Source: Acidobacteriota bacterium
GTDB lineage: Bacteria > Acidobacteriota > Terriglobia > Terriglobales > Acidobacteriaceae
Assembly (NCBI GenBank): GCA_021800255.1
Contig: JAJYZC010000005.1
Span: 1-64,000 of the forward strand
DNA length: 64,000 nucleotides
Direction: 5' to 3'
The notes under the pieces are model-generated. The model was given only the letters and a program-made list of their open reading frames with translations, was not told the DNA's origin and did no database searches. How positions within the stretch are numbered: the stretch's first letter is position 1; each line of letters starts with the position of its first letter. A program made the position numbers and the translations under genes. Shown here piece after piece: positions 1 through 64,000 of this stretch.

Positions 1-301
1 GGTAGTTGGCTGCGTGCAGAGTCTCCTGGATGCCGCGCATGATCGGCACGCAAAACGGATCGGACAGATCGAAGGCCAGAATTCCGACGGTCTGCGTGTG
101 CCGGTGCCGCAGGCTGCGTGCGTAGGCGTCGGGATGGTATCCGAGTTGCCGCGCGATGGCTTGAATATGAGAACGGGTTGCTTCCGCAACTTTCTGCGCA
201 AGCGGCGCATTACTAAGCACAATGGACACCGTCGACACAGAAAACCCGCAGGCTCGCGCGATATCGAGCAATGTAACGTGACCAGACTTTCGCTGTCTCA
301 A
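1..301 (-). CDS. LacI-family transcriptional regulator, N-terminal part (runs off window edge)
   Basis: Minus-strand reading from a TTG start (caa at 299-301) with upstream GGGAGG: MRQRKSGHVTLLDIARACGFSVSTVSIVLSNAPLAQKVAEATRSHIQAIARQLGYHPDAYARSLRHRHTQTVGILAFDLSDPFCVPIMRGIQETLHAANY; canonical LacI HTH plus start of periplasmic-binding-like domain. Confidence 0.9.
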   Translation of the reverse strand, partial: MRQRKSGHVTLLDIARACGFSVSTVSIVLSNAPLAQKVAEATRSHIQAIARQLGYHPDAYARSLRHRHTQTVGILAFDLSDPFCVPIMRGIQETLHAANY

Positions 302-599
302 GCTGTTCCTCCCGGAACTGGTTGGAGTGGTGGCCGTCTGTTTCTTGCAGGGGTTGGCGTCAATTGCCTTTCGCGCCGAGCGAACCCCGCCCCTTGGATC
401 GAGGCGATATTGCGGTTGCAGTCCCCCTTGCGGCGCTGGCTGGTCAGGGGCGGAGAGGTTGCCGCTTCGAGGGCAAGTCTAAGGCAACCTGGCCGTCGAG
501 TAAACCTCAGATCACGAGACGCTTCAAACGATTGACAGCGCCGTCCTCCAGGTCTCACGAGCATGTTCCGCTCCCAGTTGCAAGCGGAGAGCGGTGGCT

Positions 600-745
600 A
601 GGTTGATGTTACTACGCGCATTCTGGCCGGCGGTCGCAGTGGGATTGAGGATGGCTTCCAGCGCCCATAGGTCGCGGTGACCCATGATGCGCTGGAAGCG
701 TTTCTCGGTTCTCAAAAAAGCCGAGGCCATCCAGCGCGAGATCAT
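600..745 (-). pseudogene. possible transposase C-terminal remnant
   Basis: Minus-strand translation ISRWMASAFLRTEKRFQRIMGHRDLWALEAIL resembles the C-terminal end of some transposases; no intact upstream ORF. Confidence 0.3.
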
Positions 746-1323
746 CTTCCCGTTCTGCCAGTGGGGGACCCGGCGAGTTTGGAAAGCGTAGACTCCGGCG
801 GTCTGCTTCTGGAGGTCGCAAAATGAATACGGCAGCTATTGCGAAATCAATACGGCGGCCCTCCTGCGCGAAGGCCGTCCGCCGCTGCGGCGACGCCGGC
901 TGCTTTAGATCGCGGATTGAGCGGCGCTGGTTTCCCGCCATTCGCTCAAAAATCGAAGGGTAACGCCTGACCTGCTCCCCGTCGATCGCAAAGTACGCCA
1001 CGATTGGGACACAGCCACCTGCCGGGTTGAGGTTTGTGGTCTCCCACTCATCCACGATAAGACTGTGGATGAATGGGGCACGAACGGCGAACGGCACGTG
1101 ACCAGCTGATCACCGGGGCACCTGCTACTCCAATCTTTCCGATTCCTGGATGAGCCGTTGCTGCGCGTCGTGCTCTCGCTGGTAAACCTGCTCAAGATGA
1201 GCAAGGCCGTCAGACACGGCATTGAATTTCTGCCTGAATGGACCCACGGCGCTTTCAAGTCGATCACAGGCCGCCGGCTTGGTGCGCGCTGTTCGTGCAG
1301 CAACAACGCTGAATGTTTTTACC

Positions 1324-1490
1324 ATGATTCGGCACCGAAGCGGCGATCTTTGTTACTCTCCGAGCGAAGCCAGAGTCATGCTGGCCGACCTAGCGGAAGT
1401 GCGCAGAGTGGGCGCGGATGGGGTGGTGTTAGGCGCGCTGACACCCGACGGGGATGTTGATCCAGCGCGTGCGGCCCAGCGCCCGTAAAG
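1324..1490 (+). pseudogene. CutC-family (copper homeostasis protein) N-terminal fragment
   Basis: Translation MIRHRSGDLCYSPSEARVMLADLAEVRRVGADGVVLGALTPDGDVDPAR matches the conserved CutC N-terminal pattern (IRPRxGDFxYS...GADGVVxGxLxxDGxxD) and then ends abruptly. Confidence 0.65.
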
Positions 1491-1615
1491 AAGGGCATAT
1501 ACGCTATGCTGTTCGCAAAAGCGACGTGCGCATCCTTCGCGAGAAACTCGATGCGATTGCGGCATCTTCTGCACGCTCTGCCGTAGAATAAGCTGGAGCG
1601 AACGGGTTCGACCGC

Positions 1616-2401
1616 ATGTCCTCGAAGACTGACCAGCGCGCCAATGAGATCCTGCATCTGCTGCTGCGCGGAGGCAAGACTTCAGTCAATGACTTGACAG
1701 AAGCGCTTTCGGCATCGCCAGCAAGCATCAGGCGCGATTTAGCCCGCCTTGAAGAGCGGGGACTTGTGCACAGGGTTCACGGCGGGGCCATGCTCTCCAG
1801 CGGCGCAATTTACGAGCCGTTTCGTTTCGATGCTTCTTTCCATGTGCGCGAAGGCCGCTTTACAGTAGAAAAGCAGCGTATTGCCCGCGCGGCTGCCGAG
1901 TTGGTTCAGGAACGAGATATGGTGGGAATCTCAGCGGGAACCACCACCACGCTGTTGGCCAAGCAACTGCAACACCGGCGAAACATTCATGTGGTAACCA
2001 ACGCCGTCAATATCGGCATGGAACTTAGCTCTGCCGCCAGTGTTCACACCACCCTTACTGGCGGGGCCATGCGGTGGGCCGGTGCATTCTCTCTGGTTGG
2101 CCCGGCAGCCATCGAAACTCTGAATATGTTCGTGATGGACCGCCTGTTCCTTGGGGTTACCGGCGTGCATCCGCAGCGCGGAGCAACCATGATCGAGCCG
2201 GATGAGGCCGCGGTTTTGCGCGTCATGGTCAAGCAGGCACGGGAAGTGATAGTCCTGGCCGACTCCAGCAAGATGGGCATGGTGAGTCCTTCCATGATCT
2301 GCACGCCGCGCGAGATTGATCTGCTGATAACCGACACCGGCATTGATCCAGGCACCGCCGCGGCATTTGAGGCTGCTGGCGTTCGCGTGACCACGGTCTA
2401 G
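1616..2401 (+). CDS. DeoR/GlpR-family transcriptional regulator
   Basis: N-terminal HTH (RANEILHLLLRGGKTSVNDLTEALSASPASIRRDLARLEERGLVHRVHGGAML) and DeoR C-terminal sensor domain (GISAGTTTTLLAKQL, VLADSSKMG). Confidence 0.92.
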   Translation: MSSKTDQRANEILHLLLRGGKTSVNDLTEALSASPASIRRDLARLEERGLVHRVHGGAMLSSGAIYEPFRFDASFHVREGRFTVEKQRIARAAAELVQERDMVGISAGTTTTLLAKQLQHRRNIHVVTNAVNIGMELSSAASVHTTLTGGAMRWAGAFSLVGPAAIETLNMFVMDRLFLGVTGVHPQRGATMIEPDEAAVLRVMVKQAREVIVLADSSKMGMVSPSMICTPREIDLLITDTGIDPGTAAAFEAAGVRVTTV

Positions 2402-2725
2402 GTATATGCCGGACATAGCCTTTTGGAACAGTCAGATGCTGGTTTTTAAGCCTTCGCTAGGCTGAGGCCTTCCCCGGCTTCCGCACGATTGCCGCCGGAG
2501 CAGAGGGGGCTGCTAAAGCTTTTAGACCAATACCGGGCGTGAAGAAATACCGCATAGCGATATGAGGGAACCATTTTTTGATTGAAATGATAATTTTTAT
2601 GGACCTTCCGATCATTTTTAAGTTTAATGTGTTTCAGGATTGATTAGGCCTGTGGTACCGGCTCCAAATCCGTGTCGCAGAAGGTGCGTACTGATTACAA
2701 ATTACAAAAATAGTGAAGAAGGTGT

Positions 2726-3160
2726 ATGCATCTCAGAGGTATCAGAATAGACACAATCGGCGCCGCCATTCCCAGTACTACCGTCACTGCCCGGAGCCAG
2801 GGCACGGTGCCTGCAAACGCTTTTACCACCGCCATCCTTCCTGCATTCACTCCGAAGGTGCGGCAAACGGCAAAGTTCGACGTAACGATGCGCGCCGGAC
2901 GTGCAAGCAGCTCACGGAACGCATCGGCCGCAGAGCCAATCCTCGACACCTATAACATCACGCAGCGCAATACGTTCACGGCGAATGCCGCTAAGAACAG
3001 GCCGCGGAACAGGCTCGACTTTTCGGCGCTGGCGTTGCAGACACTGCTGCCGCCTCGGCCACGGCCAGCTTTCGAACGCAGCACATACTGCACGATTCCC
3101 CAACATGAACGGCAATTGTGCGCAGTTGCCCACCACCTGCAACACTTGATGCGAGGTTCT
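2726..3160 (+). pseudogene. Degenerate partial copy of TonB-dependent receptor N-terminal region
   Basis: VRQTAKFDVTMRAG...NASAAEPILDTYNITQRNTFTANAAKNRPRNRLDFSALAL aligns to VQQTANFNVKLVVG...KVSALAPILNSSSITMGNVFTANTISNMPLDGLDFSAVTL in the adjacent intact receptor. Confidence 0.7.
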
Positions 3161-3162
3161 CG

Positions 3163-6100
3163 ATGAAGATAAACAACATTCGACGCATACTCCTTGGGTG
3201 CGCACTGGCACTGTGCGCTTCCCTAGCCGCTGCCCAGACCGTAACGGGCACGATTACCGGCCAAGTGACTGACCCTAGTGGCGCTGTGGTGCCGGGCGCC
3301 AAGGTAGTGGCCACCGATCTGGACACCGGTGTGGCCTCGACCGTAATGACAAATGCGGACGGGATCTTCCGCATTGAATTTCTGCCAATTGGCCACTACC
3401 AGGCGACGGTTACGGCGCGCGGGTTCAAAAGTGGAAAAATCGCGCCTTTCTCCCTGGAAGTGCAGCAGACGGCGAACTTCAATGTGAAATTAGTGGTGGG
3501 CAGCGAGACCACCAGCGTGAAGGTATCAGCGTTAGCGCCGATTCTGAATTCCAGCAGCATCACCATGGGCAACGTCTTCACCGCAAATACCATCTCGAAT
3601 ATGCCGCTGGACGGTCTCGATTTCTCAGCGGTTACGCTATATATGCCGGGCGCGGTGTCCTCATACGGGACCGCAGGCACAACAAGCATCGAGCGCAGTA
3701 CGTTCAACTCCGACACTCCCAATTTCAATGGCAATCGGGCCCAGGCGGACAACTACTCAATCGACGGCATCGACGACAACGAGACCTACAACAACCTGAT
3801 CTCGTACAGTCCGGCGCCCGAGGCTCTCGACCAGATGAAAGTGGTGACGGCCGACCCCTCGACCGATCAGGGAAACGTCAATGGCGGCGCTGTGGAGATG
3901 GTGCTGAAGAGCGGCACGAACCAGTTTCACGGTTCGCTCTACGCCTATGTGCAGAATTATCGCTTCGATGCCAATTCGTACCTCAACGGGCAGACTACAC
4001 CGGTGACGCCCATCAGCCCGTTCACGCAGTCGCAGTTCGGTGGAACGCTGGGCGGACCGATCCTGCACGATAAGCTCTTCTTCTTTGTGGACTATCTGGG
4101 GGCGCGCGAGAACAGCGGGGGATTCCAGCACGCGAGCGTGATCCCAGACGCAATGCGAAGCGGCAATTTCTCGGTATTGCTCAACGGCCCCAATCCGGTC
4201 CAACTCTACAACTCGCTCAGCACTTCCACGGTCGGCGGAAAGACCGTGTACACCTTCCAGCCATACACCGGCGATACAGGCATCCCTATCATCAATCCTG
4301 TAGCCAAGTTTCTGTTCGCCAATCCGCAACTCTATCCTGACTGCGGGGCGGCTAACCCGGTGACGCCGGCGGGCGGCAAGTGCGTACCTCCTACCGATGG
4401 AATTGCAGCCAACAACTATGAGGCGCCAACCAAGACTTTTGTTGGCAACAACCAGGGCGACCTGAAGCTGGAGTACGACCCCCGTCAAAACGATAAAATC
4501 ACAGCCTTTTTCTCGGATGGGCACGGCTACAACGGTGGGACTTCGGTTATGCCCATTCTTTTCCCCGTCGAGGATATATATCCAACGTGGATCGTGGGGA
4601 CAAACTGGGTGCATACATTCTCGCCTTCGCTCGTGAACGATGCGCGTATCGGCTTTACGCGGACAGATTGGGACCAGGGATTGCCGACGGATCCAACGGG
4701 AATCTTCGGCACCGCTGGCGACAGCAAGGTAGGCATCAATTTTCCGCATCAAGCGTACAATGGGTTCACCAACCAAAACCTCAACAACGGCATCACCAGC
4801 GTCGGCACCTCGGCTTACGTTGGCGGAGTCATTGACAATACCTACACCTACACCGACGTTCTGACGTGGCAGCGCGGAAAGCATTTGATTAGCCTGGGCA
4901 TCGATGCAAAGCGTTACCAGAACAACTACCCTACAGGCAACAACGACGGCTACATGGGTTCGCTCAATTACACCGGAGCCTTCACATCTAGCCCGTATGC
5001 CACAACCGCGAGTGGATATGGCGCGGCGGATTTTGTGCTGGACCGCGTTCAGTCAGGGGGCGTAACTCTTACCAGCTCCAACGTGGGGCAGCGTCAATGG
5101 CGCACGGCCGGCTTCGCCGAGGACAGCTACAAGGTGCTCCCCGATCTCACAGTGGTCTACGGTATGCGTTACGAGTTCGACGAACCCTGGGTCGAGGAAC
5201 AGGACCGAACGGGAAATATCAATCTGGTGACCGGACAGATTGAATATGCCGGTCACATTCCCGTAGGCGCGCCGCCCGACGCGGCGATCTGCCCCACGAC
5301 TGCCTGTTACCAACCCAACTACAGGCAGTGGATGCCCCACCTCGGATTTGCGTACCAAATCAATCCGCGCGCTGTCGTCCGCGGGGGCTATGGTGCGGTA
5401 AGTTTCTTTGAGGGTAACTCTTACAATCAGCGCCTTACGGCGATTACGCCCTTCATGCAGGCGGCGGGTTTCACGGTAAACTCCCCGACCCCAACGGCAG
5501 TGGCTACGCCGAACACAGCCGAGGAAGGCTTTACGAATACTGACACCAGCATTCAGTACAGCAGTTCCAATAACGGCTACACGGCGTATCCGCAGGACAT
5601 TCAGCCCGCCTATGTGCAGGAGTGGAACTTTACAACCGAATATGAACTGAATAACACCACATCTTTGCAGGTTGGTTACGTAGGCGAAATGGGCCAGCAC
5701 ATTGAAGACTACGGCAACGTCAACCAGTGGACGGTGAACGGCGATCCCACGTCGGCCCCCTTCTACAACAGCAAGTACATCGGCGTAAACGGGGTGGATA
5801 CGGCGCTAGGTGTCGGCGGCAACGGAGGCCTGCTGATTACCGAGTCGCGCGGCATGATGAATTACAACGCCTTGCAGGCTGTGCTGCGCCAGCATTTGAA
5901 CCACGGCCTTGAGTACACCCTGAACTACACGTGGGGCAAGGCCATGACCAACAGCATGGGAAACTATTCGCTGTTCGGTTCTTTTGTCACCGCAGGATAC
6001 GGTTACAGCGGTGCATTCGAGAACTACTACAACAGCCATGCAGACTATGGTCCGGCCGGATACGACGTGCAACAGGACGTTACCGCAACGGCCGTGTATG

Positions 6101-6654
6101 CGCTGCCGGTGGGACGTGGGCAAATGTTTCTTCCCAATGCCAACCGGTTGGTGGATGAGGCGCTGGGCGGCTGGAAGATGGCGACTGCTCTGGCGGCTTA
6201 CTCAGGTTTCCCGGAGACCATCACCGGGCCGGGTAACAACTCCAATAGCTACGGCGCCAGCCGTGTGAACCAATACCGCGCCTTGAAGATCAGGGGCCGC
6301 AGCAATGCGAACTGGTGGGGCACCGATCCCTCGGCGACGCCCTGTCTCACGCCGGGAGTGGACAATGGCGTGTGCGCCTTCGGTGTGCCCGCACCTGATA
6401 CTTTTGGGTCGGAAAGCAACGGCGCGATCCGCGGACCGGGCTTCTTCAATGTGGACCTGTCTGCATTCAAAGACTTCACCACCTACCATGAGCAATCAAT
6501 CGGGTTCCGGCTGGATGCTTTCAATGCATTCAATATTGTGAGTTATGGGAATCCCGATTCCGGCATCACGGATTTGACCTTCGGCAATGTCTCTCTACAG
6601 CAGCCACGTTCGAACCCGCGCACGTTGCAGTTTGCGCTGCACTACAACTTCTAG
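3163..6654 (+). CDS. TonB-dependent receptor with carboxypeptidase-like regulatory domain (Oar-like)
   Basis: Signal peptide MKINNIRRILLGCALALCASLAAAQ, VTGTITGQVTDPSGAVVPGAKV domain, plug-like region and C-terminal beta-barrel ending LQFALHYNF; start placed at the internal ATG 3163. Confidence 0.9.
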   Translation: MKINNIRRILLGCALALCASLAAAQTVTGTITGQVTDPSGAVVPGAKVVATDLDTGVASTVMTNADGIFRIEFLPIGHYQATVTARGFKSGKIAPFSLEVQQTANFNVKLVVGSETTSVKVSALAPILNSSSITMGNVFTANTISNMPLDGLDFSAVTLYMPGAVSSYGTAGTTSIERSTFNSDTPNFNGNRAQADNYSIDGIDDNETYNNLISYSPAPEALDQMKVVTADPSTDQGNVNGGAVEMVLKSGTNQFHGSLYAYVQNYRFDANSYLNGQTTPVTPISPFTQSQFGGTLGGPILHDKLFFFVDYLGARENSGGFQHASVIPDAMRSGNFSVLLNGPNPVQLYNSLSTSTVGGKTVYTFQPYTGDTGIPIINPVAKFLFANPQLYPDCGAANPVTPAGGKCVPPTDGIAANNYEAPTKTFVGNNQGDLKLEYDPRQNDKITAFFSDGHGYNGGTSVMPILFPVEDIYPTWIVGTNWVHTFSPSLVNDARIGFTRTDWDQGLPTDPTGIFGTAGDSKVGINFPHQAYNGFTNQNLNNGITSVGTSAYVGGVIDNTYTYTDVLTWQRGKHLISLGIDAKRYQNNYPTGNNDGYMGSLNYTGAFTSSPYATTASGYGAADFVLDRVQSGGVTLTSSNVGQRQWRTAGFAEDSYKVLPDLTVVYGMRYEFDEPWVEEQDRTGNINLVTGQIEYAGHIPVGAPPDAAICPTTACYQPNYRQWMPHLGFAYQINPRAVVRGGYGAVSFFEGNSYNQRLTAITPFMQAAGFTVNSPTPTAVATPNTAEEGFTNTDTSIQYSSSNNGYTAYPQDIQPAYVQEWNFTTEYELNNTTSLQVGYVGEMGQHIEDYGNVNQWTVNGDPTSAPFYNSKYIGVNGVDTALGVGGNGGLLITESRGMMNYNALQAVLRQHLNHGLEYTLNYTWGKAMTNSMGNYSLFGSFVTAGYGYSGAFENYYNSHADYGPAGYDVQQDVTATAVYALPVGRGQMFLPNANRLVDEALGGWKMATALAAYSGFPETITGPGNNSNSYGASRVNQYRALKIRGRSNANWWGTDPSATPCLTPGVDNGVCAFGVPAPDTFGSESNGAIRGPGFFNVDLSAFKDFTTYHEQSIGFRLDAFNAFNIVSYGNPDSGITDLTFGNVSLQQPRSNPRTLQFALHYNF

Positions 6655-6711
6655 AAACCGGCGCGGCCTTCGTCGTCCCGCTGCACGGTGATTATCTGAT
6701 TTTCTTCTGAT

Positions 6712-6990
6712 CTACGCATTTCCGAGCGACGGGCCCCCGTAGCCGGGAATGCGTAGCTTTTTGTATCCGTCGAGCTTGAGATAAGCGACGCCCCAAGAAG
6801 CGAAGAGTCGCGCCTCCTGAGCGAAATGCGTCTTGGAGCCGCCATCCGGCTTGCCGCTGCCCGCGCGGCCGCCGCAGGTTTCAAAACCGGCATCCTCGTA
6901 AATGCCGAACCTGAGTCCAAGAGCGTGACCGGCCTGAGTCACTGGCTTCATGCCGTTGGGGATCTGCTGCGGAGCCATTGCAATGCGCTG
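6712..6990 (-). pseudogene. GH27 alpha-galactosidase fragment
   Basis: QIPNGMKPVTQAGHALGLRFGIYEDAGFETCGGRAGS...FAQEARLFASWGVAYLKLDG matches the GH27 core (GLKFGIYSDAGxxTCxGxPGS...DAxxFAxWGVDYLKxD); only about 90 aa remain. Confidence 0.75.
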
Positions 6991-7008
6991 ATCGCATCAC
7001 TTTTGGAA

Positions 7009-9498
7009 TCATGGCGTAGAAGACGAGCTGTAACTGCTCTTCAGCAGCCCCGACGGCGGACGATTCTCAGGCGCTGCGCCCCATTCCTTATTCGGCCGCC
7101 GGCCCATGCGGAAACGCAACTCGCCGCCAGCTAGGATCTCATCGTGCGTCAGCCAACTGCGGGCCAACTCCTTCCCATTCAAATGCGCGCTCTGAATGTA
7201 CATGTTCTCGTCCGAATTGTTCTCGGCCAGAATGGTGAACGTGGTGCGCGCCACTGGGTTATGAATGCTGGCGCGGTTCACCAGCGGGCTGCCGATCACA
7301 TACACGCCGGTCGCCGCATTCACCGGGTAGAAACCGAGCGACGCAAAAACAAACCAGCTCGAAGTCTGTCCGCAATCATCGTTGCCCGGCACGCCGTTCG
7401 GCGTGTTGTTGTACAGTTTGGCCACCTTGCGCATCCACTCTTGCGTCTTCCAGGGAGCGCCGGCAAAGGAGTACAGAAAAGGAATGTGATTACTCGGCTC
7501 ATTGCCTTGCGCATCCTGTCCAACCATGCCGCTAATATCCGGCGGCGAGTTGAGCACGTTCGAGGGCGACGTAAACAATGCATCCAGTTTTGCAATGAAC
7601 GCTTCATCCCCGCCATACAGGTCAATCAGCCCCTGTATGTCGTGCATCACGTTAAACGTCGCCTGCCAGGCGTCGGATTCCGTGTAGTCAGCCCAGATCT
7701 CCTCATCCGGACGGAACGGTTTATACCACTGTCCATCTACCGTCTTACCGCGCATGAAGCCGCTCTGGGGATCGAAGAGGTTCTTGTAGTTCTGACCTAA
7801 CTTGTAGAACATCTTCGCGTCGTCCTCCTTGCCCAGCATTTCCGCCATCGCTCCCACGCACCAGTAGTCGTAGGAGAAATCCAGCGTCCGGGAGACAGAC
7901 TGATTACGGCCGTGCGCCGCCACGTAACCCAGCGTGCGGAACTGCTCCTGCAACTCCCGGTTTCCATTGGCCGTCGCGCCCACCATCGCCGTGTCCCGCA
8001 TGGCTGCGTAAACCGCCTCTACGTCGTAGTCTCGGAAGCCCCGCGTATAAGCGCCGACAATCATACCCACCACGTGAAACCCGGTCATGCACCACGTTTC
8101 GTTGGCCCACAAAGGCCACACCGGCAGCGAGTGCTGCTTCAATTGCCGGTAATCGTCTAGCAGCGTCTCAATCACATCCCGCGTCCGCTGCGGCTGCATC
8201 AGCATGACGAAGGGAAACTCTCCGCGATAAATATCCCAGATCGAAAGCGTCGTGTACTTGGTGAATCCCGGGTTGGGATGGTTCTTATGGTCTTGCCCGC
8301 GATAGGCGCCGTCCACATCGTTAAAGGCCGCCGGCGCCACCAGCCCGTGATAGGCGCCGGTCCAGAACGTCTGCCGCAACTCCTCGCGGGGAAGGTCTGC
8401 GCTCAACACCGACAGTGCCTGCTCCCACCGGGTTTCAGTCTCGCGCCGCACATGGTCAAAGTCCCACACAGGAATTTCAGCGGCAAGATTCTTGCGCGCT
8501 CCATCCACGCTGGTTGGCGAGATGCCCACCCGCACGGTCAATTGCTCAGCTTCGGCCGGCTGCGTCAGAATCGCGCGAATATCCTTGCCCTGAACGCGCC
8601 CCCCAGCCGGCAGTTTCTGCGTTGCGCCATCCACTTGTACTACGATAGAAACCACTGGACGGGAAAACTCAATCACGAAGTACACCTGCCGGTCCGCCGC
8701 CCAGCCATGCGTATAGCGGTACCCGCTGATGCGCGTCGCGCTTTCCATGTGCAGTCCGGCGGCATACACCCGGCACCCCAGTCCATGCACCAGATCCAGC
8801 ATCACCCCGCACTTCGTTCCGGCCGGCAGGGCCGGATAGGTATAGCGATGCATGCCGCAGCGGGTGGTTGCCGTCAACTCCGCCTTCACCCCGGGGGTTA
8901 GCAACTGCACCTCATAGTAGCCCGCGCGTACCTGCTCCTTGACGTGCGTGAAATAGGACCAGTAACCCTGCTCCTTCGGGCTCATCACCCATCCAGAGTC
9001 GCCGCCGAGCGCATCCATCTGCGCTTCGGCCTGCTCGCCTGCAACGCCCGGAATCCAGCTCCAGTTGCGCCCTCCCACCAGCGGCATCAGCAACACATCG
9101 CCCAGGTCGCTCGCGCCGGTACCCTGCAAATGCGTGTGGCTGAAGCCTCGAATTACGTTGTCCCCGTAGTGATAGCCCGAACAATGATCCCATCCGGTAA
9201 TATCCCACTTGCCGTTCCATTTCGGCTCCGGCATTCCGCTGCTGTCCGGACTGACCTGTACCAGCCCGAACGGCGCAACGGCTCCCGGAAACATATGCCC
9301 GTGCCAGCCGGTTCCAATGACCGGACGCACGTTGTTCAGCAAGGGAAACCGGCCTTGCCCGATTGCCTGCGTCCCTATTCCCATCGCTGCCGGACTCATG
9401 GTTACCGCCCAACTGCGAGCCGAAATTGCCGACGCGGCCGCCGTTTCCGCACACACCTTCAGAAATTCGCGCCTCTTCATCGAAAGCTTCCGGTCCAT
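7009..9498 (-). CDS. GH92-family alpha-mannosidase, Tat-type signal
   Basis: 829 aa; MKRREFLKVCAETAAASAISARSWA signal; VRPVIGTGWHGHMFPGAVAPFGLVQVSPDS...GYHYGDNVIRGFSHTHLQGTGASDLGDVLLMP and C-terminal GNDDCGQTSSWFVFASLGFYPVNAATGVYVIGSP are typical GH92. Confidence 0.93.
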   Translation of the reverse strand: MDRKLSMKRREFLKVCAETAAASAISARSWAVTMSPAAMGIGTQAIGQGRFPLLNNVRPVIGTGWHGHMFPGAVAPFGLVQVSPDSSGMPEPKWNGKWDITGWDHCSGYHYGDNVIRGFSHTHLQGTGASDLGDVLLMPLVGGRNWSWIPGVAGEQAEAQMDALGGDSGWVMSPKEQGYWSYFTHVKEQVRAGYYEVQLLTPGVKAELTATTRCGMHRYTYPALPAGTKCGVMLDLVHGLGCRVYAAGLHMESATRISGYRYTHGWAADRQVYFVIEFSRPVVSIVVQVDGATQKLPAGGRVQGKDIRAILTQPAEAEQLTVRVGISPTSVDGARKNLAAEIPVWDFDHVRRETETRWEQALSVLSADLPREELRQTFWTGAYHGLVAPAAFNDVDGAYRGQDHKNHPNPGFTKYTTLSIWDIYRGEFPFVMLMQPQRTRDVIETLLDDYRQLKQHSLPVWPLWANETWCMTGFHVVGMIVGAYTRGFRDYDVEAVYAAMRDTAMVGATANGNRELQEQFRTLGYVAAHGRNQSVSRTLDFSYDYWCVGAMAEMLGKEDDAKMFYKLGQNYKNLFDPQSGFMRGKTVDGQWYKPFRPDEEIWADYTESDAWQATFNVMHDIQGLIDLYGGDEAFIAKLDALFTSPSNVLNSPPDISGMVGQDAQGNEPSNHIPFLYSFAGAPWKTQEWMRKVAKLYNNTPNGVPGNDDCGQTSSWFVFASLGFYPVNAATGVYVIGSPLVNRASIHNPVARTTFTILAENNSDENMYIQSAHLNGKELARSWLTHDEILAGGELRFRMGRRPNKEWGAAPENRPPSGLLKSSYSSSSTP

Positions 9499-9616
9499 TC
9501 CAGAATCCCCTGCCCTTCAGATAATCTCCGGTTTCCTCTTATTCTTCGCTACCGGCTGACTTCTTTACACCATCAGCTCGCCGATGCAACGGGTCGCCTA
9601 TCATGGTAACGGTATC

Positions 9617-10732
9617 ATGTTCACTCGCTTCCGGCTGCTCATCCTCGCAACTCTATGCCAGCTTTTGCTGGCGCCCTCCGCTCTTGCGGGAGCGGCGCGC
9701 ACTCCGCACGTTCGCCCGGCTGTGCTCGACCCGCCGCCCACGCAGGCCCAGGTTCAACAAGCGATTACCCAGCTACAATCCTGGTACAACCCACAAACCG
9801 GCCTATGGGAAACCACCGGATGGTGGAATTCCGCCAATGCCCTGTCCGGACTGATCGACTTCGCCCGGACTACCCACAACCAATCCTACGACTCGATCAT
9901 CGCCCGCACCTATACGGCCAATATCCATTCCGGGTTTCTAAATCATTATTATGATGACGAAGGCTGGTGGGCCCTGACCTGGATTGACGCTTACGACCTG
10001 ACGGGGCAGGCAAAATATCTCCGCACGGCCCAGATTATCTTCGCCAATATGACGACCGGATGGGACAACACCTGCGGCGGCGGGCTGTGGTGGAGCAAGA
10101 AGCGGGCCTACAAGAATGCAATCGCGAACGAGCTGTTCCTGAGCGTCGCGGCGCACCTCTCGAACCTCGCTCTCACCGGCAAGGAGCGCGCTCAATATGC
10201 CGCCTGGGCGCAGCGGGAGTGGCATTGGTTTCGCCGCTCCGGCATGATCGAGCGCGATCACCTGATCAGCGACGGGCTCACCTCCGCCTGCCGGGACAAC
10301 CATAAAACGCATTGGACCTATAACCAGGGAGTGATTCTTGGCGGGCTCGTTGCGCTCTACCGGCATGATCGCCGGCCGTCAGACCTTCGCGAGGCTAATC
10401 GCATCGCCAGCGCAGCAATCCGGAATCTTTCCGGTCCCTATGGTATCCTCCACGAACGGTGCGAGCCAGAATGCGGCGGCGACGGCAGCCAGTTCAAGGG
10501 AATTTTCATGCGCAACCTCGCCGCGTTGTACCGGTACAGCAGCAGAAAGAGCTATCAACGATTCATACTGCGCAACGCAGACAGCATTCTCCGCCGCGAT
10601 CAATCCCCCTCCCACGCCTTCGGGCTCGTGTGGTCCGGCCCTCCCGGAGCAGCCAATGCCTCCACGCAGAGCTCCGCCCTCGAGGCCCTCGTCGCGGCAC
10701 TTCAACTTGACACCCAGGAGCATCGGCCATGA
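9617..10732 (+). CDS. GH76-family alpha-1,6-mannanase-like glycosidase
   Basis: LWETTGWWNSANAL...NHYYDDEGWWALTWIDAYDLTG...GGLWWSKKRAYKNAIANELFLSVAAHL; catalytic Asp-Asp (YYDDEGWW) present; Sec signal from ATG 9617. Confidence 0.9.
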   Translation: MFTRFRLLILATLCQLLLAPSALAGAARTPHVRPAVLDPPPTQAQVQQAITQLQSWYNPQTGLWETTGWWNSANALSGLIDFARTTHNQSYDSIIARTYTANIHSGFLNHYYDDEGWWALTWIDAYDLTGQAKYLRTAQIIFANMTTGWDNTCGGGLWWSKKRAYKNAIANELFLSVAAHLSNLALTGKERAQYAAWAQREWHWFRRSGMIERDHLISDGLTSACRDNHKTHWTYNQGVILGGLVALYRHDRRPSDLREANRIASAAIRNLSGPYGILHERCEPECGGDGSQFKGIFMRNLAALYRYSSRKSYQRFILRNADSILRRDQSPSHAFGLVWSGPPGAANASTQSSALEALVAALQLDTQEHRP

Positions 10733-12192
10733 CTGATTCTTCCCATCCTGCCTCCGCCTTCCCCTTCACCCGGCGTTCCCTGCTGCAGGGCGGGCTCGCA
10801 GCCTCGGTCGCCGCGGCTCTTCCGTCTCCGCTGGCGGCTTTTCCCGCCGGCTTGCCGGGCGGACGCCCTGCTCCGTCCGACAGAAAATTTACCAGCCCGG
10901 TCATCAACGCTGTCATTGCGCGGGTAAAGAAACAGATCCCTGACCCCATGCTCGCCGCCATCTTCGAGCGATGCTTTCCTAACACGCTCGACACAACTGT
11001 TTTTCCCGGCACCCGCGACGGACACCCTGACACCTTTGTCATCACCGGCGACATCGACGCCATGTGGCAGCGCGACTCCTCCGCGCAGGTGCATCCTTAC
11101 CTTCCCTTCGCCAAACAAGACCCCGGGCTGGCCCGCCTTCTGCAGGGCGTCGTGCGCCGTCAGATTCAGAACATTCTCATCGATCCCTACGCCAACGCCT
11201 TCGTTCGCAGCCCTTCCAGCCCTCCCTTGCCCTGGGCCGTACACGACCACACCGGAATGAAGCCCGGCGTCGGCGAACGCAAGTGGGAAATCGACTCTCT
11301 CTGCTACACCATTCGCCTGGCATACGGCTACTGGCGCGCAACCGGCGACACCAGCCCCTTCGACACCCATTGGCGGAGCGCCGCTCACTCCATCGTCCGC
11401 ACCTTCGCTGAGCAGCAGCGTCTCTCCGGCCACGGCCCTTATTCCTTCCTGCGACTCACCACCAATCCCCTCGATACCCTCCTGCTCAACGGCTACGGTA
11501 ACGCGGCGCGCCCCAATGGAATGATCTTCTCCATGTTTCGTCCCTCGGACGATCGCTGTACCTATCCGCTCTTTGTGCCGGCCAACCTCTTTGCCATCCG
11601 CGCACTCACGCAACTTCAGGAACTGGCCGCGGCCGTCTCCGCACACAATCTCGCCAACGAATGCGAAGCGCTGCTGCGCACCGTGCGTCCAGCGGTGCAG
11701 CAGCACGCCGTCGCCCACCATCCCACCTTCGGAGAAATCTGGGCCTACGAGGTCGATGGCTACGGCAACCATCATTGGATGGACGACGCTAACGTCCCCA
11801 GCCTCCTGAGCCTGCCCTATCTCGGCGCCTGCGACGTCCGCGATCCTCTGTATCAACGCACCAGAAAGTTCATTCTCAGCAAGGCCAATCCCTGGTTCTT
11901 CGAGGGCAGTGCGGCTTCCGGCGTGGGTAGTCCCCACACCGGGCTGGGTTATATCTGGCCAATCGCGATCATCATGCGCGCGTTAACCTCCATCGACGAC
12001 GGAGAAATTGTCCGGTGCGTCCAGTGGCTCCGCGACACCACCGCGAACACCGGCTTCATGCACGAATCCTTCGAGGAAAACCATCCCGCCAAATTCACGC
12101 GATCCTGGTTTGCTTGGGCCAATACCCTATTTGGAGAACTCATTCTCCGGCTGGCGAACCACAAGCCCGCCTTGCTGCGCCAAATCAGTTAA
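10729..12192 (+). CDS. GH125-family exo-alpha-1,6-mannosidase, Tat-like signal
   Basis: DGHPDTFVITGDIDAMWQRDSSAQVHPYL...VDGYGNHHWMDDANVPSLLSLPYLG...HESFEENHPAKFTRSWFAWANTLFGELI; overlaps the GH76 stop by 4 bp (ATGA). Confidence 0.93.
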   Translation: MTDSSHPASAFPFTRRSLLQGGLAASVAAALPSPLAAFPAGLPGGRPAPSDRKFTSPVINAVIARVKKQIPDPMLAAIFERCFPNTLDTTVFPGTRDGHPDTFVITGDIDAMWQRDSSAQVHPYLPFAKQDPGLARLLQGVVRRQIQNILIDPYANAFVRSPSSPPLPWAVHDHTGMKPGVGERKWEIDSLCYTIRLAYGYWRATGDTSPFDTHWRSAAHSIVRTFAEQQRLSGHGPYSFLRLTTNPLDTLLLNGYGNAARPNGMIFSMFRPSDDRCTYPLFVPANLFAIRALTQLQELAAAVSAHNLANECEALLRTVRPAVQQHAVAHHPTFGEIWAYEVDGYGNHHWMDDANVPSLLSLPYLGACDVRDPLYQRTRKFILSKANPWFFEGSAASGVGSPHTGLGYIWPIAIIMRALTSIDDGEIVRCVQWLRDTTANTGFMHESFEENHPAKFTRSWFAWANTLFGELILRLANHKPALLRQIS

Positions 12193-12219
12193 CCGGCGCT
12201 CGATGCGGCTGCCAGACAA

Positions 12220-14430
12220 TCAGCCTCCGCTGTTCTCCGGAACGGATTCCACCATTCTCTTGAGCGGGCCCAGTACATCGAACTGCGTCAACGCGACCGG
12301 CTTGGCCGCCGCGTCAATTACCGCCAGTTGCTTCTGCTTCCATCCCTGCGGAGCGGCCTCGCCGGACGACAGATAGGAAACCGCCGCCACGCCAATCCGG
12401 CCCAACTGCGCCAGTTGTCCGGGACGAGCCCTGGCCTGGGCCAGCAACGGCGCGTGCTCCATCATCTTCATCACACCCGGCTCGGCGGCAATCCACTGCT
12501 CAAAAAGCTTCGTCAGCTTCATTCCGCTCGCCTGCTCTCTCCGTGGCGCCTGCAGGTACCTGGCCACCATAAGCTTAAAATCGTGCCGGAACGGAGGATC
12601 CGGCCGCAGCGCATCCACCCAGTGATCCAGCGGGTCATGGGTCGTAATCTTGTACTCGTTGGCGTGCCTGGCGCGCTGATTCCACGACACCGGCTCCATC
12701 GTTTTAGCCAGCACCCGCAACGGACCCAACTGTCCGGCGCCCGCCATCTGCCGCAGGCTCGACCACTCCTGGGAAATTTGCGTAAGTCCCAGCGATGCCA
12801 GCCGCAGCGACTCCACGTGCAACCGCCGGTACATGTCGTTCACGTTGTTTACGCTTCGCGGCGACCACAGCCGCTCGGCGATCGCCGCAGCCCGAGGCCA
12901 GATCCTCGAATCCACGGTCGTGCCGTCCACATACTCGCTCCACATACACGCTTCCCCGCCCAGAATCCGCTTCTTCTCGTCCGGCGTCAGCGTACTGCCC
13001 TCCGGAACCGGATCCACCTCGTAGTACTTTGAGGCGCGGGTCATATGATCCAGGTAATAGCCTGACGACAAAATTCCGTCGTGCCCTTGGCGCGCCGCCT
13101 TGGCTAGTGACTTGTAACCACGCCAGGACTGAATTGTCACGCTCTTCGGTAACCCCGGAACCAGCACCTCGTCCCAGCCGATCATCCGCTTGTGATACGA
13201 AGTTACAATCTTCAGCAGCCGCCGGTTGAAGTACGCCTGCAGCGCAGCCGAATTCTTCAGGTGGCGCTTCCGCATGAAGGCTTGAATCCGGGGATTCTCC
13301 CTCCACTCCACCCCGTTCACCTCGTCTCCGCCAATGTTGAAGTACGGACCGGGGAAAATCTTCACCATCTCCCCGATGAACTTGTTCAGAAACTGATAAG
13401 TGCTCTTCCGGGCCGGATCCAGCACCGGGTTAAAGACTCCGAAGCGGTCCTGAATATGAAACGGCCCCTTCGCGCTCGCGAGCTGCGGATACCCCACCAC
13501 CCACGAGCTGGTGTGTCCGGGCACATCGAACTCCGGCACCACGCGAATTCCACGCGCGTGCGCATAAGCCACAATCTCCTTTGCCTGTTGCTGCGTGTAG
13601 AACTTTCCGCCCGATCCATCTTTGGTCAGCAGCGGAAACACCTTGCTCTGTATCCTGAAGCCTTGATCGTCGCTCAGGTGCCAGTGCAGCACATTCAGTT
13701 TCACGGCCGCCATTCCGTTGATGATCTGCTTGATCTTGCTGATCGGAATGAAATGCCGGCTGCAATCTATCATCAGCCCCCGCCACGGAAAACGCGGGTG
13801 ATCCTGGATCGAAACCCCTGGTAAGAAATACTCCGTCCCGTTATTCTGCACCAGTTGCAGCAGCGTCTGCAGGCCCGCCAGCGCGCCCGCCACCGCCGGC
13901 GCATGCAGGTGAATCCCCTGCGAGGTCACCTCTAGTTGGTAGGACTCGTCAGCTATCACCGTCTGCACGGCCGCTCCCGGCCCATCCACGCTCACCACAA
14001 AGGCCGCGCCGTTGCTTGCTCCGTGCTTCACCTTGGTTGCAACAACAACCCCGGTCTGCTCCTTCAACTGCCTCATCGCGCGCGCAATCGCATGGTCCAA
14101 CCGCGCGTTATGGAACTTGTCCGTCGTCGCCGTCAATCCCGGCAGCAGCAGAAAATACCCCTGACCCACCTCCAGGCGCGCCGGCTCCGGCATCAGGTTG
14201 TTATGGAAGGCAAAGGGTGAAGAGCTGCTCCGCGCCATCGCCGGTGCAGCCGTCAGTACGGACAGCATCGCTACGCGCACAAGCCAGGAACCAGCCGTTG
14301 CGGGAGCGCCGCGTTTCTTGCGGAAAAGAGCCGGGATTCGATTCAACAGGATGGATTTTCCAGTCATTCCGATATCAATCTCAACAGGACTACACAATTT
14401 CCGAAAATGCCGTAGGCTATCTTTCAGCAA
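12220..14430 (-). CDS. GH20 beta-N-acetylhexosaminidase
   Basis: HPRFPWRGLMIDCSRHFIPI...LHWHLSDDQGFRIQSK...PYFNIGGDEVNG (GGDE catalytic pair), EAxMWSEYVD. The first residues probably come from repeat DNA, so the true start is likely 14367. Confidence 0.93.
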   Translation of the reverse strand: MLKDSLRHFRKLCSPVEIDIGMTGKSILLNRIPALFRKKRGAPATAGSWLVRVAMLSVLTAAPAMARSSSSPFAFHNNLMPEPARLEVGQGYFLLLPGLTATTDKFHNARLDHAIARAMRQLKEQTGVVVATKVKHGASNGAAFVVSVDGPGAAVQTVIADESYQLEVTSQGIHLHAPAVAGALAGLQTLLQLVQNNGTEYFLPGVSIQDHPRFPWRGLMIDCSRHFIPISKIKQIINGMAAVKLNVLHWHLSDDQGFRIQSKVFPLLTKDGSGGKFYTQQQAKEIVAYAHARGIRVVPEFDVPGHTSSWVVGYPQLASAKGPFHIQDRFGVFNPVLDPARKSTYQFLNKFIGEMVKIFPGPYFNIGGDEVNGVEWRENPRIQAFMRKRHLKNSAALQAYFNRRLLKIVTSYHKRMIGWDEVLVPGLPKSVTIQSWRGYKSLAKAARQGHDGILSSGYYLDHMTRASKYYEVDPVPEGSTLTPDEKKRILGGEACMWSEYVDGTTVDSRIWPRAAAIAERLWSPRSVNNVNDMYRRLHVESLRLASLGLTQISQEWSSLRQMAGAGQLGPLRVLAKTMEPVSWNQRARHANEYKITTHDPLDHWVDALRPDPPFRHDFKLMVARYLQAPRREQASGMKLTKLFEQWIAAEPGVMKMMEHAPLLAQARARPGQLAQLGRIGVAAVSYLSSGEAAPQGWKQKQLAVIDAAAKPVALTQFDVLGPLKRMVESVPENSGG
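14374..14414 (+). repeat. Dispersed 41-bp repeat, copy A (upstream edge of the GH20 gene)
   Basis: atcaatctcaacaggactacacaatttccgaaaatgccgta. Confidence 0.65.
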
Positions 14431-14527
14431 ACCTTCTTTCGCAGCATCTCTTTCCCTGCCCTGCCGGTCAGCCGCCGGCGCGCAGCGGTTAGCCCCGGAA
14501 AACGTCTTTGTTCTACGGCTTCTGGTT

Positions 14528-16204
14528 CTATAGCTTTTGGACCAGCACGGTTCCCCGCGACGCGCCTTCGATTGAGCCTTTCAGCACAACCTTGTAATTC
14601 ACGCCGGTTACGTCGATCAGCAGTGAACCGGGCGAGCCGGGAATCGTCTGCACCATCTTCGGATCGGCCTCTTCATCAAAAAGCGCCTCCACGTTGCGAA
14701 TTGCTCTCACTCGCCCCTTTTGCGGAATAAAATGCACCAGGTACTGCGCCGCTCTCGTAACCTGCCGGCTCAAGTCCACCTGAAATGTCGATCCAATCCA
14801 ATAACCCGCCGGAGCCGGCGCCCAAAGCTGGCTCGGAGCATCCCACCCCTTGGGCGGCGCCGCATGTGTATCGAATGCGGCGAAACGCAGAATCTCCGGC
14901 CGCCCCAGCGACTGGTTCACCGTCAGCCGAAGGGCCTCCACACTGGCCGGCTGCAGCGGCTGAATCCGCTTCACCCCAATCGAACTTCCCTCCGCCAGCG
15001 AATTCCACTGCCCGTCAGACAATCCCTCCACCTGATAGCGCAGCACCCTCTGGCCGAACCGGCAATCCTCCTGCAAGATGGCGTGGTCCACCCGCTGCGG
15101 CTTCGCAAAATGAATCGTCACTCTGCGCCCCACCCCGGAAGTCTCCGCCACCGGCTTGCTGAAGCGGCGGCGAATCTCCTCTCCAAACTCCTTGGCCCGC
15201 GCAAAATCCTCCTTCGCCATCCGTCCGGTCGTATTCGGCGGAACATTCAGCAGCAACTGAGCGCCCCGCCCCACCGAGCGGTAATACACCTCCAGCAACT
15301 GCTCCACCGTCATCAAATCCGTCAGGTTCGTCTTGCTCCAGTACCAGTCCGGACGCCGGATCGAAACATCGGCCTCTACCGGCATCCATACATTGCCATG
15401 CGGGGTGCTAAATCGCGCCGTGGATACCCCGGTGCTGGCCTCGGCCTCCGGCAGCGCGTTCCAGTTCGGGTAAGGCGCGAACCCGTTTTCATTGCCCACC
15501 CAGCGGATGGTCGCCTCCGGCCCTTGAAAAATCGCGGCGTGAGGAGCGTAGCGGGCAAGAATATCGGCCACCGGAATCACAATCGAACCGTCGAACCACA
15601 CCTCGACCATGGTGCTGTAACGCGAAAGCACCTCCGTCAACTGCTCCCGGTAAAGCGCGTTATAAGCCTTCTGCTCGGCCGGGGTCTTGCAGACTCCTCC
15701 CAAGCCGGCGCCGTGATACTTATCGCTGGGCGAAAGATACACGCCCAACTTCAGCCCGAACTTGCCGCACGACTTGCGCAGATCGCGCAGCACATCGCCA
15801 TGCCCGTTCTCCCATGGAATATGAGCAACGCTGTAGGATGTCGTCTTGGTTTGCCACCAGCAAAACCCTCCGGCATGCTTGGCCACGAACACGATATAGC
15901 GCGCTCCCAGGTTCAGGGCGCACTGCGCCCAGTTATCGGTGTCAATATCCGGATCGATCTCACTGAGCGGCGTGGACAGATTGTCGTATTCCCGGTTTTG
16001 CCAGGTCGCCGGTCCCAGATGAACAAACATGCCAAACTCCATCCGCTGCCACGCCAGTTGATCGGCGGTCGGTTTGGCCAGGTGTCCCGGCGCCGCGGCC
16101 ATCGGAATCGCCAGGGCTTCTTTCGTTCCAGACACGGCTGCGGCGGCCAGCGCCAGCGCTGAATCCAGCAAAAATATGCGGCGATTCACTAGAGCGCGCT
16201 TCAT
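14528..16204 (-). CDS. GH29 alpha-L-fucosidase, Tat-like signal
   Basis: MKRALVNRRIFLLDSALALAAAAVSG signal; WQRMEFGMFVHLGPATW, YIVFVAKHAGGFCWWQTKTTSYSV, MVEVWFDGS (nucleophile Asp in WFDG). Start MKRAL lies in a repeat TIR; ORF is open to 16297. Confidence 0.88.
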   Translation of the reverse strand: MKRALVNRRIFLLDSALALAAAAVSGTKEALAIPMAAAPGHLAKPTADQLAWQRMEFGMFVHLGPATWQNREYDNLSTPLSEIDPDIDTDNWAQCALNLGARYIVFVAKHAGGFCWWQTKTTSYSVAHIPWENGHGDVLRDLRKSCGKFGLKLGVYLSPSDKYHGAGLGGVCKTPAEQKAYNALYREQLTEVLSRYSTMVEVWFDGSIVIPVADILARYAPHAAIFQGPEATIRWVGNENGFAPYPNWNALPEAEASTGVSTARFSTPHGNVWMPVEADVSIRRPDWYWSKTNLTDLMTVEQLLEVYYRSVGRGAQLLLNVPPNTTGRMAKEDFARAKEFGEEIRRRFSKPVAETSGVGRRVTIHFAKPQRVDHAILQEDCRFGQRVLRYQVEGLSDGQWNSLAEGSSIGVKRIQPLQPASVEALRLTVNQSLGRPEILRFAAFDTHAAPPKGWDAPSQLWAPAPAGYWIGSTFQVDLSRQVTRAAQYLVHFIPQKGRVRAIRNVEALFDEEADPKMVQTIPGSPGSLLIDVTGVNYKVVLKGSIEGASRGTVLVQKL

Positions 16205-16300
16205 AGATGGCATTTGTGGCAAGCCAAGCTCCCGGGCGCCGGCCTGTTGCCGGGTCCCACACGTAGCAGAATCATCCGCATCGGGTATATGAGACACGCT
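16191..16300 (+). mobile_element. MITE-like 110-bp inverted-repeat element, copy 1
   Basis: Ungapped 110-bp alignment to 58239-58348 (90/110 identical by manual count); degraded TIRs agcgcgcttcata / tatgagacacgct. Confidence 0.7.
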
Positions 16301-16559
16301 GAATGCTCTCCGGATCCTTATATCTACTGTTTATCACGCTTCCTTTCACACTAACTGTCTCCGGCAATCCCTTGCCCTCGCGGGAAAACGCCGGCCTTCA
16401 CGAACTGGTATCCCCCGGCCTCGAACAGAGTCGAAATCCGCACTCCGCACGGCCCGCAGATGGTTGGCAGCGCGCCGTCACGCATAGCGCCAGAACGGCG
16501 CGCTGTGAAGATAACAATAACAGACAATTTGCAGCGAAAGAAGCAGCTCCCCAGACAGC

Positions 16560-16735
16560 ATGGATGAGCGGCTGCAAAATAATCCAGCAGCATCGCCCAG
16601 CCAATCAGAAACCCGATACGCAAGAGGTATACCGGCCACAGGCTGAATCAGAACCATGCCGTAAAAGATCAGGTCCCATAAAATAAGAACCTTTCTCAGA
16701 CGGAGTGTAGAGGCCTGCCGGGCCGTTGCTGGCAT
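16560..16735 (-). pseudogene. APC-family amino-acid permease remnant
   Basis: Fragment LRLRKVLILWDLIFYGMVLIQPVAGIPLAYRV continues in another frame as GFLIGWAMLLDYF, consistent with a deleted and frameshifted APC permease N-terminus. Confidence 0.45.
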
Positions 16736-16767
16736 GGCGGCAATCTCCGGCTCGGGGTCGAATACTC

Positions 16768-19431
16768 TTACTGCGGCGCCGAATCTCCTGCTGCCGCCGC
16801 TGGTATTAGCGTCCGGGCCGTAACGTTCCAACCACCGATATGCACGACGGGGAACTGGGGCGCGTCCTTCGGCAACAGGGCGGTTAACGTTCTCGATTCA
16901 CCGGGCACCAGTTCGATCCAGTTGTCCGACCAGAGTACCGGCGCGATCAGCCCGCCTGACGACGTGCGGACCGCGGCGCTGATCTGGAATGCCAGAGCGG
17001 ATGACTTGTTATCGAGATGCAGCTGGATTTCCCGGCCCTGCGGCGTATTTGCGATATCGGCCGTAACCGCGACGGTGGCGGGCGGCAAATGCGTGAGCGC
17101 CGTCAAATCCGGATAGTACGCCGCCGGCGTAAACGTATACTGCGTTGCTCCCCAATCGAAAGTAGTCGGCGTATAGGGTACCCAGTAAAAGTTCCGGCTG
17201 ACGATATGACCGGCAGAATCCTTCAGCGTCAGACTGATGAAGAATATCCTCACCATACCGTTGAAGAGCGTACCGGGCAGATTCAAAACCTGTTGCGCAT
17301 TGTCTGCGGGCGCGCTGATAACTTTCTTTGCGCTGTAAAGTTGGTTCCAGTTGATTCCGTGAACATCGACGCTGGCATGCAGCCCGTCCGCCCGCTTATA
17401 GGTGCTGTTCACCACCACGATGGAATGATCGTCGTAGGAGTACTGGATGTGAAGCGGCTCGCAGGCTTTCTTTACACCGAAATAGCCGGGATCCTCCTCC
17501 AGGTTGTAATCGTAGAGGTGCCAAATCATCGACGGCCACGCATTGTTCAGCATCCACTGGATCACGCCCGTCGAGTAGTACTTGTTGCGGGAGTAGGCTT
17601 CAAACATTGCCCGCTCTGAATCGTATTCCATGGTGCCGGCCATGCGGTCGAACTGCGCCGCAGAGTTCGGCTTCGCATAGACCGCATTCATCGTTGACTG
17701 GAAGTCCTTCAGGTCTTTGAAGTCCCCGCTGCCCATGTGGTAGCTCCAGTCCAGCGAAGGCGGCCACGCGTCCGGATCGGGCAGGAACTTTGCCCGGCTG
17801 GCGCGAGACGGAATATCCGGCCCAGGACTGGTTTCTGTGTTGTAACCGAAAGCGCCTCCGAATTTCATGGCGACATACCAATAACTCGGCTCAACGTAGT
17901 TATAGGGGCCGGTCATCTTTACGCCGCTCGGACCAGTCTCTGCGGCCGGTTTACCCGAAGCCGAGGAAAGAATCGGATTGGGCCAATGCGTCTGTGCTTC
18001 CACGTTCAGGTATGCGCTCTCCACATTGGCGGGCGGAGGGTTATCGCTGCCGTTCAGCCACACCAGCAGACTGGGATGATGCCGGAGCCGCAACATCTGC
18101 GAGTGCAGCGAGGCAGTGGCGATAGCCAGGTCATTCGGAGTCCAGGTCTTCCATCGCTCCCAGTGATCGCAGCAGCACCAGCCGGCCATCACCAGGATTC
18201 CGTCCCTGTCCGCGAGCCGGAAGAAACCGTCCGTCTCCATCTTCCCTTCCAGCCGCAGCGTGTTCAGGTGCAGATCCAGCACCAGACGGAACTGCTCGCG
18301 CAGCCGCTCGGGATCGGTGCGCAGCAGCATATCCTGCGACCAGCCCCCGCCGCGGATGAAAATCGGTTTGCCATTCACGCGGAATTGGCGGCTGCCCATG
18401 CCGGTCAGTTCCGATGTAATCTCGCGGATACCGAATGCGACCGTCTTCTGATCGCTGATCTGCCCCTGAACCCGAACGCTCATCTGCAGATGTTCGAGAT
18501 GCGGATTGCCCATCTGCCAGGGCCACCAGATTTGGGGGTTCTGGATGCGCAGTTGCGGGAACTGCTCCGGCGTGAAGACAACTGTGCGCGTCTCATGCGC
18601 CGATAGCGTGACGCTCTGCTGGAAATTTGCGCCCGAGGCCGAACCGGAAACCACCCCTTGCACCGGATGATCCGTGCCGTTCTGCACTTCTGCGTAGACG
18701 GTCAGGTCCGCCGTAGTGAGCTTGCCGCCGGAAAAATGCGTCGTCACCATAGGCGAACGCAGCGCCACGGGACCGGTGCTGGCCATATCCACCGCGCCCC
18801 ACAGCCCCATGTCCTTGTCGGGCGGCGCGGGATTCCAGTCCACCCAGTTGATCCCCAGATCCATGGGCGTGGGCGCAAACGTTTCCACCGCCAGAACGTT
18901 CTTCCCGCCTGGTCTCAACACACCGGTTACATCAAGGTTGTAGATGCGATACGCGCCAGCAATCTGCGAGGAGTCCGCAATCTTTTTGCCGTTCAGCCAG
19001 ATATCTGCGCGATAGTTGATGCCGCCGAAGTGCAGCCAGTAGCGGCCGTCCTTCTGCGTCGCGGCGGGGGCGTTGAACGCATCGCGATACCACCAGCCGC
19101 AACGATACGGGCTATCGGCCGGCATCGGCAGGTTCTCGAAGTTCGCACCAATGGGATATGAAGTGCCGGGAATCTTCCGCAGATTGTCGCCAAAGTAGGG
19201 ATCTGGATAGATGCCCGCAGCCACTTGAGCCGCCAGCACCGTGCTCGGCACTGTGGCGCTGATCCAGCCCTGCGTCGAAAATCCCAAGCGGGATATCGCG
19301 CCGCCTGTCGCGCTGAGCTTGCAGGCCGACTGCAAATGCCACCCCTCATGCAGTGGCGTCACTTCAGCCGCTCGCAGTGGCGGCGCCAGAATTGCGCAGG
19401 CAAGAAAACACCAACCGATGGTTCGATTCAT
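16768..19431 (-). CDS. GH2-family exo-beta-D-glucosaminidase-like (CsxA-type) glycosidase
   Basis: Start MNRTIGW at 19431; WLNGSDN (S-D replacing the GH2 N-E acid/base motif) and nucleophile-region GYNTETSPGPDIPS; RNKYYSTGVIQWMLNNAWPSMIWHLYDY. Confidence 0.85.
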   Translation of the reverse strand: MNRTIGWCFLACAILAPPLRAAEVTPLHEGWHLQSACKLSATGGAISRLGFSTQGWISATVPSTVLAAQVAAGIYPDPYFGDNLRKIPGTSYPIGANFENLPMPADSPYRCGWWYRDAFNAPAATQKDGRYWLHFGGINYRADIWLNGKKIADSSQIAGAYRIYNLDVTGVLRPGGKNVLAVETFAPTPMDLGINWVDWNPAPPDKDMGLWGAVDMASTGPVALRSPMVTTHFSGGKLTTADLTVYAEVQNGTDHPVQGVVSGSASGANFQQSVTLSAHETRTVVFTPEQFPQLRIQNPQIWWPWQMGNPHLEHLQMSVRVQGQISDQKTVAFGIREITSELTGMGSRQFRVNGKPIFIRGGGWSQDMLLRTDPERLREQFRLVLDLHLNTLRLEGKMETDGFFRLADRDGILVMAGWCCCDHWERWKTWTPNDLAIATASLHSQMLRLRHHPSLLVWLNGSDNPPPANVESAYLNVEAQTHWPNPILSSASGKPAAETGPSGVKMTGPYNYVEPSYWYVAMKFGGAFGYNTETSPGPDIPSRASRAKFLPDPDAWPPSLDWSYHMGSGDFKDLKDFQSTMNAVYAKPNSAAQFDRMAGTMEYDSERAMFEAYSRNKYYSTGVIQWMLNNAWPSMIWHLYDYNLEEDPGYFGVKKACEPLHIQYSYDDHSIVVVNSTYKRADGLHASVDVHGINWNQLYSAKKVISAPADNAQQVLNLPGTLFNGMVRIFFISLTLKDSAGHIVSRNFYWVPYTPTTFDWGATQYTFTPAAYYPDLTALTHLPPATVAVTADIANTPQGREIQLHLDNKSSALAFQISAAVRTSSGGLIAPVLWSDNWIELVPGESRTLTALLPKDAPQFPVVHIGGWNVTARTLIPAAAAGDSAPQ

Positions 19432-19693
19432 AAGCCGACGACCCTCTCCAAATGCGCTCCACTCGCGGGTGGAACACCGTCCCGAGTTTGCTGATACCTG
19501 AATGTGCATCTGCCATTTGGGTCAGTGACCGTGCCGCTGATACTCCCCTTGCCGGCAGCCTGAGTGAAGGTCACCGATCTAGGACAGAGGATAAGGGCCC
19601 AGAAAACAAATAGGCTCCCCCGTGCTCAGATACGCTGGCGGTTTGCGCCCCGTGTTTTTCATGGTTATCCATCCATATGTTAGAAGCTCTTTA

Positions 19694-19707
19694 TTCAAAC
19701 GTTTGAA
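19694..19707. promoter_or_regulatory. Putative LacI-family operator palindrome
   Basis: Perfect 14-bp palindrome TTCAAACGTTTGAA with central CG, about 260 bp upstream of the GH2 ATG. Confidence 0.5.
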
Positions 19708-20259
19708 GCATTGAAGCATCGAGAGCAGATTTTATGATGGATTCAGTAGCATGTCAAGGAAAATTCAGGCGCTCATAATCCGTTCATAAGATCCCGATCA
19801 GACGGCAGTAACGTGATTTTACGCTTCGGCTGGGATCGGGACGCCTATCTTGCCGGCACGAAGCCCGGTTGAGCGCAGGGCGGGCGCCCAAGCGCGGCAA
19901 AGGTAATCGTTCATGCTTAATTTTTTAATCCGTGTGCGCAACTTTTTGCAATAGTTCCCGGAGGCGCCGGTTCCGGCGCAAGATGCAGCCGCGCGTTTCA
20001 TCATCTTCTTCGGGCCGCCAGAAGAGCCCGCCGCCGGGCGGTGTGGATAGCAAACAGCTCAGGACGAGCAGTACGAGCGCGGCGGCCACAAACGTACATC
20101 ATGGCCAACGTTGGGTAATCCTTGAGAGGGGCTGGGGTAGCGCCCTAAAGACCGTAGCCAGTGCATGATGCGATTGGCTGAAACCGCAGGTGGGCAATTA
20201 GGAGCCGGCGGCGGTTCTCTGATAAACTTAAATTTCTAAATTCAAGGCAGGGAATCACC

Positions 20260-20631
20260 ATGTCAATTCATCCCGTTATGCAGCGCCTGGCAGATAAGCT
20301 CCAGCGCACCGATTTGCCGGAGTTTGTGCCCGGCGACCAGATTCGCGTTCAGGTGAAGATCAAGGAGGGAGAAAAGGAGCGATTGCAGGCCTTTGAAGGT
20401 CTGGTCATCGCCATCAACCACGGCTCCCAGGGCACCTTTACGGTGCGCAAGATGAGCTTTGGGCAGGGCGTGGAGCGTATCTTCCCGTTTAACTCCAAGG
20501 TCATTGAGAGGATTGAGAAGGTTCGCAGTTACAAGGTGCGCCGGGCCAAGCTTTTCTATATTCGCGGACTGCGGGGCAAGGCGGCGCGGTTGAAGGAAGT
20601 GGACCGCGCAACGGGGAAGGTTCGCGTTTAA
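20260..20631 (+). CDS. rplS: 50S ribosomal protein L19
   Basis: [30 protein letters not shown]...[44 protein letters not shown]. Confidence 0.98.
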
Positions 20632-20656
20632 GCCGTTGGCCAAGCGGGAAAGCGCG

Positions 20657-20684
20657 ACCCCGGCTTGGTGCCGGGGTTGTTTTT
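20657..20684 (+). terminator. Rho-independent terminator after rplS
   Basis: ACCCCGGC-ttggt-GCCGGGGT followed by TGTTTTT. Confidence 0.8.
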
Positions 20685-20760
20685 GGGGGCAAGGAAGCTG
20701 ATCCTCGCGGGCAAACCGGCAAAGCGCCATTCTCCGCCCGTATGCGATACTCGGAAAGAC

Positions 20761-21483
20761 ATGTATAAGCGAATCGTTCTCAAGCTTTCGGGAGAGGCGC
20801 TGGCGGGCTCACGCGGTTTCGGCCTGGATGCCGAAAAAGTGGGTGGGATCACCCATGAGATCGCCGAAGTTCATGCGCTGGGCGTAGAGATCGGGATCGT
20901 AGTGGGTGGCGGCAACTTCTTCCGCGGCGTGGAAGAACAGGCCCGGGAGATGGATCGCGTAAGCGCCGACAACATGGGAATGCTGGCCACTGTGATTAAC
21001 GCCATTGCTTTGCAGGACGCCCTGGAAAAGCGCGGCGTGCAGTGCCGGGTGATGAGCGCAGTGTTTATGAACCAGTTGGCTGAGCCGTATATCCGCCGGC
21101 GCGCCACGCGGCACCTGGAAAAGGGGCGTGTGGTCATCTTCGCCGCCGGCACCGGGAACCCGTTTTTTTCTTCCGATACGGCAGCCAGCCTGCGCGCCAT
21201 GGAGATCAAGGCTGACGTCCTCTTGAAGGGCACGAAGGTGGAGGGCGTTTACAACGCCGACCCGGTGCTGGTGAAAGACGCCGTGAAGTACGACGAGATT
21301 ACTTACATGGAGATTCTGCGTCAGGGACTCAAAGTGATGGACCTGACCGCGGTGAGCCTGTGCAGGGATAACAACATGCCCATGATTATTTTCAACATGA
21401 ACCAGCCGGGGAACATCCGGCGGGTGGTGCTGGGCGAAAAGGTCGGGTCGTTGGTGAGGGCGGACAAAGCAGCGGCCGTCTAG
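20761..21483 (+). CDS. pyrH: UMP kinase
   Basis: [23 protein letters not shown]...[13 protein letters not shown]...[20 protein letters not shown]...[22 protein letters not shown]. Confidence 0.97.
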
Positions 21484-21727
21484 CGTCCTGCCCCTGAAAA
21501 TCACAACATAAACAAGCCGTCATCCTGTGCGGAGCAAGCCACGTTTTTTGCAGCTTGCGAAGCCGAAGGATATGCGGTTGATCTCTCTATTTACACGAGG
21601 GACTTCTGGGACGCCAAACTGAGATGCCAAACTGGCATCGGACGCCAGGCTATGCGAAACTAGCAGTAGTTTGCTTACGCAGTTGGCCGCATCACCGGTC
21701 CTCCGGTCAATGCGCGGAGTCGTCTAA

Positions 21728-22828
21728 TTGCACGTGGAAATGCGCCGACCAGCCCGCCTGCATGCGTTGACCGGCTTGCGTTTTTTCGCGGCCATCAACA
21801 TTCTCCTCTTTCATTTCTCCAATCCCCAATGGTTCGGGTTTTTGGCCCCGGTCATCAATGCCGGCTACGCCCCGGTAAGCTATTTCATCATGCTTTCGGG
21901 GTTTGTGCTGGCATATAACCACGCACCCAAGGCGCGGGCCGGCCAGCTTAACAAGGTGCGGTTCTGGAAGTCGCGGCTGATCCGGATCTATCCCATCTAC
22001 TTTTTGAGCTTGCTGCTCAGTTGGCAGGTGCTCAGCGAAGCATACAAGGCCTATACGCACCAAATGTTCTGGTTGGGGATGGTGTTAACGCCGCTTTTGC
22101 TGCAGGGGTGGGTGCCGTCGATTGCGACGTTTCTGAACACGCCGGCCTGGACCATGTCAGCCGAGGCCTTTTTTTACTTCATCTTTCCGTGGATGGCAAA
22201 GTGGAAAGAGCCCGAGCGTATGGCGCCGCACATCGCCAAAATGGCGGGAGTGTGGGCTCTGGGAATGATTCCGGGCACGCTCTACATTGCGTTTAACCCC
22301 GACGGCATCGCGCATCCCGACCGTTGGAGCTACGGGCCTTGGTTGCAGGCGCTAAAGTTTACGCCCCTGCCGCATTTGGCCAGCTTTGTCTTCGGGGTGA
22401 TGCTGGCGAGTCTGGATCAGATGATCGAGCGCGCTCATCGCTTGCGCTTCCTGCTGGGAGTCTTTGGCTTTGGAGCGATCTTCAGTTTGTTATCGCTTGG
22501 CTCCGCGATTCCGTTTGCCTTGGCGCATGATGGACTGCTGATGCCGCTGTTCGGGTGCATCGTGCTGGGGCTTGCCGGTGAGAATCCGCTGTCGCGTCTA
22601 CTGGGTGCGCGACCGCTGGTTTTCGTGGGTGAGGCCAGCTACTGCCTTTATCTGCTGCACTTCAACTTCTGGAATCTGATTCACGGCTCCCATGTGCTGA
22701 ACCGGCTGGGGCTGGCCCGCTTCGATCCCTGGCTCAGTTACGTCCTGCTGGTCGCGTTGTCTGTTTTGGCGCTGCACTTTGTGGAAAAGCCGGCGCAACG
22801 GCAACTGCGCAAGTGGATGGGGGCGTAG
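21728..22828 (+). CDS. Acyltransferase 3-family membrane protein
   Basis: RLHALTGLRFFAAINILLFHFS...LSGFVLAYNH...WTMSAEAFFYFIFPW...YCLYLLHFNFW. Confidence 0.9.
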   Translation: MHVEMRRPARLHALTGLRFFAAINILLFHFSNPQWFGFLAPVINAGYAPVSYFIMLSGFVLAYNHAPKARAGQLNKVRFWKSRLIRIYPIYFLSLLLSWQVLSEAYKAYTHQMFWLGMVLTPLLLQGWVPSIATFLNTPAWTMSAEAFFYFIFPWMAKWKEPERMAPHIAKMAGVWALGMIPGTLYIAFNPDGIAHPDRWSYGPWLQALKFTPLPHLASFVFGVMLASLDQMIERAHRLRFLLGVFGFGAIFSLLSLGSAIPFALAHDGLLMPLFGCIVLGLAGENPLSRLLGARPLVFVGEASYCLYLLHFNFWNLIHGSHVLNRLGLARFDPWLSYVLLVALSVLALHFVEKPAQRQLRKWMGA

Positions 22829-23017
22829 AGCGGGTCCAAAATCCCTGCGCCGTTGCCCAAACCGGCCTCAGTCCTGAGCAGCGGCTGGGCGTATTGGAAA
22901 TCGGCTGGGCGTATTGGAAATCGTCTGTTTCATCCTGCCGGTCTACGGCGGTTCCAAAATTGCTGTACCCAGAAAGCACAAACCGAAAAGCGCCACATAA
23001 ATTCTGAAACCGCTCTA
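22826..23017. repeat. Intergenic inverted-repeat element with internal tandem duplication
   Basis: Ends tagagcgggtccaaaat (22826-22842) and attctgaaaccgctcta (23001-23017) are inverted repeats matching at 14/17; contains a perfect 2 x 20-bp tandem repeat at 22882-22921. Confidence 0.55.
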
Positions 23018-23587
23018 GGCTGGCGTTCGACGGCGTTCTACCACAGGCAGGGTGCGCTCGCGTTCCCGCTCCCATGCTTGGGCGCGCCAACGGCGCGACG
23101 CGAAACGCGGCGGCCCATTTTCTCCCGGCACAAAATTGTCTTCCCGCAGCCTCCCTGGCATGGTCACCAGGCCGCTCTGCACCCGGAATGCGGGTTTGGG
23201 CAAAATCGGAGCCGGCGGCGTGAGCAACTGGGCCGATGACTCCACCTCGCCAGACGCCTGCCCCACGTCCGGATTGGCCCCTTCACCCATCCTCGGATAC
23301 ACGCTCTGGGTATCCTGCGGCTCTTCCACGGCTTCTTCAACAGCAGCCCGTTGTGCCCGCACGGCGATGGTTCGCGCCATAAAGTCGTCTGCCAGCTTGT
23401 GCAGGCAAGTCTGCCCGCACAGGTGTTTCGACCCCGGCCGCAGGCGGTTGCGCGAGTTCCACCCGCTCACTCGCAATTCCCCACTCTGCTCATAGGCTAC
23501 AAACCAGTGGTTCGTCTGTTTCTTCTCTGCTCCGCAGATGTCGCACGAAATTGCCTGCCGGATCACCGCGTTCCCCTCACTTCGCAC
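23015..23587 (-). CDS. Hypothetical protein with paired-Cys motifs
   Basis: 190 aa; CDICG...CGQTCLHKLADDF suggests a small zinc-binding module; low-complexity C-terminus. Confidence 0.5.
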   Translation of the reverse strand: MRSEGNAVIRQAISCDICGAEKKQTNHWFVAYEQSGELRVSGWNSRNRLRPGSKHLCGQTCLHKLADDFMARTIAVRAQRAAVEEAVEEPQDTQSVYPRMGEGANPDVGQASGEVESSAQLLTPPAPILPKPAFRVQSGLVTMPGRLREDNFVPGENGPPRFASRRWRAQAWERERERTLPVVERRRTPA

Positions 23588-23997
23588 CGCCCCTGTTTAT
23601 GATTGCTTCTCTGGCTGCTCTTCAGTCGTCCCATCAACCGGCTTCTCTTTCCACCTTCTGGACCGTGCCCCACCAGCGCAGAAATCGGGGAAGGAATGTC
23701 TGACTCCCGCCGCCTTCTGCCCAGAGCATATCTGGCCAGGCCTTTCTGCGGCCTTCGCCGCTTTCGTCCTCTGCTTTCCCCAGGATGCCGCTACCATCCC
23801 GCCAAATGCATGTGGCGTTGGCCGCCTGATTGAGGATTGGTATTCGTCTTCTCCTACTTCATCGTGCATCCGGCGCAATAGGTGAGCCGGGAGGAGCCGG
23901 AATCGAAACATGTGCCACATTGAAACAAAAAACCATCTCCGCTGTTCGGATTCGGAACAGTTCGCTCCACACAACAGAGAAATTGCCTCTAAGAAAA

Positions 23998-24031
23998 GAA
24001 AAGGAGCGCGTCCTCTCTGCGCTCCTTTTTT
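23998..24031. terminator. Bidirectional terminator-like hairpin downstream of the VWFA gene
   Basis: AAAGGAGCGC ... GCGCTCCTTT flanked by A/T tracts on both sides. Confidence 0.7.
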
Positions 24032-24061
24032 TCTCGTACCCTTAAATACTCAGCTTAGGAC

Positions 24062-25114
24062 TCATTCCGCGGTTGCAGACCGGGGCGCAAAGTACCCCTT
24101 CTGGACGCGCACGTGATAACGCCGGTCGTAGCAGTAGAGATAAACGGTATGGAATGAGCCGTCGTACTTGAAGTCGGCGGGCGTGTAGGTGAGTGCGTAT
24201 TGGCTGCGCAGCTCAGTCTCGATGCTCGCGAAGCTCTTTGACATATTTTCCTCTATGTCGGGAAAGAAAGCCTGACCGCCGGTATCATCGGCCAGCTCTG
24301 TCATCACCTTGTCACCGGGGCCTCGGCTCGGGGTCCAGTTGGTGCTGACCGCGTAGATGATGGTGCCTGACCGCTCGCACTCCTGAATGGCCTCGCTCAA
24401 GTAAACGCGGCTCTGATTGTCATTGCCGTCCGAGATCAGGATGATCGCCTTGCGCACTGGCTCCCGGCCGCGCGATTCGGGCAGCATCTTGTAGCGGCAG
24501 GCCGTGTATACGGCGTCGTACAGCGCCGTGCCGCCGCCCGGCGACAGATCATTGACGCCCGACTCCAAAGCGTCAAGGTCGTTGGTCCAGTTGGCGGTCA
24601 CATTCGGCGTCACATCGAAACCCATCACGAAGGCGCGGTCGCTGCGCGGCCTCAGAATCTGGAGGAGAAAGTCGATGGCCGCATGCTGCTCAAACTGGAA
24701 GCGGGAGCGGATGGAGGTGCTGGTGTCGATCAGCAGGCCCACGCGCAGCGGCAAATTGATCTGCTGGTGGAACGAAGTCACTCTCTGGGGGGCGCGGCGA
24801 TCGTCCAGCAGCGCAAAGTCGCTCAGCTTCAAATTCGGGATGTAGCGCCCCTGCCTGTTGGTAACCGTGAAGATGAGCTCGACCTCGTTCACGTTCAGGT
24901 GGATGGTGGGCGTGTTCACATCCGTTGGCACTTGGCCCGGCTGGGCGAGCGTCTGTCCTTTCGCCCCAGCTTGCGCAGGTTGCGCCTGCGCTTGATCCGC
25001 TTTCTTCTTTACCGCTTTAGCAGTCACCGGCACGGTTACAAGCAGAGCGCAGGTGATCCACCATCCCCAGCGGCGCGTCCACGAGGTAGAAGATTGATTC
25101 ATCATAACTCTCAT
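24062..25114 (-). CDS. VWFA-related (acidobacterial-type) secreted protein
   Basis: VGLLIDTSTSIRSRFQFEQHAAIDFL (MIDAS-like), AIILISDGNDNQS, TYTPADFKYDGSFHTVYL. Confidence 0.85.
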   Translation of the reverse strand: MRVMMNQSSTSWTRRWGWWITCALLVTVPVTAKAVKKKADQAQAQPAQAGAKGQTLAQPGQVPTDVNTPTIHLNVNEVELIFTVTNRQGRYIPNLKLSDFALLDDRRAPQRVTSFHQQINLPLRVGLLIDTSTSIRSRFQFEQHAAIDFLLQILRPRSDRAFVMGFDVTPNVTANWTNDLDALESGVNDLSPGGGTALYDAVYTACRYKMLPESRGREPVRKAIILISDGNDNQSRVYLSEAIQECERSGTIIYAVSTNWTPSRGPGDKVMTELADDTGGQAFFPDIEENMSKSFASIETELRSQYALTYTPADFKYDGSFHTVYLYCYDRRYHVRVQKGYFAPRSATAE

Positions 25115-26217
25115 TTTAACTTTTGCATCCGCTCGAACGCACCCCCCAGCCGCGCCTGCAAACTTGCTCCTTCCGCCGCGCTTTCTACCCGGGCATCCTC
25201 GATCTGGCCCAAAAAACCCACCAGTTCGTTGGGCAGCGGCGCCTCCAACTCCAAGCGTTGGCCGGTGGCGGGGTGAGCGAACTGGAGCCGCGCGGCGTGA
25301 AGAAAATTCCGTTCCAGCCTGATTTTTGCCGGCTCAGTCTTACGCCGCGCAGCCCTGGATGGCGTGGCTTGCATGGCTATGCAGTCCGTCAGTTGGGCCG
25401 CGCCCCCGTACAGCGTATCCCCTACCACCGGATGGCCGATTGACGCCATGTGCACGCGGATCTGGTGTGTGCGCCCGGTCTCGATGCGCACCTCGACCAG
25501 CGTAAATTTGCCGAACCGCGACGCAATGCGCCGCACCACCGTGTAATGTGAGACGGCCATGCGCGCGTTTGCGTTAGGCCGCGTAGTCATGCGTCTCCGC
25601 CGCACGCGGTCGCGGCTGACGGCGGCGTTGATGGTCCCTCGATCGCGTTTCACCGCGCCTTCCACCAGCGCAAGGTAGGTCTTCTGGATTTGCCGGTTGG
25701 CAAACATCTTGCTCAGCGCCGCATGAGCGCGGTCGTTCTTGGCCACTACGATCAACCCGCTGGTGTCTTTGTCCAGCCGGTGCACGATCCCCGGCCGCAG
25801 CTCCCCGCCCGCCGAGGAAAGATTCTGAAAACGATAGAGCAGGGCGTTCACCAGCGTTCCCCGGCTGCGCGCATCCTCGGTCCGGCCCGAGCCGGCGTGC
25901 ACCATCATTCCCGCCGGCTTATTTATCACCGCCAAATCATGGTCCTCATACACAATCTCCAGCGGGATGGCTTCCGGCATGGCCTTCAATGGCGTTGGGC
26001 TCAGAGGGAGCCCCGGCTCGCCGGTCACCATGAGGCGCTCGCCGCCGCGCAACCGCATTGAGGCTTTGGCTCGCTCGCCATCGGCCAGGATGCCACCTTG
26101 CTCGATCAGCAATTGCACACGCGCGCGGCTCACCCCGCCGAGCTGTTCGGTCAGAAACCGGTCCAGCCGCTGCCCTCGCGCCTCTGGCGGCACATCGATC
26201 GTGCGTCTCTCATCCAT
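25111..26217 (-). CDS. RluD-like 23S rRNA pseudouridine synthase
   Basis: S4 domain (RLDRFLTEQLGGVSRARVQLLIEQGGI), GIVHRLDKDTSGLIVVAKND, TGRTHQIRVHMASIGHPVVGDTLYG. Confidence 0.94.
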   Translation of the reverse strand: MDERRTIDVPPEARGQRLDRFLTEQLGGVSRARVQLLIEQGGILADGERAKASMRLRGGERLMVTGEPGLPLSPTPLKAMPEAIPLEIVYEDHDLAVINKPAGMMVHAGSGRTEDARSRGTLVNALLYRFQNLSSAGGELRPGIVHRLDKDTSGLIVVAKNDRAHAALSKMFANRQIQKTYLALVEGAVKRDRGTINAAVSRDRVRRRRMTTRPNANARMAVSHYTVVRRIASRFGKFTLVEVRIETGRTHQIRVHMASIGHPVVGDTLYGGAAQLTDCIAMQATPSRAARRKTEPAKIRLERNFLHAARLQFAHPATGQRLELEAPLPNELVGFLGQIEDARVESAAEGASLQARLGGAFERMQKLK

Positions 26218-27022
26218 GTCTGGGCTCGCCGCTGTCCTGCGCGGCTCCTTTATGCTTGCGCAGGATGAGCGCCCCGGCAAGCACCAACATGACGGCAGCA
26301 ACCTGCGGCCCGTCCAGGGCTCCGCCCAGCAGTGCGCCCCGGCCCACCGGGTTGCGCCACAACTCGGTTACGTAGACCGTTGTGCCGATGCCCATCAAGC
26401 ACGCGCCAGCCACGTCTCCCTCTCTGGGCCGCGCCCACAGCCATGCCAGCAAGCCGAAGGCCAGCGCCAAAAAGCCCAGCGCCGCGTAGCCCTGAACCGG
26501 ATGCAAGGGAATGCCCAGTGGCGTACCGCTCCAGCGCATGGCCAGCGGATTGGTGTAAGTTACCGCCCACTTGACACCGCGTCCGGCCTCCGTTCCGTAG
26601 TCCGATCCGGCTAGCAGCGCGCCCGCCTGCGCAAAGGCCAATCCCAGCGCCGCCGGTGCGGCCAGAGCATCGGCCACGGGCCACAGCGGCAGCTTCTGCC
26701 AGCGCCCATACCACGCTGCGCATCCCACGCCTGCCAGGGCTCCAGCCGCGTCCAGCAGCAGATGATGCCCCACGGCCGGTCCCAGCATCCAAGAGGAACG
26801 GGCGCGCTGCTCGCTCCAGTCCGCGGCCACCAGCAGCAGCCGGTCGCTGACCAGCGCCGCAAACAGCCCCACCACGCACAGGTTCCACACCTGGCCCGCG
26901 TTTACGCCCGCCCAACGCGCGCTGAGCTGGGTTAGGAACAACCCCAGCAGCACGCCCAAGGCGACCATCGCCCCATAGGCGGGGATCAGAATACTTCCGA
27001 TGTGAAAGAGAACAGGATGCAC
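26210..27022 (-). CDS. lgt: Prolipoprotein diacylglyceryl transferase-like protein (divergent)
   Basis: MHPVLFHIGSILIPAYGAMVALGVLLG, GIPLHPVQGYAAL, ELWRNP motif; the GRxGNFxNGE signature is degenerate. Confidence 0.8.
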   Translation of the reverse strand: MHPVLFHIGSILIPAYGAMVALGVLLGLFLTQLSARWAGVNAGQVWNLCVVGLFAALVSDRLLLVAADWSEQRARSSWMLGPAVGHHLLLDAAGALAGVGCAAWYGRWQKLPLWPVADALAAPAALGLAFAQAGALLAGSDYGTEAGRGVKWAVTYTNPLAMRWSGTPLGIPLHPVQGYAALGFLALAFGLLAWLWARPREGDVAGACLMGIGTTVYVTELWRNPVGRGALLGGALDGPQVAAVMLVLAGALILRKHKGAAQDSGEPRHG

Positions 27023-27101
27023 TCAGAACAGGATAAGGGAAGAGGCATTGCCGATGGACTCAATCTGTGCGCGGGTCACTGGCCTGCCTATGTAGTGCGC
27101 T

Positions 27102-27284
27102 CTAGCTGGGGCGTGCGGCAGCGGGCTGCGAAGGCTGCGCGGGAGACACAGGTTGCGGCTGAGGCGCCTTGGCGGGAACAGCGGCGCCGGGGGGCATGGG
27201 AATATCGATTTTCAGGCGCGGCATAATTTGGCTGTCATTTGCCCTTGCCCTTACGCTCGAATCGGCCTTTCTTTGTTCTGCCAT
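27102..27284 (-). CDS. Small Pro/Ala-rich hypothetical protein
   Basis: 60 aa, immediately after the stop of the upstream 2-TM gene; an AGGAGG ribosome-binding site lies inside the end of that gene. Confidence 0.45.
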   Translation of the reverse strand: MAEQRKADSSVRARANDSQIMPRLKIDIPMPPGAAVPAKAPQPQPVSPAQPSQPAAARPS

Positions 27285-27285
27285 T

Positions 27286-27825
27286 TTAGCCTCCTGACGT
27301 TGAGTTTACACCATAATACGTGCTCTTGAAGTAGGTTTCTGCAATCTGCTTGGCTTGAACGAGAAGTCTGTGATGCTCTGCCAGTCCATCGGGGAAATTG
27401 TGTTGCAAGGCATCAAGCTGGAGTTTTCTGAGCCGGTGCAGCCGATTCATGATTTCCTCGTCCGAGTACCGGCCGGAGAAGATATTCTCCCACTCCAACT
27501 GCACGTCATTGAAAAGATTGTCGAGAGTCATGGAGTGTGCGCTGGCGGCTTTGTGCTTCTTGACGAACGGAAAAACGTCCTTGAGAGCATCGGCAAGTTG
27601 AGAGGCGGCAATGATCGCGCCCCAGACAAAAGCGTACTCCCTCCATACCACCCAGGCGGCGATCCCGGTGCTGGACGCAATTGCCTTGAGCGCGCCAAGC
27701 CAGGTGACCCACCTGCCCTGAGAGTCTCGGTAAAGGCGGACATAGGAGGCATCCGCCTTGAGATTGACCATCTCATTCCAATACAACCGCTGCTGGCGAT
27801 GTGGATCCTGGATCTGTTCGCTCAT
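27286..27825 (-). CDS. Hypothetical 2-TM protein, possibly SLATT-like
   Basis: N-terminal amphipathic segment, two hydrophobic helices (WLGALKAIASSTGIAAWVVW; YAFVWGAIIAASQLADAL), then a long charged helical region. Confidence 0.6.
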   Translation of the reverse strand: MSEQIQDPHRQQRLYWNEMVNLKADASYVRLYRDSQGRWVTWLGALKAIASSTGIAAWVVWREYAFVWGAIIAASQLADALKDVFPFVKKHKAASAHSMTLDNLFNDVQLEWENIFSGRYSDEEIMNRLHRLRKLQLDALQHNFPDGLAEHHRLLVQAKQIAETYFKSTYYGVNSTSGG

Positions 27826-27892
27826 TTGCGGATCCCTTCCTCACGGACTATGTTGGGGAAGATTCCGGCACGATCCAGTGTACTTCACAAGG

Positions 27893-28083
27893 GATAGGTA
27901 GAACCCGGCCCACGGGGCCGTGAGCAATGCGCTGGTGAACCCGTCCTAAGACGGTGGAGCTCTCCGCGGTTCCTTAGGCATTCCGGACTGGCGGACACGG
28001 CACACAGAACCGATTGTCGAGTTGAGCCCCTGTTCGTTGAATGTAGGTTCAACCAGCGTTGACTACCCACCTGCTTTGCAGGC
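27893..28083 (-). ncRNA. ssrS: 6S RNA (putative)
   Basis: Long imperfect hairpin between 28046-28058 (ggttcaaccagcg) and 27930-27941 (cgctggtgaacc), internal CGGTTC...GAACCG stem and CCTAAG/CTTAGG elements; lies downstream of zapA, a known 6S neighbour. Confidence 0.6.
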
Positions 28084-28207
28084 CGGTTTCTAATGCGGAT
28101 AGTATCGGCGCTCGCCTGTAAAATGCAAGTCTTGCGCATCGAGGCTGGGGTGTGCTAGGGTTTTGCGCCGCTGCGTTTGGGAATCATCTTCCCAAAACGG
28201 CCAGGTC

Positions 28208-28534
28208 TTACGATTCCGTCTTGCTTTTGTCTTCCAGCACCTCGTCCAGCAGCACCCGCAGGCTGGCCGCGCGCGCGTGGCCCTGTTGCGGATCAGCAGA
28301 GCCGGCCTGCGAAAGCTCATCGGCCAGATTCAAGGCCGCCAGCACGGCCACCCGCAGTGAATCCACGGTCCGTCCCTGCGCCGCCACCGCGCGCATCTTA
28401 GCGTCTACACGCGCCGCAAGTTCGCGAATGTGCTCCGCATCTTGCCCGGAAAGGTGATAGACCTGATCGTAGATCTCAACTGTAATGTATTCGTGTGCGT
28501 TGCCGGCAAGTTCTCCAGTCATATCCAGCCTCAT
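28208..28534 (-). CDS. zapA: Cell division protein ZapA
   Basis: VEIYDQVYHLSGQDAEHIRELAARVDAKMRAVAAQGRTVDSLRVAVLAALNLADEL. Confidence 0.88.
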   Translation of the reverse strand: MRLDMTGELAGNAHEYITVEIYDQVYHLSGQDAEHIRELAARVDAKMRAVAAQGRTVDSLRVAVLAALNLADELSQAGSADPQQGHARAASLRVLLDEVLEDKSKTES

Positions 28535-28869
28535 AATTCGAGCGCGTCGAATTGCGCGAGGAGTCTCTCCACGCGCTTCCTCACCTGGTCGCGCTCACTC
28601 TTGAGATCGCTCAAATCCTTTTGCATCTGCTCCACCAGCAGCGTCTTCTCGCGCAGTTGCGCCTCGGCCTGCGTGGCCTTCGCTTCGGCCGCAGCGCGCG
28701 CCTGCCGCTCTTGTTTCACCAAATCCACGGCGCGCAGAATCCGCTCCTCCAGCGCCGCGAAATCGTCTGCACTCACCGTCAGGGCCGCTGGCTCTGCGGA
28801 CGGCGGCTCCGGTTCCACTTCATGGCCTGCATTCATAGCCTCTTGGCGCTCCTCAAATAACTGCGACAT
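28531..28869 (-). CDS. Coiled-coil protein (possible ZapB-like)
   Basis: LEERILRAVDLVKQERQARAAAEAKATQAEAQLREKTLLVEQMQKDLSDLKSERDQVRKRVERLLAQFDALEL; overlaps zapA start. Confidence 0.7.
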   Translation of the reverse strand: MSQLFEERQEAMNAGHEVEPEPPSAEPAALTVSADDFAALEERILRAVDLVKQERQARAAAEAKATQAEAQLREKTLLVEQMQKDLSDLKSERDQVRKRVERLLAQFDALEL

Positions 28870-28935
28870 TGCATTCCCCTCCCGCCCAGCGTTGCTTGCG
28901 TGCCAGTATAGCGCCGATCATGCCGGCCCTCCCGC

Positions 28936-31116
28936 CTACGTGCGCAAGCGCGCGCCTACGTTGCCAACAGTCTCCACAATCCGGCGCTGAAAATCGGCAA
29001 GCTCTTCCTCGCGCAGGGTCCGGTCCGCCGCCTGAAACGTCGTCCGCAGCAGCAGTGCGTACTCGCCCGCGCCCAGCCGCGCCTCACGAAAGACCTCCCG
29101 CACCTGCCACTCCACCAGCTCGGGAATCTGCAATTCCGCCATGGCGGCATCGATCGTCTCCCACGCGATACCCTCGCCGAGCACCAGCGAAAAATCGCGC
29201 CGCACCGGCTGGAAACGCGAAATCTCCCGCGCCGCGGGGGAGCGCAGGGGCAGCTTATACAGCCGGTCCAGATACAATTCGCCCACCAGCACGCGCTCCT
29301 TCAGCTTGGCCGCCGCGGCGACCTTGCGCTCCGCGGCCAGGCGCGGGTGCACCTCGCCGAACCAACCCACCGTTACGCCCTCGGCTACCACGCGCGCGGC
29401 GCGGTAGGGGTGCAGCCACTCCGGCGTCAAGCCGGCCTCGGCCGGAAAGCGGTCAAAGTACACGCTCCGGGCCTCGAAGCGCGATAGCGCCTGCTCCACC
29501 GCGCCCTTCAGATCGTAGAAGTCGATCGCCCGCCTCTCGTGCAGCGCGCTCTCGTCGGGAAAACTGCCCACGGCGCCAAATGCCAGCACCGGCCGCTCGT
29601 CCACCTTCTCTGCCGTGCCGCTGAACACCGTCCCCAGCTCGAACAGCCGCACATCATTTACGTCGCGGTTCAAATTGCCCGCGATCATAGTCAGCATTCC
29701 CGGCACCAGCGACGGCCGCAGCACACCGGCTTCCTCGCTGAGCGGATTGCCCAGCGCAACCACCTGACCGGGCTGCGCCGCCGTCCACGCGCCCTCCGCC
29801 GCGGAACAGAAGGTGCTCGAAATCGCCTCGTGGAATCCGGCCCCGCGCAGGACGCTGCGCACCGCGGCCTCCTTTTCTGCCCATGGCAGCGCCTTCACTC
29901 CTTCGCCAAACGCCGGCAGCGTGTTGGCGAAGCGGTTGTACCCGTAGACACGCGCGATCTCTTCGATCAGATCGATCTCCCGCTCCAGGTCGAGCCTCCA
30001 GCTCGGCAGCGTCACCTGCCACGACACCGGCCCTAAAGTCTGCTCCGCCGCAGGCGCCGCATGGGGCTGACTTGCTGACGCGCCAACTCGCTGGCTGGCT
30101 AACTTGCATCCCAGCGCCGTCAGCACGCTTTCGGCTGCCGCCGCAGTGATCCCAACCGGATTTTCTGTTGCGCCCAGAATGCGGTGGACCTCGCTGAGCG
30201 CAAGAGCAACGGGCCTGCGCCGCGCGGTGCGTTCTTCGAAGGCCGCCACGCGCGCGTCCACCAGCTCACCCTCGATCCATCCGCCGCTGGCGAGCAGAAT
30301 CGCGCTCACCAGCGCCGACGCCACGGGCGCGGCGTTGAAGTCCGCGCCGCGCTCGAATCTGTGGCTTGCGTCGGTGTGCAATCCGTGCCGCCGCGCCGTT
30401 TGCCGCACCGCCATAGGCTCGAACCACGCCGCCTCAATGAGCACGTTCTTCGTTTCGGCCGTGATCATCGTGTCCCAGCCGCCCATCACCCCGGCCAGCG
30501 CCAGCGCCTTCTTGTGATCGGCCACGACCAGGTCCTCGGCGTCGAGCACGCGCTCCACGCCGTCCAGCGTCTTCAGCCGCTCGCCCTTGCGCGCACGCCG
30601 CACCACGATCCCGCCTTCGATCTTGTCTAAATCAAAAGCGTGCGCCGGCTGGCCCATCGCCAGCCAGGCAAAGTTCGTCGCGTCCACGGCGTTCGAGATC
30701 ATCTTCTGTTCGAGCAGGCCGAAGTACGTTGCAACCTCTGCTCCCGCGAACCAGTCGCGCGACTCGCCGATGGTTACATCTCTCAGCACCCGCGCCGTAA
30801 ACCGTCCGCACGCATCCTCAGCCTCAATGCGCACCGAAAAAGGCGGCGCCGCCGGCTGGGCTGCAGGGAGGGCGAACTCCAAGGGCTTGAGATCCAAGCC
30901 ATAGATCGCCGCCGCTTCGCGCGCCACGCCGTAGTGGTTCATCGCGTCTACGCGGTTGGTGGTGATGTCCATCTCGTAGAGCGAGCCGTCGCCCTCGCCA
31001 AGCGGATAGATGCCATCGACGGCGATGCCGCGCAGGGTCAGGTCTTCGGCAAGCTGCTTATCTCCGGAGGCCAATCCCGGCAGGTAGGCGCGAAGCCATT
31101 GGGTGAGTATCTTCAT
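28936..31116 (-). CDS. pheT: Phenylalanyl-tRNA synthetase beta subunit (lacks N-terminal EMAPII/OB domain)
   Basis: MKILTQWLRAYLPG...RGIAVDGIYPLGEGDGSLYEMDITTNRVDAMNHYGVAREAAAIYG; B3/B4, B5 and anticodon-binding-like C-terminal domain. Confidence 0.95.
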   Translation of the reverse strand: MKILTQWLRAYLPGLASGDKQLAEDLTLRGIAVDGIYPLGEGDGSLYEMDITTNRVDAMNHYGVAREAAAIYGLDLKPLEFALPAAQPAAPPFSVRIEAEDACGRFTARVLRDVTIGESRDWFAGAEVATYFGLLEQKMISNAVDATNFAWLAMGQPAHAFDLDKIEGGIVVRRARKGERLKTLDGVERVLDAEDLVVADHKKALALAGVMGGWDTMITAETKNVLIEAAWFEPMAVRQTARRHGLHTDASHRFERGADFNAAPVASALVSAILLASGGWIEGELVDARVAAFEERTARRRPVALALSEVHRILGATENPVGITAAAAESVLTALGCKLASQRVGASASQPHAAPAAEQTLGPVSWQVTLPSWRLDLEREIDLIEEIARVYGYNRFANTLPAFGEGVKALPWAEKEAAVRSVLRGAGFHEAISSTFCSAAEGAWTAAQPGQVVALGNPLSEEAGVLRPSLVPGMLTMIAGNLNRDVNDVRLFELGTVFSGTAEKVDERPVLAFGAVGSFPDESALHERRAIDFYDLKGAVEQALSRFEARSVYFDRFPAEAGLTPEWLHPYRAARVVAEGVTVGWFGEVHPRLAAERKVAAAAKLKERVLVGELYLDRLYKLPLRSPAAREISRFQPVRRDFSLVLGEGIAWETIDAAMAELQIPELVEWQVREVFREARLGAGEYALLLRTTFQAADRTLREEELADFQRRIVETVGNVGARLRT

Positions 31117-31128
31117 AATCCAAATCTG

Positions 31129-31624
31129 CGAGTTAGCGAGTTAGCATCCGCCTGCGGCGGACATAGCAAGTTAGCGGATACCATGCCGGCGCTCAAGGCT
31201 CCAGGACTCCCAGTAAGCCGTTGATCAATTTCGCCACTTCAGTGCCCAGATCGAGGAGCCGCTGTTCCAATTCTGCTTCCACGAACCTCATGTCACGGGC
31301 GAGTTCAAGCTGCGTTTCCAATTCATAAAGCGATCCGCGCGCGAGACCTAGCGAGTTCCGTAATTGGGCATCCGTCAATCGGCCGTGGCCTTCCGCAATG
31401 TTGCTCGCAATAGAGACGGCGGATCGCCGCAGTTGCATCCGCAACCCGAAGGTTTCCGACTTCGGAAACTCCTCGGTCGCGAGATAGACCTCTCGTGCCA
31501 ACTGCATCGCCTTCTGCCAAGCAACCAGGTCCCGAAAATGCCTAGTTCTTGCCACGAGAGTACCCCTTCCTCGCCTCCGCTAACTTGCTAACTTGCGATG
31601 TGCGCGCAGCGCACGGCTAACTCA
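31129..31624. repeat. TTAGC-rich inverted repeats flanking a four-helix-bundle gene
   Basis: gcgagttagcgagttagc...gcaagttagcgg on the left; cgctaacttgctaacttgc...ggctaactc on the right. Confidence 0.5.
31193..31555 (-). CDS. Four helix bundle protein (S23/IVP-like)
   Basis: FRDLVAWQKAMQLAREVYLATEEFPKSETFGLRMQLRRSAVSIASNIAEGHGR...LGLARGSLYELETQLELA. Confidence 0.93.
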   Translation of the reverse strand: MARTRHFRDLVAWQKAMQLAREVYLATEEFPKSETFGLRMQLRRSAVSIASNIAEGHGRLTDAQLRNSLGLARGSLYELETQLELARDMRFVEAELEQRLLDLGTEVAKLINGLLGVLEP

Positions 31625-31629
31625 CTGTC

Positions 31630-32736
31630 TCATGCAAACTGCCCCAAAAACCGCATGTCTCCCGCATAAAAGCTGCCGATCTCGCTGATCCCGTATTTCA
31701 TCATGGCGATGCGCTCGACGCCCATCCCGAACGCGAACCCTGAGATCTTCCTGGGGTCGTAGGCTGGCTGCTTTTGCGCCGCGAAGGCGAAGACCGCCGG
31801 ATCGACCATGCCGCAGCCCAGCAGTTCGATCCAGCCCGAGTCTTTGCACTTGCGGCAGCCCTTGCCGCCGCAGAAGATGCAACTGATCTGCACGTCGGCG
31901 CTGGGCTCGGTGAAAGGAAAGAACGACGGGAAGAAGCGCGTCTTGACCGCCGGGCCAAACAGAGCCTTCATGGCGTGGTCCAACGTCCCTTTGAGATCGC
32001 TGAAGGTAACGTTGGTGTCCACGCACAGCCCCTCGACCTGATGAAAAATCGGCGAGTGGGTGGCGTCGGCGGCGTCGTTGCGGTGCACCTTGCCGGGAAT
32101 CACGATGCGCACCGGCGGCGGCTGCTGCTCCATGGTCCGCATCTGCACCGGCGAGGTGTGCGTGCGCAGGAGCAGCCGGTCGCGCAGCGGCTTGCGCTCC
32201 TGCGCGGCGATCACCAGCGTGTCCTGGGTGTCGCGCGCGGGATGGCCGGGGGGGAAGTTCATGCTCTCGAAGTTGTAGTAGTCGGTTTCGACCTCCGGGC
32301 CCACGCCCACCGAGTAACCCAGCGCAGCGAACACCGCGACAATCTCATTCATGGTGCGCGTAATCGGGTGCTCGGCGCCCAGCAGCCGCCGCGTGCCGGG
32401 CAGGGTGATGTCGATGGCCTCGGTTTGGAGCGCGGCATCGCTCGGCCCGGCGCCCAACGCCGCGTCCAGCAGGCCCTCCACCACAGCCTTCAGGGCGTTG
32501 AAGCGCACGCCCAGCGCCTTTTTGGCCTCCGCCGGCGCGGCCTTCAGCCAACGCCCCGAAACTTCGTTGAGCCGCCCCTGCTTGCGCCCCAGCCACTCCA
32601 GCCGGAACGCCTCGCGGTCCGCCTCGCCGCCGAGCGCGGCTGCCGCCTCGCGCGCCTGCCGCTCCAGCGCGGCAAACGCCTCGTCCAGCGCGGCCTCATC
32701 AAACGCCGTCAGATTGGGAATCGCCTCATTCCTCAT
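31630..32736 (-). CDS. pheS: Phenylalanyl-tRNA synthetase alpha subunit
   Basis: HPITRTMNEIVAVFAALGYSVGVGPEVETDYYNFESMNFPPGHPARDTQDT...HQVEGLCVDTNVTFSDLKGTL...GFAFGMGVERIAMMKYGI. Confidence 0.97.
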   Translation of the reverse strand: MRNEAIPNLTAFDEAALDEAFAALERQAREAAAALGGEADREAFRLEWLGRKQGRLNEVSGRWLKAAPAEAKKALGVRFNALKAVVEGLLDAALGAGPSDAALQTEAIDITLPGTRRLLGAEHPITRTMNEIVAVFAALGYSVGVGPEVETDYYNFESMNFPPGHPARDTQDTLVIAAQERKPLRDRLLLRTHTSPVQMRTMEQQPPPVRIVIPGKVHRNDAADATHSPIFHQVEGLCVDTNVTFSDLKGTLDHAMKALFGPAVKTRFFPSFFPFTEPSADVQISCIFCGGKGCRKCKDSGWIELLGCGMVDPAVFAFAAQKQPAYDPRKISGFAFGMGVERIAMMKYGISEIGSFYAGDMRFLGQFA

Positions 32737-32944
32737 GCGTAAATGCAGAATAAACTACCTGGCGAGGCGTCTGCGGCTTCCGGTAGGGTTGAGCCAGCCT
32801 GGGATGGTACACGGAGCGCAGAGTCTGGCTTCAACCTTATGCCCAGTTAAACCAAGCCGATGCTATACTCAGGTTGCGTTCGTCAGGTTCACGGCGATGC
32901 GCCTGGAACTTAGAGCGGACGGTTACGGTACCGGGAGGAGCACC

Positions 32945-33538
32945 ATCGCATTCGACAAGCGTTCTACCAAGTCCTTTATCCGCGTCAACGAGCGGATTCG
33001 CGCGCGCGAGATTCGCGTCATCGACGAAAACGGCGTGCAGATCGGCATTCTTCCGCCCTACGAGGCGCTGAAGATCGCCCGGGAACGGGCCCTCGACCTG
33101 GTAGAGGTCTCGCCCAACGCGATCCCGCCCGTCTGCCGCATCCAGGATTACGGCCGTTACCTCTACGAAAAGGAAAAGAGCGAACGGGCAGCGCGCAAGC
33201 GGCAAAAGGTGATCACCATCAAGGAAGTCAAGTTCAGTGTCACCGTGGACGAGCACGACTACCAGACCAAGAAGAACCAGGCCGTGCGCTTTCTGGCCGA
33301 GGGAGACAAGGTGAAGGCCAGCCTGCGCTTTCGCGGCCGCCAGATGGCCCACCGCGAGCTGGGCTATAAAATCATCAACCGGCTCATCCAAGACGTAAGC
33401 GATGCCGGGGTGGTGGAGTTTATGCCGCGCATGGAAGGCACCACTCTGCACGCCATCCTGGCCCCTGCAAAAAAGGAAGGCGGCAAGCCCAAAGCGCCTG
33501 CCGCGCCGCAGGCTGCGGCGCCACCGCCCTCGGAGTAG
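32945..33538 (+). CDS. infC: Translation initiation factor IF-3
   Basis: IRVNERIRAREIRVIDENGVQIGILPPYEALKIARERALDLVEVSPNAIPPVCRIQDYGRYLYEKEK...; probable ATC start at 32945 with GGGAGGAG upstream; in-frame ATG alternative at 32897. Confidence 0.93.
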   Translation: MAFDKRSTKSFIRVNERIRAREIRVIDENGVQIGILPPYEALKIARERALDLVEVSPNAIPPVCRIQDYGRYLYEKEKSERAARKRQKVITIKEVKFSVTVDEHDYQTKKNQAVRFLAEGDKVKASLRFRGRQMAHRELGYKIINRLIQDVSDAGVVEFMPRMEGTTLHAILAPAKKEGGKPKAPAAPQAAAPPPSE

Positions 33539-33655
33539 CGCGCCACCTGTTCTTCCCGCATGGCTGGTCCGCGCCTCCGCGGTGATGCTGCGGTCCTTGT
33601 ACCCGGCCCCGCCGGACTTGTGCAGGGCAGGAGCTTTCGTCAGGACAAGCGCATC

Positions 33656-34297
33656 TCAATCTTCCGCTTGCGTAGCGGCCCCATCCACAAGCGGCATATA
33701 CTTTCGCACGGTCTCGTCCCAGCGCTCAATCCGCCCCGTCAAAATATCGTAGTACCAGCCGTGTACGGCCAACCGTCTCTCCGCCATGGCCCGCCGCACC
33801 GCGGCCTGCGCGAGCAGGCTGCTCAGTTGCGCCACCACGTTGCCTCGAATCAACGCCGCCAGCTCTGCACCTTTGCCGTCGGCAGGGTTCAACGGCTGCC
33901 GGTGATCGAACGCCGCCTTTACATGCTCCAGCCAGCGCTGCGCTTGGGGAAGATTTTCCAACTTTTTGCGGTCGAGCGCCGCCTTGATCGCTCCGCAGTC
34001 CGAGTGGCCGCATACAATCACGTGCCTTACCCGCAGCACCTCTACGGCGTATTCGATCGTCGCCGTCACTCCGTCCGCGTCCTGGCTCGCCGCCGGCACG
34101 ATGTTCCCGATGCTGCGCGCAATAAATAGGTCGCCCGGCTCCGTTCCCAGGATCAGATCCGGCAGGACGCGCGAATCGGCGCAGGTGATGAATAAGTACG
34201 CCGGAGACTGGCTCTCCGCCAAGAGGCGAAATCGGCTCTTCTTCGCTGGAAACACCTCGGCCAGAAACCGCTTATAGCCTTCAATCAACCGATCCAT
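33656..34297 (-). CDS. Beta-carbonic anhydrase
   Basis: AYLFITCADSRVLPDLILGTEPGDLFIARSIGNIVP...EVLRVRHVIVCGHSDCGAIKAAL. Confidence 0.96.
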   Translation of the reverse strand: MDRLIEGYKRFLAEVFPAKKSRFRLLAESQSPAYLFITCADSRVLPDLILGTEPGDLFIARSIGNIVPAASQDADGVTATIEYAVEVLRVRHVIVCGHSDCGAIKAALDRKKLENLPQAQRWLEHVKAAFDHRQPLNPADGKGAELAALIRGNVVAQLSSLLAQAAVRRAMAERRLAVHGWYYDILTGRIERWDETVRKYMPLVDGAATQAED

Positions 34298-34403
34298 TCA
34301 GACCTCTCGCGTTTTCGCCGCGCATCGGAAATTCAGGATGCACGATTACTTGTGTCGCGGTTATGCGTCTACCTTTGTCGCGGTTATGCTCCCGGCCTTG
34401 TGC

Positions 34404-35342
34404 TCAACCCACCTTCGCGCCGGCTGCTTCCAGAACGGGCGCGTGCTGGAGCAGCCCTAGCTCGCCGGCCAGCCGTTCTAACCGGGCGCGCGTAGCCGGC
34501 GCTGGAGGAACCAGCGGCAGGCGCAGCGTATCCGTGCAGCGGCCCATCAGGTTCAGCACCGTTTTCACCGGTCCAGGATTGGACTCCCAGAAGTTGGCAT
34601 CGAAGAGCCGCGCAAAGCGCCGTTCCAGCTCGCGCGCCTCATCCCAACGATTCTCAAGGGCGGCGCGCACCATGCGCGTCACTTCGGCGGGCGCTTCGTT
34701 TGAGGCTACACTGATCAGCCCCTGCGCCCCTACGGCGATGGCCGCCAGCGCCAAGCCATCGTCGCCGGAGAAGATCTTGAACTCCCGCGGCAGGATATGC
34801 GCCAGCTCGGCAAACTGGCTCACCTTGCCGCTGGCCTCCTTAATGGCCTGGATATTCTCAGCCGCTTGGACCAGCCGCGCTACTGTCTCCGGCTCCAGGT
34901 TCGCCGCCGTCCGTCCAGGCACGTTGTAAACGCATACGGGCAGCGGATCGACCGCGCGCGCCAGCGCCAGGAAATGCTGGTACTGGCCCTCCTGCGTCGG
35001 CTTGTTGTAATACGGATTAGCCGACAGCACTGCGTCTACGCCGGAGATGCGCTTCAGTTGCGCGGCCTGGCGCACCAGCACACGGGTGGAATTGTGCGTG
35101 CAGCCGGCCCAGACCGGGACCCGTCCCGCAGCCGTCTCCACCACGATCCGCACCGCGCGCAGCCACTCTTCTTCATCCAGGGTCGCAGCCTCGCCGGTCG
35201 ATCCACAGGCCACCAGAAAATCAATCCCCGACTCGATCTGCCAGTCCGCCAGCGCCCGCAGCGCCAACTCGTCGATCGACCCATCCGCCCGGAAGGGCGT
35301 CACAATCGCAGTACCGCAACCCGTAGTTTTCATAACGGCCAT
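34404..35342 (-). CDS. dapA: 4-hydroxy-tetrahydrodipicolinate synthase
   Basis: GTAIVTPFRADGSIDELALRALADWQIESGIDFLVACGSTGEAATLDEEE...YNKPTQEGQYQHFLALA...VYNVPGRTAANL. Confidence 0.95.
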   Translation of the reverse strand: MAVMKTTGCGTAIVTPFRADGSIDELALRALADWQIESGIDFLVACGSTGEAATLDEEEWLRAVRIVVETAAGRVPVWAGCTHNSTRVLVRQAAQLKRISGVDAVLSANPYYNKPTQEGQYQHFLALARAVDPLPVCVYNVPGRTAANLEPETVARLVQAAENIQAIKEASGKVSQFAELAHILPREFKIFSGDDGLALAAIAVGAQGLISVASNEAPAEVTRMVRAALENRWDEARELERRFARLFDANFWESNPGPVKTVLNLMGRCTDTLRLPLVPPAPATRARLERLAGELGLLQHAPVLEAAGAKVG

Positions 35343-35761
35343 TGTATATCCAAAAGAATCCGGAGGACGGAACGCGGCGATCTTCCGCCGGTCTTCCTCA
35401 GCTTTACGTTGACTTTAGACACAAATTCCGATAAGCTAAATACCTGGTGCGGAGTTGCAGGGGTTTGTGCGCTCAGCGGCGCCCGCTAGGTGAACGCACC
35501 CGGCAGGAGACGCCGGAACAGACCACCGGCTGCTGAATTGCAACGTCTGTCTAGTGGAGCCAGAAGCTTTCTAGAGTGCAATTCCCGCCATTCTCACCCG
35601 AACAGGCGTGTTTGGCAGTGGGTAGAAGTTGGCCCTTTTGCGGATTTTGCGTGGGTCAATGTGCGTTACGCCAGAGATGAAGGCTGCGAGGTTGCGCAGC
35701 TAGCGGTTTTGGGCGCATCTACAACAGGTTTCTTGCGCAGGTTTTTTAGAGGGCAGAAGCG

Positions 35762-36184
35762 ATGTCGACCTTTGTTCCAAGCGGCAAGGAGATTGTCCGC
35801 AAATGGTATGTGATGGATGCCCAGGGGCAGACCCTGGGCCGACTGGCCACCAAAGCAGCCAGCGTGCTGAGCGGTAAGATGAATCCCCTGTTCATCCCCT
35901 ATCTGGATATGGGCGACCATGTCATCGTCATCAACGCCGAAAAGGTGCGCCTGACGGGCCTGAAAAACCAGAAGAAGGTCTATCGCCGTTACACTGGCTA
36001 TCCAGGCGGCCTACGCGAAGAGTCGTTCACGCGCTTGCTCAACCGCAAGCCCGAAAAGGTTCTCGAAGAAGCCATCAAGGGCATGTTGCCCAAGACCAAA
36101 TTAGGCCGGCAGATGGCCACCAAGCTGAAGGTCTATCGCGGCTCGAAGCACCCCCACCAGGCGCAGCAGCCGGTGGAACTGTAA
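35762..36184 (+). CDS. rplM: 50S ribosomal protein L13
   Basis: [26 protein letters not shown]...[18 protein letters not shown]...[17 protein letters not shown]. Confidence 0.98.
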
Positions 36185-36305
36185 AAGCAGCTATTAGCTC
36201 TCAGCTTTCAGCTTATTTTGCGCGAGGGCGAACAGCCGTGAGAGAGCGGAAATGTTCGATTTGAGCACCAAGAAGCTGAAAGCTGACGGCTGAAAGCTAG
36301 GAGAG
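36185..36305. repeat. AGCTGAAAGCT inverted-repeat intergenic element
   Basis: tctcagctttcagctt near 36198-36214 versus aagctgaaagctgacggctgaaagctag near 36271-36300. Confidence 0.5.
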
Positions 36306-36308
36306 AGA

Positions 36309-36704
36309 ATGGCGGATCTGGTTCAGTATTACGGCACGGGGCGGCGCAAGTCGGCAATCGCCCGCGTTTTTCTGCGCCCCGGCGGCGGCGAATGGAAGAT
36401 CAACGGCAAGGCGTTCGACGCCTACTTTGTCACCGAGCAGCAGCGCGTGTCGGCTAAACGGACGCTGGCGGTTGCGGAGATGGCATCGAACTTCGATGTT
36501 ATCACCACGGTCAGCGGCGGCGGCGTGACTGCGCAGGCCGACGCCGTGAAGATGGGCGTGGCCCGCGCCTTGCTCAAGTTCAATCCGGAACTGCGAAAGG
36601 CGCTCAAGGCCGAAGGTCTGCTTACCCGCGATGCGCGCGTCAAGGAACGCAAAAAGTACGGCCAGAAGGGCGCCCGCAAGCGGTTCCAGTTCAGCAAGCG
36701 ATAA
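36309..36704 (+). CDS. rpsI: 30S ribosomal protein S9
   Basis: [35 protein letters not shown]...[17 protein letters not shown]. Confidence 0.98.
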
Positions 36705-36894
36705 TGCGCTCGCTAACTGTCAACTTTCGTTTTTCAGCCGTCCGATCTTCCGGCCTTGCGGCCGCCCGGCGATTCACGAAGCAGACGGTCAGGCAAGGAC
36801 GAAGCTGAAAGCTGGTTTTTCAAATCTCCCGCGCAAGCGGTTCAATCCGGGCCAGGCGAAGGCCAGCCCGGATGCAATTCAACAAGGAGGAATC

Positions 36895-37773
36895 TTGGCC
36901 ACCATCACCATGAAGGAGCTGCTCGAAGCGGGTGTGCACTTCGGGCATCAGACCAAGCGCTGGAACCCCAGGATGAAGGAATACATCTTCGGCGAGCGCA
37001 ATGGAATCTACATCATCGACCTGCAAAAGACGCTCAAGCTCTTCAAGGATGCGTCCAAGTTTGTTACCGATCTGTGCGCCCAGGGCAAGACCATTCTTTT
37101 TGTTGGCACCAAGCGTCAGGCTCAGGACGCGGTTGCCGAAGAGGCCACGCGCGCGGGCATGCCCTATGTGAACCAGCGTTGGCTGGGCGGGCTGCTGACC
37201 AACTGGGTGACGGTGCAGAAGTCGGTGAAGCGCCTTCAGGAGATCGACGAGATGGCCACGGATGGCCGTTACGATCTGCTCACCAAGAAGGAAGTCATCC
37301 GGCTGGAGCGGGAGCGCAAGCATCTGCAAGCCAATTTGGCCGGCATCAAGAACATGAAGCGGCTTCCCGACGCGCTCTTCGTGGTGGACTCGAACAATGA
37401 GGTGATTGCCGTCAAGGAAGCTCGCAAGCTGGGTATTCCCGTAGTCGCCGTGGTGGACACCAACTGCGATCCCACCGTGGTCGATTACGTGATTCCGGGC
37501 AACGACGACGCGCTGCGCGCTATCCGCCTCTTTACTTCCAAGATCGCCGACTCGGCCGCCGAAGGCGTGAACCTGGCCGGTGACAAGGCTTTTGCTGAAG
37601 AGCAGCCGGCGCCGGAAGCAGCCGCGACGGTCACCGCAGATGGGGAAACGGCTATCAGCGACGACGAGGGATTCGAGCAGGCCATGGGTAGCGGCGTTCG
37701 CAAGGCGCCCACCACCGTCGCAACCTTGGACGAGGCCCTGGACGAGGCCGATGTGGCCAACGGCGGCCTTTAG
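36895..37773 (+). CDS. rpsB: 30S ribosomal protein S2
   Basis: TTG start at 36895 after AAGGAGGA: (M)[49 protein letters not shown]. Confidence 0.97.
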
Positions 37774-37893
37774 TTTTTCTTGCCCGTCAAGGGGCGAGTA
37801 AGGCAATCAGCGTGGCCGCCGGCGCGCCGTGCCACGCTCTTCTTATGCCGGGAACATTCCGGCCCGAACCATGCGAAGACTGCGGGAAGAGAG

Positions 37894-38547
37894 ATGACAA
37901 CAGTGAGTGAAAAGATCGATGCCCGGCTGGTAAAGGAGTTGCGCGAGAAATCGGGCGCACCCATGGGTGAATGTTTGAAGGCGTTGCAGGAGGCCAAGGC
38001 GGACATCGAGGAAGCCTTCGTGGTGCTGCGTAAGCGCGGCGTTGCCTCGGCGCAGAAAAAAGCTGCACGCGCCACCAATGAAGGCGCGGTGGGCACCTAC
38101 ATTCACGCCGGCGGCAAGATCGGCGTCCTCGTCGAGTTGAACTGCGAGAGCGACTTTGTAGCCCGCACCGCCGACTTCCAGGAGCTGCTCAAGGACATCG
38201 CCATGCACATCGCGGCCAGCGATCCCCGCTACGTAAAGCCCGAGGACGTAACCGCTCAGGATCTGGAGCGCGAGAAGGACATCTATCGCGCCCAGGCTGC
38301 GACCACGGGCAAGCCTGCGCCGGTCATCGAAAAAATTGTGGACGGCAAAATGGCCAAGTTTTACGAGGAAGTCTGCCTGCTGGAACAGCCCTTCATCAAG
38401 GATCAGGCCATCAGCATCAAGGAACTGATCGCGCAGAAGGTCGCCAAGCTGGGCGAGAACATCACCGTGCGGCGTTTTGCCCGCTTCAAGGTGGGCGCCG
38501 CCGAATGGACTGTGGCGCAAACCAAGGCCGTCGAAACCGCCGAATAA
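37894..38547 (+). CDS. tsf: Elongation factor Ts
   Basis: DARLVKELREKSGAPMGECLKALQEAKADIEEAFVVLRKRG...VELNCESDFVART. Confidence 0.97.
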   Translation: MTTVSEKIDARLVKELREKSGAPMGECLKALQEAKADIEEAFVVLRKRGVASAQKKAARATNEGAVGTYIHAGGKIGVLVELNCESDFVARTADFQELLKDIAMHIAASDPRYVKPEDVTAQDLEREKDIYRAQAATTGKPAPVIEKIVDGKMAKFYEEVCLLEQPFIKDQAISIKELIAQKVAKLGENITVRRFARFKVGAAEWTVAQTKAVETAE

Positions 38548-38566
38548 CTACATCTCAAAAGACTGC

Positions 38567-38597
38567 GGGCAGGCCGCATCGCGGCCTGCCCTCTTTA
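38567..38597 (+). terminator. Rho-independent terminator after tsf
   Basis: GGGCAGGCCGC-atc-GCGGCCTGCCC followed by TCTTTATT. Confidence 0.8.
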
Positions 38598-38688
38598 TTG
38601 CGCCTCGCTTAATGTCCGCGCTTTACGGCCCGTAGCCGCAAAGAAAGGTATAGAACCCGCTGCGGGCATCCTTCACTCCGCCGCGCCC

Positions 38689-39600
38689 CTAATCGAACAC
38701 CACCGTCTTGTTGCCGTAGCAGAGGATGCGGCGGTCCAAATGCCAGCGCACGGCGCGCGAGAGCACCAAGCGTTCCAAGTCGCGGCCGCGCGCTATCAGA
38801 TCCTCCACCTGGTCGCGATGGGAGATGCGGGCTACGTCCTGTTCGATGATCGGGCCGTCATCCAATATTTCCGTCACGTAGTGGCTGGTGGCGCCAATCA
38901 GTTTGACGCCGCGCGCGTGGGCCGCGTGATAGGGGCGCGCGCCGGTAAACGCGGGTAAAAACGAGTGGTGTACGTTGATGATGGCCGCCGGATAACGCGC
39001 CACAAACCCGGGCGAGAGAATTTGCATGTAGCGCGCCAGCACCACCAGCTCGATCCCCTCCCGCGCCAGCAGATCGAGCTGCCGCGCCTCGGCCTCGGCG
39101 CGCGTGGCCGCCGTCACCGGCGTGTGCTCGAAGCGAACGCCGTAGAAGCCGGCCAGGTTTTCCACTTCGCGGTGGTTCGACACGATGAGCGGAATCTCGC
39201 AGTGCAGTTCGCCGCTGCGCCAGCGGTGCAGCAGATCGGCCATGCAGTGCAGGTACTGCGAGCAGAAAAGAGCCACACGCGGCCGCCGCGCGCTCGTGGT
39301 CAGCTTCCATCTCATATTCAGCTCGGCGGCAAGCGGCGCAAACGCAGCCTGAAAGCGTTCCAGATCGAAGGGCTCCGCGCCGGCCGAGCCGGCGGCGCCC
39401 TGCGCGGCGATTCCACCGCTTCGGTGACCGTTTAGCGCCCACTCCACACGCATGAAAAACAGTCCCATCTCGTGGTCTTGATGCTGATCGGCGTGCAGGA
39501 TGTTGGCGCCGTGCTCGTAGAGCAGCCCGGCTACACGCGCCACCAGCCCTTTGCGATCAGGGCAGTCGATGAGAAGCACTGCTGAATCGTTCATCCTCAC
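38689..39600 (-). CDS. purU: Formyltetrahydrofolate deformylase
   Basis: DCPDRKGLVARVAGLLYEHGANILHADQHQD...VALFCSQYLHCMADLLHR...INVHHSFLPAFTGARPYHAAHARGVKLIGATSHYVTEILDDGPIIEQD. Confidence 0.95.
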   Translation of the reverse strand: MRMNDSAVLLIDCPDRKGLVARVAGLLYEHGANILHADQHQDHEMGLFFMRVEWALNGHRSGGIAAQGAAGSAGAEPFDLERFQAAFAPLAAELNMRWKLTTSARRPRVALFCSQYLHCMADLLHRWRSGELHCEIPLIVSNHREVENLAGFYGVRFEHTPVTAATRAEAEARQLDLLAREGIELVVLARYMQILSPGFVARYPAAIINVHHSFLPAFTGARPYHAAHARGVKLIGATSHYVTEILDDGPIIEQDVARISHRDQVEDLIARGRDLERLVLSRAVRWHLDRRILCYGNKTVVFD

Positions 39601-39647
39601 CTCAAATTACGGCTTGGTTGCAATCGCCATCAGGCGGAACGCCGCCG

Positions 39648-41702
39648 TTACATCGCCTCCGGCCCCTCGATGCCCAGCCAGTCGAGCGCAATCAGCAGCT
39701 CGCGCAGCACAACCGCCGCGGTCGCTAACAAAAATTTCTTCCGCTCCGGGTCCTCTTCGGTGAGGATGTGATGGCGGTGGTAAAAGTTATTGAACTCCTG
39801 CGCCAACTGGAAGGCGTGTTTCGCCAGAAACGCCGGTTCGGACCCGGCAATACACTGCTCCAGCACCAACGACCGACGCCCGGCTCGCAGCCACAAGGCC
39901 CAAATGTCCTCGTTCTCGCTGCCGGAAAGAAATCGCGCCACGCAGCCTTTGTCCAGCGCAGAGAACTCCGTCAGCACGGCCTCCGCCGCAGCCTCACATT
40001 TGCGTAAGATATTGCGGATGCGCACCACTGCGTACTGAATGTACGGCCCGGTCTCGCCCTCGAAGCTGAGCGCGTCCTTGAAGTCAAAGGCGATCACCGA
40101 ATTGCGCGTGACCTTGAGCATGAAGTAGCGCAGCGCGCCGATAGCGATCTGCGCGGCGATCCGCTGCCGCTCGGCCTCGCCGCGCCCGGCCTGACGCGCA
40201 TCCACCTCGGCGCGCGCGGCGGCAATCAGCTTGTCGATCAGGTCGTCGGCCTTCACGCCGAAACCTTTGCGCCCGCTCACCTCAATGTACGGTTTTTCCT
40301 TGTCCTCATCGGAAATCGCATAACCGAGTTCTTCTGCGCAGCGCGGCGTCAGCGCGACCATTTCATAGGTGAAATGTCTTAGTTGATCTGCCTGAGTCAC
40401 GTACCCCATACCGCGCAGCGCTTCTTTGACGTTAGCTTGTGCGTCGGACTGACGCGCATCGATGACATTGAAGACGTAATCGGCGCCGCTGGCTTTGAAA
40501 TGCACAGGTACGCCGGTGCCATATGGAGTTCCGTTAGCATCTACGCTGCGATTGTCGATAGATCGATAGCATTGCCTACCATCCGGATAGGTGTAAAAGA
40601 CTTCATCTCCAAATTCGCAGCCTTCGAGGAGATGGAATTTCCAGAGGTGATAGGCAATGTCTTTGCCCACGTAGGTTACGGTTCCGTTGGAGCGGACAAT
40701 CACCTTAGCGTCTTCGTCAGCTTCGCCTTCTGCGGTCTCTGCACCTGGTCTTGTCATAACCCAGCAACCTGCATTCTTGCCTTGGGTCTCCTTGTACAGC
40801 ACGCCGGACTCTTTAAGTTTGGCGAAGGCTGCGTCCCAGAACTTGAGGTGAAGGATTTCGCTCTCGCGCGGCAGAAAATCGTACTCGATGCCCAGCCGCA
40901 GCATGGTTTCAAGGTGCCGCTTGAGCACCGCTGTCGAGATCAGATCGGCGATCTCCGCCGTCTCGTTGCCGCCGTGCTCGATGGCGTGCAGCGTGTCGAG
41001 CCGCAGTTGTTTACGCGCGGCTTTTTCTTTGTCGGTTCCCTCGCCGTACCACTGCGAGGTGCGCGCGTACAAATCCCAGCAGTAATAATCGATCGCATCG
41101 GCAGGACGGCCCGAGGCCTCGGCGCGCTTCTCGCAATCGGCCACAAGCTGCCGGACCTCGGCGACGGTTTTCTTTTCTAGGTGCAGAAATCCCACCACCA
41201 CATCGGCCACCTGCACGCCGGTGTTGTCGATGTAATTTTGAACGATGACTGTATCGGGGCTTGAACTTTCCGCTTTGAGCAGTCTGGCCCAAGTATCACC
41301 GAGCACCGCGTTCCGAAGATGCCCGATGTGCGCCGCCTTGTTCGGATTAATAGAGGTGTGTTCCACGTTCGCAAAGATTGCCGGCTTCTGCCTCCTTGCC
41401 GGAAAGGCAGCATCCTTGACAAACGCACCGCGATCCAGCCGCGCGTTGATGTACCCCGCGCCCGCGACCTCAAACCCCGCAAACCCCTCCACCTGACCCA
41501 GCGCCGTCACAATCTCCTGCGCGATCACCTTCGGCGCCTTGCGCAGCGTCCGCGCCAGTTGCAGCGCAATGGGCGTGGCGATCTCGCCCAGGCGCAGATC
41601 GGGCGGCGTCTCCAGCGGCACGCTCTCCACGGTTAGCCCGTACTTCTGCTTCAGCACCGCGCAAATCGCGCCGCCCAGCCTCTTTTGCAGTTCCAGAACC
41701 AC
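39648..41702 (-). CDS. argS: Arginyl-tRNA synthetase
   Basis: EHTSINPNKAAHIGHLRNAVLGD...IDNTGVQVADVV...C-terminal DALR region. Confidence 0.96.
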   Translation of the reverse strand: MVLELQKRLGGAICAVLKQKYGLTVESVPLETPPDLRLGEIATPIALQLARTLRKAPKVIAQEIVTALGQVEGFAGFEVAGAGYINARLDRGAFVKDAAFPARRQKPAIFANVEHTSINPNKAAHIGHLRNAVLGDTWARLLKAESSSPDTVIVQNYIDNTGVQVADVVVGFLHLEKKTVAEVRQLVADCEKRAEASGRPADAIDYYCWDLYARTSQWYGEGTDKEKAARKQLRLDTLHAIEHGGNETAEIADLISTAVLKRHLETMLRLGIEYDFLPRESEILHLKFWDAAFAKLKESGVLYKETQGKNAGCWVMTRPGAETAEGEADEDAKVIVRSNGTVTYVGKDIAYHLWKFHLLEGCEFGDEVFYTYPDGRQCYRSIDNRSVDANGTPYGTGVPVHFKASGADYVFNVIDARQSDAQANVKEALRGMGYVTQADQLRHFTYEMVALTPRCAEELGYAISDEDKEKPYIEVSGRKGFGVKADDLIDKLIAAARAEVDARQAGRGEAERQRIAAQIAIGALRYFMLKVTRNSVIAFDFKDALSFEGETGPYIQYAVVRIRNILRKCEAAAEAVLTEFSALDKGCVARFLSGSENEDIWALWLRAGRRSLVLEQCIAGSEPAFLAKHAFQLAQEFNNFYHRHHILTEEDPERKKFLLATAAVVLRELLIALDWLGIEGPEAM

Positions 41703-41875
41703 GTCGAATGCCTCAAAAATCCTTGATTTTCAAGGTGATTCTATCACCTTGGGCATGATCGAAGATCGAGTGCGGAGCGGCTGGCCCGGACGGTGAAGGC
41801 GAGTGGGATACCGTAAGATGGAAAGGGATCGACGATTACGCTGCCGGCTTCTTGCGCGAACGGAATGCGCTCACC

Positions 41876-44125
41876 ATGACCGAATCAGATTCGAAGCAAA
41901 ACCCCATTTCGGGCTCGCATCCGAACCGTTTTTACCTGACCACGCCCATCTACTACGTGAACGCGCGGCCGCACCTGGGCCACGCCTACTCGACCATCGT
42001 CTGCGACGCCATTGCGCGGCGCAAGCGGGCGCTGGGCATCGACACCTGGTTCCTCACCGGCACCGACGAGCACGGGCAGAAAATCGAGCGCAGTGCGCGC
42101 CTCGCCGGCTGCTCGCCGCAGGAGTTCGCCGACAAGATTGCCGGCGAGTTCCGTGGCCTGTGGGACCGGCTGGGCCTCACTTACGACGACTTCATCCGCA
42201 CCACCGAAGAGCGCCACAAGCGCGGCGTGCAGCATCTGTTCTCGGTCCTGCGCGAGCACGGCTTCATCTACAAAGGCTCCTACACCGGCCAGTACTGCGT
42301 GAGCGACGAGGCCTGGATTGAAGGCCCGCCGGGCACTCCCTGCCCCGACTGCGGGCGCATCACGGAAACGGTGAGCGAAGAGAATTACTTCTTCAAGCTC
42401 TCGGCCTTCGAGCACAAGCTGCTCGAATTCTACGAGGAAAATCCCGGCTTTATGGGGCCGGAGTCGACGCGGCGCGAGGTCATCTCGTTCGTGCGCAGCG
42501 GACTCAAAGACCTCTCCGTCAGCCGCACCAGCTTTTCCTGGGGCATTCCCGTTCCCGGCGACGAGAAGCACGTGATCTACGTGTGGCTGGACGCGCTGGC
42601 CAACTACATCACCGCTCTTGGTTACGGCTCGGATGACCCGGCGGACCAAGCGCGCTTCGCCCGGTTCTGGCCGGCGGATCTGCATCTGATCGGCAAGGAG
42701 ATCAGCCGCTTTCACTGCGTCTACTGGCCGGCGTTCTTGATGGCTGCCGGTCTGCCGCTGCCGCGCAAGGTCTTCGCCAACGGCTGGCTGCTCTTCGATC
42801 AGGGCAAGATGTCGAAGTCGCGCGGCAACATTGTGCGCGCCGAAACGGTGGTCGAAGTCCTGGGCGCGGATGCGCTGCGCTACTTCCTGCTGCGCGAGAT
42901 TCCCTTCGGGCAGGACGGCAACTTCAGCTTCGACGCGCTGGTGCAGCGTTACAACGGCGACCTGGCCAACGGCTACGGCAACCTGGTCAGCCGCGTCGTC
43001 AACATGGTGCATAAGTACTTTGGCGGTGTCGTGCCGGAAGATCCGAATTTGCTTGGGATCGTCGGGCTAAAGGAGTTGGCCCGCGATTTTATAAACGGCG
43101 CAGTTCCTCTTTTTGCGGAGCAGTTCGATGAGTTGAAATTTTCCCTTGCCCTCGAAACTGTATGGGAGATGGTGGGGCAACTGGACGGAATTATCACCGC
43201 AAGTGCGCCGTGGAAAATTGCCGCCAAAAATGATGCCGAGAGCAGATCCGAGCTGGCAGCGATTCTCTACAACGCTTCCGAGGCTATCCGCATCATTACA
43301 GCTTTGGTTTACCCAATTCTTCCCGATGCCGCCGCGAAGGTTTGGCGACAGCTTGGGTTGGGTGAGATTTCGGACGCAGCAAAGCAAGGATTTTTGAAAG
43401 ACCTCGCGTGGGGCGGATTGAAGGCGGGCACAAAGTTCGCCGAGCCCGCGCCTCTGTTTCCGCGCGCAGAAAAGGACGCAGTCGAACGTATGCAGAAGCT
43501 GGAAGACGAGAACAACCAGAGCGCCGTAGAAGCCGCCGGCGGACCGGAAAGCGCACCCAAGATGCCAACCTCCGAGGCCGTTCCTAGGGCCGCTGCAAAG
43601 TCAACCGTGGGTTCATCCGTGGTTCCCGCTAAAGCTGCCGAGCCCGCAGTTCCGGTAGCGGAAACGAAGCCCTCGGCTCCCATTTCCGCGCCGGCGCCGG
43701 CTGGGCAAAGCGCGCCTGCCGCGATGCAAGCAGCCCCAGCGCCCGCACCGGCGCCGCCCGCCGCACCTCAAGCTCAAGAACAGCCGACCTCCGGGCCGCC
43801 GCAGATCACCATCGATGACTTCGCCAAGGCCGATCTCCGCGTGGCGCAAATCCTCGTGGCTGAGCGCGTGCCCAAGGCCGACAAGCTGCTGCGCCTGGAG
43901 GTCGATCTGGGTTACGAGAAGCGCCAGATCCTGGCCGGCATCGCGCAGTATTACGAGCCGGAGAAGCTCGTCGGACGCAAGATCGTTATCGTCGCCAACC
44001 TGGCCCCGCGCAAGATGCGCGGCCTGGAATCGAACGGAATGCTGCTGGCCGCTTCCCTGCCCGACGGCGCCCCGGTGCTGGCCGGTTTTCTGGAAGAAGT
44101 CCCGCTGGGCGCGCGTCTGAAATAG
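41876..44125 (+). CDS. metG: Methionyl-tRNA synthetase with C-terminal tRNA-binding domain
   Basis: FYLTTPIYYVNARPHLGHAYSTIVCDAIAR...KMSKSRGN...ITIDDFAKADLRVAQILVAERVPKADKLLRLEVDLG. Confidence 0.97.
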   Translation: MTESDSKQNPISGSHPNRFYLTTPIYYVNARPHLGHAYSTIVCDAIARRKRALGIDTWFLTGTDEHGQKIERSARLAGCSPQEFADKIAGEFRGLWDRLGLTYDDFIRTTEERHKRGVQHLFSVLREHGFIYKGSYTGQYCVSDEAWIEGPPGTPCPDCGRITETVSEENYFFKLSAFEHKLLEFYEENPGFMGPESTRREVISFVRSGLKDLSVSRTSFSWGIPVPGDEKHVIYVWLDALANYITALGYGSDDPADQARFARFWPADLHLIGKEISRFHCVYWPAFLMAAGLPLPRKVFANGWLLFDQGKMSKSRGNIVRAETVVEVLGADALRYFLLREIPFGQDGNFSFDALVQRYNGDLANGYGNLVSRVVNMVHKYFGGVVPEDPNLLGIVGLKELARDFINGAVPLFAEQFDELKFSLALETVWEMVGQLDGIITASAPWKIAAKNDAESRSELAAILYNASEAIRIITALVYPILPDAAAKVWRQLGLGEISDAAKQGFLKDLAWGGLKAGTKFAEPAPLFPRAEKDAVERMQKLEDENNQSAVEAAGGPESAPKMPTSEAVPRAAAKSTVGSSVVPAKAAEPAVPVAETKPSAPISAPAPAGQSAPAAMQAAPAPAPAPPAAPQAQEQPTSGPPQITIDDFAKADLRVAQILVAERVPKADKLLRLEVDLGYEKRQILAGIAQYYEPEKLVGRKIVIVANLAPRKMRGLESNGMLLAASLPDGAPVLAGFLEEVPLGARLK

Positions 44126-44192
44126 CTGGAGAAACGGGTCAAGTCCATGTAGAACGGCATGAGGCTTCGGCCCAGGCAACGGAGGATTCTCA

Positions 44193-44270
44193 TTGCTCAT
44201 CGATTCCCACGCTCCCCTCGACAACCCGCGTTGCGAGGAGGACCGCGCTGCCGTAAACGCTTTTATAGCC
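44193..44270 (+). pseudogene. TatD-family nuclease 5' remnant
   Basis: TTG start after GGAGGA: (M)LIDSHAPLDNPRCEEDRAAVNAF, aligning to MLIDSHAHLDSPRYTQDRAAM of the intact tatD at 50800-51639; metal-binding HxH is H-A-P. Confidence 0.7.
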
Positions 44271-44314
44271 CACCCCGCCACACGCCTGTCCCGGCGGTGT
44301 ATTCTCAACCCTGA

Positions 44315-45145
44315 ATGAAGCGCATACTAACGGCTGCACTTTTGATTCCGGTGGTGTTGGTTCTGGTGTTCCTGGAACCGCCGTGGCAGTGGCTTTTCTC
44401 GGTGGCCGTAGCGGGGGTGGCGGCGCTGGCGGGCTGGGAGTTCATGGGCCTGGCGGAGCGCGGAGGGGTAAAGCCGCCACGGATAGCTGTTGTCGTGGCG
44501 TTGCTGGCGCTGTTCACGGTCAACTTTGAATGGCCGGACCGAACCGCGGCTTTTTTCGGCGTGCTGAGCCTGGGCTTGCTGGTCTATTGCACATTTTTCA
44601 GGCCCGTGGAACAGGTGATGCTGGACGCCGCAGCGTCGATCTTTTGCATGCTCTATACCGGGTTTGCGCTGATTGCCCTGACCACGCTGCACGAGGGGCC
44701 CAATGGAACGTCGCTCGTGGTGTTTCTGCTCTGCGTGCTGTGGGCAGGCGACATAGCGGCGCTCTACGTGGGCCGCGCCTGGGGACGGCGCAAATTGGCG
44801 CCCGTGTTAAGCCCGAACAAGACCTGGGAGGGTGCGCTGGCTTCGCTGGTTGGCAGCCTGTTGGCCTCCGGAGCGTTACTGGCGTTGGCCACACTGCTGG
44901 GAACGTGGGACTTGGCCGCGCTTTCCTATCCTGAAGACATTGGGTACTGGCTGGGGTTGGCGGTCGTGGTCAATGTAGCAGGGCAAGTGGGCGATTTGGC
45001 CGAATCCGCGCTCAAACGTTCGGCCGGAGTGAAGGACTCAGGCCGTATTCTGCCCGGTCACGGCGGCGTGCTGGACCGCATCGATGCACTGCTGCTGGCG
45101 GCGCCGGTGTTGTGGTACGCGCAGGTGATTCACCAGAGGTTTTAA
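44315..45145 (+). CDS. cdsA: Phosphatidate cytidylyltransferase
   Basis: KLAPVLSPNKTWEGALASLVGSL...VAGQVGDLAESALKRSAGVKDSGRILPGHGGVLDRIDALLLAAP. Confidence 0.96.
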   Translation: MKRILTAALLIPVVLVLVFLEPPWQWLFSVAVAGVAALAGWEFMGLAERGGVKPPRIAVVVALLALFTVNFEWPDRTAAFFGVLSLGLLVYCTFFRPVEQVMLDAAASIFCMLYTGFALIALTTLHEGPNGTSLVVFLLCVLWAGDIAALYVGRAWGRRKLAPVLSPNKTWEGALASLVGSLLASGALLALATLLGTWDLAALSYPEDIGYWLGLAVVVNVAGQVGDLAESALKRSAGVKDSGRILPGHGGVLDRIDALLLAAPVLWYAQVIHQRF

Positions 45146-45146
45146 G

Positions 45147-45357
45147 ATAGCTGTTAGCGGTTAGCTTTTAGGCATCGGCTATTCGGCTCTCGCCTCCGGT
45201 TTCTCAAGGCTCCGGCAGGCGTCTGCGGATTTCCAGTTCTGGTTTTGAGCGTCGTACTCCTCGGCTCAGCGATGGAGCGCAAAAAGGCTATTTGCCCATC
45301 GATGAATGCGCTCGAACTCTGGAGCTAAAAGCAAAGAGCTAGGAGCTAGGAACTATT
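45147..45357. repeat. AGCTA/TTAGC-rich intergenic region
   Basis: gatagctgttagcggttagcttttag at left; ggagctaaaagcaaagagctaggagctagg at right, abutting dxr. Confidence 0.4.
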
Positions 45358-46542
45358 TTGAAGCGACTCGCCATTCTCGGTTCTACGGGCTCGATTGGGC
45401 AGAGCACTCTTTCCATTGTGGAACAGTTTCCGGAGCGGTTCGCCGTCGCCAGCCTGGCCGCTGGGCGCAATGTGGACGAGGCCTTTCGGCAAGCCGTGCG
45501 TTGGCGGCCGCGCATGGTTTCATTAGCCGCTGAAGATCTGGCCGAGGAGTTGGCCGCGCGGCTGCGCAGCGCCGGCCTGAGCGGAATCGAAGTGGTTCAC
45601 GGCGCGTCGGGGACGGTGGCCTGTTCCACGCTGCCGGAGGCGGATTTCGTGGTCTCGGCCATTGTCGGCGTGGCCGGACTGGAGGCCACTCATGCGGCCA
45701 TCCTGGCTGGAAAACCCGTAGGTCTGGCAAACAAGGAGTGCATGGTGGCGGCGGGCGAGATCCTGACCCGCGCGGCGCGTGAGCGCAATGTTCCCATCCT
45801 GCCCATCGACAGCGAGCACAATGCCGTCCACCAATGCCTGCGCGTGGGTGAACGCCGGGAGGTAAAAACCATCTGGCTGACGGCCTCAGGCGGGCCGTTC
45901 CGCCAGCTTCCGCTGGAGCAGTTCGCAAACATCACGCCCCAGCAGGCGCTCAAGCACCCCACCTGGGTGATGGGACGCAGGATCACCATCGATTCAGCCA
46001 CCATGCTCAATAAGGGGCTGGAGGTGATCGAGGCTTGCCGGCTCTTCAACGTGGCACCGGACCAGGTGCGGGTCATCATTCATCCTCAATCGACCGTACA
46101 CTCGCTGGTGGAGTACGTGGATGGATCGATACTGGCGCAGATTTCGGTAACCGATATGCGCTTGCCGATCCTGTATGCGCTGGCATGGCCGGAGCGGCCA
46201 GCATCCAAACTCACCTTCGATCTGGGCGCGCTGAGGCGCCTGGAGTTCGAGCCGCCCGATTTTGAGCGTTTCCCCGCCCTGCGTCTGGCCTTCGAAGCTG
46301 CCGGAAAAGGGGGAGCGCACTGCATCGCATTGAACGCGGCCGACGAGGTGGCCGTGGAGGCGTTTCTGGCCGGGCGCATCCCATTTATGGGAATTCCGCG
46401 TACAATTGAAGCAGTGCTGGCGTCTACGCCGGAAGCCCATCCCGCTACCATTGCGGAGGTGCTGGCCGCCGACCGGGAGGCGCGCGAAACGGCTCGGGCG
46501 CTGCTCGATCCAGCCCAACGCGCGCAGGCTGCTGTGCACTGA
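45358..46542 (+). CDS. dxr: 1-deoxy-D-xylulose 5-phosphate reductoisomerase
   Basis: TTG start; KRLAILGSTGSIGQSTLSIVEQFPERF...LPIDSEHNAVHQCL...TWVMGRRITIDSATMLNKGLEVIEA. Confidence 0.97.
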   Translation: MKRLAILGSTGSIGQSTLSIVEQFPERFAVASLAAGRNVDEAFRQAVRWRPRMVSLAAEDLAEELAARLRSAGLSGIEVVHGASGTVACSTLPEADFVVSAIVGVAGLEATHAAILAGKPVGLANKECMVAAGEILTRAARERNVPILPIDSEHNAVHQCLRVGERREVKTIWLTASGGPFRQLPLEQFANITPQQALKHPTWVMGRRITIDSATMLNKGLEVIEACRLFNVAPDQVRVIIHPQSTVHSLVEYVDGSILAQISVTDMRLPILYALAWPERPASKLTFDLGALRRLEFEPPDFERFPALRLAFEAAGKGGAHCIALNAADEVAVEAFLAGRIPFMGIPRTIEAVLASTPEAHPATIAEVLAADREARETARALLDPAQRAQAAVH

Positions 46543-46570
46543 ACCGCCCTGAGGAAATAACCGTACATCT

Positions 46571-47962
46571 ATGCATGCTTTTCTGGTTGCTGCCGTCGCT
46601 TTCATCGTTCTGATCGGCATCATGATCATCGCGCACGAGTCTGGCCACTTTATTGTGGCCAAGCTCTGTGGCGTGCGCGTCGAACGTTTCTCGATTGGAT
46701 TTCCTCCGCGCCTGTTCGGCGTCAAGATCGGCGAAACCGACTACTGCATTTCTGCGACTCTGGCCGGCGGTTACGTGAAGATGACGGGCGAAAATATGTC
46801 CGGCGAGAACATGCAGAAAGGGGGCGCCAGCCCGGAGCAGATTGAAGCGGAGAAGGATGATCCGGGGGCGCTTACTTCGCATCCGCGCTGGCAGCAGATA
46901 CTCATCGCCGCGGCCGGTCCCGCGGCCAACTTTGTTCTCGCTCTGGGTCTGATGTTCTTCTACTTCGGCTGGATCAATGAGGTTCCGGCGGTGCAGGTCA
47001 AGACTACGAGGGTGGAGTGGGTGGTTCCCGGCTCGGCAGCCGCACAGGCTGGCCTTGAGCCCGGCGACGTGATCCAGAACTTCGCCAATGTAAACCATCC
47101 CAGTTGGGATCAAATCTTCGATCAGAGCAAGTTGAATCCGAACCAGCCGGTTCCCGTCACCGTGGAGCGGGACGGTAAAACACTGGCGCTTACGCTGCGC
47201 GTTCCCGCCGCAGCCAAGGACGACGACTTCGATCTGAGCAATGAGGGAATCCTGCCCGAATATCAGCCCGGCCCGATCAGCGTGGCAAAGGTACAACCAG
47301 GGACGCCGGCGGCGCGGGCGGGCCTCGAGGCTGGCGACAAGATCGCCGCTGTGGACGGCCATCCCTTCCACTCCGTAGCCACGCTCCTGGCCTACATGCA
47401 GTCCGGCCAGGGCAAGCCGCTGGACCTCGCCGTGCTGCGCGGAGGCGCTACCCTGTACATGGTGGCGCGCCCGGCCAAGCTCGACGGCGCCAACTGGATG
47501 CTGGGCTTCGAATCCATCCTGCCTCCCTCCCACGACGATCCCCTGCCATTGGGGAGGGCCGCAGCCAAGTCCGCGGCCTTCTGCGGAGGCAATTCGTTCC
47601 TTATCGTCGAGGTTCTGGAGCGGCTGTTCGAGCACAAGGTGTCGATCTCACAGATTTCAGGGCCTATCGGGATTGCGCAGATGGCCGGCCAGGCAGCGGA
47701 GATGCACGGCTGGATGCCAAAGTTTAACCTGGCCAGCCAGATCAGCCTCAACTTGGGCATTCTCAACTTGTTCCCTTTCCCCATCCTCGATGGCGGCGTG
47801 ATTCTGTTCCTGGTGATCGAGGGCATGCTGCGCCACGAAATCAGCTTCAACGTGAAGGAGCGCATCTACCAGGCGGCCTTTGTGGTGCTGGTGGTCTTCT
47901 TCGTCTTCATCATCTTCAACGATGTGAGCAAACTGCCCGCGTTTACGCATTTGAAGCCGTAA
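46571..47962 (+). CDS. rseP: RIP zinc metalloprotease (site-2 protease, RseP-like)
   Basis: IMIIAHESGHFIVAKLCGVRVERFSIGFPPRLFG, two PDZ-like repeats, LNLFPFPILDGG. Confidence 0.95.
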   Translation: MHAFLVAAVAFIVLIGIMIIAHESGHFIVAKLCGVRVERFSIGFPPRLFGVKIGETDYCISATLAGGYVKMTGENMSGENMQKGGASPEQIEAEKDDPGALTSHPRWQQILIAAAGPAANFVLALGLMFFYFGWINEVPAVQVKTTRVEWVVPGSAAAQAGLEPGDVIQNFANVNHPSWDQIFDQSKLNPNQPVPVTVERDGKTLALTLRVPAAAKDDDFDLSNEGILPEYQPGPISVAKVQPGTPAARAGLEAGDKIAAVDGHPFHSVATLLAYMQSGQGKPLDLAVLRGGATLYMVARPAKLDGANWMLGFESILPPSHDDPLPLGRAAAKSAAFCGGNSFLIVEVLERLFEHKVSISQISGPIGIAQMAGQAAEMHGWMPKFNLASQISLNLGILNLFPFPILDGGVILFLVIEGMLRHEISFNVKERIYQAAFVVLVVFFVFIIFNDVSKLPAFTHLKP

Positions 47963-48023
47963 ACGCAGGGACTAGGGACGTAGGGACTGAGGGATTGGGC
48001 GGCAATTTGAGAGTGAACGCGGA

Positions 48024-48449
48024 ATGCCGGTGACTACGCAGGTGCGCGTGCGGTATGCGGAGACCGACCAGATGGGCATTGTGTATTACGCCAACTATCT
48101 GGTCTGGTTTGAGCTGGGCCGCGTCGAGTTGCTGCGCTCTCTGGGCCTGGCCTATAGCCAGCTCGAAACCGAGCACGAGTGCATTCTGCCCGTGGTCGAA
48201 GCCACCTGCCGTTATCGCTCTCCGGCCCGTTACGACGACGAGATTCTCATCGAAACGCGGCCTTCGTTGCTACGCGGATCGGTGCTCAAGTTCGCCTATC
48301 GCATTCTGCGCAAAGCGCCCGCCGGAGAGCGCCCTCAACTTCTCGCCGAAGGCGAGACGGTGCACGTGGTCTGCGATGACCACCTGAATCGCAAGCCGCT
48401 GCCGGGGCACTATGCCGCGGCGCTGAAGGCGTTGATGGCGCAGGAATAG
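48024..48449 (+). CDS. Acyl-CoA thioesterase, YbgC/4HBT family
   Basis: TQVRVRYAETDQMGIVYYANYLVWFELGRVELLRSLGL. Confidence 0.92.
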   Translation: MPVTTQVRVRYAETDQMGIVYYANYLVWFELGRVELLRSLGLAYSQLETEHECILPVVEATCRYRSPARYDDEILIETRPSLLRGSVLKFAYRILRKAPAGERPQLLAEGETVHVVCDDHLNRKPLPGHYAAALKALMAQE

Positions 48450-48466
48450 CGCGCACCTGTTTTCAT

Positions 48467-49147
48467 TCAGCGCAGCACTACGGCCAGCGCCAGGCCGTCG
48501 TAGCCCTTGACGCCGACATTCTGCAGCACGGTGGCGCTCAAGCGCGGCTCAGAGGCCATGCGCTCGAACATGCGCCGCGTGCCGATGACGTCGGGATCGG
48601 TGCTGTCCGCGCCGGCGATCTTGCCCTGGCGAACCACGTTGTCCACGACGATCACGGTTCCGGGACGGGAGAGCTTCAACGCCCATTCGAGATACTGCGG
48701 ATTGCTGGGCTTGTCGGCATCGATAAAGATCAGATCGAAGGGCGCCGAGGAGACGAGCGCGGGCAGCAAATCGAGCGCGCGGCCGACGCGGATCTCAACG
48801 CGGTCGAGGAGACCGGCGCGGGCCAGGTTTTTGCGTGCCACCTCGGCGTGGCGCGGCTCGAATTCGAGCGAGATGATGCGGCCGTCATGGGGCAGCGCAC
48901 TCGCCATCCACAGGGTCGAGTAACCGCCTAGAAGGCCGATTTCCAACACCCGGAGCGGCCGCGTGATTTGGACCAGAACTTGAAGGAACTTGCCTTGCAG
49001 CTTGGAAACCTCGATGGCCGGAAGGCCGGCTTGGCGATTGGCGCGCAACGCATCGGCCAGGAATCCATCGGGCGGGGTCAGCAGGTCGCCGAAGTAGCGA
49101 TCCACCTGCGCCCAGATATTTTCCATCGTGGTTTCCTTGGGCGGCAT
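48467..49147 (-). CDS. O-methyltransferase (class I SAM-dependent)
   Basis: LRVLEIGLLGGYSTLWMASALPHDGRIISLEFEPRHAEVARKNLARAGL...FIDADKPSNPQYLEWALKLSRPGTVIVVDNVVRQGK. Confidence 0.92.
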   Translation of the reverse strand: MPPKETTMENIWAQVDRYFGDLLTPPDGFLADALRANRQAGLPAIEVSKLQGKFLQVLVQITRPLRVLEIGLLGGYSTLWMASALPHDGRIISLEFEPRHAEVARKNLARAGLLDRVEIRVGRALDLLPALVSSAPFDLIFIDADKPSNPQYLEWALKLSRPGTVIVVDNVVRQGKIAGADSTDPDVIGTRRMFERMASEPRLSATVLQNVGVKGYDGLALAVVLR

Positions 49148-50248
49148 CTACTTTTCCCTCTCTACCACAAAATCGGGCACCCAGAGCAAGGCGCGCTTGA
49201 ACTCGGAGTCGGTCAGTAAGGCCAGAGCGTGGCGGGCTTGCTCGGCGTAGCGGTCGGCAGCGGCCATGGCGTACTCGACTGAGCCATTGCGCGCCAGAAT
49301 CTCACGAATCTGCTGGCGGCTGACGTTCTCAAAGCTGCGGTCGTTCAAGACGCGCTGAATGGCTTTGCGGTCAGCCGCTGTGCCGTGGTCGCAGGCGTGG
49401 ATCACCGCCAGCGTGGCCTTGCCTTCGCGCAGATCGCTGGCCACAGGCTTGCCCAGAACCTCCTCGGTGGCCGTCAGGTCGAGCACGTCGTCTACGATCT
49501 GAAAGGCCAGGCCAACAGCGCGGCCGAAGGCGGCCAGGCTCGCTTCCTCGGCTTGGCCGGCCTCAGCCAGCACCGCGCCCAGGCGCATCGAAACCGAGAA
49601 GAGGCAGGCCGTCTTGCGGAAGATCAGGTCGTAATACTCGGCCTCGGAGATGGTTTTGCCGAGCTTTTGAATCTGCAAAAGCTCGCCCTCGACCATCTGC
49701 TGGGTGAGGCCGACGAGCAGATCGAGAATGCGCAGATTTCGCTCCTCAAGGGCGACTTTGAAGGCCTGCATGTAAAGCCAGTCGCCGGCTAGAACGCATC
49801 TCTCGTTGCCCCAGGCGGTGTTGGCGGAGGGACGGCCGCGGCGCGTATCGGCGCCGTCGATGATGTCGTCGTGAACCAGGGTGGCGGCGTGCACCATCTC
49901 AACCACCGCGCCCAAACGGATGGCGCCCTGGCCGGAGTAACCCGATTGATGCGCTGCCAACAACAGCAGCGACGGGCGAATGCGCTTGCCTCCGCCCTCG
50001 CGCAGATATTCGGCGATCTCGGTGATGGTGCTGACGCTGGAGGCCGCGTCACGGCCCAGCTCTTGCTCCACAGCGACCAGATCTTCGTGCAGCAGCTCAA
50101 AGACTTCTCGCGCCGACGCTATGGCTGATGTGCTCAATGTCCCCCGATTTCCGCATTTCTGCTTTCGATTCCGCTCGACTGCGCCGGGGCCGAACGCCCT
50201 TTCGTCAACGATCTGTCTTTGCTGCCGGGACGGCAAATCTTCCTCCAC
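49148..50248 (-). CDS. Polyprenyl (trans-isoprenyl) diphosphate synthase
   Basis: GKRIRPSLLLLAAHQSGY...ATLVHDDIIDGADTRRGRPSAN...AFQIVDDVLDLTATEEVLGKPVASDLREGKATL. Confidence 0.95.
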   Translation of the reverse strand: MEEDLPSRQQRQIVDERAFGPGAVERNRKQKCGNRGTLSTSAIASAREVFELLHEDLVAVEQELGRDAASSVSTITEIAEYLREGGGKRIRPSLLLLAAHQSGYSGQGAIRLGAVVEMVHAATLVHDDIIDGADTRRGRPSANTAWGNERCVLAGDWLYMQAFKVALEERNLRILDLLVGLTQQMVEGELLQIQKLGKTISEAEYYDLIFRKTACLFSVSMRLGAVLAEAGQAEEASLAAFGRAVGLAFQIVDDVLDLTATEEVLGKPVASDLREGKATLAVIHACDHGTAADRKAIQRVLNDRSFENVSRQQIREILARNGSVEYAMAAADRYAEQARHALALLTDSEFKRALLWVPDFVVEREK

Positions 50249-50749
50249 TCAGTTCGTGCGATAGTTCGTAAACTGCAAATCCAGACCGAGGTCCCTGGCT
50301 CTGAGCATGGCAATGATGGACTGCAACTCGTCGCGGTCTTTGCTGGATACGCGCACTACATCCCCCTGGATGCTGGCTTGGGCCCTCTTTTTCGCCTCCT
50401 TGATGAGGCGCACGATCTCCTTGGCCTTCTCGGCCGGGATTCCCTGTTGCAGGCTGATCTTCTGGCGCACGCTTTTGCCGGCTGCGGGTTCGATCTTTCC
50501 GTAGGTCAGGTTCTTGAGCGAGACGCCGCGCTTGACCAGCTTTTGGCTGAGGATGTCCTTTACCGCCTCCAGCTTATACTCGTCGGCCGAGGCCAGTTGG
50601 ATGCTGTCATTGCCCTCCAAATTAACCTCGGAGTGGGAGTCCTTGAGGTCGAAGCGCTGATGAATCTCCTTCAGCGCCTGGCTGATGGCGTTGCGGACCT
50701 CCTGAATGTCCACCTTGCTAACGATGTCGAACGAATTGTCTTGCGCCAT
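50249..50749 (-). CDS. yajQ: YajQ-family protein
   Basis: NSFDIVSKVDIQEVRNAISQALKEIHQRFDLKDSHSEVNLEG...VSLKNLTYGKIEPAAGKSVRQKI. Confidence 0.95.
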   Translation of the reverse strand: MAQDNSFDIVSKVDIQEVRNAISQALKEIHQRFDLKDSHSEVNLEGNDSIQLASADEYKLEAVKDILSQKLVKRGVSLKNLTYGKIEPAAGKSVRQKISLQQGIPAEKAKEIVRLIKEAKKRAQASIQGDVVRVSSKDRDELQSIIAMLRARDLGLDLQFTNYRTN

Positions 50750-50799
50750 GGCTTCCGGTCCTCGGCCCCGCAGCAAACGCGCAGCAGACGCCGCTTCTA

Positions 50800-51639
50800 T
50801 CAGTTTCCCACGTCCGGCCCAAGCTGAAAAAGCCGGAAAAAGTTTTGGGTGGTGGCGGCGGCGATCTCACCTGATTCAACGCCGTGAAGCCCGGCCATAA
50901 CTTCGGCCGTGTGCGCGACAAAGGCCGGCTCGTTGCGCTGGCCGCGATGGGGCACGGGAGCCAGCCAAGGAGCGTCGGTCTCCACCAGTATGGAGTCCAG
51001 CGGCAGGCGGGCGGCCACATCGCGCAGGGGTTGTGCCTTGGGGTAGGTGAGATTGCCGGCAAACGAGATGAGAAAACCCATCTCCAGCGAGCGCCGCGCC
51101 TGGTCCCATCCTGCGCCGAAGCAGTGCATGACGCCGCCCAGGCCGGTGCGCCGCCAGTGTTCGTCCAAAATCAGGAAAAGATCGTCCCAGGCGTCGGCGG
51201 ACTCATTTGTCCCGCGACAGTGGATGAGAATGGGCCGCTTGCGGGCGGCGGCCACTTCAAGCTGGCGGATGAGCCCCTCGCGCTGCACATCGTGGGGCGC
51301 GCCCTCGTGATAGTAGTCGAGCCCGATCTCGCCGCAGGCGATGACCTCCGGCGCGGCAAGAAGGGCATCCAGTTTGGCCAGCACGGCGCTGTCGATTTCG
51401 GTTGCGTTGTGAGGGTAAACGCCGGCGCTCGCGTAGAGCTTAGGAATTCCTGCTCCACTTTCAGGGCGGGCGTTGAACTCGCGGCAAATCTCCTGCGCGC
51501 TGTGCATCCCGGCCGGACCCTCGCCGATGCCAATGGAGAGAACGGTGCCCACGCCCGCCTCAGCGGCGCGGGCCAGCATAGCCGCGCGGTCTTGCGTGTA
51601 ACGTGGGCTGTCGAGATGCGCGTGGGAGTCGATAAGCAA
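50800..51639 (-). CDS. tatD: TatD-family hydrolase
   Basis: MLIDSHAHLDSPRYTQDRAAMLARAAEAGVG...GEIGLDYYHEGAPHDVQREGLIRQLEVA...VETDAPWLAPVPHRGQRNEPAFVAHTAEVMA. Confidence 0.96.
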   Translation of the reverse strand: MLIDSHAHLDSPRYTQDRAAMLARAAEAGVGTVLSIGIGEGPAGMHSAQEICREFNARPESGAGIPKLYASAGVYPHNATEIDSAVLAKLDALLAAPEVIACGEIGLDYYHEGAPHDVQREGLIRQLEVAAARKRPILIHCRGTNESADAWDDLFLILDEHWRRTGLGGVMHCFGAGWDQARRSLEMGFLISFAGNLTYPKAQPLRDVAARLPLDSILVETDAPWLAPVPHRGQRNEPAFVAHTAEVMAGLHGVESGEIAAATTQNFFRLFQLGPDVGN

Positions 51640-51786
51640 AGGAACCTCGGACTGGCGGAGGCCTGAGACCGGAACCTTCCTCTCGATTCTATCCTTCAGG
51701 GACGGACGGCCTTCAAGCCCCGGTGCAGATCAAAAGGCTGGGATCCCGCGCGCAAGTTCGAAAAGCCGGTCTGCGATCTCCAATCG

Positions 51787-52197
51787 TCACTTTCTGCTCT
51801 GCCGGTTCGGTATTAGCGGAAGGCGTGCTGCCGGGGGCATGGAATCCTTGTTTCCGCCGGTCGCAGCCTCCCCGCGGAATTCAATCGAGCGGGCAAATTC
51901 GATCATGGCTGCGCCCAGCGTTTCCAACAGATGCGTCCATTCGCGCAAATGCGCCATGCCCCTCCGGGTCAAAGCGTACTTGCGCCGCGCAGGACCGCTT
52001 CCAGCCTCCCATTTCGAAGAGACATAGCGATTGGCCTCCAGGGCTCTGAGCGTGCGATAGAGGGCCGCACCCTCGATGGTAGCGTCGGTCAAAGCGTATT
52101 GCGCTAAGCAATCGGCAATTTCATAGCCGTACGATCCCTTCTTCTCTCTAAGTATCCGCAGAACCACCGGCTCGATAAAACGGGAAACGTTGCCCAT
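51787..52197 (-). CDS. PadR-family transcriptional regulator
   Basis: VLRILREKKGSYGYEIADCLAQYALTDATIEGAALYRTLRALEANRYVSSKWEAGSGPARRKYALTRRGMAHLREW. Confidence 0.88.
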   Translation of the reverse strand: MGNVSRFIEPVVLRILREKKGSYGYEIADCLAQYALTDATIEGAALYRTLRALEANRYVSSKWEAGSGPARRKYALTRRGMAHLREWTHLLETLGAAMIEFARSIEFRGEAATGGNKDSMPPAARLPLIPNRQSRK

Positions 52198-52356
52198 CGC
52201 ACAGGTGCAGGGCCGCCCCAGGTCCGGTTGTTTGCAGCGGCGCGGTATGCCTCCCTGCCCCAGGCCCGGCGCGCGCGCCTTGGATTTGAAATTGGCGGGC
52301 GTCAATACGAAAGCCCTCCCTCTACACGAGTAAAAATTTTCCTCTGGGCAGCATTC

Positions 52357-52387
52357 CTAGATGTATTTTACACTTATACTAGATGTA
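52357..52387. promoter_or_regulatory. Putative regulator-binding direct repeats upstream of the padR gene
   Basis: CTAGATGTA at 52357-52365 and again at 52379-52387, 22-bp period, in an AT-rich island of a GC-rich region. Confidence 0.4.
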
Positions 52388-52727
52388 AATTGCTTCAACC
52401 GCCAGGAAAACGCCCTCCCGCGGACCGGCAGCACGGTTGTCCGGTGTGCGTAGAAACTGGGCGTAACCTGCACGCGGCGCACAACCGCGCCTGGACTGTG
52501 CCCGGCTTGGTTACCGGACGCGGCGCTCCGGCTGCTTGCAGAGGGTAAACTATCTTCCGTGCCCGGAGCGCGTGCGGTAACTAGGCATGGCAGGCTCCAT
52601 GGCGATTGTGGTCGCGAACACGCCGGAGACGATGCCGGCGATTGCTGCTCAAGCGTCTCGCAGCCCGTTACAAAGGCCACCCCGGCTGATAGCCGGTGTA
52701 TCTTGTGTTCTTGAAAGGGAGATTCAA

Positions 52728-53192
52728 GTGAAAATTATGCGATATCTTATCCCCGCGCTGGCGCTGGCCGGCGTTGTGGTTTCCGTGCTGGCGCTCGGCG
52801 TACACTACAACATGTATGTCAGTTTTCACCATGGCATACACTATTCAACCGGAATCGAACCCTGCGACATCAACGCAAGGTGGGATTGTGGCGTCGTGAA
52901 CCACAGTCCCTTCGCCATGATGGGACACCTCCCGGTGGCGGTCATTGGCATCGTGGGCTACCTGGCGCTGGCTGCGCTGGCCTTTTGGCGGCACCGCTTC
53001 CTGCTGTTTCTGGCTACGCTCGTCGGGCTCGGCTTCGCCCTCCGCCTGTCCTTCATCGAGGAGTATGTGCTGACGGTCTGGTGTCTCTATTGCGTCATCT
53101 CACAGATCATCATCGGACTCATCACATTGCTCAGCCTGAGTTGGTTCACAGCGGAGTATATCGGCCTGAAGCGCGCGCGGCGCGCCGCTTGA
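52728..53192 (+). CDS. Vitamin K epoxide reductase-family (DsbB-like) membrane protein
   Basis: CDINARWDCGVVNHSPFAMMGHLPVAVIGIVGYLAL...EEYVLTVWCLYCVISQ; four conserved Cys including CxxC. Start GTG 52728 or ATG 52737. Confidence 0.9.
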   Translation: MKIMRYLIPALALAGVVVSVLALGVHYNMYVSFHHGIHYSTGIEPCDINARWDCGVVNHSPFAMMGHLPVAVIGIVGYLALAALAFWRHRFLLFLATLVGLGFALRLSFIEEYVLTVWCLYCVISQIIIGLITLLSLSWFTAEYIGLKRARRAA

Positions 53193-53312
53193 GCGCGCCA
53201 GAGCGGAAGAAGGCCGGTGAAGTTTCTGTTCATCTCCAATGTTCGGCAGGCGCCGGGCCTGGCTAGATGCGGATAAAGCCGACCTGGAAAAAATCCAAAC
53301 CAAGGAGGCTGG

Positions 53313-53693
53313 GTGATCTACAGCAGGCATTCCTCCCGATCCTCATCGGAGGTCGAAGCGCGGCTGCGCGATGCGGCCGCCCGGCACCAGTTCGGAGTTC
53401 TTCACGTTCACGATCTCCGGCAAACGCTCCAGTCCAAGGGCATCGATCTCGGCTCCGAGTGCAAGGTCTTCGATGTGTGCAATCCGCAGGCCGCCACGGC
53501 GGTTCTGACCAAGGAGATGAGGGTCTCCACAGTTCTGCCCTGCCGCATCTCCATCTTCACCTCCGGCGAAGGCTGCACCCTCGCCACCGTGAAACCCACC
53601 GACCTGTTGCGCGCTACCGGCCTCAGCGGCGCCGAAGCCCTGGCCGCGGAGATCGAGCGCGAGGTTATGGCGATGATCGATGAGGCAGCGTAG
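53313..53693 (+). CDS. DUF302 domain protein
   Basis: FGVLHVHDLRQTLQSKGIDLGSECKVFDVCNPQAATAVLTKEMRVSTVLPCRISIFTSGEGCTLATVKPTDLL. Confidence 0.88.
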   Translation: MIYSRHSSRSSSEVEARLRDAAARHQFGVLHVHDLRQTLQSKGIDLGSECKVFDVCNPQAATAVLTKEMRVSTVLPCRISIFTSGEGCTLATVKPTDLLRATGLSGAEALAAEIEREVMAMIDEAA

Positions 53694-54654
53694 GCGCACG
53701 CCTAAAAACGAGACAGCAAGGCGCTGGAGAGCCCAGAAGAAATTGGTCAAAAAGCTAATCCTTTGTATCGTTCTTGCCAGCCTGGCCGAGCTAGCCGCCT
53801 ACGGCAGCTCCAACGCTGCGGCCTTTGGCAGCGCCTCCGTTACCCCGGCCAGACCGGCTGCCCCAAAAGTTCCCACTTGCCCGCGCGCACTGCAAACCAA
53901 CGCCAGCGTGCTCAATCCCACGACTTGGTATCTTACTTTGCCGGTTGGCGCTCCGGCGGCCTTCGGCCCCCCGATTCCGATCGATGGCCTCCCGGACCGC
54001 GACTCGGCCTATTTTTATCCAACTTACAGCGGCAGCGGCTATAACGGAACGCTCGAATCCGTCACCTTCTACGCTCCGTATGGGCCGGGTTCGGCAACCA
54101 CCGCGAATTCGACCTTTGCGCGCTCAGAGTTGCGTGAGGTCTCCAACGATGCGCAAACCATCAACGCCAAAGGCGACTGGAGCCTGAGCACGGCTCAGCG
54201 CACACTCTACGCCACCTTGCGCATAGACAACATCAACCAGGGAAGGGCCGGGAGCGGCCTGATCATCGGGCAAATTCACTCGGATCCGAGCACGGACGGT
54301 GAAGTGATAAAGCTTTACTATCGTTCCGACGGAACCATCCATGCCTCCTACGACGATCAAAAGGGAGAGACCCCGGGCGTGCTGCCTTTGCCGCGCCTGA
54401 CAATTCCGCTACGACAGGCCTTTTCCTATGAGATCGACGTGAACAAGGGAGTTGTTACGGTGGGCATTCTTTATAACAGTCAATGTTATAGCGCCAGTTA
54501 CAACGCCATTGCCTACACAAAAGCCCATAACAAAACCTGGACCAAGACCGGCGAAGGTTTTTACTTCAAGGCGGGCGATTATAACCAGGACGATACGGAC
54601 CCGATCAACTCCTCGCAGGATACGTTCACGTCCATTCTTGTCTCGACGTATTGA
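53680..54654 (+). CDS. Polysaccharide lyase family 7 (alginate lyase)
   Basis: Three PL7 motifs: FARSELREV, IIGQIHSD, and YFKAGDYNQ; N-terminal hydrophobic leader. Confidence 0.88.
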   Translation: MRQRRRTPKNETARRWRAQKKLVKKLILCIVLASLAELAAYGSSNAAAFGSASVTPARPAAPKVPTCPRALQTNASVLNPTTWYLTLPVGAPAAFGPPIPIDGLPDRDSAYFYPTYSGSGYNGTLESVTFYAPYGPGSATTANSTFARSELREVSNDAQTINAKGDWSLSTAQRTLYATLRIDNINQGRAGSGLIIGQIHSDPSTDGEVIKLYYRSDGTIHASYDDQKGETPGVLPLPRLTIPLRQAFSYEIDVNKGVVTVGILYNSQCYSASYNAIAYTKAHNKTWTKTGEGFYFKAGDYNQDDTDPINSSQDTFTSILVSTY

Positions 54655-54924
54655 CGAAGATGCCGCCTTGACACTCCACGCCGTTTTCAGGCGTGAAGGC
54701 GGCTGCGAATAGACTGTGCCGCTCGGCTGCGGCGCCACCCTGGACCGCGCACGGTCGTGCCGTTTTACCTCCTGACCGGCCAGCGTGTTTCCTTTGATGC
54801 GAGGATGCGAGTCGTGGCGCCGTTAGCTTTGATCAGGAATGCACTTGACTGGAGAAGGAAATCCGTCTATAAAAATTGATGTCATGGAAATTGATTCCAT
54901 GACATCACGCGCACTCCTCAAGGG

Positions 54925-55138
54925 GAGCGTGCTTCACCACAGCAATCGCCAGGATGTTCGGGAAGGCGGTGAAACTCCGCCACTGCCCCGCAACTGTGAG
55001 CGCACCTGCCGTGACGCCCGTCGTATCTGGGTTGCCGTACGAAGGCAGGGTTCAGCCGTAAAAGCCACTGGAGGCAAGCCCGGAAGGGTAAGTCTTTGGG
55101 AAGGCGGCCGAAACAGGCGCAAGTCAGGAGACCGGTCC
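54925..55138 (+). promoter_or_regulatory. Cobalamin (B12) riboswitch
   Basis: Core GGGAAGGCGGTGAAACTCCGCCACTGCCCCGCAACTGTGAGC...GCCACTGGAGGCAAGCCCGGAAGG...CAAGTCAGGAGACCGGTCC (B12 box), upstream of a TonB receptor gene. Confidence 0.92.
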
Positions 55139-55304
55139 TACGGCGGTTCCGGGATATCAACGCCCTCGTGGTGCTCTTGCGGGGGTCGCCGCTCTCTATC
55201 GATCGCGGCGACCGCAGAGCAACGGCTCCGCGATACAGCAACCCTGGAACTGCTTTTGGCGCACCAGACCGCTTGTGCGTTCCGAGGGGAACGAAGGAGC
55301 TATC

Positions 55305-57797
55305 ATGCCTGTTTCCAATTGTTTGCGTGTAACCTGGCGCCGCGTGTTCGGGGCTGCGTTGGTGGCCGCCGTTCTTGCCTTTTGCAGCGCACTTTGTTCG
55401 GCCGCATCCGTTCACGGCGTGGTCACCGACGCCTCTGGCGCCAGGGTCGCCGGCGCCGCCGTGACGCTTATCAGCAATGGCAAGGTGGTGGGCGCGGCCG
55501 TCTCCGGGCCCAACGGCAGCTTTCAAATCCTGACCGGAACCAGCGGGCGCTTCTTTTTGGTGGTTTCGGCCAAGGGCTTCCGGCAGTTGCACACTCCGGA
55601 TTTCTATGCCGGCCAGTTCAACGCAGTGGAGCGCGATGTAGTGCTGGAGCCAGCGTGGGTGCGGGAGTCGATCGTGGTGACGGCCACCGGAACGCCGACG
55701 CCGCAGCCGCAGACCAGCGCCGCCATCAGCGTGCTCAGCCCCTTGGATCTGGCCTTACGCAACAATTTGGTTAGCGCGCTGCGCCTTATGCCTGGCGTTT
55801 TTGTGACGCAGGATGGTCAGCGCGGCGCGCAGGCTTCTCTGTTCATCCGCGGCGGCGATTCGGATGACAATATGGTTACCCTGGACGGCGTGGACGTGGG
55901 AGACCTGGGCGGCCAGTTTGATTTCGGCACGCTTTCCACCACGGCCATTGAGAGCGCGGAGGTCTATCGCGGGCCGGATTCGGATTTGTATGGGGCCGAC
56001 GCGGAGAGCGGGGTGGTGAGCCTGATTACTCCGCGCGGGACCACCAGCTTTCCTTCGCTGCTGTTCCAGGGCGATGCCGGCAACCTCTCCACCTCGGACG
56101 AGCAGCTCGAACTGGCTGGGGCTCGCGGCAAATACGACTACCTGGGCGCCTTCAGTTGGCTGCAAACCGCCAACGATCTGCCCATGGACGAGTATCACGT
56201 GGCCACCACGGCGGCAAACCTGGGCTGGCAACCCAACACCAACACCCAGCTTCGCGTCACCCTGCACTCCGGCGTGGATGCAACGGGGGTTCCCAACGCC
56301 TGGAACTTTTATCACGTGACCGACGACGCAACAGAAAAAGATCAGGACATTTTTATGAGCGCGTCGATAGAAAATCAGACCACGCAGAGCTTTCACAATA
56401 CCGTGCTCTATGGGCTGACACGCAAGCGCGAGCAATATCATCTCTGGCGGCAGGATGGCAGCGGTGTCTTCGACGCCTATGGAGATAGTTACGGCTATCC
56501 GGTGACCATCACCGGAGCCAACGGCTACTCGGTAACCGGACGGGCGCTGCTGGACTACGCGGGAACCTATCCGCAAGGCTATCAGTTGGTCAACAACCGC
56601 GATCAGATTGTGTACCGGGGCGGCGTCACCATCACGCCGTACCTGAGCGCCCTCATCGGCTTTCAGTACGAGAACGAACGCGGCGCCGAACCCGGCAGCT
56701 CGACCTACACTCCGGTGGAGCGCAGCAACTACGACTACCTGGCGGAGGTGCACGGCGGATTCAAGCAGCGCCTCTTCTACACCCTTGCCGGCGATTTGGA
56801 GCGATACTCGCTCTTCGGCACACAAACGCCCCCGCGCGCCGGGCTCTCCTATTACGTTCTTCGCCCGCGCCGCGGAATCCTGAGCGGCACGCGCGTGCTG
56901 TTCAACTATGGCGAGGCGGTGCGCGAGCCCTCACTGACCGACCAGTTCTATTCGCTCTACAACTTCCTGGCGACGAACGGCGGCCAGAGCACTATCCAAC
57001 AGTTGCACATCATGCCGCTGGCCGCGCCTGCCGTGCGCACCTACGAAGGCGGGGTAGAGCAGGACTTCCTGAACCAGCGCGTAATCTTCAAGAGCAACTT
57101 TTTTCACAACGAATTCGGAAGCCAGATCGAATACGTCGGCCTGGATCTGGTGCCGGAGCTTCTGCCCAATCTGACGCCGGCCCAGCAGAATCAACTGGAG
57201 CAGTTCTTGCAGGCCAACGGCGCATACGAGCTGAGCATCAATAGCGAGGCGTATCGTGCGCTGGGCGTGGAAACCAGCGTAGAGAGCGGACTGGGGCGGA
57301 ACATTTTTCTGCGCGGCGGCTACACCTATCTGGATGCGGTGGTGCAGCGCTCGTTCACCAACGACGACCTGGCCCTGCTCGGCCCCATTCCCACGTATAA
57401 GGGCATTCCTATCGGCGAGGTCTCGCCGCTCCAGGGTGCGCGCCCCTTCCGGCGTCCACCGCACACCGGCTACTTCACGGCCACCTACGCAGCCAAACGG
57501 GTGACGGCGGAGTTCACCTCCGCCTTTGTCAGCCGCTCCGATGATTCGGATTTTTTGGCCGGCGACGCATACGGCGCCAACCCCAACAGCCTGCTCCTGC
57601 CCAACCGCAATCTCGATCACGGCTACACCCAGGCCGATGTGGGCGGCAGCTATCAGTTGAACTCCTGGCTCGGCATCTATGCGCAAACAGACAATCTGTT
57701 CGGCGAGCGGTATATCGCGCCCATCGGCTACCCCAGCCTGCCGGTGAACTTCCGCACCGGCCTGCTCCTCCAGTGGGGCATCGGCAGCGGCCATTGA
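55305..57797 (+). CDS. TonB-dependent receptor, likely cobalamin/corrinoid transporter
   Basis: SVHGVVTDASGARVAGAAV domain, TonB box/plug ESIVVTATGT...LRLMPGVFVTQDGQRGAQASLFIRGGDSDDNMVTLDGVDV; riboswitch upstream. Confidence 0.9.
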   Translation: MPVSNCLRVTWRRVFGAALVAAVLAFCSALCSAASVHGVVTDASGARVAGAAVTLISNGKVVGAAVSGPNGSFQILTGTSGRFFLVVSAKGFRQLHTPDFYAGQFNAVERDVVLEPAWVRESIVVTATGTPTPQPQTSAAISVLSPLDLALRNNLVSALRLMPGVFVTQDGQRGAQASLFIRGGDSDDNMVTLDGVDVGDLGGQFDFGTLSTTAIESAEVYRGPDSDLYGADAESGVVSLITPRGTTSFPSLLFQGDAGNLSTSDEQLELAGARGKYDYLGAFSWLQTANDLPMDEYHVATTAANLGWQPNTNTQLRVTLHSGVDATGVPNAWNFYHVTDDATEKDQDIFMSASIENQTTQSFHNTVLYGLTRKREQYHLWRQDGSGVFDAYGDSYGYPVTITGANGYSVTGRALLDYAGTYPQGYQLVNNRDQIVYRGGVTITPYLSALIGFQYENERGAEPGSSTYTPVERSNYDYLAEVHGGFKQRLFYTLAGDLERYSLFGTQTPPRAGLSYYVLRPRRGILSGTRVLFNYGEAVREPSLTDQFYSLYNFLATNGGQSTIQQLHIMPLAAPAVRTYEGGVEQDFLNQRVIFKSNFFHNEFGSQIEYVGLDLVPELLPNLTPAQQNQLEQFLQANGAYELSINSEAYRALGVETSVESGLGRNIFLRGGYTYLDAVVQRSFTNDDLALLGPIPTYKGIPIGEVSPLQGARPFRRPPHTGYFTATYAAKRVTAEFTSAFVSRSDDSDFLAGDAYGANPNSLLLPNRNLDHGYTQADVGGSYQLNSWLGIYAQTDNLFGERYIAPIGYPSLPVNFRTGLLLQWGIGSGH

Positions 57798-58179
57798 AGC
57801 GCCGGCGGCGTTCACGTGCGCTCTCAAAGAGCGCGCTTGAAGCCATTTGCGTGAGGGAGATGCCGCCCCATGGTTCCTCATCTCCTCATCGGAAAAGCCT
57901 GATGAGAGGTCAGAGCTCGGAGGTGCGGTTTTGCCGGGATTTCCTGGTTTTGCCCTGTTTTTCCACAATCATAGATGCAAATGCAATTGCGTATAGTCAA
58001 AATCCCCTTGAAAATACTGCGGCGGCGAGTTAGGATGTAGGCTCCTAAGCAGAGAAAACCGGCCAATGCCGCGCTCCCAGCCGCCGTTTTGACGGCTGGG
58101 CATTTGGTATTTGAAGAAGTTCCGGTGCGATGCGTAGGAGCGTTGCCGGCAGTTCGCTTGATGAACCGGAGCGCGTTTT

Positions 58180-58220
58180 ACAGCATTTTTGGAGCTGGTG
58201 AAGTCCTGTTGAGATTGATT
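58180..58220 (-). repeat. Dispersed 41-bp repeat, copy B
   Basis: Reverse complement atcaatctcaacaggacttcaccagctccaaaaatgctgta matches 14374-14414 at 35/41. Confidence 0.65.
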
Positions 58221-58238
58221 TTCAAGGTGCAGCTTCTT

Positions 58239-58348
58239 AGAGCGTGTTTCATAAATGGCCGTTGTGGCAGGCCAAGCTTCTGGAACCCGGCTTGTTGCCG
58301 GGTTCCACACGAGACAGAACCATCCGCATTGGGTTTATGAAACACGCT
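58239..58348 (+). mobile_element. MITE-like 110-bp inverted-repeat element, copy 2
   Basis: Perfect 15-bp TIRs agcgtgtttcataaa (58241-58255) / tttatgaaacacgct (58334-58348); internal perfect 10-bp-stem hairpin ggaacccggc-ttgtt-gccgggttcc (58282-58306). Confidence 0.75.
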
Positions 58349-58380
58349 GTAGGGTTGCGGCGACTTGAGTATGTGCCTTC

Positions 58381-58408
58381 GGACTACAGTATTTCCGAAA
58401 ATGCGTTA
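58381..58408 (+). repeat. Dispersed repeat, partial copy C
   Basis: ggactacagtatttccgaaaatgcgtta matches copy A at 24/28. Confidence 0.55.
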
Positions 58409-58825
58409 GCGCCAGCAGACGGCCGCACTGTGTGGAAGATTGCGGCGCGGGTTGGTTGCTTCAGATCTGTGTGAGGGCATGAACGCAGAGGGCCTAAAAC
58501 GAATATTGAGTGATCAGAATTCCCGTTCTGCCCGCCGAAGAACGCTGCGGCATCGTAGGGGTTCAGTTCGCTGCTCCCAGGCGCAGGCAGCGTGCTCGTG
58601 CAGTTCACCTAAAATTCATCGGCGCGCGCATCCTGTTCTTGTAATCTCACAACTTGGGGAAATCACCGGCGCGGTGGTCACAGGGTCTTTCTTTGCCCTT
58701 GGACCGGCCTCAGCCGGCCGCAATCATCCCCTACGGTTCGGTTCTGGCGCTGCTCTACAGAAAAAGATTGCCGGGAGCGCCGCTTTCCATCAACGCAGCA
58801 GTTGTAACCATTAGGGAGGGCCGTA

Positions 58826-61800
58826 ATGACCTTGAATCGCATACGCTTGAGTATTCTGGTTCTCGCACTTCTCGCATTGGCCGTGTTCGCGGGCCCGGCG
58901 GCGCTGAACGCGCAGACCGCTGTTGTGGGAGCCATCGCCGGCACCGTCTCCGATCCGACGGGAGCAGTGATTGCCGGAGCCGCCATCACCATCACGAATA
59001 ATTCAACCAACGCGGAAACCAAGCTGACCAGCAACGGCAGAGGCTACTTCCAGGCTCCGCTGTTGGAGCCAGGCACCTACTCGGTGACCATCTCCGCACC
59101 CAACTTCGCCACCTACCACGCCAACGAGGTGGATGTGTTCGTGGGCCAGACCACGAGCCTGTTGCCGCACCTGGCGCTGGCCTCTTCCACCACCAAGCTG
59201 GTGGTAACCGCGCAAACGCCGGTGATCAACCTGGAATCGCCCTCCTTCACCTCCGAAGTGCCCTCCAACGCCATACAGTCGATTCCTATCAACAACAAGC
59301 GTTGGTCTGCTCTGGCCATGGAGACGCCCGGCGTGGTCTCAGACGCCAACGGCTATGGGCTGGTGAGCGTGCGCGGCATCAGTCCGCTGATGAACAACGT
59401 GGAAATCGACGGCGCCGACGACAACCAGGCCTTCTTCGCTGAGGAACGCGGCCGCACGCGCGAGGCCTATTCAACCACGTTCGCCGTGGTGCGCGAGTTT
59501 GCTGTCGATACCGGCGTCTACTCTACGCAATACGGAGACGCCGCAGGCGGCGTCATCACCTCAGTGACCAGGAGTGGAACCAACCATCTCCACGGCCAAG
59601 CCTACTTCTGGGACCGCGAAAGCAACTGGGAGGCCTTCACCCCCTACTCCACGATCACCAAATTTGTGAACGGCCAAAATGTCACTACCCCCCTTAAACC
59701 GGAGGACCTGCGCAAGATTTACGGCTTTACCATGGGCGGGCCTCTGATTAAGGACAAGCTCTTCTGGATCTATACCTACGACCAGCAAACCCACGTCTTT
59801 CCCGTGATTGGCGTCCCCTACAATAACCAGGCTTTTTACACCTTGCCTGCGCCTACGCTCACCGGAGGAGAATCCTGCAACGCCAAAAACGGCCAGCTAA
59901 GCGGCACGGCTGCGACGGTCAACGACGCCAACGCCTGCGCGCTGGCGGCGCGCCAGGGAATCAGCTACACCCAGGCCGCTTATGACTGGGCCGTCCTCAC
60001 CCAGGGCACTGCCAATGTGGTCATGTCGAATTATCCGGGCGCGCAGGCACTCTCCTGGACCGATCCCGGTATTGTCAGCGACATCGGAGAATCGCCGCGC
60101 TTCGGCTACCAGGAAATCAACATGCCCAAGCTCGACTGGCAGATCAACCAAAGGAATCATTTGAGCCTCCTCGCCAATCGCCTGCGCTGGGATTCGCCCG
60201 GCGGCGTGCAAACGAATTCGACGGACCACTATGCGCGGGACACCAACGGCACCGATTTCGTCAAGCTGGATTACGGCGTGGCCACGCTCAACACCATGCT
60301 CACCCCTAACCTCAGCAACGAGGCGCTCTACCAGTACAGCCGCGAGCTCGACGACGAGGGCCAGGAGCCTTACACACCCTACACCCTCACAGACGTAGAC
60401 AACCACAGCGGCAACATTCCCGAGGTTCAGGAGTATGAGGACGGCGTCACATTCGGCTCGCCGTACTATTCCTATCGCAAGGCCTATCCTCTGGAGTACA
60501 AATGGCAGATCAACGACATCATGTACTGGAACAAGGGCAATCACAGCCTGACCTTCGGCGCTGAATTCGTGCACAACTACGATCTGATGAACAACACCTA
60601 CGCCAGCAACGGCATTTTCGACTATGACTGGGACGGCAACTACTTTAACGACCTGATCAACTTCAGGAACGGTGTTACTCCTTCAAGCACTAACCCGGTC
60701 GGTTGCGACAAGTACGCCTCAGAGAACGCGTTCTACAAGAGCGGTTATCAGAACGTACAAGGCGACTATCCTTGCTTCTATGAATTCACGCAGGGATTCG
60801 GCCCCCCGGTCTACGCCATCGCCACTTTGAATTCCGGCCTCTTTATCCAAGACGACTGGAAGTTCACTCCGCGCCTGACTCTGGATTTGGGCCTGCGCTG
60901 GGATAAAGAATCCCTGCCCGGTCCGTCCTCCGACCTCACCACGCCTACCGGCAGCTACGTACCCTATAAGGGCCTGCTCAATAATCCCAGCGAGAACACT
61001 GCCTTCGGGCCCCGCATTGGGTTTGCATACAATGTCTTTGGAACCGGCAAAACGGTGTTGCACGGCGGCTGGGGCCTGTATTACGGCCTCCTCACCAATG
61101 GCAATCTCGAGAACGCCCGGCTGGACGTTGGCAGCCCCAACGGGCAGTACACCGAGGTATGGAAAACCAGCTACTCCGGCCCGCCGGTCTATCCGGCTAT
61201 CGAAACCTCCGGCGCCGCGGGCGGCAAGCCTGAATCCTACTTCTTGGCGCCCAATTTGAAGATGCCTGAGGTGCAGGAGTTCGACCTTTCGCTGCAGCAG
61301 GCAGTCGGCAGGGGAACGGTCGTCCAGTTGAGCTATCTGGGGGCCTTGGGCCGCGACCTGACCAACTTCCTCGACGTCAACCTCAATCCCACCACCACAC
61401 CTACGACGCTCACGGTCACTGATGACGCCAACGGCGTGGGACCGTTGGGTGCAAACGGTTCGACGATCACCGTTCCGGTCTTTACCGCCTTCGGCAACAC
61501 CGGCAACCCGGAGCTCCAATCTACCAATGGCACCGGTTCGGCGGCCTTGGATTACGATGCAATCGGCGAGATGGTCAGCAACATCAACTCGAATTACAAT
61601 GCGTTCGTCGCCGAGATTCTCAACCGCTCGTTGCACAATATCCAGTTCGACGCCAACTACACCTGGTCGCACGCGCTGGATTTTTCGCAGCAGGCTAACA
61701 CGGAAGGAACCTACAACAACTGGTATAACCCTTACGGCGATGCGCGCGCTAACTACGGCAACTCCGACTGGGACGTTCCCAACCGGTTTGTCGCTTATGC

Positions 61801-62287
61801 GCTCTACAACTTTCCCGGCATGAACGCCAGGAATCAGCTCAAATGGCTGGCCAACGGCTGGAGTCTCGATGACAGCTTCCAGATGCAGAACGGCCTGCCC
61901 TTTACGGCGGGCGTCGCCGGCTATGCCGGCAACGGCATCCTCAACGATCTGAACGGCTCCAGCGGCAGCACGGTCATCCCCCAGATCGGCGTCAACACCT
62001 ATCGCTTCCCGCGGCAGATCGTAGACGATGCCCGCGTGCAAAAGGACGTAGCATTCGAGGGCGGCCGTAACCTGGAACTCAGTCTCAATGCATACAACCT
62101 GGCCAATCATCAGAATACGACCGGTTATGAGGCCACCTACCTGTACTATGTGTCAGGAAGTAATCTGGAATACACAGGCGTAAACGGCCAAGGCGCGAAA
62201 GATTTCATGGTGCGCGACGCCTCCAACAACAGCGGTTTCCTTTACACGCCGCGGGAGATTGAAATCGTGGGCCGCTTCACCTTCTAA
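58826..62287 (+). CDS. TonB-dependent receptor with carboxypeptidase-like domain (Oar-like)
   Basis: VVGAIAGTVSDPTGAVIAGAAITITNNSTNAETKLTSNGRGYFQAPLLEPGTYSVTISAPNF...SVRGISPLMNNVEIDGADDNQ; beta-barrel ending VGRFTF. Confidence 0.9.
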   Translation: MTLNRIRLSILVLALLALAVFAGPAALNAQTAVVGAIAGTVSDPTGAVIAGAAITITNNSTNAETKLTSNGRGYFQAPLLEPGTYSVTISAPNFATYHANEVDVFVGQTTSLLPHLALASSTTKLVVTAQTPVINLESPSFTSEVPSNAIQSIPINNKRWSALAMETPGVVSDANGYGLVSVRGISPLMNNVEIDGADDNQAFFAEERGRTREAYSTTFAVVREFAVDTGVYSTQYGDAAGGVITSVTRSGTNHLHGQAYFWDRESNWEAFTPYSTITKFVNGQNVTTPLKPEDLRKIYGFTMGGPLIKDKLFWIYTYDQQTHVFPVIGVPYNNQAFYTLPAPTLTGGESCNAKNGQLSGTAATVNDANACALAARQGISYTQAAYDWAVLTQGTANVVMSNYPGAQALSWTDPGIVSDIGESPRFGYQEINMPKLDWQINQRNHLSLLANRLRWDSPGGVQTNSTDHYARDTNGTDFVKLDYGVATLNTMLTPNLSNEALYQYSRELDDEGQEPYTPYTLTDVDNHSGNIPEVQEYEDGVTFGSPYYSYRKAYPLEYKWQINDIMYWNKGNHSLTFGAEFVHNYDLMNNTYASNGIFDYDWDGNYFNDLINFRNGVTPSSTNPVGCDKYASENAFYKSGYQNVQGDYPCFYEFTQGFGPPVYAIATLNSGLFIQDDWKFTPRLTLDLGLRWDKESLPGPSSDLTTPTGSYVPYKGLLNNPSENTAFGPRIGFAYNVFGTGKTVLHGGWGLYYGLLTNGNLENARLDVGSPNGQYTEVWKTSYSGPPVYPAIETSGAAGGKPESYFLAPNLKMPEVQEFDLSLQQAVGRGTVVQLSYLGALGRDLTNFLDVNLNPTTTPTTLTVTDDANGVGPLGANGSTITVPVFTAFGNTGNPELQSTNGTGSAALDYDAIGEMVSNINSNYNAFVAEILNRSLHNIQFDANYTWSHALDFSQQANTEGTYNNWYNPYGDARANYGNSDWDVPNRFVAYALYNFPGMNARNQLKWLANGWSLDDSFQMQNGLPFTAGVAGYAGNGILNDLNGSSGSTVIPQIGVNTYRFPRQIVDDARVQKDVAFEGGRNLELSLNAYNLANHQNTTGYEATYLYYVSGSNLEYTGVNGQGAKDFMVRDASNNSGFLYTPREIEIVGRFTF

Positions 62288-62311
62288 CCTGGACACAATG
62301 CTTCAGCTACG

Positions 62312-62339
62312 CGCGGCGGCTTCGGCCGCCGCGTTTTTT
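62312..62339 (+). terminator. Rho-independent terminator after the TonB receptor
   Basis: CGCGGCGGC-TTCG-GCCGCCGCG followed by TTTTTT (UUCG tetraloop). Confidence 0.9.
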
Positions 62340-62377
62340 GCCCGCTTGAATTCCGTACACTCAATCCTTGGGGGTTT

Positions 62378-63706
62378 ATGATGACTATTTACGCTGCGCG
62401 GCGGCTTTTTCTCCTCGTTGTTCTCGGTCTTTTGCCTTCGTCCGCGGCGCTTGCTGCGCAAAATTCATCGGCCCGCGCCGGCAGCCAGGGCGCACATCTC
62501 CAGTTCGTTGTGCTGCTCAGCCGCCACGGCGTGCGCTCGTTCATCGGCAGGCCGGACCCCTACGCCAAGTACGCTGCCGCGCCCTGGCCGCACTGGAATG
62601 TGCCGCCTGGCTATCTGACCGCGCACGGCTTCCGATTGATGAAGCTCTTCGGCGCGTGGGATCGCATCCAGCTCTCCGATGAGGGCTTGTTCGCTCCCTC
62701 CGGCTGCGCCGGCGCCGCGCGCGTCGCCATCCTTGCCGACTCTGACCAGCGCACGCGCCTCACGGGGCAGGCCCTTGCCCAAGGCATGTTTCCGGGCTGC
62801 ACCATCGCTGTGCATGCGTTGCCCCAGGGCGCGCACGACCCGCTCTTCGATCCGCTCGGCGCCGGCGCCGTCCGTCCCGATTATGCTCTGGCCGCCGCGT
62901 CCATCGCCGGGCGCATCGGCGGCAATCCCAACAACCTCACCGCGGCTTACCGCCCGCAATTGGAAGCCCTCGATCACGTCCTCGCTGGATGCGGACGCAC
63001 GAGGTCCGCCAATCAAAAGCGCCTTTCGATTCTCTCCATCCCCGCCGCCATCCATCCAGGTTCAGGTGCGTATCCCGTTGATCTGCGTGGACCGGTGAGC
63101 GCCGCCTCCACCATCGTCGAAGATATGCTCCTCGAATACACCCAGGGCATGAACGCCGCAGACACTGGCTGGGGATGCGTAAACGGCGCCACCTTGCGCT
63201 ACCTCATGCAACTCGACACCGCCTTCTGGCGGTACCGCTACCGCACACCCGCCATCGCCCGCATGTACGCCTCCAACCTGCTCGACCACATCCTCCTGGC
63301 CATGGAGCAGAGCGTCGCCGGCAAAGCCGTCGCGGGCGCGCCCGGCCGGCCCGGCGACCGCCTGCTCATCCTCTCCGGCCACGACACCAACATCGCTACC
63401 GTCTCCGGCTCTCTTGGCCTCGACTGGATCGTCGATGGCCGCGTCAACGACACCGCACCCGGCGGCGCGCTCATCTTCGAGCTTTGGCGCTCTTCCCGCG
63501 GCGAGCATTTCGTGCGCGTCTACTACACCGCCCAGACCCTCGAACAGATGCGCCAGGCGCAAACGCTCACTCCCGCCCATCCTCCGCTGCGTTTGCCCAT
63601 CTTCGTTCCCGGTTGCAGCGGCCAGGATATGTCCTGCCCATGGCAGAGCTTTGCCGCCGTTGTCCGCCGCGCCATCAACCCGGCTTACGTGAGCGCCAAG
63701 CCGTAG
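62378..63706 (+). CDS. Histidine acid phosphatase (phytase/AppA-like superfamily), secreted
   Basis: QFVVLLSRHGVRSFI (RHG motif) and LLILSGHDTNIATVSGSLGL (HD motif); N-terminal signal peptide. Confidence 0.88.
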   Translation: MMTIYAARRLFLLVVLGLLPSSAALAAQNSSARAGSQGAHLQFVVLLSRHGVRSFIGRPDPYAKYAAAPWPHWNVPPGYLTAHGFRLMKLFGAWDRIQLSDEGLFAPSGCAGAARVAILADSDQRTRLTGQALAQGMFPGCTIAVHALPQGAHDPLFDPLGAGAVRPDYALAAASIAGRIGGNPNNLTAAYRPQLEALDHVLAGCGRTRSANQKRLSILSIPAAIHPGSGAYPVDLRGPVSAASTIVEDMLLEYTQGMNAADTGWGCVNGATLRYLMQLDTAFWRYRYRTPAIARMYASNLLDHILLAMEQSVAGKAVAGAPGRPGDRLLILSGHDTNIATVSGSLGLDWIVDGRVNDTAPGGALIFELWRSSRGEHFVRVYYTAQTLEQMRQAQTLTPAHPPLRLPIFVPGCSGQDMSCPWQSFAAVVRRAINPAYVSAKP

Positions 63707-63772
63707 TCGCGGCGATCCCGCGCGCTGCGCGTCACCGGCGCCTTCCGTCAACTCGGGCCTGGCGCGCGGCGG

Positions 63773-64000
63773 TTAGCGCAAACTCCTCAGCGCCGGATAC
63801 AGCTTTCGCCACTGCGCGTATCCATTTTTATAGGCCGCCGCTTCCGCCGCCTCCGGCTCGATCCGCGCGGCCACCTCAATCGCCTGCCCGCAAGCCGCGT
63901 CGAGGCTGGCCCAGTGGTCCACGCCCACTCCGGCCATCAGCGCGCAGCCGAATGCGCCGCCCTCCTCGGCCTTGAGCACCTCCACCGCGCGTCCGTAGAT
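63773..64000 (-). CDS. FGGY carbohydrate kinase, probably xylulokinase, C-terminal part
   Basis: IYGRAVEVLKAEEGGAFGCALMAGVGVDHWASLDAACGQAIEVAARIEPEAAEAAAYKNGYAQWRKLYPALR; runs off window. Confidence 0.8.
   Translation of the reverse strand: MYGRAVEVLKAEEGGAFGCALMAGVGVDHWASLDAACGQAIEVAARIEPEAAEAAAYKNGYAQWRKLYPALRSLR

What the first reader, a model, noticed from the sequence alone, without database searches (positions are those of the whole stretch)
58180..58408. Composite palindromic element: MITE flanked by inverted copies of a second repeat
Copy 2 of the MITE (perfect 15-bp TIRs, internal 10-bp-stem hairpin) is bracketed by copy B (minus, 58180-58220) and partial copy C (plus, 58381-58408) of another repeat. 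A further copy sits at 14374-14414. The nested symmetric layout suggests a larger non-autonomous element of about 230 bp. I do not recognise it as a named family.
Basis: seen in the sequence. Interest (0 to 1): 0.65.

Follow-up and report, generated by a model that had tools for sequence, protein, structure and literature searches.

The report
One small mobile element inside another
In this acidobacterium a 110-letter parasitic DNA element has jumped into the middle of an older, unrelated one, so the symmetric 230-letter structure is an accidental nesting of two (apparently unnamed, but ordinary) mobile repeats rather than one new larger element.

Summary
Element A (58240-58349) is a 110-bp MITE with perfect 15-bp inverted ends, and the genome holds 27 matches. 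The "second repeat" is the two ends of another, roughly 118-bp palindromic MITE, element B (45 matches, 26 near full length). A is inserted at a TA in the middle of one B copy. Removing exactly 112 bp (A plus one TA) restores a B element that aligns over 119 positions without a gap (103/119 identical). The 230-bp composite occurs once in this genome and in none of 70 related or outgroup genomes; A and B otherwise occur separately. A third family, C (about 40 copies, 92-100% identical), shares B's ends. Candidate helper transposons occur in congeners. A's ends match an 848-898-bp IS5/IS427-type IS. B's and C's ends resemble an IS630-type IS. Both make TA duplications. Intact helpers were not found in this draft genome. 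One congener shows a separate A-type insertion at the central TA of a C-like element, but flanks give no sign of palindrome targeting. No Rfam family explains any of it. This is an ordinary nested insertion of two new members of known MITE kinds.

The parts
58179..58180 (.). TA, left target-site duplication of element B
   Evidence: TA precedes the left end of 20 of 26 B pairs and 25 of 31 C pairs
58181..58239 (-).
   Evidence: 87% identical to B consensus positions 60-119
58238..58239 (.). TA, left target-site duplication of element A, lying near the middle of element B
   Evidence: Sequence; excision of 58240-58351 restores a gap-free B element
58240..58349 (+). Element A: 110-bp MITE with IS5/IS427-type ends, 15-bp perfect TIRs and an internal 11-bp-stem hairpin
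   Evidence: 27 genomic matches; TIR pairs; folding z -6.6; ends match complete IS427-like ISs in congeners
58350..58351 (.). TA, right target-site duplication of element A
   Evidence: Sequence; excision test
58352..58406 (-).
   Evidence: 89% identical to B consensus positions 1-57
58407..58408 (.). TA, right target-site duplication of element B
   Evidence: Sequence
14374..14415 (+). Truncated B element (42 bp of one end only)
   Evidence: 95% identical to B consensus 79-120; the rest is absent
16190..16301 (+). Second, older copy of element A in the window
   Evidence: 82% identical

Best explanation
The structure is a nested insertion of two unrelated MITEs. Step 1 (inferred): an IS630/Tc1-mariner-type transposase acting in trans inserted the roughly 118-bp element B at a TA in the intergenic region between two TonB-receptor-like genes, duplicating the TA. 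Step 2 (insertion shown by the excision test and TA duplications; enzyme inferred): an IS5-family, IS427-group-like transposase acting in trans inserted the 110-bp element A at a TA in the middle of B, again duplicating TA, and split B into two inverted halves. The symmetry arises because A and B are each palindromic and A landed near B's centre. The composite does not move as a unit. Nothing here shows a host function; as a long hairpin in an intergenic spacer it could at most affect transcripts passively.
For: (1) Excising 58240-58351 (A plus one TA) gives a B element aligned to the consensus over 119 positions without a gap, 103 identical. (2) B ends are normally 85 bp apart start to start, e.g. 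C34, C68 and C25; here 197 = 85 + 112. (3) A (27 matches), B (45 matches, 26 near full length) and C (about 40 full copies) occur independently; the 231-bp composite is unique in 71 genomes. (4) TA flanks both ends in 16/26 B and 23/31 C pairs; among eight high-identity A copies (L001-L006, L008, L009), five show TA on both sides. (5) Candidate helper for A: 898-bp and 848-bp ISs in G061 and G060, bounded by TA-GAGCGTGTTTCAWAAA on both ends, with an IS5-family transposase (Pfam DUF4096 and DDE_Tnp_1). The G061 copy reads it in two frames. IS427-group elements of Paracoccus are 832-865 bp, mostly with 2-bp duplications, and some carry two overlapping ORFs (PMC3281130). (6) Candidate helper for B/C: an IS630-type IS of about 1.05 kb in G035, ends TA-GAGCATTTTAGTAAATAGTGTAGAC and TA-GAGCGTTTTAGGAATTACTGTAGACC, resembling B's GCATTTTCGGAAATACTGTAGACC, with HTH_33 and DDE_3 domains. 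IS630-family ISY100 inserts at TA and duplicates it (PMC2170065).
Against: No intact helper for either element was found in this 102-contig draft: IS5-type relatives here are decayed or distant (best 65% identical with stops), and the IS630-type hits are 28-42% identical. A shares only about 16 terminal bases with the IS5-type ISs. The B-to-IS630 end match is imperfect (CGG versus AGT/AGG after GCATTTT) and rests mainly on one complete IS. Only 6 of 20 A pairs keep TA on both sides. The six syntenic relatives lack A and B between the same genes, but the spacers are too diverged to show the empty site base by base.
Confidence: 0.94

Rival explanations
1. A single larger non-autonomous element of about 230 bp, with B halves as outer ends and A as its core, that moves as a unit.
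For: The whole 231 nt folds as one long hairpin (z = -7.0), and TA lies outside B on both sides. G023 has a similar layout: an A-type MITE inside a C-like element.
Against: The composite is unique in 71 genomes; the ordinary B copies lack A, and most A copies lack flanking B; removing A plus TA restores B without a gap. The G023 case has a different A-type core and a different host element.
Confidence: 0.03
2. A palindromic repeat mobilised by a REP-associated (Y1, RAYT) transposase.
For: Repeats are short and palindromic; the genome has three Y1_Tnp loci, one with a B copy nearby.
Against: TA duplications and paired terminal inverted repeats fit DDE transposases; two of the three Y1 loci carry no A, B or C and the third has one ordinary B copy on one side only; complete DDE-type ISs with matching or similar ends exist in congeners.
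Confidence: 0.02
3. A structured RNA, such as a riboswitch, attenuator or terminator, of the downstream TonB-receptor-like gene.
For: Strong hairpins 5' of a TonB-receptor-like gene.
Against: No Rfam hit near threshold (best inside the element 17.6 bits against a cut-off of 45); dozens of dispersed copies with TA duplications mark insertions; no terminator-like site found; A and B not detected at the syntenic spacers of six relatives.
Confidence: 0.01

Closest known systems
RUP (repeat unit of pneumococcus), 107-bp repeat with IS630-Spn1-like ends (PMC3049150)
   Same: Like B and C: about 107-118 bp, high copy number, ends resembling an IS630-family IS; [quoted passage not shown]
   Different: Different host (Acidobacteria versus Streptococcus), and no sequence relationship was seen or tested; the IS630 helper was seen in a congener, not in the same genome.
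IS427 group of the IS5 family, e.g. IS1248 and ISPaes1 (PMC3281130)
   Same: Candidate helper of A: 848-898 bp, roughly 15-16-bp ends, TA duplication, IS5-family transposase read in two frames in the G061 copy.
   Different: A is a 110-bp non-coding derivative sharing only the termini; the group assignment of the acidobacterial IS rests on Pfam and architecture, not on an ISfinder comparison.
ISY100, IS630/Tc1-mariner family (PMC2170065)
   Same: Candidate helper type of B and C: DDE transposase, near-exclusive use and duplication of TA targets.
   Different: A full IS, whereas B and C carry no gene; sequences not compared directly.
REP/RAYT systems and BIMEs
   Same: Short, abundant palindromes.
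   Different: A, B and C have paired terminal inverted repeats and TA duplications and do not flank a Y1 transposase gene as its ends.

Membership tests
MITE (A, B and C) | Short (<~500 bp), no transposase gene, terminal inverted repeats | tested here: met
   110 and ~118 bp; TIRs recovered in paired copies; too short to hold a transposase gene
MITE (A, B and C) | Many dispersed copies | tested here: met
   27 A matches, 45 B matches, about 40 full C copies
MITE (A, B and C) | Target-site duplication | tested here: met
   TA on both sides in 16/26 B and 23/31 C pairs; 6/20 A pairs, mostly the high-identity copies
MITE (A, B and C) | Mobilised in trans by an IS with the same ends | not testable with these tools
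   ISs with matching or similar ends found, but mobilisation needs an assay
IS5 family / IS427 group (helper of A) | Element termini shared with an IS5-type IS | tested here: met
   TA-GAGCGTGTTTCATAAA at both ends of G061:C668:6370-7267
IS5 family / IS427 group (helper of A) | IS5-type transposase of about 270 aa in a roughly 0.85-kb element | tested here: met
   DUF4096 and DDE_Tnp_1 over Pfam cut-offs, using a joined query sequence; two frames in L080
IS5 family / IS427 group (helper of A) | Intact helper in the same genome | tested here: inconclusive
   Only decayed or distant relatives found, but the assembly has 102 contigs
IS630 family (helper of B and C) | Element termini shared with an IS630-type IS | tested here: inconclusive
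   G035:C290 ends resemble B ends over about 25 bp but with internal differences, and only one complete IS was read
IS630 family (helper of B and C) | HTH and DDE_3 transposase between those ends | tested here: met
   HTH_33 and DDE_3 over cut-off
IS630 family (helper of B and C) | TA target | tested here: met
   context is CTAG-like
REP/RAYT | Repeat flanks a Y1 transposase gene as its ends | tested here: not met
   Two of three Y1 loci without A, B or C; one with a single ordinary B copy
Rfam RNA family | Score above the gathering cut-off | tested here: not met

The most novel reading that the evidence does not exclude
IS427-type MITEs preferentially enter the central TA of IS630-type MITEs, so that the two families form recurrent nested composites across this genus and one family prunes the other.
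Probability: 0.06. Interest if true: 0.4.

Novelty: new member of a known kind. Interest (0 to 1): 0.18.

Why it matters
It removes a candidate new composite element. It also defines three apparently unnamed MITE families in an Acidobacteriaceae genus, with candidate helper ISs of two unrelated transposase families. Family C, at 92-100% identity over about 40 copies, looks recently amplified and would be useful for annotation and for studying activity of non-autonomous elements in Acidobacteria. The insertion order (B first, then A) is a small clean example of relative dating by nesting.

Tried and rejected
Composite element moving as a unit: rejected because the 231-bp query is unique. REP/RAYT mobilisation: rejected. 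Known RNA family: rejected. Preference of A, B or C for palindromic targets (suggested by two insertions near hairpin tips): not supported; flank self-complementarity was at or below the permuted expectation (P = 0.96, 0.61 and 0.76). Base-by-base empty site in relatives: tried with six syntenic loci, but the spacers are too diverged to align. DDE_3 (IS630) transposase loci in the own genome with B ends: none found among four loci.

Full report
OBSERVATION. The sequence is as described. Positions 58240-58349 form a 110-bp element (A) with exact 15-bp inverted ends AGCGTGTTTCATAAA and an internal hairpin (11-bp stem; single-strand folding z = -6.6). Around it lie inverted copies of another repeat, with a further partial copy at 14374-14415. 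A has 27 matches in the 3.36-Mb genome. The end motif of the other repeat occurs 58 times at up to three mismatches against none for the reversed control. The nearest named relatives found for a neighbouring gene are Acidobacteriaceae.

WHAT THE SECOND REPEAT IS. Many copies of the second repeat come in inverted pairs 85 bp apart start to start. Reading them out shows a roughly 118-bp palindromic element, B, with ends TA-NNGCATTTTCGGAAATACTGTAGACCG and a central hairpin. A consensus query finds 45 matches, of which 26 are nearly full length. A further family, C, has the same ends but a different core (GTGGATTTTTCTTGAGGAAAAATCCAC) and about 40 copies at 92-100% identity to the query. In the window the two B ends are 197 bp apart, which is 85 + 112.

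NESTING. Removing 58240-58351 (A plus one copy of TA) gives a sequence that aligns to the B consensus over 119 positions with no gap and 103 identities. A is therefore bracketed by TA-TA inside B, and B is bracketed by TA-TA in the chromosome (58179-58180 and 58407-58408). The full 231-bp composite is found only here in 71 genomes. Most other A copies sit without B around them, and other B copies are without A inside. So this is a sequential nested insertion, B first and A second, and the symmetry follows from two palindromic elements with A landing near the centre of B. In G023 a different A-type element sits at the TA in the middle of a C-like element, GGATTTTTCC-TA-AGGAAAAATCC. I tested whether insertions favour palindromic targets by permuting flanks; they do not. 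The TA context of B and C is CTAG-like (C before TA in 18/26 and 19/31, G after in 14/26 and 20/31).

HELPERS. The A end pattern, searched over 119 genomes (own, congeners and outgroups), found paired ends 848-898 bp apart in G060, G054 and G061. The two that I read carry an IS5-family transposase, with DUF4096 and DDE_Tnp_1 over their Pfam cut-offs. For the Pfam and genome searches I used a query joined across the frame change and, in G060, across a short run of N; it is a search query, not an observed protein. IS427-group elements of Paracoccus have the same size, mostly 2-bp duplications, and some have two overlapping ORFs (PMC3281130). For B and C, G035:C290 holds a roughly 1.05-kb element with similar ends around HTH_33 and DDE_3 reading frames; IS630-family ISY100 is known to use and duplicate TA (PMC2170065). 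A few IS630-type fragments in other genomes have a similar end nearby (e.g. L228, L250). In the window's own draft genome only decayed or distant relatives of either transposase were found, which may reflect loss or an incomplete assembly.

SHOWN AND INFERRED. Shown: anatomy, copy numbers, TA flanks, gap-free restoration of B, uniqueness of the composite, ISs elsewhere with matching (A) or similar (B, C) ends. Inferred: which enzymes moved A and B, that they acted in trans, and the absence of a host role. The syntenic spacers of six relatives contain no detectable A or B, consistent with insertion in this lineage, but they cannot be aligned base by base.

COMPARISON. B and C work like RUP, the 107-bp pneumococcal repeat with IS630-Spn1-like ends (PMC3049150), without any claim of descent from it. 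A works like an IS5/IS427-derived MITE. A literature search for MITEs in Acidobacteria returned five papers, none of which by title or abstract describes these, but the library holds open papers only and ISfinder could not be queried, so 'unnamed' is provisional. The finding is best filed as new members of a known kind.

Noticed in passing
L045 (G000:C98 ~42.0 kb), L022 (G000:C52 ~14.0 kb), L143 positions ~2584-2700 (G000:C59): A REP-like short palindrome (CACCCCAACGGCAAAGACCCGCCGTTGGGGNCCCCGG) occurs as three tandem copies at 42-bp spacing in L143, and similar sequences lie inside a B element and inside an A copy.
   Followed up: partly
L007 (G000:C15:32378) and L009 (G000:C82:50160): Two A copies share 649 bp at 96.8% identity from the MITE outwards on one side but have different sequence on the other, suggesting a duplication or recombination bounded by the MITE.
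   Followed up: partly
L140-L169 (own genome): Family C: about 40 nearly identical ~118-bp palindromic copies (92-100%), apparently the most recently active MITE here, with the same ends as B.
   Followed up: yes
G000:C51:11095-11414 (L010, L164): C element, A copy and a partial second A copy lie end to end; A abuts the TA at the end of C.
   Followed up: partly
G000:C73:12565-13091 (L259): A Y1 (REP-type) transposase gene with an ordinary B copy about 200 bp away; no A or B ends on both sides.
   Followed up: yes
window 36189-36298: Inverted repeat of 29 nt, 83% complementary with a 52-nt gap, built of AGCTATTAGCT/AGCTTTCAGCT-like units (I6).
   Followed up: no
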